Source: Chrysoperla carnea
Taxonomy: Eukaryota > Arthropoda > Insecta > Neuroptera > Chrysopidae
Length of the DNA stretch: 64,000 bases
Assembly (NCBI RefSeq): GCF_905475395.1
Contig: NC_058338.1
Span: 91,993,435-92,057,434 of the forward strand
Direction: 5' to 3'
In this document: positions 1-64,000 of the stretch, one piece after another
Numbering within the stretch: the first letter of the stretch is position 1
Layout of the letters: the number at the start of each line of letters is the position of its first letter
The notes under the pieces: generated by a model
The model's input: only the letters and a program-made list of their open reading frames with translations
What the model was told of the DNA's origin: nothing
The model's database searches: none
Made by a program: the position numbers and the translations under genes

Positions 1-1793
1 TTTGATTTTAAAGCTTAAAACTTGAGAAAAATTAATAAAAGTTTTATGTAAATGGTAAAACATTTTTAAAAGCACTTATTGGCAAAAAAATCAACATTTA
101 TTACGACTTCTTCATGTACCATCATGTAAAAAGGGCTGTTTTTAATAATTAATTTATCGTAAACCGTAAAGAGAAGCGACTTGTAATTTATACAGAAGGT
201 GTATTAAATACTCATTAATTGACACACAAAATTTCAGTTTTATGGTATTACTTTCGTTTTGATATCGAAACACCTTAATTCAATAATTCCGAACATGTTA
301 TATTTCCAATTTAACCATAAATTTTGTAGATCTTAAAAAAACCACAAGTGCTCTGATTGTAATAAAATTTAGCGCCTTCGATTATCTTTCGTCGAATCCG
401 ATGCTATTTTATTCGTTAAAAATTATCGAATTAATTTTTTTTTTAAGCGAAGATTAAAGTTTTATTATCGTAGATCTGATTTTAACGCGTACTGTTAAAT
501 TTATTCGAATTAGAAATATATGGTGAAACTTTTTTTATAAGAAATTTATCGATCAAAATATTTCTTAAATCGCCGTCCAAAATATGTGTTCTTTTATGAT
601 TATATAAAAACAATTTCCTAACAATAAAATTATGTCTTCCATATTCCATGGTTTCAAAATTTCAATATTTATCATAGTTTCCTTCATAATCGAACAGATT
701 TATTAATATATTCGAAAAATTTGTTATTATTATTTGATTTTTTATTCATAAAAAAGGAAGTAACATCCAGAAAATTTATATTTCAGTTGTTGCTTACTCT
801 AAAAGAAGTTAGAATAATGCGTCTTTATCTTTAAATATTAGAACAAGTAAAAAGCCTCAAATATTTGTGAAATAGGCTAATAAAGCCTTTTTGAAACACT
901 CCCCGAAGTTTTTGGGATAATTACGCTAAAAAAATAAAACTCCTCACTTTTATTTGTAAGTTTGTCTGGTCTCAGGCGATGTTTTTGGTATAATTCGCCC
1001 GCCCCGATTGGTAATGACGATTAAAATTTTGACCCACTCCTCGTTTTACCAAGAATCGATGCTAAAGGGTTCACCTCGTAGTCTTGGTGAAACACTACGA
1101 ATTCTAGACTGCCCCAATAAATAATTAAATTTTAGGAAATATCAACAATTTAAGAAAAGTTTTAAGACGTTAAATTTGTTGAAATTCACCTCCTCCCTCG
1201 TAAATCCGCGCTACGCTTAGTAATATCAACCCTCCCCCTGTTTGTGTGACTATTTTTGTTGTTTGGTTTATTTATAATGCGAAAACTGAGTCTGCAACTG
1301 ACTCAGACGCATAAATAACTGATTTTGCTAAATTAGTTAAATGTTTTTCTTTTTTTTTTATACTCATATGTTGTGCATATCCTGACTTGACTAAAAATGG
1401 CGTCGTTATTCCAACTCTTACTAGAGAAAGGAAAGTAATTGTCTGAAGTTTTATTAACGAATATAATTTTATTCTCTGTTATAAAATCCTAATAATGATT
1501 GTAACGAATTGTAATATTTAATTTATATTAAAAATTTGTAATCTTTTATAATTTGTAAATGGTTGTATTTTTGAATAAAAAAATTATTTAAGTTATTTTT
1601 TTAAAAAGAAAATAAAAAACTAATTGAAACTTATAAAAATCCTTTTTATTTATTATTTTGAGTAATCTTTTTTAAATATTTCTTGCGTCTGTGAGTCTCT
1701 AGGAATAGTATTCAAGGAAAAAAAGTAGTCAAATATTTGCTGATGGTGTATTACTTACTAACTTACTTCTATTCGTAGCGAAATCACTATATA
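1..1793. other. AT-rich intergenic DNA
   Basis: No open reading frame with domain character, no RNA gene and no complete transposon was recognised here. The stretch is AT-rich with homopolymer runs. I see nothing that supports a functional annotation. Confidence 0.5.
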
Positions 1794-2633
1794 CAGTGGA
1801 ACTTGGTTCAGTGGGACCTGAATTAATGAGAATACTCCATAACTGGAACTCATGCTGAGGTCCCAAAACTTTGGCACTTAATTACCTCTGTTAGTGAGAC
1901 GAAGCAAATCTCTATATCTAAAATTGGATCTTTCGATTTTATCGTCATAATTAACTCTACTACTAAGGCAGCGAGCGATTTTATATGAATTAACCCCTGT
2001 AACTGTGAACAGAGATAACATCGTTTTGTTTGTTTACTTACTTATTCTTATTCTACTCGCAAATTCCGCACTTAACTAATTTTGAGTCTTAATGACATTT
2101 TTCCCAGTTTTAGTTTTTACTATCTATACGGATGCTTATTTGAAAAATGCCGAAACGAAGGCTCAAATCGTTATCAGTACGTGAAAAACTGCAGTTAATA
2201 TTCGTTTATGCATGTGGGAAGATACTCGGTGAAGTCTGTGTCGAATTTATTGTGCGAAAAATTACTCTTTGTAGAATAATTCAGAATAAAGATAAAATTT
2301 AATCACAATGTTCTGAAGGATAAGGAAAACTAAAACGTGTGCGTTTATCAGAATATCCTGAACTTGAATAGTGTTTGCTAACATGGGTCAAGCACCTTCT
2401 TTACAAAAACGTTTCGGTAAGTGGACCGATGATTAAAGAAAAGTCACAAGATTTGGGGCGAAGGCTCGGTATTCATAATTTTTGTAGCAGCAATGATATT
2501 GATAATACGTTTTATTTAATAATCACACCTCTATAACTGAAATAACCTGTATTCTGACCTCAATTAATGGAACCCTCTGTATATGAGACATAATTTATTT
2601 ATACCTGACGTTTCACTTAACAAGGTTCCACTG
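1794..2633 (+). mobile_element. Decayed pogo/Tigger-type DNA transposon
   Basis: The element starts CAGTGGAAC and ends GTTCCACTG. A TA dinucleotide lies on each side (1792-1793 and 2634-2635), as in Tc1/mariner/pogo insertions. Inside is a broken transposase. An ATG at 2147 opens a 51-codon segment (stop at 2300-2302) that reads like the N-terminal helix-turn-helix of pogo/CENP-B proteins, beginning MPKRRLKSLSVREKLQL. After stops and shifts, a second segment (about 2335-2500) contains the string VSGPMIKEKSQDLGRRLG, which resembles the CENP-B-type second DNA-binding domain. No DDE catalytic domain was seen, and at about 840 bp the copy is internally deleted. It cannot be autonomous. Confidence 0.75.
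2147..2302 (+). pseudogene. Pogo transposase N-terminal fragment
   Basis: This is a 51-residue remnant of the psq/CENP-B-like helix-turn-helix of a pogo-family transposase. The pattern K-x-L-S-x-R-E-K-L near the start and the R-I-I-Q-N-K-D-K near the end match that domain as known from the family. Related coding sequence continues downstream in broken form. It belongs to the element at 1794-2633 and has no independent function. Confidence 0.65.
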
Positions 2634-2636
2634 TAT

Positions 2637-2735
2637 AAGAGATTTCTACAAAGAATAACTTTTTTTTTGTAAACCTTATAATAAAAAGTTTTCCATATGT
2701 GGCCAAGTTAAGAAGCATCCTGTATATTTCATATA
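2637..2735. repeat. Dispersed repeat shared with 15840-15950
   Basis: The stretch from 'gagatttcta' to 'catcctgtatat' resembles about 15848-15945, including the shared run aaaaagttttc followed by atatgt-gccaa. It abuts the Tigger copy. The family is not identified. Confidence 0.45.
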
Positions 2736-3007
2736 AAACTGTCTTAATAAGAATATAATATACTTAAAAATATATAAAAGCTGGAAAATTTTATGTAGAG
2801 AAATATGTATGTGACATCTGAGATATCTGGTGAAAAATATTATTATATTTTAAGAAAATGTTTTTACAACACTTAAGTTTTTATTTCAAAGATAAGTAGT
2901 TTTTTTTTTTTTCGTATTTTTATGTACATTTTTTTCCTACACATTTTATGTCTTTACTAGAAACAGTTAAGACAAAATGGTTGGTATTTTAATATTTCTA
3001 TTTACAG

Positions 3008-3228
3008 AAATTTTACCATCAATATCATATTCAAGAACGCCACGTGGAAATCCACGTTTAGTTGTCAACGGTTTTGTATACGTTGTTAAAGGCAACTATG
3101 GTATGACAACATTTTGGACATGTCAAAAACGTGGCTACGGGTGTCGTGTTTCATGCAGTACTAAAAATGGTGCATTACGAATGAAATCTGGTCAAAGGCA
3201 TAATCATCCACCGCCTGATCTTATCTAA
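3008..3228 (+). CDS. FLYWCH zinc-finger 3'-terminal exon, mod(mdg4)-like (copy 1)
   Basis: This is a terminal coding exon. The acceptor AG is at 3006-3007 after a T-rich tract, the reading frame is open for 221 nt, and it stops at TAA 3226-3228. The protein is one FLYWCH zinc finger: a G-x-P-R-L-V-V-N-G-F-V-Y stretch, then F-W-T-C, Y-G-C and a closing H-N-H-P-P, giving the C..C..H.H zinc ligands. The exon enters with two bases of a split codon, exactly as copy 2 does. An AATAAA lies about 70 nt downstream. In insects such exons are alternative C-termini of BTB proteins at mod(mdg4)-like loci, joined by cis- or trans-splicing to common 5' exons. The common exons are not in this window, so the parent gene is inferred. 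The upstream in-frame ATG at 2977 lies in the intron and is probably not used. Confidence 0.8.
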
Positions 3229-4404
3229 ATCTAAATCTATATTTAGTTTTTTTTTTTTTTTGTATATAATTTATTTTTTTTGTATAATAATTAATTTATT
3301 AATAAAAATAATATTAATATTAATTAATCTAATTCTAATCTATTTAATCGCCTATCGAAATCTACGCACAAGCCTATATGCTTCTAATTTAATTTCACTT
3401 TGGAGCATAATTCACTTCACTCGATTAATCAACTAAATGGCAGATCTAAAACTTATATATACTCAAGAAGAAAATAATTTAGAACCAGAAAAATAACACT
3501 TATTTTGATAGTTCCATTTTACGCAACGCCTCGAAGCGCATTCTCTTAAAACACTCTAAAAGGTGTTTATCTTCAAATAAGCCTCCATAAACGTCGTCAC
3601 AATTGCTACTGTGGTCAAAATTGAATTATCGGCCTGCAAGAACCACAAATTAATCCACAATTCTGGCCCTTTTTTATTAGTTTTCTCAATCAAGCTCGTC
3701 TGAATTTTTGAGAAACTTTATCGTATTTTTAGCCCCGCTTTTTTAACGCTTTGTATGACATTTAGCCTTGTTTTCTTATAAATCTGATTCATTTTTAGTC
3801 TTTTCTAACATTTGGAACGAACTTTCTCTCGAAAAACAAATTTGGGGGGCGAAATTAACTAAACCAATCCGTATATTCTGGATATTGGAGAGATGGATAA
3901 AACCAAGGTCTGTAAACAAAAAAGTTAGATTCATTCCCATTTTCCCAATCGGTCGTACAGGCGAGGTCTATTACCCATATTTGACCGCCTTTTCCAAGAT
4001 GGCGGTGAAGGGGTTTATTTCCCGAATACGCAAAATCAGATTTAAAGTCTCCAAACAACCCCCTATTGAATAAATGAAAAAAAAATGTAGTGTCATAAAC
4101 TTTTGAATGACTCCTTACCCACCCCTAAAAAATTTTAACGGGCTTTAAAGTATATCGTTTTACAGCATTAACCGTAGTTTGAGAAATAGTTTTGTTTGTT
4201 TTACAGTTTTCATTTCGAAAACAAAAAGTGTAATTAAAATTTTTTTGAAATATTTTGTGAAATTCCGACACACAAGATTTGTTGCATGTTTTCTAAATTA
4301 TCCTAAAAGTTGAGTAATTTTAGATAAAATTCTGTATTTTTTTTTTAAATTAAAATTTATAATTTGAAAGCAAAAGTATATAAAAAATATTTTATTTGTT
4401 TCAG

Positions 4405-4625
4405 ACAATTCATCACCATATTTAATAAAAACTTCGAAAGGTTTCTCACGTTTAATAGTTGAAGGATATGCATTTAGTATTAAAAGTCGTTACAATACAA
4501 CAATCTTTTGGAATTGCTGCAATAAAGGACGTGGTTGTAAAGTTACATGTTCCACGAAAAATGGTATGTTACGCATGAAATATGGACAGGAGCATACGCA
4601 TCCACCGAATGCGCATGAACAATAA
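4405..4625 (+). CDS. FLYWCH zinc-finger 3'-terminal exon, mod(mdg4)-like (copy 2)
   Basis: This is a second terminal exon, also exactly 221 nt from its acceptor (AG 4403-4404, after tttgtttc) to the TAA at 4623-4625, and in the same splice phase as copy 1. It encodes a FLYWCH finger: G-F-S-R-L-I-V-E-G-Y-A-F, then F-W-N-C, G-C-K-V-T-C-S-T-K-N-G and H-T-H-P-P. The segment C-S-T-K-N-G-x-L-R-M-K-x-G-Q is shared with copy 1, so the two are paralogous exons made by tandem duplication. AATAAA motifs follow at about 4725-4745. The role inferred from mod(mdg4) biology is to give a BTB-domain chromatin protein an alternative DNA- or protein-binding C-terminus. No start codon is expected in this exon. 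Confidence 0.82.
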
Positions 4626-4892
4626 TTTAAAAAAATTTTTCCCTCCATAAAGAAAAATTCAAACACAATCAACAATATTTTGTAAAAAGAAAATGCTGTT
4701 CCAAAATAACTCAGGAGGTAAAAATAAAGAAAAAAATAAAAATAAAAACTTCAATATTATTCGTCATTGTGTTAAATAAAAAAAATTATTTTATTTTGTT
4801 TGGTTCAATAAAATTATAGAGAATGGTTATAAAATCGGCAAAATTGATGAAAACAGTTTTTAGTTTTTAAGTTATGATTGTATTTACTTCAG

Positions 4893-5099
4893 AATTTGTC
4901 ATAAATAAAATTGGAAAAGGATTGACATTAATTTCCTTACTCTTGGACAAAGAGTATTCATACCGACATTATGAGGCAATTTTAAAACGAAAAAAGTCGA
5001 GAATATGCTTATCTAAAATCGACAACATACACCGGCTGCGGCAGGCAGTGCCATAGGTACGGTTGCAAGGCTATCTGCTCCACCCAAAGCGAGGCGTAA
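4893..5099 (+). pseudogene. Frameshifted third FLYWCH exon
   Basis: After a possible acceptor (AG 4891-4892, tttacttcag) the frame used by copies 1 and 2 opens with a weak FLYWCH start (G-K-G-L-T-L-I, then E-Y-S-Y). The cysteine half appears only in another frame, at about 5027-5096: T-G-C-G-R-Q-C-H-R-Y-G-C-K-A-I-C-S-T, followed by TAA at 5097-5099. The Y-G-C-K-x-x-C-S-T core matches the two intact exons. The tryptophan is replaced and the H-x-H end is missing. It lies 268 bp downstream of copy 2 in the same orientation. It is most likely a dead duplicate; sequencing error is less likely because the C-terminus is also lost. Confidence 0.5.
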
Positions 5100-7635
5100 A
5101 TATTTATGGCCGCATTCAGTCTCCGTAAATTCTTCAATATAGCTAAACGTTGTTCTAAAAAGATAATCTTCCCAGAGCTCTGACTGCGGCAAACAGACAA
5201 CCTAGTAAGCGATCTCTAAGTGCAGACGTACAATTCGAATATCCCCTTACTAAAAGTTTCATAAAAAGAGATCTGCTTCAGTATGAAAATGGCGATGTTC
5301 GACGGCTTTTTCTAAAAAGAGAATTCATTAAATCTATATACATTTGGAAGAGAGTCCATTAAATCTATATACACGTTACTTTTATTCCAGCTTGGAATTA
5401 TTTCTATATGCCTTCACGCCGGGAGGCTCCTATAACATTCGAGAATGTTTTAGAAAGATATTTAAGGGGTGTTCTGGTCTAGAAGCCTAAATTGTAGGCA
5501 TTTTTCAAACTAAGTTTAAAAAAAAATTGAAAAACATTTTTGCAGCCAATTTTTTCATATTATATTAATTGACATTTTAAAAATACAAAATGAAAATTGT
5601 AAAAAAAAGTAAAGATGTCGTTATCGTCTGAACTTCGGTCAAAAAAAAGGAAAATTTACAAAATGGTGTCAAAATGAAAAAGAAAAAAATTCATTTTAAC
5701 CCCTTTTTTACATTTTGGATTTATTTAAAATAGAACTGGACAGAGGAACTCGGATAATAATATTACCCACTTTGGATTAATCAGCCATCCTAGATCCATA
5801 CATTGGGTCTTCTTCTACTTCATATGCAATGTTTTGTGATTTCTGCTAACCGAGCTGTTTTGCATTCTTTTGAAGCAGCAAGAGCTCACTGTACAGAGAG
5901 ATCAATTTGAGTTTCGTTACCAGAAAACTCGCTGTATCTCCGAAAATAATTCAATTTTTTTAAAATTCGTTTAAGGACATATTCAAAGGATCCAACCTTT
6001 AAAAATATGCAAAAAAAAAAATCGTTTTCTTCAAATTTCTAGACCAGAATACTGTTTTTAAATAACCATGCGCCAACAGTGCATATAAGATAGATATTAT
6101 TCTTTCTTCTCAGGCGGCCTTTCTATTAAATGCTTTAACCTTTTAACCATTCTTTGAAAGGATAAAATACATATAAAATGCCTTAAAAAGCAAGGACTTC
6201 TTCATTTAGAAAAGGCCATCGACTACAGTCGACATTTTTTTATTAACTACGTACATATTTTAATTTTCATTTAATTTGTAAAAACTGTCCCAATAAAAAC
6301 ACACACACAAAATCAATCATGTTTTTTTATTGAGGCATTTTTTATTTATAAATAAATCACAGATGTCTATAATAAACTTAAATCGCTTATTTTTATTATA
6401 ACAATCATCAATGAATGGGAAATACGTATAAAAACCAAAATAGATTGTAATTAGAATATTATATAGAACTGTTTCTGTCGCGATTTAAGTTTAAGTTAGA
6501 CATTTGGAAGAACATTTTCAAATAATAGTGACCTTTTATATAGTTTTATACGATTTATTAAAATTAAGTAAATGATGCAAAGACGACGTAATAAGCTTAG
6601 GATATTATATATATTTTTTTATTTTAATTCAAATCGAATTTCATCAAAATAGTTAATAAATTTTATAATCAATCTGTATAAAATATTGTAGATACCATCG
6701 TTTTAAAAACGTTGAAGTTTTATTTTAAGTAAATTTTATATTTGAACATAATTTATATTATGTTTAAGAGAAAGCTAAATAAGCTGTTCTTACGATTCAT
6801 TCTGAATTATTTATGGATAAGACAAGTGAAATTTACAAAGATGAAAAACTCCCGATACCCTTTTCGGATACGGAATCCTAAACATGCACTTGAAACATAT
6901 CTAAGCACACTTTCCATTAAATTACCTTTTTCCTTAAAGCCGTCTCTACACTAAACCGATTTTGAGGATCATCGCCTATTTTTTAGTTGTTCCGGGTACG
7001 GAACTAAACTCGCACTTGAACCGTAGCTAAAAACACTCTCCATTAAATTACCTTTCAAACAAAACAAAAAAATTTTTTAATCGGTTCGTCCGTTTAGGCG
7101 CTACGCTGCCACAGACAGGCAGACACACATTCATAGCGGTCAAAGTTATAAGACCCCTTTTTTTTAGTTCGGGGCTACTAAATATTGCACTGTCAAAAAA
7201 TTATTGAGAATTTTTAAAAGGAGGTGGAAAAACTATCCTCATTTTTGTTTACTATGCTGAGTTTAGTGCGTCTTAATGTTCCTGATGGTCTAAGAAAGGC
7301 GAACAAATAATAATTTTTGAAATCGGAGCTGTTCCACCACTTTTCCACCTTTAATGATATTTTCCGGCTTATACGTCATAGGCAGTTGAATTGACTCAAA
7401 TTTTCCATAAGTAGTTCAGAATTAGTGGCAAGAACATAACGAAACCAAGACCAAAAGTACAATTTTAATTTGTTTTTCTTTGAACTCAATTAATTTTTTT
7501 TTTTTACAAAATGTATTCAAAGGTATTTGTTAGTTTTTAAAGAAAATAGTATATAATAAAAAATAAAATAAATTTTTTTGTTTTTTAGCGTAGAAACAAA
7601 AAAAATAAATATATATATATAAATATATACCTATG
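5100..7635. other. Gene-free stretch with repeat fragments
   Basis: No gene recognised. It contains a fragment (about 5195-5325) of the TTAA-ended element described at 13835-14883, and at about 6960-7170 a stretch ending in the 'ccacagacaggcagacacac' motif seen in tails of insect LINE/RTE-like repeats. The rest is AT-rich sequence without visible coding. Confidence 0.5.
5195..5325 (+). repeat. Fragment of the TTAA-ended DNA element family
   Basis: The strings 'gcgatctctaa', 'aaaagagatctgcttca' and 'ttcgacggctttttctaaaa' recur in the same order at about 14068-14265, inside the full-length copy at 13835-14883. No ends are preserved here. Confidence 0.65.
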
Positions 7636-8284
7636 TATAGTGTGTTCCATTTCAATCTCCTCAGCTAAATTTTTTTTGCAACAAAAAAGTCTTCGGAAAA
7701 AATGACCCAAGTAAAAATTTTTCTAATTAAAGTGGGTCGTCTTTCACAGGTCTCAAATTTCACCTTGAGTTTCAGGATCTTTGCAAATTCAACTAATGTA
7801 GGAAAATAGTAAAAGATACAGAAAATTTTTTTAATTAGAAAGTTATTCTTTAAACAGGACGAGTCGTGAGGATGCACTGAACTCCAGGAGTGTCTTTTAC
7901 ACATGAAAATAATGTAAAAAAACCCAAATATTGTCATTATATGATTTTGTTTTCAAGAACCCGACAAGCAGAGGTTTCTGTTTGTCACGGTTTTCGTTGA
8001 AATAACCTAACAAGTTGTACTGTACAAAATTTCCTTTAATAAAGTACAAGAGATGCAATTGAAAATCTTGTCTCCTCCCACCGAAAAAAAAAACGAAATC
8101 GGATAACAAGATTTGGCCTTTTTTACATTGTATTCACGTGTACAAGACTCCTGAAGTTCGATGCATTCCTCAAGACTCACCCTGTATAACAGAACAAACA
8201 AAAATCTATTGGAAACATTTTCTTTTTTAAAAAGCTTTATCACAGAAAAATTTAGCTGATGAGATTAAAATGGATCACTTTATA
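7636..8284. mobile_element. Inverted-repeat element, ends tatagtgtgttcc / ggatcacttta
   Basis: The left end (about 7636-7675) and right end (about 8245-8284) are imperfect reverse complements over about 40 nt. On the left is ccatttcaatctcctcagct; on the right is agctgatgagattaaaatgg. The ends resemble those of the element at 21235-21487. No transposase is visible; it is a probable non-autonomous DNA element. Confidence 0.6.
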
Positions 8285-8960
8285 TAGCAGACAGGATTAT
8301 TAAGGATAATTAAAAAAAAATGAATATGCCTTATATTTTGTCTTTCTACAAAAAAAAAAGTAATAAAAGAATAAATTTTTTATAAATGCCACACAAAAAC
8401 CATCCAAACTTTTTTTCCCCTTGAAATATTTTTGTGCAATCCACACACAATAAACTAATTATATTAGGAACTTGATAAAATAATTTTTAGATGAAAACAA
8501 ATTGAAGAAACCAATTTTTGTTACCAATATTTTTCATATCAAATATAAAAGAGCTTTAAAATGTTTTTTTTTTCTTTTTTGGAAAAATTCATGATGTATA
8601 ATTTTGGCATAATTTTCAAAGTAGAATATACAGAACTGATTGGATTTATATGACGTAATTTTTTTAGATTTAAGTTAATTTGATAATTTTTTTTTTGTCG
8701 AAAACTGTCATTGTATTTAAAATTATGATTAGGTAGTTTTATAGAGTGTCTAGCGATCGAAAAAAACGTATCAGGTAAATTATGCGTAATACGAAAACCC
8801 CCTAAATTAATTGATTTTCAAGCGACTTGAAAATTAAATTCAAAATTTCCAGACATTATCTTCGGCATTCAATTTTTATTTTAGATTTCCCCATAAAGCA
8901 TCTTCTTTGAAGAAAAATTCAGCTGCCATTTTTAAATTGAAACACTATGTATATTTTTGT

Positions 8961-9673
8961 TTAAGAGATTATATCCAGTAGCGAGCACAGAGTTTTTTTT
9001 GGGAAGACCGTTTATTTTACATAAATTTAAAAAACGTTTACAAATAAGACATTTCTTTAATTTTAAGATCCCATTGTGCGATTTCAAAAATTTAATATGG
9101 TACTGCTTCTGTAGGCCATTTTCTGGTTTCCAAAAAAAAATGTCCGGCGGTGAGGACCATATTTCTGATTTGGATTATCCAAAATGAAAAAATCTAGAGA
9201 AGTTCTTTAGTCGATAGATGAATTTATCATGAATTTATGAACAGGTATTTATCGAAGGAATAGTCAAAATTATGATTTTTGACAAATTGGCAGCTTCCAA
9301 AAAAAAATCAAAATTCTTCAAAAATTTTCAATTTTCAAACTTCAAAGTGGTCCGAAGTATCGAAATAATTTTCAGAAATCTTATTCCTTCGATTTATACC
9401 TGGGGTAATATCTAAGAAAAATGTGTAAAAATTCGATACCGATCGGTCGAACCGTTTCGGAGAAATTTTGCTCACCGACTTTGAAAACGATGTTTCGAGA
9501 AAAATGCGTTTAAAGTTTCAAAAGACTTTGTTTAGAGTTTTGATGCCTTTATCTTCGTGAATATTTTTCGGATTAAATTTAAAATTTTCGTAGAATATAC
9601 TTAAATATATGTACATTTCGGAAATGCAAAAAAATCGATTCTTTGAAAATTCTAACTGGATATAACCCCTTAA
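8961..9673. mobile_element. TTAA-ended non-autonomous DNA element (short copy)
   Basis: Begins TTAAGAGATTATATCCAGTA and ends AACTGGATATAACCCCTTAA, an imperfect inverted repeat of about 20 nt bounded by TTAA. The body is related to 13835-14883: both contain 'atgtccggcggtgag' and 'gatttggattatccaaaatg' or close variants. This copy lacks the stretch corresponding to about 14030-14370, so it is a deletion derivative. No coding capacity seen. Confidence 0.75.
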
Positions 9674-12600
9674 CAGAAATCGTGGGCAAAATTGGTGAGT
9701 ATAATAAATCGCTAGATACTTTTGTGAAGAATTTATTTTGGTGCATAAATTTTTACGACAAAAGGAACAGGGTATTTTTGTAAGGGCATTGGAAATTAGA
9801 AAGACTGTTAAATTGTAAGAAAAGTTGGGTCTCGTAATTTATAATTTTTCGAATTCGGGGGATTAATTTATGATTTTTAATTGTAAAAAAAATGTAAATA
9901 CGTCTTTAATTTTATTTAAAAATTATACGTTTTTTTGGAAATTATGCCAAAGAAAAATGCAAATTAAGTAAGCTGTCAACTAGATTCTATTTAAAATTAA
10001 GAACTTTTTAAGGATATTTTTTTTATGAGTTAATCCTTATTTTTTATTAAATTATTTTTTAAAAAGCAATTTATAAGAGCCAAATTTTCGTGAATATTTA
10101 TATTAGATAAAAAATATATATATTTTATTTTTTAATTTACAAAAACAACGTTTATCACCAAATATTAATTTATTAAATTAAAAAAAAAGTCGAAACAAAT
10201 TCGTTAAATTATTTAAGTAAATTCATTAAATTTTAATTATTAATTTATTTTCGACGAAAAAATATTTTTGATGTTGACAGGATAGGAATATTTTGTAAGT
10301 TCTGTAAAAAAAAATTATAATTTATAAAAAAAAAAAAAAAAAAATACTGAAGAAATCATAGACTTACTTTATCTTCCATTAGGTCAGTTGATATAGCGAT
10401 TAGCGTGTAATTTCAAATTTAATTAAATTCTTCCCAAAACTCACAAAAATGTGAAAAAAAATAATGCTTTTAAAATTAGTTTTATAATGCTACAAACTGT
10501 AAAAATTGAGAATAGTCAATTTTAATCTGATTTTTGATCTTATGATTGTTACAAGAAATACAAAATTATAGTTGCCTCTGTTTTTGAAACATATCGGCTA
10601 AAGCTTAAAAATATACAACTCAAAAGTATAGGGCTTGCTATCGGATTTCGGGAAAAACATTCGTCAAATAATGGATGTACTGTGTAATGTAATGTCATGT
10701 GTTTTAAAAAATCTTACCATTTGGTTATGTGGGGGGGGGGGGGTAAATATATTCTTTCGTAAGATTTTATGAGTTTAAATTTAATATTAGAAATCATTTA
10801 TGCACTTCGCGAACTGAAGTGTCTGTGCTAAAGAATAAAAAGTTTTAATTAACGTCAAACTCTGAGTTTTAGTGTAACTGATCCTTTTCTAACAACATTT
10901 TATTATTCGACAAAACTAAATTGAATCTTACGTAAGATGGGGGAGGGGAATTCGAAAAATCCTTTGTATGTTTACGTGAGAGGGAGGGGGCTTCCCCTTA
11001 TGAAGATTTTAATTAAATTTAAAAAAAAAAAGAAGAACCGAGATAATAACTGATCTAATCCAATTATTGTAATTTACCTTATTTTACGATTTAAATAGTT
11101 TATATTTATTTAATTTTTTTTTTATTTTTCAAATATTTTGTTTTTTTCTTTTCGATAATAATTTAAAAAATTTCTAGTTCAGTAAGTTTAGTGTGAAAAA
11201 TTTGTAAAACTGTAATTTATTTTTTTTAAATAAATCATAAATGTGTGTGCATCGTTTTAATGTTTGACTTTAAAAAAAAAATACTGTGATAAAGCTTCGT
11301 CTCACTGCTATTAATAGAGCATTTGTTGGTATGACGGCCTGGTTGGTTTGAAAATTAGTGGAAATGTCTCCAAAGCAAAATAACTATGGGCACGCATTAA
11401 TATTTAATAAGGTTCCAAAGAAAAATAATAATAATTTGAATATTAATGCGACCATAACATCGAAAATAATTAGATTAACGTTAGGTCGCAATGACTTGTA
11501 AGAAATCGTTGCCATGGTTCGGATTGTGGCGGCTGTGTAAAGATGAAATATGATGGGAAACTATATATTTTCTCAAATGCATTTAAGTATAGGTAGAGTA
11601 AGTATACATCAGTCTTTCTCAAAGTGGGCGATAACGCCCGCTTGTGGGCGCTATAGGTCTACAGGGGCGGTAAAGCTAATTTGAATAGAATGAATGTAAT
11701 AGGATAAGACTTAAATAACACGCTTTAGGGCGCTGAAAAATAATTGATTCTCGCTTATCTTTGAAATCAGCCCCCCAAAGTGTGTTATATAAATCTTAAC
11801 CTATTGCATTTATCCTATACAAATTAGCTTTACCTGTGGTATACACTTTTGCAATATTTTAGATAGATGCGGATTAAGAAATTTTGGGCCCGTAGGAAGT
11901 TTTAAAAATTACCATCCTCTGTAATAAAAATATATTTTTTATAGTTCTTTAGTTTCAAGACCTTTTTTTATAGTTCTTTAGTTTCAAGTTATTTATTTTT
12001 TAGAACCTGTATAATGGCTTTGATTATTCGGGGAAGTTTTCCACTGTATTTAGCAAAAATTATGGTATTTTGTAGTATTTTGCCATGCTGAAGGAAAATA
12101 AAAAAATGTATAATTAATTTTTTTTAATATTCTGATACTTACAAAATGCTTTGTCCGGAACTATTGACTGCCTGACTGACGGATCAACGCACAGATTAAA
12201 CCGCGGATCGTATAGGCCTGAAACTTGGATGGTGTGTTCTTTGTATTATGTAGGCATCCGATAAAAAAGGATTTTTCGAAATTCTACTCTAAAAGGGGGG
12301 GGGGGGGTGAAAAACTAGGGCAAAGTTGGTATGGAATATGATTCATTGATCCAATCTACTTCAAATTTTACAAAAACATTCATTGATGGAAAACTTATTT
12401 CGTATTTTATTGAAACTCATCGCCTAACGGAGTATAAAGTTATTTTATGGGTGATTTGCATAGAAATTGATATTCGTCATTTTTGAATTTTCATCTGTAG
12501 AAAGTTACATTATCAGTGAGTATAATGGGCTAAATTTTATTTTCATAAAATTAAAATCCATAAAATTGTGAACAAAAAGGAGGATAGGTGAGGGCTATAA

Positions 12601-12677
12601 TACGGTAGTCTTTGAAGTTGAAATTGTTCCAGCAAGGCAGGCGGGTATATGCTAATTATTAAATTAAAAAAAAATAT
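9674..12677. other. Gene-free, repeat-rich stretch
   Basis: No gene recognised. It holds long A/T runs, a G14 homopolymer ending about 10742, a hAT-like remnant at about 11610-11850, and sequence at about 12170-12650 (gtatggcct, 'gaggataggtgagggctataatacggtagtc') that has a diverged relative at about 55090-55210. Confidence 0.5.
11610..11850. mobile_element. hAT-like inverted-repeat remnant
   Basis: Starts with 'cagtctttctcaaagtgggcg', typical of hAT terminal repeats. Internal segments are inverted relative to each other: 'ggtaaagctaatttgaata' at about 11669 against 'acaaattagctttacc' at about 11819. The right terminus is degraded. No transposase remains. Confidence 0.5.
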
Positions 12678-15324
12678 TTAAGAAGCAATTTCTAACATTT
12701 TATTTATATCAGTAACTTTTTCTCTACATTTTCCTAATTTTTTACCCTCATTTATCTCATATTCATCGATTTTCTCCCAATCTTTCCATTTAACAACTTG
12801 TATATTCTTCTCTTTCAGAACATTCAACGTATATTCCGAACCTGGTTTATTTTCCCCTAAACTTTTATTATTATTAAGATCATCACAAACATGATTAGCT
12901 ACAGCAAATGCATTATTCATTGTGTTTAATATAACGCCTGTAGGTCCATGGCCTAACCATCCCGTTGTATATAATCCAGGCGCTACTCGACCATCTTCAT
13001 TTTTAATACACCCTAGTTTTTCATCGAAGGGTATTGATGGATCGATATTTATCGATTTATATCCGATACTACGAATAACTAAGTCAGTTTTTAAGAATTC
13101 GACATCGTTTGTAACTACAGCTCGAGCACTGGACGATGAACTATCTCCCATTAACATTGTTTTCGCTAGTTTTACACTCGATTCAGATATATCAATCGGG
13201 GAACGATAGAAAATTGGTGAAAATATTTTTGGACATATTCGTTTGATGTCCTTTTGACTATTTAATGAATTTAACATTAATTCTGTGATTCGTTTTCGGG
13301 GTCGTTGTAATTTCGTTACAATTTCTTCAACACCTTCAAAATCAGTTTCCCTCCATAATGTAGAAACATTTGGTAGTTTTATCATTTCACGTAATTCTTT
13401 GATTGTAAATGCGGCTTGAATGGGACCTCTTCGTCCGACAATGTTTACCTCTCGTACCGGACTTGTTATTAAAGTATAAAGTGCTTTGTCTGTTATATCC
13501 GTTTCCTGAGGAGAAAAAGAAAGTAAGTAAAATTTTCGTATATTTTTAATTTTAAAATATTACTTTTAATTGATCGATGGGTGATAAAAGAATCCGAGCA
13601 ACATCAATTGCTACATTTCCTTGTCCTAAAATTGTTATTGATGGTTGTAAAGTGGGATTTAAATCTTGATCCTCTGGATTACCATTGTACCATCCAACAA
13701 ATCTTCTAGCTGAGATTACATTATCCAATTTTTCACCAGGAATCCCTAAAGTTTTGTCTTTAGCAGCCCCATACGTCTACAAGAGAAATAATAATAAACT
13801 ATAAATTGTCATGAAATAATCTAAAAATCATCCTTTAAGGGGTTATATCCAGTTGTCAGCGAAAAAAAAAAACGTTTTTTTTTGGGAAGATCATTTATTT
13901 TGTATAAATATAAAAAACGTATACATAGGACAACTCTTTAATTTTCAGACCCTGTTGTCCGATTTCGAAAATTTGATATCGTACTGCTCCTGTAGGCGAT
14001 CTCCTGGATCTTCTATAAAACTGAATTATACTATTGGCTGAAAATATTTCCATCAGGGACCTAGTGAGCGATCTCTAAATATAAACGTACAACTGGAATT
14101 CCCCTTAATAAAAGTCTCATCTATCTGGTTTTAGATTGGCTTTTAGAAAGGGTACATTCAACCATATTTAAAAAAATTAAATTGATCCCTTAAAAATTAT
14201 TCTTATAAAAAGAGATCTGCTTCAATGTGAAAATAGTGATATTCGACGGCTTTTTCTAAAAAGGGAATTCTCTCTAAATTCTCCAACATAGTTCTTTTGG
14301 TTTTATATCATATTTTAGATTTCAGCATTTTCAGATTTCATGTAAGAGCAAACTCTTACAAGGTCTTCCAAAAATAAATGTGTCCGGCGGTGAGCACCAT
14401 ATCTCTGGTTTGGATTATCCAAAATGAAAAAATCCAGAAAATTTCTTTAGTCGCGATATATGAATACAGGTATTAATCGAAGAAATAATCAAAATTTTGA
14501 TTATTGACAAAATGGCGCCTTTCAAAAAAAAAAAAATTCTTCAAAAAATTTCCAAATTCAAAGTGGTTTAAAATATCGAAATAATTTTCAGAAATCTTAT
14601 TCCTTCGATTAATACCTGGGAAAATTATCTACGAAGATTGTGTAAAAATTCGAAACCGATCGGTCTAGCTGTTTCGGAGAAATCCTACTCACCGATTTTG
14701 AAAACGCTGTTTCGAGGAAAACGCGTTTAAAGTTTCAAAAGACACTTACACTCAGTTTAAATTTTTTTTTTATGCGTTTATCTTCGTGAATATTTCTTGG
14801 ATCAACTTCAAATTTTCAGAGAATATACTTAAATATATGTACATTTCGAAAATGCAAAATTCCAACTGGATATAATTCCTTAAATTTTTTTCAAACTTTT
14901 TTTCTCAAACACCCTGTACATTTAGTAAAACTTTATATTAATTATATTAATGATCTAATTACCAATAAAACAATATTATAGGCATCTTGTAATTGCTTAA
15001 TATTTAAGTCAACTCCTAGTGAAACATTACCAAAAAAATTAAAATTCGAATGTGATGCAGTTTTATTAAATGTATTAATAACATTTTTCACTTCGGGATG
15101 ATCGGGTGCCACTCCATATCTAACAAAAAAAAATTGAGGTTATCTTTTGTTTTATTTAAGTTTAATAATCTAAATCAAAATTTCTAATACCTGACTAAAC
15201 CATAGGGCACCGGTAACTTTTCATATAAATCAACTTTCGATGTCGGTAACTTTTTTAATAAATGTTGAGCTGCGTAAAATCCTGCAGGACCACTGCCAAC
15301 TATACATATTTTGATGGAATTCAT
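12678..15324 (-). CDS. FDXR (dare): NADPH:adrenodoxin oxidoreductase (ferredoxin reductase)
   Basis: FAD flavoenzyme that passes electrons from NADPH to mitochondrial ferredoxin, serving cytochrome P450 steroid (ecdysteroid) synthesis and Fe-S cluster assembly. Coding exons, 5' to 3': 15324-15191, 15119-14963, 13776-13564, 13505-12678. All introns are GT..AG and the phases join cleanly, giving 443 residues (fly and human proteins are about 460-490). Visible motifs: FAD-binding [10 protein letters not shown] from residue 10; [15 protein letters not shown] near 40-51; NADPH-binding G-Q-G-N-V-A at about 148; [11 protein letters not shown]; and G-P-T-G-V-I near the C-terminus. The ATG at 15324 has an in-frame TGA 15 nt upstream, so the ORF starts at the FAD fold with no mitochondrial presequence. 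Either a 5' exon is missing or the start is unusual. Intron 3 hosts a 1 kb DNA element. It follows SMU1 on the same strand by 1.3 kb. Confidence 0.95.
13835..14883. mobile_element. TTAA-ended non-autonomous DNA element (long copy, FDXR intron)
   Basis: Ends are TTAAGGGGTTATATCCAGTT and AACTGGATATAATTCCTTAA, near-perfect inverted repeats of 20 nt starting and ending in TTAA. This is compatible with TTAA target duplication (as in piggyBac-type insertions) or with TTAA being part of the repeat. The 1,049 bp body carries no transposase. It sits wholly inside the FDXR intron between exons 13564-13776 and 14963-15119. Relatives are at 8961-9673 and 5195-5325. Confidence 0.75.
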
Positions 15325-16654
15325 TTTTTGTGTATCTCAAGGAATATGTCTATTTGAATTCACTTAGATTTTAGAATGGTTGAAGTTAATCATTTTTATT
15401 AAACAGTAATACCCCTTTTTTGGAAATTTCATATTTTAAGATGGTTGAACCTTAAACCGTTATGTGTACTTTTTAAGTTCCAAATCATAGGCTAGACAAA
15501 CATTAATTATATTTAAATATCTATGTTTAGTATACATATTTATTAGGTTTATATTTTAATGCAAGATGTGGTAAAAATAGAATTTTTATGTAAATTATTT
15601 CATCTTACAATAACTCATCTTTCTAGTCAAAATTTTATTTATACAAAAAAATTATTCCATATATACAGAGTGGGTCATTTTAATCTATAATGGTTACTAG
15701 CTCGTTTTGTAGTTTTTGTCCAATCAAAAATATTTAAGCAAAAGTTGTAGAATTGGATGGGGGACATCATGTTCTGACCTCAAATTGGTTCTAGTGACCT
15801 AGGGATCGATGCCAAGAGTGAATAGCTGAATGTTAATATTTTCGAAAGCAGAGATTTTTATAAATAATAACTTTTTTTCGTGAATCTTATAATTAAAAAG
15901 TTTTCTATATGTAGCCAACTTATTTAGGCATCCTGTATATATAATAGAACTATAATCTATTCTAACCAGAATAAAATATCCAGCAAAATTTATCGAAGCT
16001 CTAAAAATTATCCTTGCATTGAAACAAACTTGATACATCTTATACATTATTATTACTCTAGCTAGTTTTTTCTGCCCTATTCTTATCTTCCTTATTCCTT
16101 TATCAAATTCCATGATTCACCTCTCAATTTCAAGCTTTTCATGTCCAGGTTTGATGAAAAATATACTCGCGGTCTAAAATGTACCGCTTAGGAAAAAACA
16201 CGCTAGACAAATAATTTGAACGAAAAATATCATAAATTTAAATAATAAGTTTATTAGGCAAACATGTTAGTTTTAACAGATGCTCTCCTAATACTCTAGA
16301 CATATAATTACTATTTTTAAAACATGTTCTCCTGATATTGATTTAAGAACTTTTGATTTTTTTCACCACTTTTCTACGAAATTTATTGTTTGTTGTTAGC
16401 CATGGATACACTCTAGTTATGGATACATTCTAGCCACGGGTGACTGTAACTACGGGAGCGGAATTTCTCACGGGTCGAGCTAGTTATTATTATGAGCAAA
16501 ACTAAAAGAAATTCTGATCACTATGAAACAATGGAAACAAATAAAGACAGAATATAATTTTTAAGTTTAATTTATTGGGAATTAATAATACAAAACACAT
16601 TTATTCTTTGTTTTTTAAGTCTTAAAAAATAATAAATATACACTAAATTTAAAT
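15325..16654. repeat. FDXR-SMU1 intergenic region with an inverted-repeat element relic
   Basis: At 15660-15780 the sequence 'gagtgggtcattttaatctataatgg' and a following 'gacatcatgttctgac' match the element at 21235-21487. About 15840-15950 repeats 2637-2735. No gene is visible. The FDXR promoter should lie in the first few hundred bases but no element is recognisable. Confidence 0.5.
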
Positions 16655-20634
<3,980 letters not shown>

Positions 20635-22351
20635 TTTTAGTGAATTTTATATATACACATGAAAAGATATTTAAAAGTTTGACATTTACAAAAATTCTAG
20701 GCTTTTAAATGCAAATGTTGACAACACCAGTGATGTCTTTGTTAAACTTAGATTGCTGGATGTAACACAAACATGTGTTTCGCAACAGTATGCATTAGGC
20801 TGCCGATACCAACTGTGATGTAATCGAATGTTATTAGATTTAAATTTAATATTATTTAATTTTTTGCACATTACTCAATTGACTATATTATATAATATAT
20901 TTGCACAAAGAAAATATCGGGAGAATATCGTTTATGATAATATCTCCGTTTTCTGAAACAATGTACCATTTTTGAAAGCAAGGGGTAAAAACTTCAAAAC
21001 CCAACCAATATCTGTATAGTCGACAAACTTAGCCCAACCAATTCGTAATTACAACAAGAGTTACATATGATAATAAATTTAAAATAAATAAATGATAAAA
21101 AATCTGAAAAAAATTTTTTTTTTGATCCTGCTGTTGGATTCGAACTAAGTAATCACTAAAATAACAAAATATATAGCCACGTCCCGACACGCCTCTACTG
21201 ACAAGCTATCCGTGTTCCAAAATAAAAGACCATATATAGTTAGGTGGGTCATTTTAATCTATAATGGCTAATAGCTCCTTTTGTAATTAATCAATCAAAA
21301 AATAACTGAAACAAAAGTTTCTGAGTTTGATGGGGATCATCATGTTCTGACACCAGATTTGACCCAGGTCTCCGGTTTGCTTTAATAACCATTTTAGATT
21401 CTAAACGTTAAGAGGTAGAATAATACTTTAAATTAGAAAGTTGAAAAGGAGCTATTTCTATTATAGATTAAAATGACCCACCCTGTATAATGCTAAAATA
21501 CATGTCATAGGATATGTAAGCCTAATGCATACTGTCACGGGACACTGAATTTATGGCGCCTATCTAAGCGGAGTCTAGTCATCGGTCGTTGCGTACTTTG
21601 TATTGTGCATCAGGCTGTTTAAGTGATTGAAAACAAAAGACAGTCTGATGCATAGTATAAAGTATTCAACCAACTCGGACTATACCTCGCCAACAGGCGC
21701 CTTTTTTCCTGCCACCCTCTCCAATAAGTTCTACGTTCTTATAAACATACGTTCTTGCCTATACAGCTCTACGATATTATTAGCTCTATGACTAAAATTT
21801 TTCAAAAACTGATAATAAAACGACGCCGTTTTTAGCCAAAAATATTTTAAAATTTAATTTTGAGACTTAGATTTGATTAATCAAAAATCACGTGATCAGG
21901 TATTTTATACCAAGACTTGCCTCGGGCCGATTTATTTCTTTTTACTTTATCTTAATATAAAAACTAAGCTTACATCTAGCGAACTCTTCAATCAATTGTA
22001 ACTTTTTTTAATCTCTATCCATCATTTAATACGAATAGGTATTATGAAATTAATGGACATGATTGTTGAACATAATTTTCAAGGGCGTTAATTAAATGCA
22101 AATGCATTTAATATTGCTTGTCTCGTAATCCACGTGACTTCTATTATTGCCAATTTAGAAAATAAACTTAAATCAAATGTTAAATATAGTTTTAAAAAGT
22201 GTAGGGTAAATAAGGGATATGTAACTTCTGATAAAAATAAGAATTACTGATGTTCCTGAAAAATTATCTTAAAAAAAACAAAATTTTCTTAAAAATAAAT
22301 GTATTTTATTTAAATTAACAATCACAGTATATAAATTTTTTTGTTATTTTT
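20635..22351. other. SMU1-PSD intergenic region
   Basis: The SMU1 5' flank followed by repeat DNA. Apart from the MITE at 21235-21487 and a short segment at 21740-21790 resembling the right end of the element at 29401-29617 ('cagctctacgatatta'), nothing is recognisable. Confidence 0.45.
21235..21487. mobile_element. MITE with ends ggtgggtcattttaatctata / tatagattaaaatgacccacc
   Basis: A 250-bp element whose outer about 45 nt are inverted repeats: 'ggtgggtcattttaatctat' at 21242 and 'atagattaaaatgacccacc' ending at 21482. Related ends occur at 15665 and, more diverged, at 7636-8284. It lies between SMU1 and PSD. No coding capacity. Confidence 0.75.
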
Positions 22352-25300
22352 CTATCGTGTTCGGACATCAACTATTTTATGAGCATTTTGTAAATTGTGT
22401 GCTGTATTACAGTTCTTGTCATTAAAATTTTCCAGACTCTCACCCATACGAATCTTTGTGCCAGCTGCTATATTAAATTCGAAATCTGGAGGAGCTTCAA
22501 ATATTAATACAATTGTCGAGCCCATACGGAATTCACCGAATAGATCACCTTTTTTTAATTGAATCGGATGATTAAAATCATGATGAATTTTTTCATCTTT
22601 CTGTTTACGATTAGTTGTTAAACAATCATCGAAAAATACCCGTATTTTACCAACATTTGTTGCACCTACATGGAAACAATTTAGAAAACCAATTATTTAA
22701 TAATACATAATCAATTTTAATGTGATTCAGGGTTAAATTCATAAATGTGGTATGATTTTATATTGTCTTAAGTATAACAGATAAAATTTTAGAATTATCG
22801 TGGATAAGTTAACACGTGCTTTCATCATGTGGGATTTCAGTACAAATGAATTCAAAAAAATTGATTCAGTTTTATCATATGTATATTTTATAGGCTTTTT
22901 AGATAATTTTCTTATTAAGAACTTGTACAGGTATTCTGATGATTAAGAAAATGAGAAAATAAAAACAAAACAATATTAGACAGACAAACAATAGACACAC
23001 AGTGTCGGATTAACGCATGTCGAGGCACTTAGGCGGTGTAAAAATCAGAGGATGTTGTGTTTTTTTCAGTTTTCCTTCGTAAATGAACTTGGTAAACCCT
23101 TGTATGTGGACCTTAAAATAAAAATTTGCTTTTTCCCCTTTTTTCTTTTTATTAGTCTTCATAAATCATATTGGTTCCCCCTTGTGTGCGGCCCTTTTCA
23201 AAAAAATTTGCTTTTTCTCTTTTTGTCTCTTTTGATCTTTCCTCGGGGCCGCTATCCGATGCGGAGCCCCTAGAAAGTTGCCTAATTCACCTAATGGTTA
23301 ATCCGTCACTGTGTACATTTTATAATTTCTAAAAAATATTATTGTAGAAATTCTAAGCTGTATGTGTTAGATTGTTGGTCCAGCACATACGAATAGTTGG
23401 GAAATACTTTCCCAAATTAATTCTCGTTTTGTTGCTTTTTAGAGGATTAAAGCCTTAGTTATTTTTATTACGCAATATGAGCCAGGATACGTGGACGATC
23501 TACCCTAACATGACAACACGTGTTAAGGTACATGGGGAAGGGACGTTACATCATTATATAAATTTAATTTGGGAAAAAATAATTTTTTGGGATTCTTACA
23601 ATCGATTTCTAAAAATAAAGGAAGGTAAATTTGCAGTAGTAGCTGAAGGATATATAGGCAATTTTAATTAAACAGACGTGGAAAAACAGAAACAAAATAT
23701 TCTGGATATTTTTTTTAAATCAATTTCGAAATCTTCGAATTTTTTTTATCGTTTAAACATTAATGTATGTAATATTGTTTTCGTGGCGGGTTTTAAGTGC
23801 AGGAAATCAAGACTTTATTAAATAATAAATCAGTTCAATTTTATTGAACAAGAAAATAATATTTTAAAAAAATTATGAAAACTAACCAACAGCTGTCATC
23901 GAAAAGAAACCATGTTTCCACGTTCCCGTATACACAGCTCGTTCATTTAAAACAAATAAATCAGGTATCCATGACGCAATTCCCGGATTCACTGATAATA
24001 ATTCACCTGAGAAATGTTTTCTTTGTCCTGGTTGCCAATCAGTTGGTGAATGAAACCTGAAGATTTTTTTAAACTTATATTTAAAACAATTTTAGAATAC
24101 ATGTTGAGGAGACAAAACTTAATTTAACAATAAAATTATCCTTAAATCATGGATAAAATGTAATTATGGTAGTTTTGTCACCTGGTCGATATTTTCTAGA
24201 CTCTTATATTACCTGTGATAATCGCCAGGAGCTAAATAAATTGTACATTGGTATAATTTATTATTCTTATTATGTAAAAGATGTTTATCCGGCGTTAAAG
24301 GATTTTCATCCGAATAATAATTATTTTCGCCCAAAAATTTATTTAAATTATAATTAACTCCTTTTACCTGAAAAAGATAAATTAATATTTTATTTTGAAA
24401 ATTACTTATTAAGCACTCGATCAGCGTAACAAACAGGATGGCGATCGAATCCTCTTTATGAAATACCCTGGCTATCCTATGATTATAGGTCTGCGGCCAA
24501 GCGTGTTTTAGTGAGCCATTTCAGGTAGGCTGGAAATTTCGTAGATATTAGCCACCACCCCGTCTCCAATCGTAAGTCTCCTATTCCACATTCTCAAAGC
24601 GGGGGGCTTTGACCGAATAGAGTGCCATAAATTTAGGGTCTGTCTCAACTGATTCCAGAAAGGGTAGGAAAAACTTTAAATTATAATTCAAAAAGTTTTT
24701 TCCACCCAACTACATTGCAGACGATATGATTTTTAGACTCAATTCTTCATATGAGCAGATTTTCAGCCATCCTGAAATCATTTTTCTGATGAGACAGGCC
24801 CAACTTATTTAGCGTTGCAAACTAATTAAACCTCCCCACTACCATTGCCGACGTTCTCACATATTCGACTATATTCTTTTGGAATCAGTTCAAACTTGAG
24901 ACAGACGCTATATATTTAGCACTAGCCGTTTTGAGAACGCGGAATAAGCTTGTTAATATTTTAGAAATTTTCGCCTTTTTGAAATGGCTCACTATAACTG
25001 CACTTGGCTGCAGACCAATGTTAGCAAAAAGTCCCTGGCTGTTTTTAAAGTATAACGTAAAATTCTTCTATTCGATAAATACAGAAATCTCTTTTTGCAT
25101 CATATTCTGATAAAAAACATTCAGTAAGATAAATCGAATCCAATTTGTTGGTTAGAAGTGATGCAGAATATATTTCGCCCGAGAGAAACTCGAATATTTT
25201 TATATCATTTTTCCTGACCGATGCTAAAATGCTCTGAATTTTACGGAACATCAAAATTTCCTGACAATTCCAGGTTAATTGATTTCCACCCTGCATAATT

Positions 25301-28262
25301 TAATATCTGTCTGTTTTCGAAAAATTAGCCCACTCTGTATATTTGAAACTTATTTAAAAAATTTTTGGAATATAAACAAACTATTTATTTACAAGTATTT
25401 GCGAACTCAATAAATATGTTTTCACCAAAAATTTCAAATTTTCCTTTGTCAACAAAAATATTATTTTGTTGAATTCCATGAAAAACTTATAATAATAATA
25501 AAAAAAAATCTTTGTTTGTGTTTACTATAACTAAATCAAATATCCTGGTGGAATTTTCCACTTTAAAATCAATCATTTTAGTTACTCTATGACATCATTT
25601 CAAAGAAAGTAAAAGTGAAAGTGTGCTTTTATCAATTACTATATGCGCGCTATAAAATTGACTAATCACAATTTTACTCCCAATCAGAATAAATTTTAGA
25701 AATCATATGATTAGTCGGGGTTATTGAATTGCGCAAATAATGACTTCATAAATTTTTTAAATATCTCCCACGATTTTTCAATCATATTATGAAATTTTAT
25801 ACTAGACCGAAGATTTTCTCCAATCAGAATTAACTTTTGAGTCTGATGATGTATCTTGGGGTTAATTTGATTGCGAAAAATTGTCTATACAATTTTTTTT
25901 TAAATAACATTTTGAACTATAATTATGAAAATAATACAAAGGTTTTTTTTTTTGAAATTATGGAGGCCAGCAAAAATTTGGAAATAAATTAACGCTTGTT
26001 TGAAAAAATGGAAGATTTAAACGATTTGTGAATTTTAAATGATTGTGTTACAGCCACGTTTATTAAAAAAATTTCGGCATAAATTCAACGTAATTTTGTT
26101 TCTTCAACTAAATGCGTATCTGCGGAATTTCAAAAATTGGGAATTTTATCGTAATATGAATATATTTTTGAAATCTTTAGTCCCTGGTTTTATTTGCCAG
26201 ACTTTTCGGGTATATATTTAAAATAGGGTTGTCACCTATCCACAATTGATCGATAGACTTCCGAAATCTCCAATTGTTTCATATTCAATTCGACAATTAT
26301 GGTCTATCTCTCGGATTTTCGAAACTTTGAGATGGCATCCCTAATTAGAAAATTCTGGTAAAATAGCCTTTGATATTAAATACGAGTGACTATTCGCAAA
26401 TACACTTGTATACGGACATGACGGGGTTTTTGGTACTTAAGTTTACCCTTTAATCCACGGCTTGGCTTTTAATAGGGTCGAGTTAAGACGGATCTGTGGG
26501 TATTTTGTCCCTTACGTTCAACTAGTGATCCATGACGGGCACGTACAAATAGTCACACCATATTAAATAAACAAAATGAGAATTTTTGAAAATGGGCAAA
26601 TGTTATTTTATTAGAATAGCTTTTACTGTCGAAAATTCGGCCTCCAGTATAACTTATATACAAAGTCTCTTTTTTTAGATGACATATGCTTGAAACTCGA
26701 TAAATAAATATACTCGAGGAAAATGCTAGTTTCCTAGGCACACATCTTATACCGGCATCGAATTCAATCTAGGTTTTCAGGTTCAATTAAAACCTCACTC
26801 TGATACATAACTGACAAACATAAGATGAACGCTATAAATTAGAAAGTTGTTCTTTATAAAAACACAAGCAAATTTTATTTGTTAACATTTTTTGTAAACC
26901 GAATAGTTTACGACAGTAATTGATAGCAAAAATCTAGCTTTTTGTGCATTTGTTGATTCAATTTGAATTAAAATGGTTTTTAAAGAAAAACAAACCTTTT
27001 TTATTGGATTTATTAGAAAATTAGCCTAATTTTCACAGAAACAATTATACGAAATAACAAATTTGATACGAAAAAACAATTTTGGGTAAAACTTTTCAGC
27101 CCGTTTTTTACCTGAACTGTACGATTTACGGAAAAATGTTTCGATAAAAAAATGTTACTTTTTTATTAAGAACAACATTCTTAATTTAAAATGTTCATCT
27201 ATCAATTATCAGTTATGGAATAGAGTGAGCTTTTTAGAGTGAGCTGCGTAAGATGTGCGCTCACATACCAAACATTTTTCGCTTAAACTATTTTTGTCGT
27301 TAAAACTTTTTTTTCGAGTAATTCGTAAATTAGTAAAAGAGTTATTGAAAGAAATACCACGATACTCGAAATAAAATTTGTATTTCGAGTATCATGGTAT
27401 TTATTTCAATAACTATGTCTCAACTCGAAGCTAACAAAAGTTCATCCTTGTAGTAAAATTTATTTCCAACCTTTTTAAGATTAACCTTTTATTATCAAAA
27501 AGTCTAACTTTGTGAATCGTACTTTCGCTAAAATTAAGGAAACCAAAAAGCCGCGGATATAATCTAGTGAACTAACCTGTTCAACAACACCATTTTCAGC
27601 CAAACTACAATTTAAAACAACACCATCACATGGTGATACTAAGGAACTATTTTGATCAATTTGACGTGCATCTTCTTTCAATTCACGACAAAAGAAATCC
27701 GATAACGTTGAATACGCTCTTAAATCCGTTGTTTTCGCTTCCATTAAATTTACACCAAACGTTGAAGCATAAAAACCATATAACCATGGTCGTAATACAT
27801 ACGGTAATTCAATATCTAGAAACAAAATTCATCATTTAAAAAAATCTACCACAATTTTTTTGTGCAAATCTCGTAAAATATTTTACCTGCAATCCAACCC
27901 CACCATCGACTCATCGCCCGTAACGGTAACGCACAATAACATCGTACTTCGAATTGTGTAGCACATTGATTTTGTCGAGTTGTTCGCCAATAATTGTAGC
28001 CATAAAATCCAGTTCCAATCGGTATTGTTATGTAAAATACTTTACGATATTTGATACCTATAAACAACGCCCAAGATTAAGATTTAATGTTTTCGAAAGA
28101 TTTTTCGAGAATAATTCATGTACCTTTTGGTGTAATAATACTTTTATTGTGTAATGTTGTTCTAAAACGAACATTTTCTATTTGAAAACGGCCTTTAAAA
28201 ATATATTTGACAGTCGTTTGTAACCTGTGAAACATATAGGTTATTAAATTAACAAAGAACAT
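22352..28262 (-). CDS. PISD: Phosphatidylserine decarboxylase, mitochondrial
   Basis: Converts phosphatidylserine to phosphatidylethanolamine at the mitochondrial inner membrane. Exons: 28262-28124, 28057-27887, 27815-27577, 24367-24213, 24056-23887, 22665-22352, all GT..AG and in phase, giving 395 residues (human about 409). Residues 1-45 are basic and hydroxylated, fitting a presequence. A hydrophobic stretch [15 protein letters not shown] follows. Family blocks are [36 protein letters not shown] and G-A-T-N-V-G. The autocatalytic site that makes the pyruvoyl group reads M-G-S-T (codons at 22514-22525), the usual L-G-S-T with the Gly-Ser cleavage pair kept. The ATG at 28262 was chosen because the frame is open from it; a second ATG at 28235 is equally possible. 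The 3.2 kb third intron is full of repeats. Confidence 0.95.
22666..23886. other. PSD intron 5 (1.2 kb)
   Basis: Intron between the last two PSD exons. AT-rich with degraded repeat sequence around 23000-23320 ('cagtgtcggattaacgc' near the left, 'ggttaatccgtcactgtgta' near 23300, an inverted-repeat pair typical of hAT ends). No gene inside. Confidence 0.5.
23000..23318. mobile_element. hAT-like MITE in PSD intron 5
   Basis: The left end 'acagtgtcggattaacgcatg' (about 23000) and right end 'atggttaatccgtcactgtg' (about 23296-23315) are imperfect inverted repeats in the CAGTG..GGATTAA style of hAT elements. The interior contains a diverged duplicated motif ('ctttttcccct..tttct' and 'ctttttctctttttgtct'). 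No transposase is visible. Confidence 0.6.
26650..27260. repeat. Dispersed repeat, copy 1 (second at 60480-61090)
   Basis: Shares long collinear blocks with 60480-61090, including 'ttttcaggttcaattaaaac', 'ctcactctga' and 'aaattagaaagttgttcttt', in the same orientation. About 600 bp, no ORF conserved between the copies. Likely a non-autonomous transposon; ends not certain. Confidence 0.7.
27345..27412. repeat. Short hairpin in PSD intron 3
   Basis: Two arms of about 23 nt around 'gatactcgaaataaaatttgtatttcgagtatc' form a near-perfect stem with a very short loop. It lies 165 nt downstream, on the transcribed strand, of the 5' splice site at 27576. Confidence 0.6.
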
Positions 28263-29400
28263 TCTTTGAACTACCACAGCCTTTGTTCCGAATTCAATTG
28301 AAATGATGAGTTTTATTTGTATTTGTAAAGTTTATTTTTTTTTTGTTTCAAAAGCTAACTTACAGCTGCTGTGTATTTCTTGATAATAATATATGATGAC
28401 CCTCCATTTTTCTCTTCGTATCTCATTTAATAATTTTATATTACGTATGCAGTACTATGATGAATGCTTTAAAACCTTTTATTATTATTTTATCAATCAA
28501 CGACATATTTTCTTATCACTAAGCGATATTCAACCGTAATGACATTTGTATTAAAGTTTAATTTTATTGTTAACATTTTTAATCAAGCTAATTAATTTTT
28601 AATTTTTTATTACTTTATATACATTCTTCCTCTTATTTAATATCAATTGTTCATTTCATTTTTATGATGTTCTAATATAGTTTGTTAATGGCATTGAAAA
28701 ATTGTTTTTGAAATAAAATTCTCTGGCAAATTATCAATTTTCTAACGATTGGATTTGGAACTACAAGATTTTAAATTTAGAGTGATCATAGAAAAGAAAG
28801 GGTTTTTATCAACCTTATTTTTTAAACCCTTTTTGTTTTATCTTTTTTTTTTATAAGGTCATTGAACTCTGGACCTGTCGTAATAAAATCTGTGTGGGTC
28901 AAATAATCTGCATCCATTTTTTATTATGTGGGTTAATGACATTGCATTTCTTAAAAATATATAATTTTTGTTACTGATGTCAACAGTCACGAAAATTTTA
29001 TGATCTGGCTCATTGATCTCTATATAATTGGACTTGCGACTCCAAGATGTACCATAGAAGGCACTGTAATGGCGGTTGAGATGACAAAAAAAGGGAATTT
29101 CTTCTAAGAACTAGAGTTGTGATTGATATAAAAATCTTGTGTACACCAGTCTCAATGAGTCACACTCATTATAGAAGCCGTTTAGAAACCAGATGTTAAT
29201 GTATGCTATTTCTGGGTGCAGTTATTTTTTTTCTAAAAACGAATTAAGTAATTAGAATTTAATTAGAATTATTTAATTTTTATTGACCTTGAGAGTGACA
29301 CCAGGATTGATACAGTCAATAAAGTTAGTTGTCATGTAATATTAAAAGAAAAAGAATCTGATGGTGCATTTTGGACACGGGTCCAACACCATAGAGATCA

Positions 29401-29617
29401 TACCATAGAGCTGCAAAGTTGCCGTCAAACGGTAGATGGCGGTAGAGAAAGAACAAATAAAGCAGGTGCTTATAGATGTATATAGAGACGAAGTACGCGC
29501 GTATAGCTGTCTTCGTCCCTCATATACGCCTACGTCATTCTGTTTCTTTCTAACTCTCTCCCTTGTTCAAGAATTCAAAATTATTATGTTTCCTATGTCT
29601 GTACAGCTCTATGGTAT
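29401..29617. mobile_element. Small MITE, ends taccatagagctg / cagctctatggta
   Basis: A 217-bp segment bounded by the 13-nt inverted repeat TACCATAGAGCTG. Not coding. It lies in the 5' flank of PSD. Confidence 0.6.
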
Positions 29618-29969
29618 TATCTCTACAGCTCTATCTCTTTAATTAACTAAATTTATAATAAATTTTAAGCTTCTAACTAATTTAAATCTAATTTTATAAA
29701 TAATAAAATTAATGATATTTTCTATAAAGGATACTTTATTTTGATCAACAAACTTTCAAATTTTTACATTTAACCACTGTTTGATTTAATTCAATCCTAT
29801 TTATTTTGAAAGAAAAAAATGGATAATTTATCCTTTTCTAAAATTTTTGGACACTGCGGTTCCAAACTCAATGTATTAATTACATTTTCACTAAAAGTAT
29901 AACAAAAAAATTGTGATTGAAACATTTTTATACATGAATTGGCACCTCCAATGTTATGAAACGATGGTT

Positions 29970-31057
29970 TTAGTATAATTGAGTCCATGATTGCACGGCA
30001 GGGGTATTTGGTGGTGTTGGACATTTATCAACATTATCAACATAATCAAATGTAAATAATCTTTTACTTCTACTAAAACATTTTGGACAAGAGGATAATT
30101 TTTTTAAGACTTCTCGAGTTAATCCCAAATTCTAAAATTATAATATATTTTCTGTAAAATAAATGCTTTAATTGTAAATATATACAGATATATCTCACAA
30201 ATTACTCATCAGATGAACTCGGAGAAACATTTTTTTAGGACAAAGGTCGAAATAAGAACAGTGTAACCTAGGCATGTTGCCTAAATTTTTTTATCACTTC
30301 AGGTGAAGAATTTTTACTGCACGAATAGAAAAGTGAAGTTGGTTTTTGAAAATCTTTAGAAGTACGCAAAATATGAACGTCTAAAATTCCTAATTAAACA
30401 AAGAGAAAGATATAGGTTAGTGACGTCATTGTCCGATATCACCATAGAGATACATATAAAATACATATAAAACTTTGTTTTTGCTAAAAAGAGATGGGCA
30501 ACAATCTTTGAATGCTTATAACTTCTTCTTTTCTTTAATCAATTTTAATTTCACTTTCAAATTTTGTCATGGTATCAAGTCTAATTTTACATTTTTATGC
30601 GTAATATGGCAAAATCGACATCAGGAAACTACCGTATTGCCCATCAGATGAATTCTAAAAAAAATTTGTTTGGGATAAAGGTCGAAATGAGATAGAACAG
30701 TGTACTTGATCCCCTTACCTACATTTTTCTTTAATTGCTGATTTATTTTTGAATTTATTACATTTTGACTCATCAACTCTCGATTATAAAAAAATAGGTA
30801 CTTTAAGGGACATATCCCTGTTTCGGACTTGGACTTAACTTTAACAGGTAGGTATATTTTGAGTAATGTTTAATACGTACAAATCCATTAGTTCTAATTT
30901 GTTGATTCATAGTTGCTTCTGTGGGCGCAGTTAATCTTTCAATTAATGCGTCAACTTCAGCTGGTAATAATGTCGTCTTAACTTTCATGGGTTCGGATAA
31001 TTCACGATGAAGTTCCTCATTGATCCATATATTTTCGTAGAATGGATTTTTAATATC
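29970..31057 (-). CDS. Unrecognised protein, two C-terminal exons
   Basis: Two exons splice in phase 0: 31057-30881 (59 codons, acceptor after tttaatttttag, donor gtacgt) and 30131-29970 (53 codons plus TAA). The first begins D-I-K-N-P-F-Y-E-N-I-W-I-N-E-E-L and contains E-R-L-T-A-P-T-E-A-T. The second has a C-P-K-C pair and a proline-rich end (C-P-T-P-P-N-T-P). I do not recognise the family. No 5' exon or start was found between 31058 and the NSUN7 stop at 31711. An internal ATG at residue 24 exists. Because NSUN7 exon 9 also ends in phase 0, these could be alternative 3' exons of NSUN7; equally they could be a separate small gene whose first exon I cannot see. Splice sites and codon-like composition are convincing, function is unknown. 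Confidence 0.55.
30220..30740. repeat. Dispersed repeat, copy 1 (second at 33465-33840)
   Basis: Blocks such as 'gaaaagtgaagttggttttt', 'aaaattcctaattaaacaaa' and 'ggttagtgacgtcatt' recur in the same order at 33465-33840. It occupies the intron of the unrecognised gene. Confidence 0.7.
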
Positions 31058-31710
31058 CTAAAAATTAAAGTGAACAATTTGTTTAATTTTCTATTCAAAA
31101 ATTGGAAGAACTACTTGTCCCTTCACGTAAATTTTTACCGTATATACTTCCTAAAAATAGTGATGGATATTTTAAATTACTATTTCTAAAAGCATTCAGT
31201 TTATAATTTCAGCTTTGTAACAATAAATAAATAAAAAAACATTAAATAAAAAAATATTTTTTATTTTATTATTCAAATAAATTCATACAAAACATTTTTC
31301 ATGTAAAGATTTTAACAATTATGTAAAAAAATATAAGAAATTAACAAAATAAAATTATTAAACAATAAAAAAAATTGATGATACAATATGAAATAAAAAA
31401 ATCTTGCCTATAAATTTAACTTTTTCTTTTATTAATTATAAATAAGTTTTTATTTAATCGCACATGGTACTGCGCATGTTACAAGCATTGCGCAACTGAA
31501 AACGTATGACGTAAAAGACACTTAATCGGCTACATTGAACAAACCTAAAGTAATAATAACGACATAACGAACTTTTTTAAGCGTAATTTTAATTCTAATA
31601 ATAAACTTAATAAAGAAACTTTTACATGTCAAATGCGTTCAATGTCGCAAGTTCAAATAAGATTTTAAGTACTTTGTAAACATTTATAAAAAATTCAAAA
31701 AAATTATTTT

Positions 31711-34700
31711 TTATATTAAACGAGCAAATTTTGGCATGACAACAGTATTCACATGTAATGGAACTGAAATTTTCTTTTTACGGGTTGGCGCGGAACGAGT
31801 TAAACGTAATCGTGGATGTGATAAACAACTATCACTTAAGACTCCAATGGAGGATGTTGAACTATCTTGTTTCGTTTTTTCATCATTTGAAATATTATCA
31901 TTGTGATGTGTCATAATATGTTTTGTGGTTTCTTTCCACCATCGAAGAGCTCGTGGCAATTGTGGAGATGTTTGTGGACGATAATGACGCCGTGGACATA
32001 AATTATCTTTAGAGGAACTATTTTGTAAATTTAACAGTTTATTATAACGGCATTTTGAAGCATATGTTTGTGCTCCAATTCGTGCAATTAGATCACCCTG
32101 AAAATAAATAGTTTTTATATCAGTATTCTAATTAAATATGTTCCAAAAAATGAAGGTAATTTGGGATTAAAACTTACAAAGTATGTTGAGGATTCAAAAT
32201 TGGGCCTTGAGGATTTATTAAGGAATTATTATACAATCACAAATTGATTAAAAACTCAATAAAAAATCCGTTGGGATTCTAAAAAGTGCTATTAAGTGTC
32301 ATTGTCTTATTAAATTATTATTTTGGTGACCAAAAGTCTGAGAGATACATATATTATCTAGCTAAAATTCGTTAAACGAATATTTCTTCTTTAAAAATTT
32401 TATTAAAACAAATATTTTAATCAGAATTATCTAGTTAGAAAATACTTATCAACATAAGTTTATATGAACAAAAGTCCATAAAAGTTTTTCCAAAAAAGCC
32501 CGTGTTCTTCGGTTTTTGTTTAACTATAATAAATAAGTCAAATCCTACATTAAAATCGATGTAAAGCTACTTTTTTAGTATGTTATTAAGATCCCTTTCA
32601 GGAGTGTGAAATCATGTTTTGTAACTGCAAAATTTTCGGACTTTTTTCAGTTTTTGCAGTTTAATTTAAAAACTATAAGCTTTTGACATAAGATATCGGG
32701 ATCATTTTTAAAGTATATTAAATATGAAACAAGTGAAGCTAACCCACAGTTCCGTATGTCTAATAGTTTTTGAGATACGATGCTTGAAAAATTTCAGAAA
32801 TGCTAAAATTTTGAGTTTTGCTTATGCTAAACCGTTAAAGATAGAACAAAAGTTTTAATGCAAAAAATGTTCCTTATACCAAAATAAACAACTTTTGATT
32901 GAAAAGTTTCTTTTTTCGTAAACATCATTGTTTTCCCGTATAGGGGCTAATTACTTAGGGCAAAACTTTGTTGTACATTTTCTCCAAAAATATAAAAAAT
33001 AGAAAGCTGAAAATTTGTAGGTAGCTTCAACTTGCGAGCCTTATAAATCATTTTTGAAAAAAATAAAAAAAAGTTTTCTAGAAAATATTTCGAAAAATTT
33101 TCGCACAAATGGGAACGGAATGCGATATAAAGCTTCTTTGTTGACTCATGGGGTGAAACAGGTCGTTGGAAACTCGTTTGGGAAAGTTAGCTTCAAACGA
33201 AAAGATAGCGTACGGAGCTTATCGTCAGAAGAACACATCATGTAACGTATAACTATTAAAAAAGGATTGTTTTCTAAAGAAGATTTGTCTAAAAAGATGG
33301 TCAACCGGGACCCTCAAAAATGAGTAAATTTTAATTTTTTGTGACCTAACATAATTACTATTTTTTTACTGGCGTATAATTAGGATTCATGAAAGTAGTG
33401 AAATCAAACAGAAAAAATTACAAATGCTAAATTTAAAAAAAGTAACAAATTATTGAATCTTTAATTTTCAGGATAGGCATGTTGATTACATTTTTTTATC
33501 GTTTCAGGTGAAGAATTATCACTGCATGGGCAGAAAAGTGAAGTTGGTTTTTGAAATTGTTTTGAAGTACGCAAGATATGAACGTTTAAAATTCCTAATT
33601 AAACAAAGAGGAAAACATAGGTTAGTGACGTCATTACTCGATATCACCATAGAGATTACATTTAAAACTTTGTTTTGCTAATAGGAGATGGGCAACTATC
33701 TTTGAATGCTTTCTTCTTCATTTTTTAATAAATTTTAATTTCACTTTCAAATTTTGTCATGGTATCAAGTCTGGTTTTACATTTTTATGCTCAATATCAG
33801 GCAACTACCGTTTTGGCAAAAATTTTTGGACCAATGTTCATAATGCCTGAAAAATATTTTTAGTTAAATCTAAAGTCTTACCTCTGAGATAACACTCTTC
33901 TTTTTATTTTTATTTGGAAGTTTAGGCTGTGATTCCTCTTTCTTCTTAACAGCTTTACTGGATACTGTTTTTTTCGCCGACGAATCCTTATTATCTACTC
34001 CAAATAATCCACGTGATTCAGCAATGTTTATCATATATTTATCATTTAAATGAGTTAAATCCTAAATATAGTTAAAAATGAAAATTAGTAGGGAGAAAAC
34101 ATTAAGGAAGAAGACAAGGAAGGATTATTAGGTTTTTAATAGGGTATTATCGTTAGCCAAAAATAAATCATGAAATTTGAAAAAAGTTAAAAATTATGTA
34201 AAAATATACTAAAATATTCTGATTTCGAGTCATAAAAGTACTCTTTTCTTTTAAAATATTAAAATTAAAAATCGTAATTTTTAAACTGTATACCACGTGA
34301 CATCAGTTAGTTCAGTGTAGACAGTTGGGTATAATATATACATAGATAATAAGTATTTATATTTATTATAATCAGATGTCTATGAATATATCTGTCAAAA
34401 TTATTTGTGTTATTTCGTATAGTGATACCCATATTACGTCATAAAATTGGATGCCCGCGTTTTTGACAGTTTAAAAAAGGTTTAAAATTTAATTTAAGTT
34501 TTGGCAAGAAAGCGTGTGTATTTTTCCGAAATAAATTTTTGGTGGCTTTTTATTAACAAAATCAACATTTTGAAGTACTTTTTCAAAAATAGTGGAATAC
34601 CCTATTACAGGTTTATATTTCATATAGCGGAATTTATTGCCCGAATAAAAACTTATTGCATGGTAAATTTAGTTCTATCTACCTTGATATCTATTAAATC

Positions 34701-37700
34701 TATATTCAATATAGGTACCTTTCGTTTCAGCAATGCTAAATAACATCCTTCTTCCTTTAAAATAGAACAGCAATCTGCCGTTGAGCAAATTTCTGGTAAT
34801 GTCGCTTCTTCAAATACATCGCAGTCTGGAATCTAAGAATCAAAACCTACTGTTAAAATATTCTAATACCCTGGTGGAAAAAATATTTGAATAGAGAAGA
34901 AGTCTTAATGAGTCTTAGAAACTCTGAAAAAGTCTTAGGAACTCTGAATAACTCTGAATTTCTAAACGTTTTTGGACTGCCTAATTCAGACTTAATAAAT
35001 CCGGATAACTCGGAATTAGACATTCCAAAAACGTTGATAAATTCGGAGTTATTCAGAGTTACTAAGACTTTTTCAGAGTTTCTAAGACTCATTAAGACTG
35101 ATTCTTCCTTCAAATATTTTTTCCAAAAGGGAAGGTAATTCTTCAGATTTGCATAATTTTTAATTTAACTAAGATGTGAAGTTTCGTTGGTATAAGAAAA
35201 ATCCTTTCTAAAATATAATTGTTAATCTATTCTTATCCCGTTTCTGTGTCTAATAGTATCGAAAAAGATAGAGATACGGCATGAATATTCCATTTTATAC
35301 TTATTGCAAACTCATGTCGAATCGAAAAATATTACTGCGGTTAAGGCTAGTACATTCAAAATAATTTTCAATTCAAAAGAACTTGTGACTCACTTCAAGA
35401 TCTCTATACGGATCAATTTCTGAATCCAATTTTTCCGCTACAAATGAAAAACGTTTATATTCCGATGTTTTAAATTCTTCATCTTCATTTTCCAAAGTAT
35501 TTGCATTATTATCAGCATTTTCTTTTACATCAAGTTGTTGTTGATCATTATTTTCATCATTATTATTAATATCCATGTAATTATCACTGGCTACTTTATA
35601 TGGCATAGGGATTAATTTCCCCTGTTGTTCTGCATGGCGTTCACGGGTAAAACGATTTACTTCATACACAACACGTTTAACCATATGTTGATTTTCGGCT
35701 TCGACCACAGAATGTGTTTCATATAATACAAATTGAATCTAAAAAAAAATTGTTTCAAAATTTTATGTCCCAAATTTGCATTACCAGGTTTTTTTGCCAA
35801 AACTGAGACCTCAATTATTTCTAACGAGAAGGACAACTGACAAAAGCGCTCATCGCAAACCATAGCACGCCGTGGATACAGTTTGGGGCGATCCTTGAGG
35901 TACACACGAATAACTTCCCAGCATAATAAAAAGTTATAAAAAATTTAAAAAATAAAAACTCAACCGACTCGATCGAATGTTATGAAATTTTTTTCGGATC
36001 ATATTGCCGTTAATATGCTTCGATGGGCACCTCAACGAAGTCGATATTATTTTTGTTCGCGCGATATCGATGACGAAAAAAATGTCTACGGACGTACACA
36101 CACATACTTCTTCTCAAAATTAGTGTTAATACCTTACCCTAACCATGAAACGTAAAAATATGTTGAAAATTTCGATTTCGAAAATCAGACCCATTACAAT
36201 AACTTCCTATAGTGGTAAGTGAAAAAAAAAATAGTGCCAGTCAGACGTCGGAATAGACAGAACATACGTTGGTGAAGTGCTAGGAAGAAAAAGGAAAATC
36301 GAGGAAAAAGCTGGACAAAAAATATGACTCTCTTGTGGCAATATTTCAGACAAAAGACTTAAAAAGCCTTACTAACATAAAACAAAAGTTTTTGAGAATT
36401 AGTCAAATTTTTTAAGTCTTTTATCTGAAATATTTCTACATGGACTGAAAACCGAGCTTTAAATTTCAAAAGCTTAGTTGAACACGAGCTCTAAATTTCC
36501 CTTGACGCTTGTGTTCAACTAACAAGTCTAAGGCGATGTTAAAAAAGGCTTCCTAGATATGGAAGTAGAAGGATCGAAGAAAATTATGTCTCAATCCCCT
36601 CAAATTTTGGAGAGATTTTTGTAGAGAGACTAACAAGAAGATGTTTGTACGCTATGTGTTGTACCTGTAACTCGTCAAATTTTACCCAAATTTGTATTAT
36701 TGGGTTGGTTTGTCAAAAGAGAGCGGTTGTCCTGAGACCTCAAACTTTGGAGATCACATATTATTTCTAAAAAGAGAACAGCAAAGCACTCATTGAGACA
36801 TAAATTTGGCGTAGAAAATGGAAATGCCTTAGTCATACTTTGCAAACCATAAAAGTTGAAGTGTTGGGAAGAAAACGGGGGAAAGATGGAGATAGCCGGA
36901 TAAAAAATAAGTCTGAAAACCGAGCTTTATTTCAAAACTTCTTTGATGGTCGTGCTCATCTTAGAAGTTCAAGGGCATGTTGAATAAAGCTTTGTACAAA
37001 TAAGGAAGTAGAAGGAGCGAAGAAAATAAATCTCCATATATCCCCTCAAATTTTGGAGTGATTGGCTAACAAGAAGGTATTTGCACAATGTGTATTGTAG
37101 CTGCAGCTTGTCAAATTTTATAAAAAGCAAAAACAAGATCCTATGTTTTTCTCACAGCTTTAGTAACTTACTTGAGGTCTTGACATAGCAAATTTTAGTG
37201 TTAAGCGTTGTTCTTCTAAAATTGCAACCACACGTTTTCGGCCATCTTCGTTAATATCTGATTCGGTTAAAACTTGAAGCATTGATAAATCACCTCCACG
37301 ACTGCATACCTAAAATAAAAATTTTCAATAAAAAAACGTATATTATGAAATATTGTGCTCAACTGGCTTACGTACTAAGTCAATTGGATCCGTTACAGCT
37401 GAGTAACTATTTGGTGGAGTTGCAAAAACAGCGGTAACATGTTCCAGAAAACTACTATCTGGTGAAACATCGACTAATCGTTCAGCATAAACATTTATAT
37501 TATCCGCTCCGATATTATTCATATAATTTTCAAATTCTTGTTTTCTGGAATAAATAGCAGAATAGTTAATAGAATCATGAAATTGAATTGCTGAAAAATG
37601 CTGAAAATGCTGCAAGACTTTTTTTGTCCACTAAGAATAAATCGGTTGGATAAAAGTTTCAAAACACAATAAAAATTAATTATTATTTTTATAAAATAAT

Positions 37701-40700
37701 TTTAGTAAAGTTAGGCATTCAATCACGTGTCAGCAAACACCAATCAGAAAGTATTACGTCACGCTATGACAAACGCTGTGTAAATAACATTACATTTTAA
37801 TAGAATGAAGCAGGTTTCTTGATTACAATTGCTTAAACTTGCATGTACAAAAATAATTGTATGCGAAATCGTGATGTCATTCAAGACGCCATGATACTCT
37901 ACACTAATACTTTTTTGGTGTAAATCAGATATTAATGTAACGTATAAACTAATTTTTCAAATTTAGGACAAAAGCGTATTGGCTAAGGATAAGCGTTCAA
38001 GGAAGTTGATACTATAATTTCAAAAATTACATTTTTAACCAACCTTGATCCGGCTCCAAATGCATATAATTTCGTAATATTTGAATTTTTTGATAATAAT
38101 GATCCAAGATAAGCTGTTGCTCGTGGTGAATTAATATGTGTTTGAATCACAGATCCAACTAATTCTAATTCTAATAATAATTTAGTAAATACCACTGGAC
38201 CCAAACAAAATGCACGATCCTTGAAGAAACAATCAATTAGATCTTGAAGAAAAAATATTTGAAGAAAGAATAAGTCTTAATATAAGTCTTAGAAATTCTG
38301 AAAAAGTTTTAGGAACTCTGAACAATTCTGAATTTCTCAACGTTTTTGGAATGTCTAATTCAAAGTTATCCAGATTTATTAAGTCTGAATTTGATAGCCC
38401 AAAAATGTTGAGAAATTCAGAGTTATTCGGAGTTCTTAAGACAGAGTTTCTAAGATTTCTAAGAGTTTTTAACACGCTTATATTAGTTTCACGTGTATGT
38501 ATGTTTGTATGTAACTCTCTAATATCATACCCATGCATAGGACATCATGAGTTATATACATTTATTATACTACCGACCCATAACTATACTATACATATAT
38601 ACTTAGAACAAGTAACAAGCGTGTTTTTTAGTTTTTTAAACTATATTTTATTATTAAGACTTATTAAACCTTATTATTTCTTCAAATATTTTTTCCGCCA
38701 GGGTGAGTCGTCCTGGGTCGATTACCTGTACAATCATATTATTGTGATCAACTAACTCAAATTGTGATATTGCGATACGTTGCGAAGGATGAAATGCTAT
38801 AAATTGTGGACAAATTGGATCCCAACGATATTCATTTACACCAAGAGCTTCACCTTTACCTTCTTTATATTCCGTAAAGTTATTTTCATGTAAAATATCA
38901 ACTATTTCTTGTTTTTCTCTAAAACAACAGTTTTTTTATGATTGGAATCTTTTTCTATAGATTTTCTTTGGAAAATATTGCAAATAAAAAGTGATAAGTC
39001 AGTAATTGGGTATTTGCATAAAAATGATTTTGCAAAAATGGAAATTTTAGAGAGGGTTGCCCGATTATTTAAACATATAAATGATTTCAAAAGTGGGCAT
39101 ATTTAACATTGGTCTTATGGGAAAACGGTAATAATGGATATGTTTTCATAGATTTTTCCAAAACTAGTCGGTGGAAATTAAAAAAAAAAAAAAAAAAAAC
39201 TATTTAAATTAAAGTTAAAACCTTAATAAATTATTGAAAACAAAAAAAAAAAAGACGTTGTGTCCGATTAATTACGGATGGGGACACAAATTTAAAAAAT
39301 ATATATTTTCAATTTTTATGGTGAATTATTTTATAACAACATAGGACGAAAATTATGATTAAATTTTCGGATATCTGAAGTAATTTTCTAAATATCGAAA
39401 TTGAAAATTTTGTTTAATTGTTTAGCTTTCGATATTTCGAAAACCAAGACAGATATTGAAAAATTTTATTCTTATTTTTCGTTTAGATTCATGAAATTAT
39501 AATAAAATTTATCATCAAAGTTGAAAATAAGGTACAAATAATTCCAACCACAAGTCTAAACTATTCAATGGATTGGAAAATCTTAAAATTACCCAATTTA
39601 CTCTATCTGTACAGTGTAACCCAACATATATTTTATCTGTACAGTGTGTATTAAGCTTTTCTTGCGCACATTTTCCAAGTAGCCTGGTACATTCTGTACT
39701 TATATGTAATTTTGGAATTGTAAACATACTTAACTATGTACGTGTTTATCCAACATGTGACAGAAGTAGTTTCTGCGGCATTGGCCACGCGTTCATCTTG
39801 TAAATGCGGTGGTAAAAGTTGACTTAATCTGTAAAAATTTGAAAATTGCACAAAGTTAATAATATTTTGGAAGTCTATTTGGACGAGTTTGAGGAGTAAA
39901 GAGAATGAGAGTTAGAGATAATTCGTTTGGAAATTTCAAAGATTACAATCCAACTATTGCACTTATAGTACAGTAAAAGATATAACAAAAATCAGCTAAT
40001 TAAGGAAAATGAAATAAGCCGCTTACTTTTTGCTAAAACTTGCTAAAGCGTTTCTTAGATGTCAAATATTATGACTTAAAAAATTAATAAATATGCAACT
40101 TGTATTTCGTATATGTTATACATGTATAAGATTGTGATTTTCATAGCTGAGTGTTTGTCAAATAATCAAAAAACTCTTATAAATGTATAATATATACGCG
40201 ATACAAGTTGCCTAGTTATTAAGTTGTATAACGTAAATGTAATAAAATGCTCTAAAAGTATCATAAACTAGGCAATTTGTATGACATAATTATAATAAAA
40301 TGTTCTAAAAGTATTGTAAACTATGCAATTTGTATGACGTAAATGTAATAAAATGCTCTAAAAATATCGTAAAAGCGTCAAAAACCAAAGTTTTTTTATG
40401 TTTTCTTTTTGGAAAGCGCCGTAAAACTTTTTTGAAGCTCATTCAGCGATTAATTTTTGTACAATTAACATTATTGTTAGATCTTCCATAACGTACTGTT
40501 AAAAATCACAATTTTAAAATGAAATTATTCAAAATTTTGTCCCGCAAGAGGCCCCAAAACTTTGTTTATTATGATAAAGGAACTATCATTTACTGCAAAA
40601 AAAAAAAAAAAAAAAATGAACATTTACTATACTTGCTCAAACAGTCGGACTTAACAGCTTGTTCATGATTGACTGGACTATACTAATAAAGTTCAAGAAC

Positions 40701-40977
40701 TTTACCTTAAAGCACTATTTTTTATTCGAAGTCTTGATACAGATGCCGCTAATTTAATACGATAACGCCATAAAGCATCATCAATATCAGTTAAACCATA
40801 ATTTGCCGTGTCAATTAATATTTTCTCATGTGGATCACGTTTTGCAAATTTTCGATGATATAAATCGTATAAAAGTAACCATACTTGTGCGGTTGAATCT
40901 TGTAGTTTTGGAAACTTTTTAAAAAATGCAACATCTTTTAATGCTTGATTTAAAATGTTTTTATCTAAAAAAGACAT
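31711..40977 (-). CDS. NSUN7: NSUN7-like protein, RNA m5C methyltransferase fold lacking catalytic cysteines
   Basis: Exons: 40977-40706, 39828-39730, 38918-38726, 38219-38044, 37544-37376, 37309-37172, 35738-35394, 34832-34719, 34061-33882, 32097-31711; phases all join, 690 residues from the ATG at 40977. I recognise NSUN7 from L-L-Y-D-L-Y-H-R-K-F then R-I-K-L-A-A-S-V-S-R-L-R-I-K, from C-W-I-N-T, and from A-V-T-D-P-I-D-L-V-C-S-R-G-G. Human NSUN7 is about 718 residues and linked to sperm function. Where NSUN enzymes carry the motif IV Pro-Cys, this protein has P-P-N-S (residue 292, codon 37409-37411); where they carry Thr-Cys-Ser, it has T-H-S (residue 358, codon 35712-35714). Catalysis is therefore unlikely. 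The C-terminal third is an Asn/Glu/Lys-rich low-complexity tail. An acceptor-like site (AG, 40965-40966) just inside the ATG means the N-terminus may instead come from the exon at 42019-42441. Two palindromic MITEs sit in its introns. Confidence 0.85.
32690..33010. repeat. Dispersed repeat related to 45290-45690
   Basis: Contains 'accgttaaagatagaacaaa', 'aaataaacaacttttgattg' and 'cgtaaacatc', also found in order at 45549-45640 and, reversed, at about 54480-54590. A family of at least three copies in this window; class not determined. Confidence 0.65.
33465..33840. repeat. Dispersed repeat, copy 2 (first at 30220-30740)
   Basis: Collinear with 30220-30740, inside the NSUN7 intron between exons 33882-34061 and 31711-32097. 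Not coding. Confidence 0.7.
34869..35131. mobile_element. Palindromic MITE in NSUN7 intron (copy 1)
   Basis: A 263-bp, almost fully palindromic element. It starts CCCTGGTGGAAAAAATATTT and its right end is AAATATTTTTTCCAAAAGGG. The interior repeats 'gagtcttagaaactctgaaa' and its complement. It ends 37 nt from the 3' splice site of exon 34719-34832. Transcribed with NSUN7 it would fold into a hairpin of about 120 bp per arm. Confidence 0.8.
35750..37120. repeat. Internally duplicated intronic repeat
   Basis: In the NSUN7 intron, two diverged copies of a unit can be read. 'ggaagtagaaggatcgaaga' (about 36559) pairs with 'ggaagtagaaggagcgaaga' (about 37003), each followed by 'cccctcaaattttggag' and 'ctaacaagaag'. 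'tgagacctcaa' near 35803 and 36740 likewise begins a shared block. No coding function. Confidence 0.6.
38245..38703. mobile_element. Palindromic MITE in NSUN7 intron (copy 2) with a nested insertion
   Basis: Same family as 34869-35131: 'aaaaaatatttgaagaaa' on the left, 'tttcttcaaatattttttcc' then GCCAGGG on the right, with 'aagtcttagaaattctgaaa' inside. At about 38465-38635 the palindrome is interrupted by sequence bounded by 'aacacgctt' and 'aagcgtgtt', which looks like a second small inverted-repeat element. The right end is 22 nt from the 5' splice site of exon 38726-38918. Confidence 0.75.
38940..39480. repeat. Dispersed repeat, inverted copy at 62540-63000
   Basis: Contains 'gtggaaattaaaaaaa', 'ggggacacaaatttaaaaaa' and 'cgatatttcgaaaacc'; the reverse complements occur in order at about 62540-62990. 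Part of the left end ('gtgggcatatttaacattgg') also appears near 63850. Located in an NSUN7 intron. Confidence 0.6.
40221..40380. repeat. Tandem repeat, unit about 53 bp, about 3 copies
   Basis: Successive units share 'tttgtatgac', 'taataaaatg', 'tctaaaa' and 'taaact', with a few differences per unit. Intronic in the NSUN7-like gene. Confidence 0.75.
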
Positions 40978-41094
40978 AATTATAATGCGAGAATTAATTT
41001 TCTAATTTTTAAATTATTAGAAAAAATTTGGCTACATCATCACATTTGTGGGGCAAGGAACCTAGGTGTTTTGGACAAAAGAACTCATGTTGTG

Positions 41095-42105
41095 AACAAT
41101 TATCACATGGAAAATTTTTGCAAGATCCCGTTTTAAAAATTCTCCTGATCGTAAAAGTGCTGGTTGCCGGTGGGTAACTCGGTAGGATATTGTTTAATCT
41201 AATTTTTAACAAATAAATAATATTGAACGAATTGCTTTGGAAAAATTTTTATTGGGTTCCAAATTTAAAAATACTGTTCTTAAAAATTTTTCTCTAAACC
41301 CTCCAGTTTTCGATTTAAAAATTCGTAAATTTTGAAAAAACGCGATTTTTACGATTTTCATCCTTCAAAAAGTGTATAAAAAATCAGATTTTTAATTTGT
41401 ATAAAATTTTTATTTGTAGTGAAAAGATTACTCAACAACATCCCTCCTATTTTTGGCCTAATTGAATTTTAAATGATTGATTGTTAATTGTTAATTGAGA
41501 CCGCGCGAAAAACCACCCAAAAATAAAGATTTTCTGTTCTATACATGCTAGAAAGAAGGAACTTTCACCAATCGACTAAAATTAAAGTCAAATCAAAAAC
41601 GGTTTTTTTCGATTTTCCGGAGGGTTTGGATTTAGGTAATGAAATTTGACTTTATTTTCAGTCGAATGGTGAAAATCGCATCTTTCTAGCATGTATGGAA
41701 CAGAAAATAGTTATTTTTGAGTGATTTGTCGAGCACTCTCTTAAAATTTAACAATCAAGCACTTAAAATGCAATCAGGCCAAAAATTTTTGGGAAATGAT
41801 ATTGAGTAAGCTTTATACAACAAAAATAAAAATTTTATACACATAAAAGATCTGATTTTTTTATACACTTTTTATTTTGAGGGATGTAATTCGTAAAAAT
41901 CGCGTTTTTACAAATTTTACGAATTTTTTACTCGAAAACTAGACGGTCTGCAGAAAAATATCTACGGACATTTTTTATTAATTTTGACTCTAATTATATG
42001 ATTAGGTTCTACAATATCCTACCGGGTTACCCTCCAACAACCTTCACTTTTACGTTCAGGAGCATTTTTTACAGGGGATTTTTCAAATGACAGATTTTCA
42101 ATGAC
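41095..42105. repeat. Large imperfect palindrome overlapping a coding exon
   Basis: Two arms of roughly 470-500 nt face each other around a centre near 41610. Matching pairs include 'atacatgctagaaag' (41541) with 'ctttctagcatgtat' (41682), and 'ggtaggatattgt' (41184) with 'acaatatcctacc' (42011). The outer part of the left arm (about 41095-41175) is an inverted, diverged copy of the last 80 nt of the exon at 42019-42441, including 'cgtaaaagtg'. It is therefore an inverted duplication of exon plus intron, or an element that absorbed the exon end. Confidence 0.75.
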
Positions 42106-42441
42106 AGATTTTGCCGGATCTGTATAACCAGGATAAAAATTAATATACATACATCGTAATACGTCATATACCAATGAAAACACACGTCGCATTTCTTGTT
42201 CATGCTCAAATTGGACATCAATGGATGGAACAGCCAATAAACCACCAGCTTTAATAATATCACTAACATTCCAATCGACTTGTCCACTCTTCTTTGTAAT
42301 TAATGTTTCTGATTCGATACGACATTTTTGTGGTTTTGTCTCATTTTGATCACATGTATCCCAACCACTCTGCTCAAGAACCTTCGATATCAACTTCTCT
42401 TCGGTATTTGTTGGGGTCCATCCTGACGGTACTCTATACAT
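42019..42441 (-). CDS. Coding exon, possible N-terminus of the NSUN7-like gene
   Basis: An open exon of about 135 residues from an ATG at 42439-42441, starting M-Y-R-V-P-S-G-W-T-P-T-N and ending near E-R-K-S-E-G-C-W-R. It has no family motif that I recognise. It contains a mildly hydrophobic stretch R-R-V-F-S-L-V-Y-D-V-L-R-C-M. Composition and length argue that it is real coding sequence. The 3' splice choice is uncertain. A donor at GTAACC after C-W-R leaves phase 0 and would need the weak acceptor near 41001 to stay open into the next exon. A donor at GTAAAAGT (after A-P-E) leaves phase 1 and joins the better acceptor at 40965 in frame. It lies 1 kb upstream of NSUN7 on the same strand, so it is probably its first coding exon, but a separate gene is possible. 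Its 3' end is inside a palindrome. Confidence 0.5.
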   Translation of the reverse strand: MYRVPSGWTPTNTEEKLISKVLEQSGWDTCDQNETKPQKCRIESETLITKKSGQVDWNVSDIIKAGGLLAVPSIDVQFEHEQEMRRVFSLVYDVLRCMYINFYPGYTDPAKSVIENLSFEKSPVKNAPERKSEGCWRVTR

Positions 42442-44354
42442 ATTACAAACGAAATTTTTATTAATTTTTTTTTTCGTGAAATGATAATGATATTTATGAA
42501 AATGTCAGAATTTTTTCGATTTTATTATTCTGACATAATAAAGATTTTTTATAATTCCTGTCGTTTAATCATAGATCTTTATACAAATAATGGACTGAAA
42601 GATTTTCTAACACTTCGTAATTTCGTTGTAATTTTTCGATTTATCAGGAGTTTGACAGATTTTTGAATAAATATTATTTTGCTTAAAAAATTTGAATATA
42701 TGGTTGGCTGTGGTTTTTTGTTGGGAAAATTTTCGAAAAAATTGTGGGAATATTCAAAGTTCAAATTTTTTCAGAATTATTTTTTGTGAACTAGTTATTT
42801 GGGTTGTTCAATGTAAATTTGGGGAAAAGAGTGATTCCGTACAGAAATTTGGATAAAATTTGTCTTGATATCACTGATATCGTTTAATTATATTAGAGAA
42901 GTATTTCAGATAGAAAAATTCTACAATTCTGTGTGAATGCGAAACTCTTTCACTCTCAAAAGACACCATCGCCTGGGATGAACTGATGATCTCCACTCAA
43001 GTGAAATATATCAAATGTCGCCCAGAAATATCGTTAAGTTTATTAAAGCTGTAGTAGTTGGGTAAATCTACCAGATTTTGAATTCGGAAAATTTTATCAT
43101 ACTTTCTTATGATCATAAGTTACGCTTTTTCCAGAATTTCAACTCAACTCCTTCATTTTTCGAAAAGTTATCAGAGAAAGTTGAAAATATGAGGTTACTA
43201 CGATTTTCTTGAGATTTTGAGCTTATTTTCTATGTCCAGGGTTCGATGGCAAGCAAGGTCAATGCAAAAATTCATAACAAATAATTATTTTTTTTATTCG
43301 TCTTAATCCGATCAATTGAATCAGAGGTATTCAAAAAAAAACATCACCAAAGAAAAACATTGTAGAGGACAATGATTGTCCCAAAACCACGTGTAGAAGG
43401 TCGTTCCGGAACCGGAACGCTGCTTTTCTCTGTTTTTTATAACGAAAGAAACCTATTTTTTTTTTTTTTTTAAATTGGCCTTCTCCCAAAATTTTCCGAA
43501 TTCATGGTAAAAACTGATAAATTTAACCCACTATAGGATTTCTCCGAGCATAAGAGAATTACTGAAACTGATCGCATTATAAAAAATCTTCTAAGACTTA
43601 AAAACCTCTAACTTAAATCTAATATAATTTAATCTCCAAAGATATTTTTGCATGTGGAGGGGGCAATCAGATTGCCGAAGAACATCCCTGTTAACGGGTT
43701 ATTTTGCTATATTATAAGTCATAGTTTGGAATGATGAGAAACTGTGAGAAAAAGTAAAATTTTTTTTTTTTCAAAATCCCAATTGTATTGTTTTTAAAAT
43801 TTTTCAAATTTTGTAAGAAATAATGCAAGCACTGACACTCAACATTTTCTAGGGTATTTTAACAATTAACTCAGTCAATTGTTTCTTTTCACTTGTTCTC
43901 TCAGTAAATCAGTTGAAGGGTGACTGCATTGCAGATTTCAGAAAGGCATGTATGCCAGTCATATCCTGATATTTAATTTTTGTACCATTTCATTTCATTT
44001 CATTCTTGTTAAAATCCTTGATAATATCCTGTTTAGAAAATACATTTTTTTTTGTTGATTGTTGTCAAATATTTTACAAAGTTGAAACAGAAATGAATAA
44101 TGTTTTTATATCTTTGGAACTTACTTGTATTTCGTGTTTTCAAGAGTTCTTTTTTTTTTTAAATAAATATTATAGATAAATATTTCTAAAAAAAAACTAA
44201 ACTAGAAATATAAAAAAATTCGGTTCAAGTTTGTGTATATATATCTATACAGCTTTTTATGTCATTCGATTTGATATATGATGAACTTTTGAAATAGGGT
44301 GGTATTTGTGAAGACGAAAAATATGTTATAGGATAGCACGTTTTTTTCTACTAT
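42442..44354. other. Intergenic, no gene seen
   Basis: AT-rich sequence. About 43820-43930 carries the reverse complement of a repeat found at 52750-52870 and 54070-54180 ('caattaactcagtcaattg'). No coding sequence recognised. Confidence 0.5.
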
Positions 44355-44650
44355 GGTTAGGTTAGGTTAGGTTATATTGGCTGTCCACGAAGGACACCCT
44401 TAGGCTATAGAGCCCATTGTGATACCATATATGTGTTTTACTACCTTTCCGCTGATAATTTCATTTATCAGCTCCTCAATTTCAGAGGCTGAGTTCACCT
44501 TCTTTATGCATATACCATGCACTACACCAGCCTATCGCAACTATTAATTAAATTAATTTTGTTGCGACGGCGGGAAATCGAACCCGCTACCTTAAGCACA
44601 TCGCGGACGGAATTGGTTACGCCTTAACCAAATGAGCTAATAGAGCGACT
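44355..44650 (-). mobile_element. tRNA-derived SINE with TTAGG-like tail
   Basis: Read on the minus strand, the element begins with a tRNA-like head, 'gtcgctctattagctcattt'. The A box region is TAGCTCATTTGGTTAAGGC (about 44622-44639) and the B box GGGTTCGATTTCC (44573-44585). A body of about 200 nt follows, ending in repeats of CCTAA (plus strand GGTTAGGTTAGGTTAGGTT at 44355). The head does not fold into a full functional tRNA, so it is a pol III SINE rather than a tRNA gene. Confidence 0.7.
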
Positions 44651-44854
44651 TCTTTCTGCCATGAAATTAAAAAAAAAAAATTTTAACGCTTAAGTTATTC
44701 GTTCATGAGATATCGTCTTAAATTGCTTATTTTTAGATGATATTTCAAAAATTACTCGACTAATTAAATGCACCCAATTTCTGTATCTTTTGGATCACTA
44801 TAATTAAAGAACTGCAAATTAGTCATAACAGATTCCTTTATCGCCAAAATTTTT

Positions 44855-44913
44855 CACTGGAAGCGCTGGCATCGATTTTATTGTCCCTACCATGACTACG
44901 CACACAACGAATA
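44855..44913 (+). repeat. 59-nt inverted repeat, left copy
   Basis: CACTGGAAGCGCTGGCATCG and onward is matched as reverse complement by 48750-48808 with about one mismatch over 59 nt and no gap. See 48750-48808. Could be the left terminus of a 3.95 kb element or an independent insertion. Confidence 0.75.
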
Positions 44914-45289
44914 AGACAATTTGTCTTCGTTTAAAAGACAAAAAGGATGGGCCACTCAATATTCTTTTGCTAACTATGAATAGAATATATTATTAACTAA
45001 CTAATATTTTCAAGGTAATGAAAGATTTTTTGGTATATATGGGATTGCGTGTCTATTAAAATATTATTTTGTTGACGCTATCAACTCTAAAAACGCACGA
45101 TAAAAATTATCATTTTATCACATTTATATCTTGCGTAAAAATTATAATTTATTTTTAGTGATAAAAGGCCATTCACTTTATAATGGCAGATTGTATGGTA
45201 TTGTTCTCACTTGACAAAATATGAAATCAAATTGTTTTTATTATTTTACTTACCTGGCAGTAATTGCAAAATTAACATTTTGTGTATTT

Positions 45290-45690
45290 TTATACCATGC
45301 ATATATTTAATATGCAAGGTATACTAACTTTAGTCCCAAGTTTGTAACGCTTAAAAATATTGATGCTACGAAAAAAATTTTGGTATATATATTCATAAAA
45401 TCATCTAATTAGTCCATTTTCGGTTGTCACATATATCAAGCTGATATTTTTACAACGCAGTCAGGACGTAAAAAGTGACGCCGAGTTCGTAAATGAGCAA
45501 CATAGGTCATTGGGTCTAAGTTCCGTAGGACTCATCATGTAAACCGTTAGAGATAGAACAAAAGTTTAATTGTGAAAAATGTTTATTATCAAAAAATAAA
45601 CAACTTTTGATTGAAAGATTGTTTCGTAAACATCGCTGCTTACCCGTGAGGGTGTAAATTAGGCGTAAATTGTATAGTATGTATTATATG
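45290..45690. repeat. Dispersed repeat related to 32690-33010 and 54410-54690
   Basis: Runs from 'taccatgcatatatttaata' through 'gatgctacgaaaaaaattttgg', 'acgtaaaaagtgacgccgag' and 'ccgttagagatagaacaaaa' to 'acccgtgagggtg'. The reverse complement of the second half is at about 54450-54660. The class is not established. Confidence 0.65.
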
Positions 45691-45725
45691 GGTATATCAG
45701 TTATATATGTATATCACTGGAATGC

Positions 45726-45938
45726 ATGTTATTTGTCAGGAACAACTTAAACTTGTTCAAAAACCACCACGTCGAACATCCATATTCTACTAGGAATAAC
45801 GAAAACTTAATCGTTATGCAAACCACCAAAGGGTACATTGACAGCGGAACACTGAACACATCCATACGCATTTACAAAAAAGATCATTGCCGGGCAAATT
45901 TTTCGTTTTTTGTTTTTGATAACATTACGAAACCATAG
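45726..45938 (+). pseudogene. Possible LINE reverse-transcriptase C-terminal fragment
   Basis: A 70-residue open segment with N-L-N-L-F-K-N-H-H-V-E-H-P-Y-S-T-R and later K-G-Y-I-D-S-G-T-L resembles the region after the reverse transcriptase of jockey/CR1-like LINEs, where H-x-x-x-T-R-N and a Y-x-S-G block are common. The resemblance is short and rests on memory of the family. No upstream RT palm motif was found. Confidence 0.35.
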
Positions 45939-47054
45939 ACCTTTTCATTAAAAGAAATAATTCTTTTTTATTTCGGACAGATGTCAAAAAAACTGTTCAA
46001 GTAAAGACGATCACATATCTTCTATCTTTGTCAAAAAGCGTTGCTTGATAAAGGTAAAAGATATTTTTTTTTACTTGAATAGAGAATAGTTATTTGACAA
46101 CTGTTACTGTTTGAAACAATAGCAAATCGATGAAAACCCCTTTTCGCTATGGTCACGAAGTGCGTATTTTAAAAAAGTTGGTTTCCAAATTGAGGCTCTG
46201 AACTTAGTATATAATCTTAAGTTCTCACTTGACAAAATATTCTTCAAGCTAATAAAGGCAATAATAATTCATTTTCCTTTTCCTGCTCATAAAGTGATTA
46301 ATATCAGTTATTTTTGGAATAAATTACGATAAAAAAAGTTTTTTGTAACAGAGAATGAGAGTGTATTACAATTTCCTACGAAAATATAGTTAATTTATGA
46401 TAAGAACTTCTTACAGTTGTGAGAAATGAATTATTTTTGTTTATTATCAGGGTACCTAAAGATTATTATTTCTAGAAGGGAACTTTTATGATAATGGGAA
46501 ACGATGGGCATCAGGACATTAGTTGTAATCACGTTTATTTTTGTTATAAATTTTTAATAATAATTCCATCGTGGTAGTGTGTATAGAATTTCCATAAAGA
46601 TAATACAATCATATCTCTATGAGAAGATTTCATAAGAAAGCAACGAATATAATAATAAGAGAACAGTAAATGATAATATAATATTATTAAAAAAAGATAG
46701 TAGATCAAAACATTTAAAATTTATTAATAAGAGAACACTAAATACCAAAATAAATGTTCTAAACTAAGATAGCTAAACAAATATTAAATACATATATAGA
46801 CAGTAACACACAAACATTTAGTAAATAAAGATCGACATATTGGATATAAGATAAGTACGCTAGAACGGTCCTTGTTTAATAAATGGCATGTGCGTATTTT
46901 AATATTGTAATAACTAGTTTTATACAATCTAAACAGTGATAGCTATATTGAAATATTTTCTATTTCTCTTTGAATTTGAATAAAATTGTTGCTTCTCTCA
47001 CAACCAGTTTGTAGAAGTTCGTAATATAAATAGTCAAATTTTGTTGTAGAAATC

Positions 47055-47218
47055 ATACTTACCTGGCGTAGGGGTTACCGTGATCAACAAGGCGGTTCCC
47101 CCAGGGCGAGGCTTTTCCATTGCACTACGGTTAGGCTGACCCTTGCGATTATCCCTAATGTGGATAACTCGGGCGCGTAATTTTTGGTAGTCGGGACTGC
47201 GTTCGCGCTATCCCGGTC
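47055..47218 (+). ncRNA. U1: U1 spliceosomal snRNA
   Basis: Complete U1 snRNA of about 164 nt. The 5' end ATACTTACCTGGCG (47055) pairs with 5' splice sites. Stem-loop I has GATCAACAAGGC (U1-70K loop), stem-loop II has CCATTGCACTACGG (U1A loop ATTGCAC), and 'ctgacccttgcgatta' belongs to the core. The Sm site TAATTTTTGG lies at about 47178-47187, followed by stem-loop IV, 'tcgggactgcgttcgcgcta'. All functional loops and the Sm site look intact, so it may be active. A pol II snRNA promoter should lie 40-70 nt upstream, but I cannot identify the insect PSE with confidence. The 3' end is set by analogy. Confidence 0.95.
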
Positions 47219-47559
47219 TTATTGTTAATCAAAAATATATTATAACATTTTCTATTCTACGTCTGTACATGTAACGAGAAGTAGCGGGGACCCGTAATTT
47301 AATTGTTTAAAGTGTTAGTAATCGTAATAAATATTCGTTAATTTAGCATTCTGTTACCTAGTATATCGTTTCGTTACACGTTATACTCGTTACTTTTGAT
47401 ACATTTATTTTTTACATAAAATAATATTTCAATTGGTAAGATTCTGAGTCAGCTATCGTTCAACTTAAAGGCTTATTTATATTTTCTCAAAATAATGTAA
47501 TCACAACAGCGCTTCCACCAATTTTGTAAAACCAAATTCAATTAAAAAAAACTTTTAAC

Positions 47560-47835
47560 ATAAAGAAAACCGACTTCAAAAGAAAAACTTTTCCAAAACG
47601 AATTAATATGCACTTAAAAGTAAAAAAATAACGATAATATAATGTAGTTAAAATTATTGTTATTTTTGGAGTCGGTGTCACCAAGCTAATGTAGCATACT
47701 GTTCTGTCGAAATTATTTCCTTGGCTGACACCGACTCCAAAAATAACAATAATTTTAACTACATTATATTATCGTTATTTTTTTATTTTTAATTCGGTTT
47801 TCTTTTTGTTAAAAGTTTTTTTATTTTTATTTTGT
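47560..47835. mobile_element. Foldback MITE downstream of U1
   Basis: Arms 'aacgataatataatgtagtt' (about 47629) through 'tttttggagtcggtgtca' and their exact reverse complement ('tgacaccgactccaaaaata' to 'atattatcgttattttttt', about 47726-47785) enclose a loop of about 50 nt. About 75 paired bases; no coding sequence. Confidence 0.8.
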
Positions 47836-48145
47836 GATTTTTAGTGAATTGGAAGTACACTAACTAATTTGTCACTTAAAAAAAATCATCGAAATCGGTT
47901 GCCGTGAGTTATTCGTCCTCTTGTCGTGCATACTTTATGCAAATTTAAGACTTTTATGGTTTTCTCATGGATGCCGTTGTCAGAACTGGCCCAAATGGGA
48001 TAACACGGAAAGCATCAGCTTCCAAATAGATAAAGAATCATCAAAATCGGTTCACCCAGTCGAAAGTTCTGAGGTAACACACATTAAAAAAATACAGTCG
48101 AATTGATAACCTCCTTCTTTTTTGATTGAACTCGGTTAAAAATAA
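47836..48145. repeat. Repeat tail with 'gtcgaattgataacctcctt'
   Basis: The sequence 'aatacagtcgaattgataac' followed by 'ctccttcttttttgattgaa' at 48093-48132, together with 'aaccgacttcaaaagaaaaa' at 47570, are pieces of a widespread insect repeat (accgacttcaaaa...ggaggttctcaattcgactg type). Probably one composite with the foldback element. No gene. Confidence 0.45.
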
Positions 48146-48749
48146 AATAATAACAGAGTGAATCAATCCATTTTTATCCATCATCAAACCATCATCCTCA
48201 AGTGATGGACTAAAATTTAGACTTTGTTAGATACATAAGCATTTGACCTATTTTTATTTTTTAAATAAAAACTAGTTTTATCTTGACGCTCTTGGCACAC
48301 TAATTACTTTTCAATCAATTTTCTAAAGCCACAATATATGTTTAAATGAAATTGAACATATAAATATCTTAAAATTGTTCTTTTAATAGTATTATAAATG
48401 TTAAAAGAGCAAACAACAAACACTATATTTATTAACTAATATTATATGTATAAATATATATTATTAAATACACGCTATATTGGTTTAAACTATAGTATCT
48501 AAGTTATGCATATATTATTTTTGTATTAGTGTGTTGAATAACACTTTGGAAAATTCGCACGCAATATAATTAATTTAATTTCTATATTACCTATCGAATA
48601 TCTGAATAATATAACAGTCCGAGAGCCCACTGTAAAAATTCATGTCTAGCGAGTACAACAATGAAATATAGTTTCAAATGGTAGTACATTCATCAAGTAT
48701 TGATATACTACATTCCAATATGGGGCCGGGGGCAATGCTGAGTGAAGCA

Positions 48750-48808
48750 TATTCGTTGTGTGTGTAGTCATGGTAGGGACAATAAAATCGATGCCAGCGC
48801 TTCCAGTG
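48750..48808 (-). repeat. 59-nt inverted repeat, right copy
   Basis: Reverse complement of 44855-44913. The 3.95 kb between them includes the LINE fragment, the U1 gene and a foldback MITE. No target-site duplication is obvious next to either copy. Confidence 0.75.
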
Positions 48809-50995
48809 AAAACTTCTTTACATGTTAATGTTATAGAAATGTCAAATTAAAATTATTGAAAAACACGAATTAATTAAACTTAATGCATTAAAAATTGTGA
48901 AAATAAGAAATCAAATTGCACAAATATTATTTTTCAAATGTAAATTTTCATAATTATTTATTTAAATTTGTGAGACAATAATATTAAATTTTCAATGTAA
49001 GTCTTAAATGCAATCCATACAATTATATATGCATCCATACAATTCTATAATTAAAGTAGTGTATCGTTACCATGGAAACGAAACTCACGCACGGAGCGAA
49101 TAAGCGTTATAAATATTACAGTAACTTTATACTTTACAGTCAAATTCGGTACTTGTGATTTTAATAAAACTTGTGTATGATGTTGTCCCAATGAATAATC
49201 AAAGTATGTGACCTTAAGCGACGAACGCAACTTTATCAAAAATCGAAAAAACCCGTAAAAGTTTCAGCTTTTTTTCAGATTTTGGCGATTATAACCCTAA
49301 CTTCGCTGTTTCTGAAGTACTTTTACAATGCTGTTTAAATATAAAATGGTTCTAACGTTTATAGACCGACCCACGGCAATTTAAAGTTATTTTACTTCGA
49401 AAATTTCATGTTTTTCGAATATGGCACTTTTTTCCGGGCCGAAATTGTTTGCAATTCATATTTTTGTACGGTTTCGAATGTTTTAATAGATATTTTAAAT
49501 TCAATGCAACGTTTTACATTCGTCGGTGAAATTTTTCAATAGAGCCGCAATTTCGAGTTTTTCGAAGCTTCCATGTTTTTTCGAGTAGTAATTCTATTTA
49601 ATTTTTATTTCTTCATCATTTTATAACTTATTACTCCAGGAAAAGCCCCAAAAAAAGCAAAATAAAATTCGTTCCAGGAACGTTCCAAACTTCAACCACA
49701 TACAAAATTGACGATTATCGTATGATTGTAATCAACTATTTGATTTAAAAACGGCTGAAATTTTTATTTTGGACTATTCTAAGAACTTTTTGTGTCTTGT
49801 CGTGTTAAAAAAAAGCGTAAGGTGCTTAAATCTCGAAATAGCGCGGAAACGGTTAAGTAAGTTGAAAAATGATAAGGCACAAAAAGTTCTTAGAATAATC
49901 AATTTTATTGGTGACAAAATTTTAGCTTAAAAATCGACTTTTTGTTTTTAACGGTTATATTTTAAAAACGGTGAGTAGAGAAAAAAAGAGTCAGGCGACA
50001 AAAATTGTTTAAAATCATCCAAAATAAAAGATACAACAAGTTTGAAGTCTAATATTTGATCGTAACTATACAATAGTCGTTAATTTCAACAATACCAAAT
50101 TTTCATCAATATTAAAAAAAAGGTTTTGTTTTTTTTTTTTCAATCACTTGTATCTCAAAAACAGTGAGTTTTAGGAAAAAATGTCATGAGACAAAAAATG
50201 CTTAGATGACTGTTTACTCAAATTTCATGATTTAAGCAAGTGATTTAAGCAGAATTAGCTTGAGCGAACAGTAAAAGCACACTTTTTAATTAATATGACT
50301 TTGTTCTATATACTCATACGAACTTTTTGAGTCGGATCCCATAGATAGTCATGTTGTTCCATAGAACTGCAACCTTACGACCTTTTTCCGACTTTATTTC
50401 CTACAATAATTATGTAGTACTTACAATATCATTTAAGTGGTATGTATGTAATTCGTGTTAAACTACAATTTAAATGACATACCTATTTAAATCTTCGATC
50501 TAGGTTAAAGTTAAATTAAAATCCAGATTAATAATCTTTTTCTTTTTTTTTTTTTTTAATTGAATGTTACACAACACTAAGAAATATTTTTATTATTAAT
50601 ATTAATAATTAAACTTTTCTTGGTGACTAAATCGTTAGGCCGCTATAAAAAAAACTCTTACGTATATGTTTTTTCTGCAAAAACTTTTAATTAAAGTTTT
50701 TTAGATAACCTTGAAAATTTAATTGTCCTCCTTGCTATTTAACTTTTCAATTATAAACTAAAATAATAATTTTTTGATTTTATCAAAAATTATTATGAAA
50801 TTTTTTGAAAAACTTTTAATTTAATGTTAGCTATTATAACATTATGTATTCTTGGGTATTAAAATTGTGATATTTATGAAAAGTAATTGTAATTGGGATT
50901 TTAAACCAAAATTTTTTTTTTGAAAAAATGGAATAATCATATACAAGTTTTATATCAAAATTGTTTTTATTTTTTATTTTTTCATGATAATTTTA
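48809..50995. other. Intergenic, no gene seen
   Basis: AT-rich with degraded repeats. No coding or RNA gene recognised. Confidence 0.5.
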
Positions 50996-51220
50996 AAGTT
51001 ACAGGCACAGTTTTAAAAGAACTTTTCAAAAGAGAAACGAAAATGCCCGACAAAAAAAAATGTTCGTAAAAGATCGTTGTGACGTAATAATGTTAATTGA
51101 ATAACACTGTATACAATTATTAATTAACATTATGACGTTCACGATCTTTTACGAACATTTTTTTTGTCGGGCGCTTTCGTTTTTGTTTTGAAAAGTTCTT
51201 TTAAAACTGTCTGTAACTTT
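50996..51220. mobile_element. Foldback MITE, ends aaagttacaggcacagtttt
   Basis: The two arms of about 100 nt are near-perfect reverse complements: 'tgttcgtaaaagatcgt' at 51060 against 'acgatcttttacgaaca' at 51142, and 'ttttaaaagaacttttcaaa' against 'gaaaagttcttttaaaa'. The loop is short. Non-coding. Confidence 0.8.
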
Positions 51221-51314
51221 GTTATCTTTCCATTTTTGTCAAAAAATTTATTTCAAAATCCCAATTGTTTATTTTAACTTGTAAATACAAATATTGGGTA
51301 TCTATAGGAATTAG

Positions 51315-52261
51315 CATGGTAGAACTAGACAAGGTATGCTCTTACGCAGATAGGAGTAGGATGAGGACATTCTCTCACTCTCTCGCACGATACCCAGTCA
51401 CCGCCATATTGCATTTAATCCGATTTTTCAGCTTGCTCATCGCTCAGAATGGGGGAAAATTTGTTATAAACAAATTAATTGTTTATTCGGCTCCTAAGCT
51501 ATTCGAAATAAAGCAAAAAAATTTCGTACCAACCAATTTTTTGTTTACATGAAAAACCAAATATTTCCTTTTTAGTCGTCTTGATACGACCAGTAGAACC
51601 GGAGATATGGTTAAAATTGTAAACAAAAATGATATTGCATAAGGTCGGTGCAAACCGCTTGGTTTGGCACGGCCGTAGATTGGCCAATTAATAATATTTT
51701 TGTACTTTAAGATACTCATTTTAAAGGTATGCACCGATTTATCTATATTTTAATGTTATATGCACATAAAAATACGTTTTATGAAATAAGAACGAAGCTA
51801 GCACGATTGTAAGTGTTAAGTTTTATAATTTTTCCGGCCTACTATTAGTTTATAAGTCGAAAGCGAGCCCTTAGCGAAAGAAAACCCCGAAATAATTACA
51901 TATAAGAAAATTGCAAATTTGTTCTAGTTTAAGAATCTTTTTGCAGGCACTCTACATGTCAACTTTTGCAGGCACTCTACATGTCAATCTACTTACGTGT
52001 CAAGTTGGCCTATGTTTTGTTTACATATTTTAAATGTCAAATTGTCTGATAAAAGATTGAAAAAAACTGAGGCGGAAAAGTTCGTTAATCATTAATTATT
52101 CATTCATTTTAAGGAACTATTTTTCACACAAACGTATTCACGTTTCTTACAACATTTGAATCAGGAAGCGGGAACAAGCTAAGATGGCGTCGACTGGGTA
52201 CATGCGCGAATTGAACCAAAACTCGTCCTCTATCGGGCATACCTTGTCTAATTCTACCAAG
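51315..52261. mobile_element. Non-autonomous hAT-type element with 8-bp target duplication
   Basis: Bounded by inverted repeats (CATGGTAGAACTAGACAAGG at the left, CCTTGTCTAATTCTACCAAG at the right, continuing into ATGC/GCAT) and flanked by the 8-bp direct repeat GGAATTAG (51307-51314, 52262-52269). Length 947 bp. No transposase motif was seen in the interior. The duplication length and termini point to hAT superfamily mobilisation. Confidence 0.8.
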
Positions 52262-52749
52262 GGAATTAGGACGAATTTCAACGATCACTTTTTCCAAAGT
52301 GTAAAAACTCTTGTAATATATTGTGTATCCTGAAGAGTTTCAAAACATGTTAAAAAACATTAACATTTGCAAAATCTAGGTAATATGGATATATAAATGT
52401 ATTTACGTTACATAAATTATAGTTTTATTAGTGTATCAGCCTCTATTTATAGGAAAAATTGTTGTTTAACATGAAAATTTCTTATCTATATTTGAACACC
52501 ATAATATACTTAACCTATACAAGTAAATGTATTGAACATTTTCACAAATCACTCTGACATAAATATTATTGTACCTTCAACTAAAGTAGATTTTTATAAT
52601 ATGATGATAGGATAGTAACTAACGATTTATAACCAAAACATGAACCATCAAATGGAGAATATAAAGAAAAGTTTTATCGATGTCGAAATATTTTTGAAAG
52701 ATAAGTGACCAAAAAAAAAGATTTTCTCGTTTTTTTATGAAAAAATTGA

Positions 52750-52870
52750 AACAAGTGAATACAAACCATTGACTGAGTTAATTGTTTAAATACCCTGTAT
52801 AGATATTGTTAAATGTCAGTAGGTAACTGCATTATTTTTATAAATTAGAAGAGTTTAAAAAACAAAATTA
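52750..52870 (+). repeat. Dispersed repeat related to 54070-54330
   Basis: Contains 'gactgagttaattgtt', 'taccctgtatagat', 'gtcagt' and 'ataaattagaagagtttaaa'; the same series occurs at 54085-54175, and reversed near 43850. Confidence 0.6.
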
Positions 52871-52877
52871 TTAAAAA

Positions 52878-53165
52878 CTAGCTTGATATTCGCCCGCTTC
52901 ACTGGGCTTAAAAGTAACAACCACCGCTTTATAGTCTCTAGCTCTCTTGATCTCACTTATCCCCCTTCCATAACACTCGAAGAGATTGTTTTACACGTCT
53001 AAAATATATATATTTTTAAATATATCTTTATAAATTATAGCTCATGTGTTATTCTGATGTATGAGCTATATTGTTCTACAGTTTCATTGAAATCCATTCG
53101 GTAGTTTTTGCGTGAAAGGGTTACAAACAAACAAACAAACATTTATAGGGAAACATAAAATATAG
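52878..53165 (+). mobile_element. RTE-type LINE 3' end
   Basis: Starts 'aactagcttgatattcgccc', continues to 'atgagctatattgttctac', 'gaaatccattcggtagtttt', and closes with an (acaa)n tail, 'aacaaacaaacaaacattta'. This is the common 3' tail of insect RTE-like retrotransposons. Confidence 0.65.
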
Positions 53166-54155
53166 CAATTGGTTTGGATAGAATGATTTAAACAATCCGT
53201 TAAATTATCTATAGAGACAAGCATAGCCAGAATATAATCGGGATTTTAAGACAATAATTCAGGATTTAGAGAAAAAAATAGCCAAATTATTGTAATTCTC
53301 AATTTTTTTTCGATTTTTGCAGTTTTTTGCAGTTTTTTATCGATAACGCAAGCAGCACAACTTTTTTTCTTGCAAAACGAAGTTTCCAAAACTCCTCTAA
53401 GGGGTTCAAATTAACAATATACCAAAAAAGCAGTTTTAAATCTCGTTTTGCGATTTTAGTTGTTTTTTTTTTTTTTGTAAGATTTTACTGGCGTATATTT
53501 TCGGAGTTGACTTTTGATAAAACCACCAATTTCATGTAAATGTCGAGTGTTTAAAAAAAAAAGAATTATTTCAATAACAATGATTCGTGATTGAAAGACA
53601 TATTATTAGATTTTATTATGATAACATTTATTTTTTAAAATTTTAAAAATAAAATAAAAAATTTACCTAAATAAACTGATAATTTTTTTAAATAATTTTT
53701 ACAATACTTGTTTGTGATAAAGATTTTTGAATAAAATATATTATTACTATTTTAGATACAATTTTTACGAGCATATATAAATTATTTTTTATTTTATTTA
53801 TATTGTATTGGAATATGAAATAGTCACGCTTCCCTCGAATATTACTTTATTCGAGTTATTGGTAAAACATAAAAAAAATGAAAATTATTGACATTGGCAT
53901 ACATATCAATAATTTATTGGTTTTCGTTAAAGTTTTATTAGAAAATATCGAATGAAAATTTATATATTCAAGCATGCTTTACAGAATTAGGGCAATATTA
54001 ATATAATAAATTTTGATAGTCTTATAAGCGATAATAAGAAAATTTAAGGAATAACTGCAATTTACAGAAAGTTAAAACAAACAATTGACTGAGTTAACTG
54101 TTGAAATAACCTGTATAGAAAGTGTTTTATGTCAGTGCTTGCATTATTTTTTTAT

Positions 54156-54329
54156 AAATTAGAAGAGTTTAAAAAACCAACTAAATTATGGCGGATTTGA
54201 TTTTCGAAATTATAAATTAGAAGAGTTTAAAAAACCAACTAAATTATGGCGGATTTGATTTTCGAAATTATAAATTAGAAGAGTTTAAAAAACCATCAAA
54301 ATTATGGCGGATTTGATTTTCGAAAAATT
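54156..54329 (+). repeat. Tandem repeat, 58 bp x 3
   Basis: Three 58-nt units begin aaattagaagagtttaaaaa and contain 'ttatggcggatttgattttc'. Units 1 and 2 are identical as read and unit 3 differs at a few positions. A partial relative of the unit start stands alone at about 52843. The recent expansion lies within a dispersed repeat. Confidence 0.9.
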
Positions 54330-54409
54330 CTAAGTACTTTTTATAATTTTTCGAGAATGTTTCACAAGACCGACTACTAGTTAAAGCTACCTGCAAATTT
54401 GCTTATCCC

Positions 54410-54690
54410 TCTATCTCTTGTAGTTTTGGAGAAAATGAACACCAAAGTTTTGCCCTAATTTACGCCTTCATGAGTAAACAGTGATGTATACGAAAAAATG
54501 TTTCAAGAAAAAGTTGTTTATTTTTTTTATAAGAAACGATTTTTACATTTAAACTTTTGTTCTATCTCTAACGTTTACAAGATGGGTTCTATGGATCTAA
54601 GGCCCAATTTACCACTAATGTTGTTCATTTACGAACTCAAACTCACTTTTTACGTCCTAAGCACCAAAGCAAGCCATACAAATTTTACCT
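54410..54690. repeat. Inverted copy of the 45290-45690 repeat
   Basis: Reads as reverse complement of 45460-45670: 'gccctaatttacgccttcat', 'ttttgttctatctctaacg', 'actcactttttacgtccta'. Confidence 0.6.
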
Positions 54691-55034
54691 TTCAACTTTC
54701 TTTGCGTTTTCTTAAGTTATCGTATTGACGGATAGACAAACGGAAAAATTCCAACCGATCTGTATATTTTTTTTCCCAACCTTTCAAACTTTCGGCAAAG
54801 TCGATACTTCCTAAAATTTTCCGCGTTTTCTCCAAAACTATCAATTTTAAGAAAAAAATTCTTGGCAAAAGTTGTAGAACGTAAAATTTCAATCGATATG
54901 CGTATATAGTTTTATACAGCCTTTAAATTTTAACATTAAAGGGCGGAAAATATACATAAGCAAGTATGCCTCGCAAATAATTATTTAAATATGGATTTTT
55001 CCGAAATACGAAAGATTGAGAACAATTAAAATTA

Positions 55035-55215
55035 ATACAGTAACCTTGTCGTTTGAAAGTACGGGGTAGTCTGCATCAAATCCGGTAGTTCCGATTTTTT
55101 TTTGGTAGGATAAGTGAAGTCAAGCAAAATGAGGGTTATAAGTATAACACAGTAGTCTTTGTTTTTAGAGTTGAAATTTCCCAACAAAGCGGAAGGATAT
55201 TCGCTAGTAGTCTTA
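55035..55215 (-). repeat. RTE-like tail on the minus strand
   Basis: On the minus strand it begins 'actagcgaatatccttccgc' and 'tttgttgggaaatttcaact', the start of a family of retrotransposon tails. A relative is at about 12570-12650. Non-coding. Confidence 0.5.
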
Positions 55216-55847
55216 TAAATCAAATTATCAACATCCGATTGAATGTTTTATATAAAAATCAGTCTAAAGAAATAATTAGTTTATTTATTTTTATTATTAT
55301 TTTGTAAATAGTTTTGCATGCTATTACAATATTGCTCCGGATACATGATTGGAATTTAACCTTGCTAAAGGATTATTAATAAATATATATAGGTAGATAT
55401 ATATTTAGAGTAAGTATTGTTTTTCCAAACAGTGTCATGTTTACCATTTAAATCACTCATTTAGATTATATAGCACGATATTTGTACATTTGAACAAAGT
55501 GTTCGAAAAACTTCTTAGACCGGAGACTACACTCCTCGACAAAAATTCCTAAACCTACAAAAAAACTAGTGATAAGTAAAAATTTAAAAAAAACTTTACC
55601 AATCTGATTTGAACAAAGTGTCTGTTGGGAAAAATATCTAAGAACGGAAACTACACATCTTTAAAAAAAAAAAACCGCTGAAAATGAAACGCGAAACAAA
55701 CCCTTTGACAAAAATTTTTAAACTTAAAATAAACCAGAATTGAGTACAAATTTTAGTGTCTCAAAGTAAAATAATCTACAAAACTGATCAAGATAACTCA
55801 ATTCAAATTAAAATTGATTAGCTCAAGTTATATACAACTAGTAGAGT

Positions 55848-57825
55848 AAGATCCCGGTGCCCCCAGACGTTACTTATTTTCTCATAAGAAATATAAATGG
55901 GATAAAGTAGTGTTAGTACGAACTTTGAGTGTGTGCATACCTGCTACCTTGGGTCGACGGCCAATTCATAGGTACCAGGTGCTAAAGGTAGATAAATACA
56001 GTACTGATTTTTCTCAAATTCTCAGTGCTGATTTTTACATATGTTTTAGATATTTTTGTTAATAATCAATAATCATTATTGCCAGACACTTTCCATCGGC
56101 GCTTACCCTTACCAGACGCTTTAAAGCTTCAAAAAAAAAACATATTCTTACTTATAATCTCACTCTTGATTTTTATATATGATACTCAGGGAACTATTTG
56201 AACACCCCTGGTCAGCAGCCAGACCAATTGGAGGGGTCAAACATCCCCCCAGACACACATAAAGTGTCGCTATGTGTATAAGCGCGAGGGCATTATTTGT
56301 ACGCTTGAGTGTGAGAGAGATATCTATTTATGGAAATCTTTCTTATACTTATTGTCGTCTCTAGGCTACTCTATTCCGTGCTACTCGATTCAGTGCATCT
56401 GTGATTTTATTTACAACGTGTTGAAATAGAAAAACTATTTATAGTATTCTAAAAAATATAATGGCAGAATTATTAAAGTGTGTGTTTTGTGAGAATTCCG
56501 ATGTGAATTTAATGTATTGAAAAAAAAAGCAGAGTACCAGATAGCATTTATGAAACTCGGCAAAGTAGACTTATTCAGTGACTTAGAACTGGAGCAAAAT
56601 GTGTTTAACACTATACAAAAATTTATTTGTGAACTGTACAACGTGGCCGGAATAATTGACGTAGATGCTGCCCGACTCCAACTCTTCATCAACACTTATA
56701 TGGTTTGTGACGTAAATGAAGAGTTCAATCGAAAAAATGTGAAAAACTTTGATGCTAGTAACTTACCACCATGCAAAAGTGAGCTTTTACAACAGTTTCG
56801 ACGAGCTAATTATATCACTAGTCTCTGGAAGAATGTTCATATGAAGAAAATTAGTATTTTTAGTCCTGACAATAATGGGTGGACGTTGGAAGATAATAAA
56901 TATCATTTTAACTGGTTTGATGGGGACCAATTGCCGAGCTTTGTCAATGAATCGCTTCAAGAAGAATCAGGTATTATACTTTAACTTTGAATAATTGATA
57001 TAACCGTGTAAGTCTTTGATTCTTAATTATGTTATTTTTGTTACAGAAAATGAAAGTAATAAGGATGATAATGAAGATAGTCAATGCCAACATTGGGTTG
57101 ATGATGACTTATCAAACTTAGACGATGATGACAGTAAAGATCACGCTGAATTGTAAAATGACATGTATAGCTTTGTATAATTTTAAGATTTAATAAACAT
57201 GAATTTTTTAAATAGTAGTATTCAATTTTACTCGATGATAAGATGTAAAACATAGGTTAAAGAAACTCATATTTATTATTCATAAAATTTTCTCAACCCA
57301 GATCACTTTAAAATACCTTGTAATCTTCAGGTTCGATTCCATTTTGCATGTAACGAATCTTTAATCTCTCTTGATTATATCGAACAGAGCAGAATTTTAG
57401 CGACACTTTATGTGTGTCTGGGGGGATGTTTGACCCCTCCAATTGGTCTGGCTGCTGACCAGGGGTGTTCAAATAGTTCCCTGAGTATCATATATAAAAA
57501 TCAAGAGTGAGATTATAAGTAAGAATATGTTTTTTTTTTTTTGAAGCTTTAAAGCGTCTGGTAAGGGTAAGCGCCGATGGAAAGTGTCTGGCAATAATGA
57601 TTATTGATTATTAACAAAAATATCTAAAACATATGTAAAAATCAGCACTGAGAATTTGAGAAAAATCAGTACTGTATTTATCTACCTTTAGCACCTGGTA
57701 CCTATGAATTGGCCGTCGACCCAAGGTAGCAGGTATGCACACACTCAAAGTTCGTACTAACACTACTTTATCCCATTTATATTTCTTATGAGAAAATAAG
57801 TAACGTCTGGGGGCACCGGGATCTT
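55848..57825 (+). mobile_element. Young DNA transposon with 424-427 bp terminal inverted repeats
   Basis: The left arm (55848-56271) and right arm (57399-57825) are reverse complements; in a read-through the only clear difference is the length of an A/T run. The ends are AAGATCCCGGTGCCCCCAG and its complement. The unique centre of about 1.1 kb encodes one spliced gene (56461-57156). The arm identity implies recent insertion or arm homogenisation. I find no DDE transposase motif, and no convincing target duplication can be read at the edges. The superfamily is not assigned. It may be a non-autonomous or satellite-type element that keeps an accessory gene. Confidence 0.85.
56461..57156 (+). pseudogene. 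Gene carried by the long-TIR transposon, frameshifted near the start
   Basis: ATG 56461 starts M-A-E-L-L-K-C-V-F-C-E-N (a C-x-x-C pair) but the frame ends at TGA 56518-56520, just before a run of nine A. From the A run the -1 frame is open for about 150 codons to a donor at 56970/56971 (gtatta). An acceptor (ttacag, 57045-57046) joins in phase to a 36-codon acidic end (many D/E) stopping at 57154-57156; AATAAA follows at about 57190. The middle has L-P-P-C-K-S-E-L-L-Q-Q-F-R-R-A-N-Y, then S-L-W-K and N-N-G-W, a pattern I have seen in uncharacterised, often transposon-borne insect and cnidarian proteins. I cannot name a function. Apart from the single shift it looks intact, so the shift may be recent or an assembly error in the homopolymer. 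Confidence 0.6.
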
Positions 57826-57831
57826 GGTCTA

Positions 57832-58290
57832 TAGCTGTGAACTACCCGCTTTGTTGGGCAACATCCCCACTTGCTCCCCTCCCTCCATATTTCCTTGCGT
57901 GGGATAAAAGTTTTGTAATGTACACGTCATGCTCTTTTATTTGATACCCCACTTAGGTATATTTGTAAATATTCGATAATTCCTTCCCACTTTCTCGCTA
58001 CACCTTTCTACCCTCCGAAGGTTAAAAGTAGTATATCGTGTCAATATTTGAGCTTAATCGATGCACAACTTTTTTAGTTTTTGAAGCATTTCCCTTTCAA
58101 CCCCTATTTCAACCCCTTACTCTACTATAATATGCATGTATTATACATTAAAACCTTCCTCTTGAATCACTCTATCTATTAAAAAAATCATCATCAAAAT
58201 CCGTTGCGTAGTTTCAAAGATTTAAGCATACAAAGGGACATAGGGACATAGGGACAGAGAAAGCTACTTTGTTTTATACTATGTATTGAT
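57832..58290 (+). mobile_element. RTE-type LINE 3' end
   Basis: From 'agctgtgaactacccgcttt' through 'cttcctcttgaatcactcta', 'catcaaaatccgttgcgtag' and 'gggacatagggacagagaaa' to 'ttgttttatactatgta'. This is a very common insect RTE tail. It abuts the right end of the long-TIR element; with 52878 and 19862 it is the third clear RTE tail in the window. Confidence 0.7.
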
Positions 58291-58620
58291 ATTGCGAGAA
58301 GTCGGAAGATAAATATCACGTTTTCTGAGGAACATTTTTAAAATAGTGTATCCCTTACGTTATATACAAATCTTTACTGAAGTGTTTTTTAAAGGTATGC
58401 TTTATTTTGTAACAAATCTAATTTTCTTAAGATTAATTTGGAAAACTAATACTCATTTGTTAAAATCATTTAAAATATTTATTTTTAAAGAAAATTCTAA
58501 CATGTAACACTCGTTATTCCATAAGATACATTTAAAGTGATGAAATAAATGCTATTTTTGTGTTATTTCTTCTATAAGTGATTTTCTCTAAATCTTTAGG
58601 CATCAACATTTCCAATACTA

Positions 58621-58781
58621 CTCTCTAAAGGTTGAAATAGTGAAAATGGTGACTATTCACTATTTTTTAGTGAGAAGTATATCACTATTTCAAATAGTGG
58701 TATCCTTCTCACTAGCAAATAGTGAATAGTCACTACAAAATAGTGATTTGTTAAACTATTCACTATTTCGTTTTTAGAGAG
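58621..58781. mobile_element. TA-flanked MITE, ends CTCTCTAAA / TTTAGAGAG
   Basis: A 161-bp element built of repeats of 'actattcactatttt' and complements. The terminal repeat CTCTCTAAA is matched by TTTAGAGAG, with TA on both sides (58619-58620 and 58782-58783), as in mariner-like MITEs. The whole unit folds on itself. Confidence 0.75.
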
Positions 58782-60479
58782 TATGGTATATATTGAAAAA
58801 TTTTACTCTTAATTTTTTTCTAAATTTCCCAAGTTCTACTAACATTTTATCCTCAAAATTTGAAACGTAATTTGGGTCGAGGAAAATTTTTGAAATCTTT
58901 CAATCAAATCTGGAAAGTTGGCAACTCTTCAATTATACAATGTTATAGTATACTACTTTTGAAACATATTGTAAATTGCCATTTTCTAGATTACATTAGA
59001 TATTTCAACTTGTAGATAATTAAAATTTTTCATGTTATTCAATTTAACCATGACATCACCTACACTTTAAAAGTTAATAGAGCAAAAGTCTAGAAGCTAT
59101 AAGATATGAAAACTTGGTTGCTCATTTTATAATAAGTAAATAATTTTGTTACTGAGCCTTTTGACACTATTTTTCCAACTTCATATAAAAAACATCAAGC
59201 TTCCCATTAAAAATTGTACATTCTTAAACACTCAAAAGTATTACTTTTACTTTCATAGTAAACTTTTCACCGCTTTCAAATCGTTTCAAATAGGCATCTA
59301 CGTAATCAAAAAAATTGCTTATGAAACTTAAAACGAGTGATCAGTTAAATATGATGATCTTTTATAAAAATTTCATTTTTGTGTGGAATACTGATCGAAA
59401 AAATATACGTTTCAAACTATATTTGAGAACAAAATTTAAAATTCCTTTAGGTTTTCCAGTTTCGTTTAATATCTAAAACGGTAGATTGAATAGGGAATAT
59501 TAATGTTTTTTTTTTATATTTTTAATTCATTGCTACACTGTTATAAATAACATAGTAAAAATAAATACTTTTTAAAAATGCGTTAATTAAGTGTAAAAAA
59601 ATATTTAAAATATTGGCGCTTTATGTTGATGACGAATTAATAATGACCTGTCAATTGATGACAGTTCAATGTATAACTTACACTTTAAAAAAATGACTTT
59701 ACAACATAGAATTTACACTCGTTATTATTAAGTTTTCTAATAAAAAGTCGTAGAAAAATATAACTCAATGTAATACCATACAAAATATAAGTAATTAATA
59801 CCATACAGTATGCCAACGAATTTTACAAGCCAATACAATGACGTTATGTCCGTTTTAAAATTTGAATTTCTAAATTTTTTTTATTAATTAAGTTTAAGTA
59901 ATTAAAAAGATATTAATTACTAAAATAATGGGTTAGTTGCAATATCCAGCCAATAAAGTTACGGAAAAAAAATTTTGAATCAAATTTAAATTTAATGAAT
60001 ATTCCCTATTGTGGAAATAATTTTGAAGACAAAAGTTGTTATTATAATAAGCTTGAAAATGAGTATAAAGCTCCCCAACTATAAAGAGAAGTTATTAATT
60101 ATGTGTTGATTATCAGATGAAAATCCATGACATAAGTTTATAAACATTTTGTAGATAAAACTTACATATACTAAATTTGCATTCATTAATATTTTCCTGC
60201 ACTTTTCAGTTATAAATAATGCATCAACAGTTAAGCTTGTTAACCCTCGACTTTTGTTTTAAAATGGTGGAAGCTCTGGGAAGTGTAAATATAGGAATAT
60301 TATAATGTACTACATTGAATATATATAGCTTTAAAATATGCATTATGTCTAAAAAATTTGAGGGCTTATTAAAAACTTTCAAAAAGTTTTAACTTTCTTA
60401 TTTTTGCTGTTTTCAAAGAAAATTAACAGTTTTGTTCGAATTATTATTCATTTAAAAGCTGTGTACATTATGTCATATA
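58782..60479. other. Intergenic, no gene seen
   Basis: AT-rich sequence without a recognisable gene or repeat family. Confidence 0.5.
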
Positions 60480-61090
60480 CACGGTGTTTTTTTAAGGTGA
60501 CATATGCTAGAAACTCGATAAATAAATTTAATCGAAGAAAATGATTCAAACGAAAAATGTTAGTTTCAAAGGCGCACATCTTATGCCGGCATCGAATTCG
60601 ATCTAAGTTTTCAGGTTCAATTAAAACCTCACTCTGATTCATAACTGATAAACATTCGAAGAACGCTTTAAATTAGAAAGTTGTTCTTTATAAATACTCA
60701 ACCATTTTTTAACATTTTTTTGTAAAGCGAATAGTTTTTAGACAGTAATTGATAGCAAAAACCTAACTTTTTGTGCGTTTATTCGTTTAATTTGAAAAAA
60801 AAAGATCTTTATAGAAAAACAAACAACTTTTATTGGATTTATTGGAAATTTCTTTTCGAAGAGTACCTAGATTTCGTAGAAACAATTATTCGAAATAACA
60901 ATTTTGATAGGAAAAAACAATTTTGGGGAAAACTTTTCAGTCAGTTTTTGCATAAACTGTATACGGTTTGCGGAAAAATGTTTCGAACAAAAAATATTAC
61001 TACTCTAACGATTACCAGGTATGGAGTAGAGTGAGTTTTTCATTGAGCTTGAAAACTTAGGTCAAGTTTAATGTCTGCGTAAGATGTGCG
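60480..61090. repeat. Dispersed repeat, copy 2 (first at 26650-27260)
   Basis: Collinear with 26650-27260 over about 600 bp. Short palindromic pieces 'gcgcacatcttatgc' (about 60571) and 'gcgtaagatgtgcgc' (about 61076) mark the two sides, suggesting degraded inverted-repeat ends. Confidence 0.7.
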
Positions 61091-61558
61091 CTTACACACC
61101 CAACATTTTTATTGATACAAGTTATTTTTCGAATTTCAAACAAATATAAATTTTTTTGTATGCAATAAGATTTATTCGCAAAAATCGAATGAATTCGAAG
61201 CAAAACCATTATCAAAATTTTATTTGTTAAATAATACATAAATGTTTTGATAACGTTTTGACTTGTTGTTATTAATATTTATCTATAGGTACTTCCAATT
61301 TTGTTCATGTAATCGTATATAATTTTATTCGAATCGATAAACTAAATTTATTTGTTTTAGATATATTTACCATAAAACTAGCACAAAAAAAAAAAAGATT
61401 TTCATAGTCAAATTCTAGCAAATCAAAATATATTTACAATAATTCATAAATAAATTTATTGCATGTGCCTATTTTGGCTTATTATGCCTTTATGTAGTCT
61501 GTCTTATTTATCAAATATCCGTGATGAGTTTCATTATAGGTATATATAGGTTGCTTTT

Positions 61559-62065
61559 TTAAGGTAGTACCAGCATGAAATCACTTTTCGACAGATTTGG
61601 CCGAATTTTTTTTCTCGGGTTTATAATAGCTTTATTTATGAATTCCTAAAATTTCATAATTTTTGACCGTTTAGATCGCGAGATATTTAAAGACAAAGTT
61701 CGCGATTTTGAGGGTCATGTCCCATTTAAAGCATGTAAAATGTCCGGTCTCTCTCCTATTTTTTATGATATTATTATATATGGAAGAAAAAGTAGAAAAA
61801 AATGTTTATACAATACAATTCTAAAAAAAAAATTTAGAAATTAATTTTCACTTTCGAGATATTAATTTTGACGTAAATTGACCGAAATTGGGACGTTGGC
61901 ATAATTATTTCCCATTTTAAACGGTCAAAATTTCTGAAACTTTGGGAATTAATAGTAAGCATTATTAAATTCTTAAATTTAATTTTTCGTTAAATTCTGT
62001 CGAAAAAAAAATTGTACCATTGCTTTAACATAGAAACTGCAAATACCATGCTGGAACATCCTTAA
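61559..62065. mobile_element. TTAA-ended MITE, ends ttaaggtagtaccagcatg / catgctggaacatccttaa (copy 1)
   Basis: A 507-bp element with imperfect inverted ends of about 19 nt starting at TTAA on both sides. The same ends recur at 62471-62810, and single ends at 63065-63085 and 63726. Non-coding. Confidence 0.75.
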
Positions 62066-62470
62066 CTTAACATTTGCAAAAAAATTAATCAAATACAAAA
62101 AATTTGGTTCCAAATACGAGAACTATTGTTTTTTAAGAAAATTCGTAGAATATAAGAATTTTTTAACACTAAATCATTGAAAATATTCACACCAGAACAA
62201 CGCTTGCAAACTGTTGAAAGTTTTAAATTTTTATGAAATAATTTTTATGAATTTAACGTAATTGACCTGTTAATTGACCTCCAAGATCATGCAATCTAAT
62301 TGACTAATTGTACGCCGATAAACCAGAAATGGTTGAACACTGGGAATACAATATTCAGCAAATTATTGGCGAAATACGAACGACAATTACGCCCCAGCTT
62401 CGCAGTCCACATGACCGAAATAATATTAAAACATTAATGATAAAAAATTATCTTTCCAATGGAGCCATGT

Positions 62471-62810
62471 TTAAGGTAGTATGAGCATCAAAGGAATTTT
62501 AGATTTAGGGTTGAAATTATTTGTACATTGTTTTGAACTTTGATGATGAATTTTGTTATAACTGCATGAATGTCGACGAAAAATAAGAATACAATTTTTC
62601 GATATCTGAATTGGCTTACAAAATATCGAAAGCTAAATACTTAAACAAAATTACCAATTTTTGATATTTTGAAAATTACTCCAGATATCGAAAAATTTTA
62701 TTCTTACTTTTCGTCTTATATTGTCAAGTTATAACATTATTCACCATCAAAATTGAAAAAATATATTTTTTTAAATTTGTGTCCCCACTACCGTGCTCAT
62801 ACATCCTTAA
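62471..62810. mobile_element. TTAA-ended MITE (copy 2)
   Basis: Begins TTAAGGTAGTATGAGCATC and ends CCGTGCTCATACATCCTTAA; 340 bp. Its interior is the reverse complement of part of the repeat at 38940-39480, so that NSUN7 intronic repeat belongs to the same family or captured it. Confidence 0.7.
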
Positions 62811-64000
62811 TTAGTCGAGCACAACGGGTTTTTTTTGTTTTCAATAATTTTTTAAAGTTTTAACTTTGATTTAAATAGTTTTTTTTTTTAATTTCCACCG
62901 ACTAATTTTGGAGAAACCTATGAAAACATATCATCCAACTACCATAAAACCAATGTTAAATATGCATTATTTTGAAGCCATATTTATTTATTTAAATAAT
63001 CTGGCACACCACTCTCCCCCCTTAAATTTTCAGAATTGAATTAGAGTTTTTATTTAAAATTGCCGTGGTGCTCGTACATCCTTAAATGATATTAAAAATA
63101 TTTTTCTTTGTTTTATTTGAATTTCAAGTTGTTCACAAAACAAAACCCGTTATTTTGAATTAACAAAATTTTCAAAGCAATTTTCTGCTTATAATTTTAT
63201 TATTTTTCAACAGTATTTTTCAAGAAATTATTATGGAGACACCTCGTACATGTTTTAAAAATATATTATCATTACGGTTACATAACAAGGTATATACAAA
63301 TAAATGATTATTGTCATATAAAAAATAAATATGAGTAAAATTGATTTGTATTTTTAGAGTAGCTATAACTTGGTGGCTTATGGCTTATCGTAGTCATTTT
63401 GATTGTGTTATTTAGAATATTTTTCTAAATTATAATTTATAAGTATGATGATGATCGTGATTGAAAACTAAAGGTTATGTTTTTCGTGATGATATTTTTT
63501 TTATATTTGCGTTTTTTCTTCTTCTGCTTTTTGCTATAAGATATTTAACGAGTACAAAACATCGTATGACTAGTATCTATTATTATATTCGAAATAAATG
63601 CGTGAAAAATAGCACGCGAAACATTTAGGTAATGGGTAAAATTAAGAAAATTTTAGAGTAAAAGTTAATATCCTATTAAATTATTTGCTTGATGTAAATT
63701 TTTTTATATATAATTTTTCTCCCAATTAAGGATGTACATGCGCCAGGACAATTTTCGATAAAAGGCTTGATTTTTTTAAAATATGCAGTCTAAATCAATG
63801 CTGAAAATTTTGGTGGTGGGAGTGCCCAATTATTTAAATAAATAAATTACTTCAAAAGTAGGCATATTTAACATTGGTTTTATGGATGATATGTTTTCTT
63901 TTCAAGAAAACAAGAAATTCTTTTTTCGAGTAAGAGAACTTAATAATCTCAATTCAGTCACTAAATTTTCCAAAACTCTGTGTGCATCGACCTCCACAAT
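62811..64000. other. Repeat-rich right edge with partial TTAA-ended MITEs
   Basis: A right-type end CCGTGGTGCTCGTACATCCTTAA stands at 63063-63085, and a left-type end TTAAGGATGTACATGCGCCAG at 63726, whose element runs out of the window. 'aggcatatttaacattggtt' near 63850 matches the family interior. No gene seen. Confidence 0.55.

Follow-up and report, generated by a model that had tools for sequence, protein, structure and literature searches.

An internally deleted, non-autonomous DNA transposon, probably of the Academ superfamily, with unequal tips on near-identical arms in Chrysoperla carnea

The 64,000-nucleotide stretch of DNA analysed here (the window; C2:91993435-92057434, G000) contains at positions 55842-57831 what is very probably an Academ-like, most plausibly AcademX, cut-and-paste DNA transposon, in a copy that is non-autonomous and has an internal deletion. 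Its parent would have been about 6.2 kb long, with inverted arms of about 430 bp and one long spliced gene for a protein of about 1,600 amino acids; the copy in the window lacks about 4.2 kb, with a microhomology at the join, so that its first codons run out of frame into what is left of the gene's C-terminal end. The element itself is an ordinary derivative, probably of a transposon type already described; what sets it apart most is the inequality of the tips of its two arms.

The ends of the element lie six bases farther out on each side than the limits of 55848 and 57825 given in the initial annotation. The left, or gene-5′, arm occupies 55842-56272 on the plus strand (431 nt, tip TAGAGTAAGATCCCGG), and the right, or gene-3′, arm 57398-57831 on the minus strand (434 nt, tip read inward TAGACCAAGATCCCGG); they pair as 55842-56140 with 57533-57831 at 99% identity, and as 56131-56272 with 57398-57539 at 100%. 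The arms are thus real, as had been described, but longer than the 424 nt or so reported, and they differ not only by the length of a homopolymer but also by two substitutions in 431 aligned sites, at tip positions 5-6. The element is flanked by a TAG target site duplication, at 55839-55841 and 57832-57834, and it lies near the edge of a dispersed high-copy repeat (57835 to about 58290; 1,298 first-look candidates with the joined flank query) that served as the target of insertion. Paralogous empty sites exist, with a single TAG read through in all six copies of the repeat fetched, out of 38 matching rows outside the window. Two other features of the neighbourhood are an AT-rich, MITE-like foldback element just downstream, at 58619-58783, with at least 82 matching pieces (40 of 257 candidates scored), and an imperfect direct repeat to the left, 55531-55564 against 55700-55733, 76% identical over 34 nt.

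A search of the 559-Mb genome with the left arm, as had been proposed, returned, from the 40 of 46 candidates that were scored, at least 42 matching pieces. Twenty places were fetched, of which 14 hold two-ended copies, three (L017, L023, and L025) a single end, and three (L026-L028) arm relatives only, at about 71-78% identity. All 14 two-ended copies have 3-bp duplications, read by eye from the flanks: TAG, AAA, TAA, ATA, TCT, TTA, TAA, TTG, TAA, AAA, GTA, TAT, TTC, and TTA. One of them, L021 (C3:1368481-1376689), is full-length, with 6,215 bp between ends of the window type; one of its strands has an N-terminal frame starting MAELLKCVFC, followed by frames of 1,241 and 283 amino acids. This gene is interrupted: the first frame switches to another in a low-complexity stretch, by a frameshift or an intron that escaped recognition, and the third frame is cut off from the second by a stop. 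Five copies, including that in the window, share a deletion of L021 bases 667-4898 with a 7-nt overlap, ATTTAAT, at the join (56507-56513 in the window); six copies share two other deletions, and L015 and L022 each have a private one, that of L022 with extra bases at the join. Among the 14 copies the shared ends thus enclose four classes of deletion. Such deletions may have arisen by break repair following excision. Because L021 is the only full-length member of the family found and its frame is interrupted, the present source of transposase is something we infer; the short copies would depend for their movement on protein supplied in trans by longer relatives.

The coding content of the window copy is accounted for by the same comparison. 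An ATG at 56461 opens a fragment (56461-56520, plus strand) with the N-terminus seen in L021, which crosses the deletion junction and stops after 19 codons; the join puts MAELLKCVFCENSDVNL and the downstream remnant in different frames, so that the Cys-x-x-Cys start is not, as had been supposed, in frame with the L-P-P-C..R-A-N-Y..W domain. That domain lies in the remnant of the C-terminal coding exon (56507-56970), followed by a GT-AG intron (56971-57046), a last exon with the acidic tail and stop codon (57047-57156), and an AATAAA polyadenylation signal (57192-57197), all on the plus strand. The intron, and with it the spliced acidic tail of the initial annotation, is supported by a relative, L030, in which a GT..AG of matching position and phase precedes the acidic tail; the polyadenylation signal likewise stands. 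The 163-amino-acid frame matches the end of the 283-amino-acid frame of L021 at 96% identity and the end of the 1,584-amino-acid frame of L030 at 61%, and is therefore not a non-transposase cargo gene but the C-terminal end of a transposase-like gene that a longer relative, L021, carries between the same arms. The suggestion of a derivative of a larger element was thus well founded: the ends are those of the longer relative, the interior is gone, and a coding remnant is kept. A Pfam scan of the window frame gave no match, and a single-sequence AlphaFold model of it was unusable (mean pLDDT 34.8).

At least 52 pieces matched the 1,241-amino-acid query, with 37 of 355 candidates scored; some of them hold uninterrupted frames of 1,474 to 1,588 amino acids. 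L030 encodes its 1,584 amino acids in one frame within an element of about 7.5 kb, with arms of at least 692 bp and an ATA duplication (read by eye), and six other proteins align to it at 38-61% identity (for L021, minus the C-terminal part that is split off). Four relatives with open frames of 1,533 amino acids have identical match scores (C3:8842604, C3:16660168, C6:10691449, and C6:10897411) and probably represent a recently active autonomous lineage. At L033:1-1143 a 381-amino-acid frame, which we take to resemble a retroelement integrase, adjoins a transposase relative of 1,378 amino acids. There are also amplified short elements reduced to the two arms and the C-terminal transposase domain, of two types: a second family (L058-L060; L058-type), of which L030 is the parent, and a third (L061-L064; L061-type) with a 219-amino-acid frame. 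The 3-bp duplication recurs in the one second-family copy (L030) and all four third-family copies examined.

The family has moved recently, in keeping with its description as a young element with long inverted repeats. L018 and L019, about 15 kb apart on C1 and in opposite orientation, show no mismatches and one gap over 2,407 aligned bp (99.96% identity); this near-identity, together with different duplications and unshared flanks, points to recent movement, and the pair is possibly the product of a very recent, local transposition. The arms of a single copy differ on average by 1.94%, with the window copy at 0.46% and L015 at 4.76%; between copies, left arms differ by 1.55%, right arms by 2.17%, and left from right by 2.40%. 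In L012, L018/L019, L021, and L022, some variants private to one copy (or to the L018/L019 pair) are present in both of its arms, and arm-to-arm copying is likely in these copies. It is not wholesale, because the within-copy mean of 1.94% is not below the left-left value of 1.55%; the suggestion of gene conversion between the arms has support in some copies. In the other families, arm identity, taken over the longest match in each case, is 96-100% in L030 and L058-L064.

The two tips of each element are kept apart. In all 14 two-ended copies of the window family, positions 5-6 read GT in the gene-5′ tip and CC in the gene-3′ tip, and the one exception to the wider tip sequence is the gene-3′ tip of L021, which starts TAT rather than TAG. 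Using a pattern in which TRG is fixed and positions 4-6 are free (tips with other mismatches escape it), we identified 58 tips forming 27 pairs in the second family, L030 among them, and 76 tips forming 33 pairs in the third, with four and ten tips unpaired, respectively. Every pair (27/27 and 33/33) has one AG-type and one WC-type tip. Together with the window family, this makes 74 of 74 two-ended elements in which positions 4-5 are AG in one tip and WC in the opposite one, although the few ancestors from which the copies stem mean that these counts are not independent events. Among pairs whose orientation can be read from a coding remnant, 8/8 in the second family and 30/32 in the third have the AG-type tip on the gene-5′ side; in the two exceptions the interior appears inverted between tips that are still unequal. 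These two copies, at C5:9974434-9976344 and C5:45047007-45048900, look as if their long arms had recombined.

A difference at the tips of arms that are otherwise near-identical, where measured, suggests end-specific recognition: the transposase would tell the two ends apart, so that AG- and WC-type tips stay distinct even as the remainder of the arms is partly homogenised. It is possible, though less likely than not, that the tips form a polarity code, TRGAGY at the gene-5′ end and TRGWCY at the gene-3′ end (in all but one tip), maintained in three families with differing arms because the transposase needs two non-equivalent ends. Alternatively, conversion could seldom reach the last bases of a shared arm. 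We favour a requirement of the transposase because the direction of the difference is the same in all three families, but the matter is not settled. We found no account of unequal tips in the accessible parts of the literature searched, and make no claim that they are unpublished.

The predicted layout of the protein of about 1,600 amino acids comprises an N-terminal zinc-finger-like part, a candidate DDE core, a candidate FEN1/XPG-like nuclease, and the C-terminal L-P-P-C..R-A-N-Y..W domain with its acidic tail. In the putative core, all seven aligned proteins keep the D of Y-D-L-A-I-A as well as the E of L-E-Q-T-I-N, and six keep the D of F-D-N; the longer relative with a DDE gene between the same arms that was to be looked for would be L021, with its DDE core at the level of candidate residues. 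The nuclease candidate covers L030:4609-5586. Seven of its acidic positions (in IIDGF, FDQY, two in EEAD, two in DTD, and GCDY; alignment A1), which follow the FEN1/XPG order, are present in 11 of 12 rows, L037 lacking four. Compared with the host EXO1 alone, the region aligned at the IIDGF and FDQY positions in order, with a probability of 3.9%; a profile of host EXO1/FEN1/GEN1-like proteins scored 25.25, which was equalled or exceeded by 2 of 100 column shuffles, with the motifs beyond FDQY misaligned. Residue order and these weak profile matches are suggestive of a FEN1/XPG-type nuclease, but are not proof. A profile search of solved structures with this region retrieved no nuclease, and a Pfam scan of it was likewise negative. 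Pfam scans of the relatives' proteins gave no family above its curated cut-off, no transposase match, and no helicase family, the weaker matches including DUF6589, for which we found no paper linking it to a transposon. Searches of phage records and solved structures with the proteins gave nothing above cut-off, no transposase relative was confirmed in viral contigs, and no FEN1-like sequence was confirmed in viral and prokaryote contigs.

AcademX nucleases are of the XPG type, and internally deleted non-autonomous elements are familiar from Ds and the deleted P elements. Like these, the window copy keeps both ends and a remnant of coding sequence, has lost its interior, and is presumably mobilised in trans; it differs in belonging with another transposase family and in having arms of hundreds rather than tens of bp. 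The accessible text of one study ties duplications of 3 or 4 bp in AcademX, and of 9 or 10 bp in AcademH, to the encoded helicase and nuclease (PMC10045372). In similarly partial texts, Academ is treated as a DDE/D superfamily with a mean length of 5,565 bp in bivalves (PMC10294476) and is recorded in moths and parasitoid wasps (PMC5704228), with nothing decisive for placement in the corresponding parts of PMC9783078, PMC5753468, and PMC10799480. AcademX is the likely, though not proven, home of the present elements because their 3-bp duplications and candidate nuclease fit these printed traits; the placement is by described features. Inverted arms, large size, and a long protein are further likenesses, and at 6.2 kb and about 7.5 kb L021 and L030 compare with the bivalve mean. 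The window copy departs from AcademX in retaining just both ends of the gene, and its unequal tips have no counterpart in the parts of the AcademX literature consulted. AcademH shares the superfamily name, but has longer duplications and a helicase, whereas here the duplications are of 3 bp and the scanned proteins gave no helicase family.

The initial annotation considered a poorly described superfamily, and an altogether new one with long inverted repeats, its gene unrelated to known transposases, would agree with the lack of any Pfam family above its curated cut-off. We regard this as improbable given the fit of the 3-bp duplications and of a nuclease candidate with seven acidic residues to AcademX as printed in the accessible text of PMC10045372, and a length close to the bivalve mean (PMC10294476); a match to a described superfamily is probable, though not certain. 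The near-identity of the arms might also be expected if a collapsed haplotype or a duplicated contig end had created an apparent inverted repeat during assembly. The chance of this is negligible, as each of the 14 two-ended copies lies at a separate place with its own flanks and duplication, the tip bases are arm-specific in all 14, and paralogous sites occur without the element.

It could be argued instead that the short frame encodes a real C-terminal-only product that binds the ends and represses or aids transposition, and was kept as each family amplified such a copy, much as P elements have truncated repressors. Derivatives with both arms and only the C-terminal domain have been amplified in three families, and the frame is open in many of them, but the pattern of substitution makes this very unlikely. 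In eight copies of the window family the C-terminal region has 3 synonymous, 13 nonsynonymous, and 2 nonsense changes (dN/dS 1.31; small counts); the nine second-family places that match the query end to end, over a stretch that starts with some arm sequence, have 8, 23, and 1 (0.93; small counts); and 28 of 43 matching third-family pieces have 16, 84, and 4 (1.51), with a nonsense rate 1.26 times the synonymous one. Indels that shift the frame are present in 5 of 9 and 14 of 28 copies of the second and third families, respectively. No purifying selection is thus seen on the short frames in the three families, which with the nonsense changes and frameshifts makes them look like passengers. Furthermore, the matches listed (40 of 53 candidates scored) include no C-terminal frame for 19 of 27 second-family pairs, yet these elements spread, and the natural start codon of the window copy is out of frame. 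We dropped a selected short-frame product as a novel reading on the dN/dS values of all three families, and the window frame would yield no selected product. The amplification of C-terminal-only derivatives in three families is curious; the simplest explanation is that this coding end adjoins the right arm.

What appeared to be a transposon with unknown cargo is thus a dissected family whose parent and separate deletion classes are recognised, which has moved recently, and whose coding remnants are neutral. The case serves as a caution that short open frames inside elements with long terminal inverted repeats can be the tails of transposases rather than cargo. The unequal tips offer a simple handle on how a poorly studied transposase discriminates its ends, and bear on how the identity of the ends survives homogenisation of long arms.
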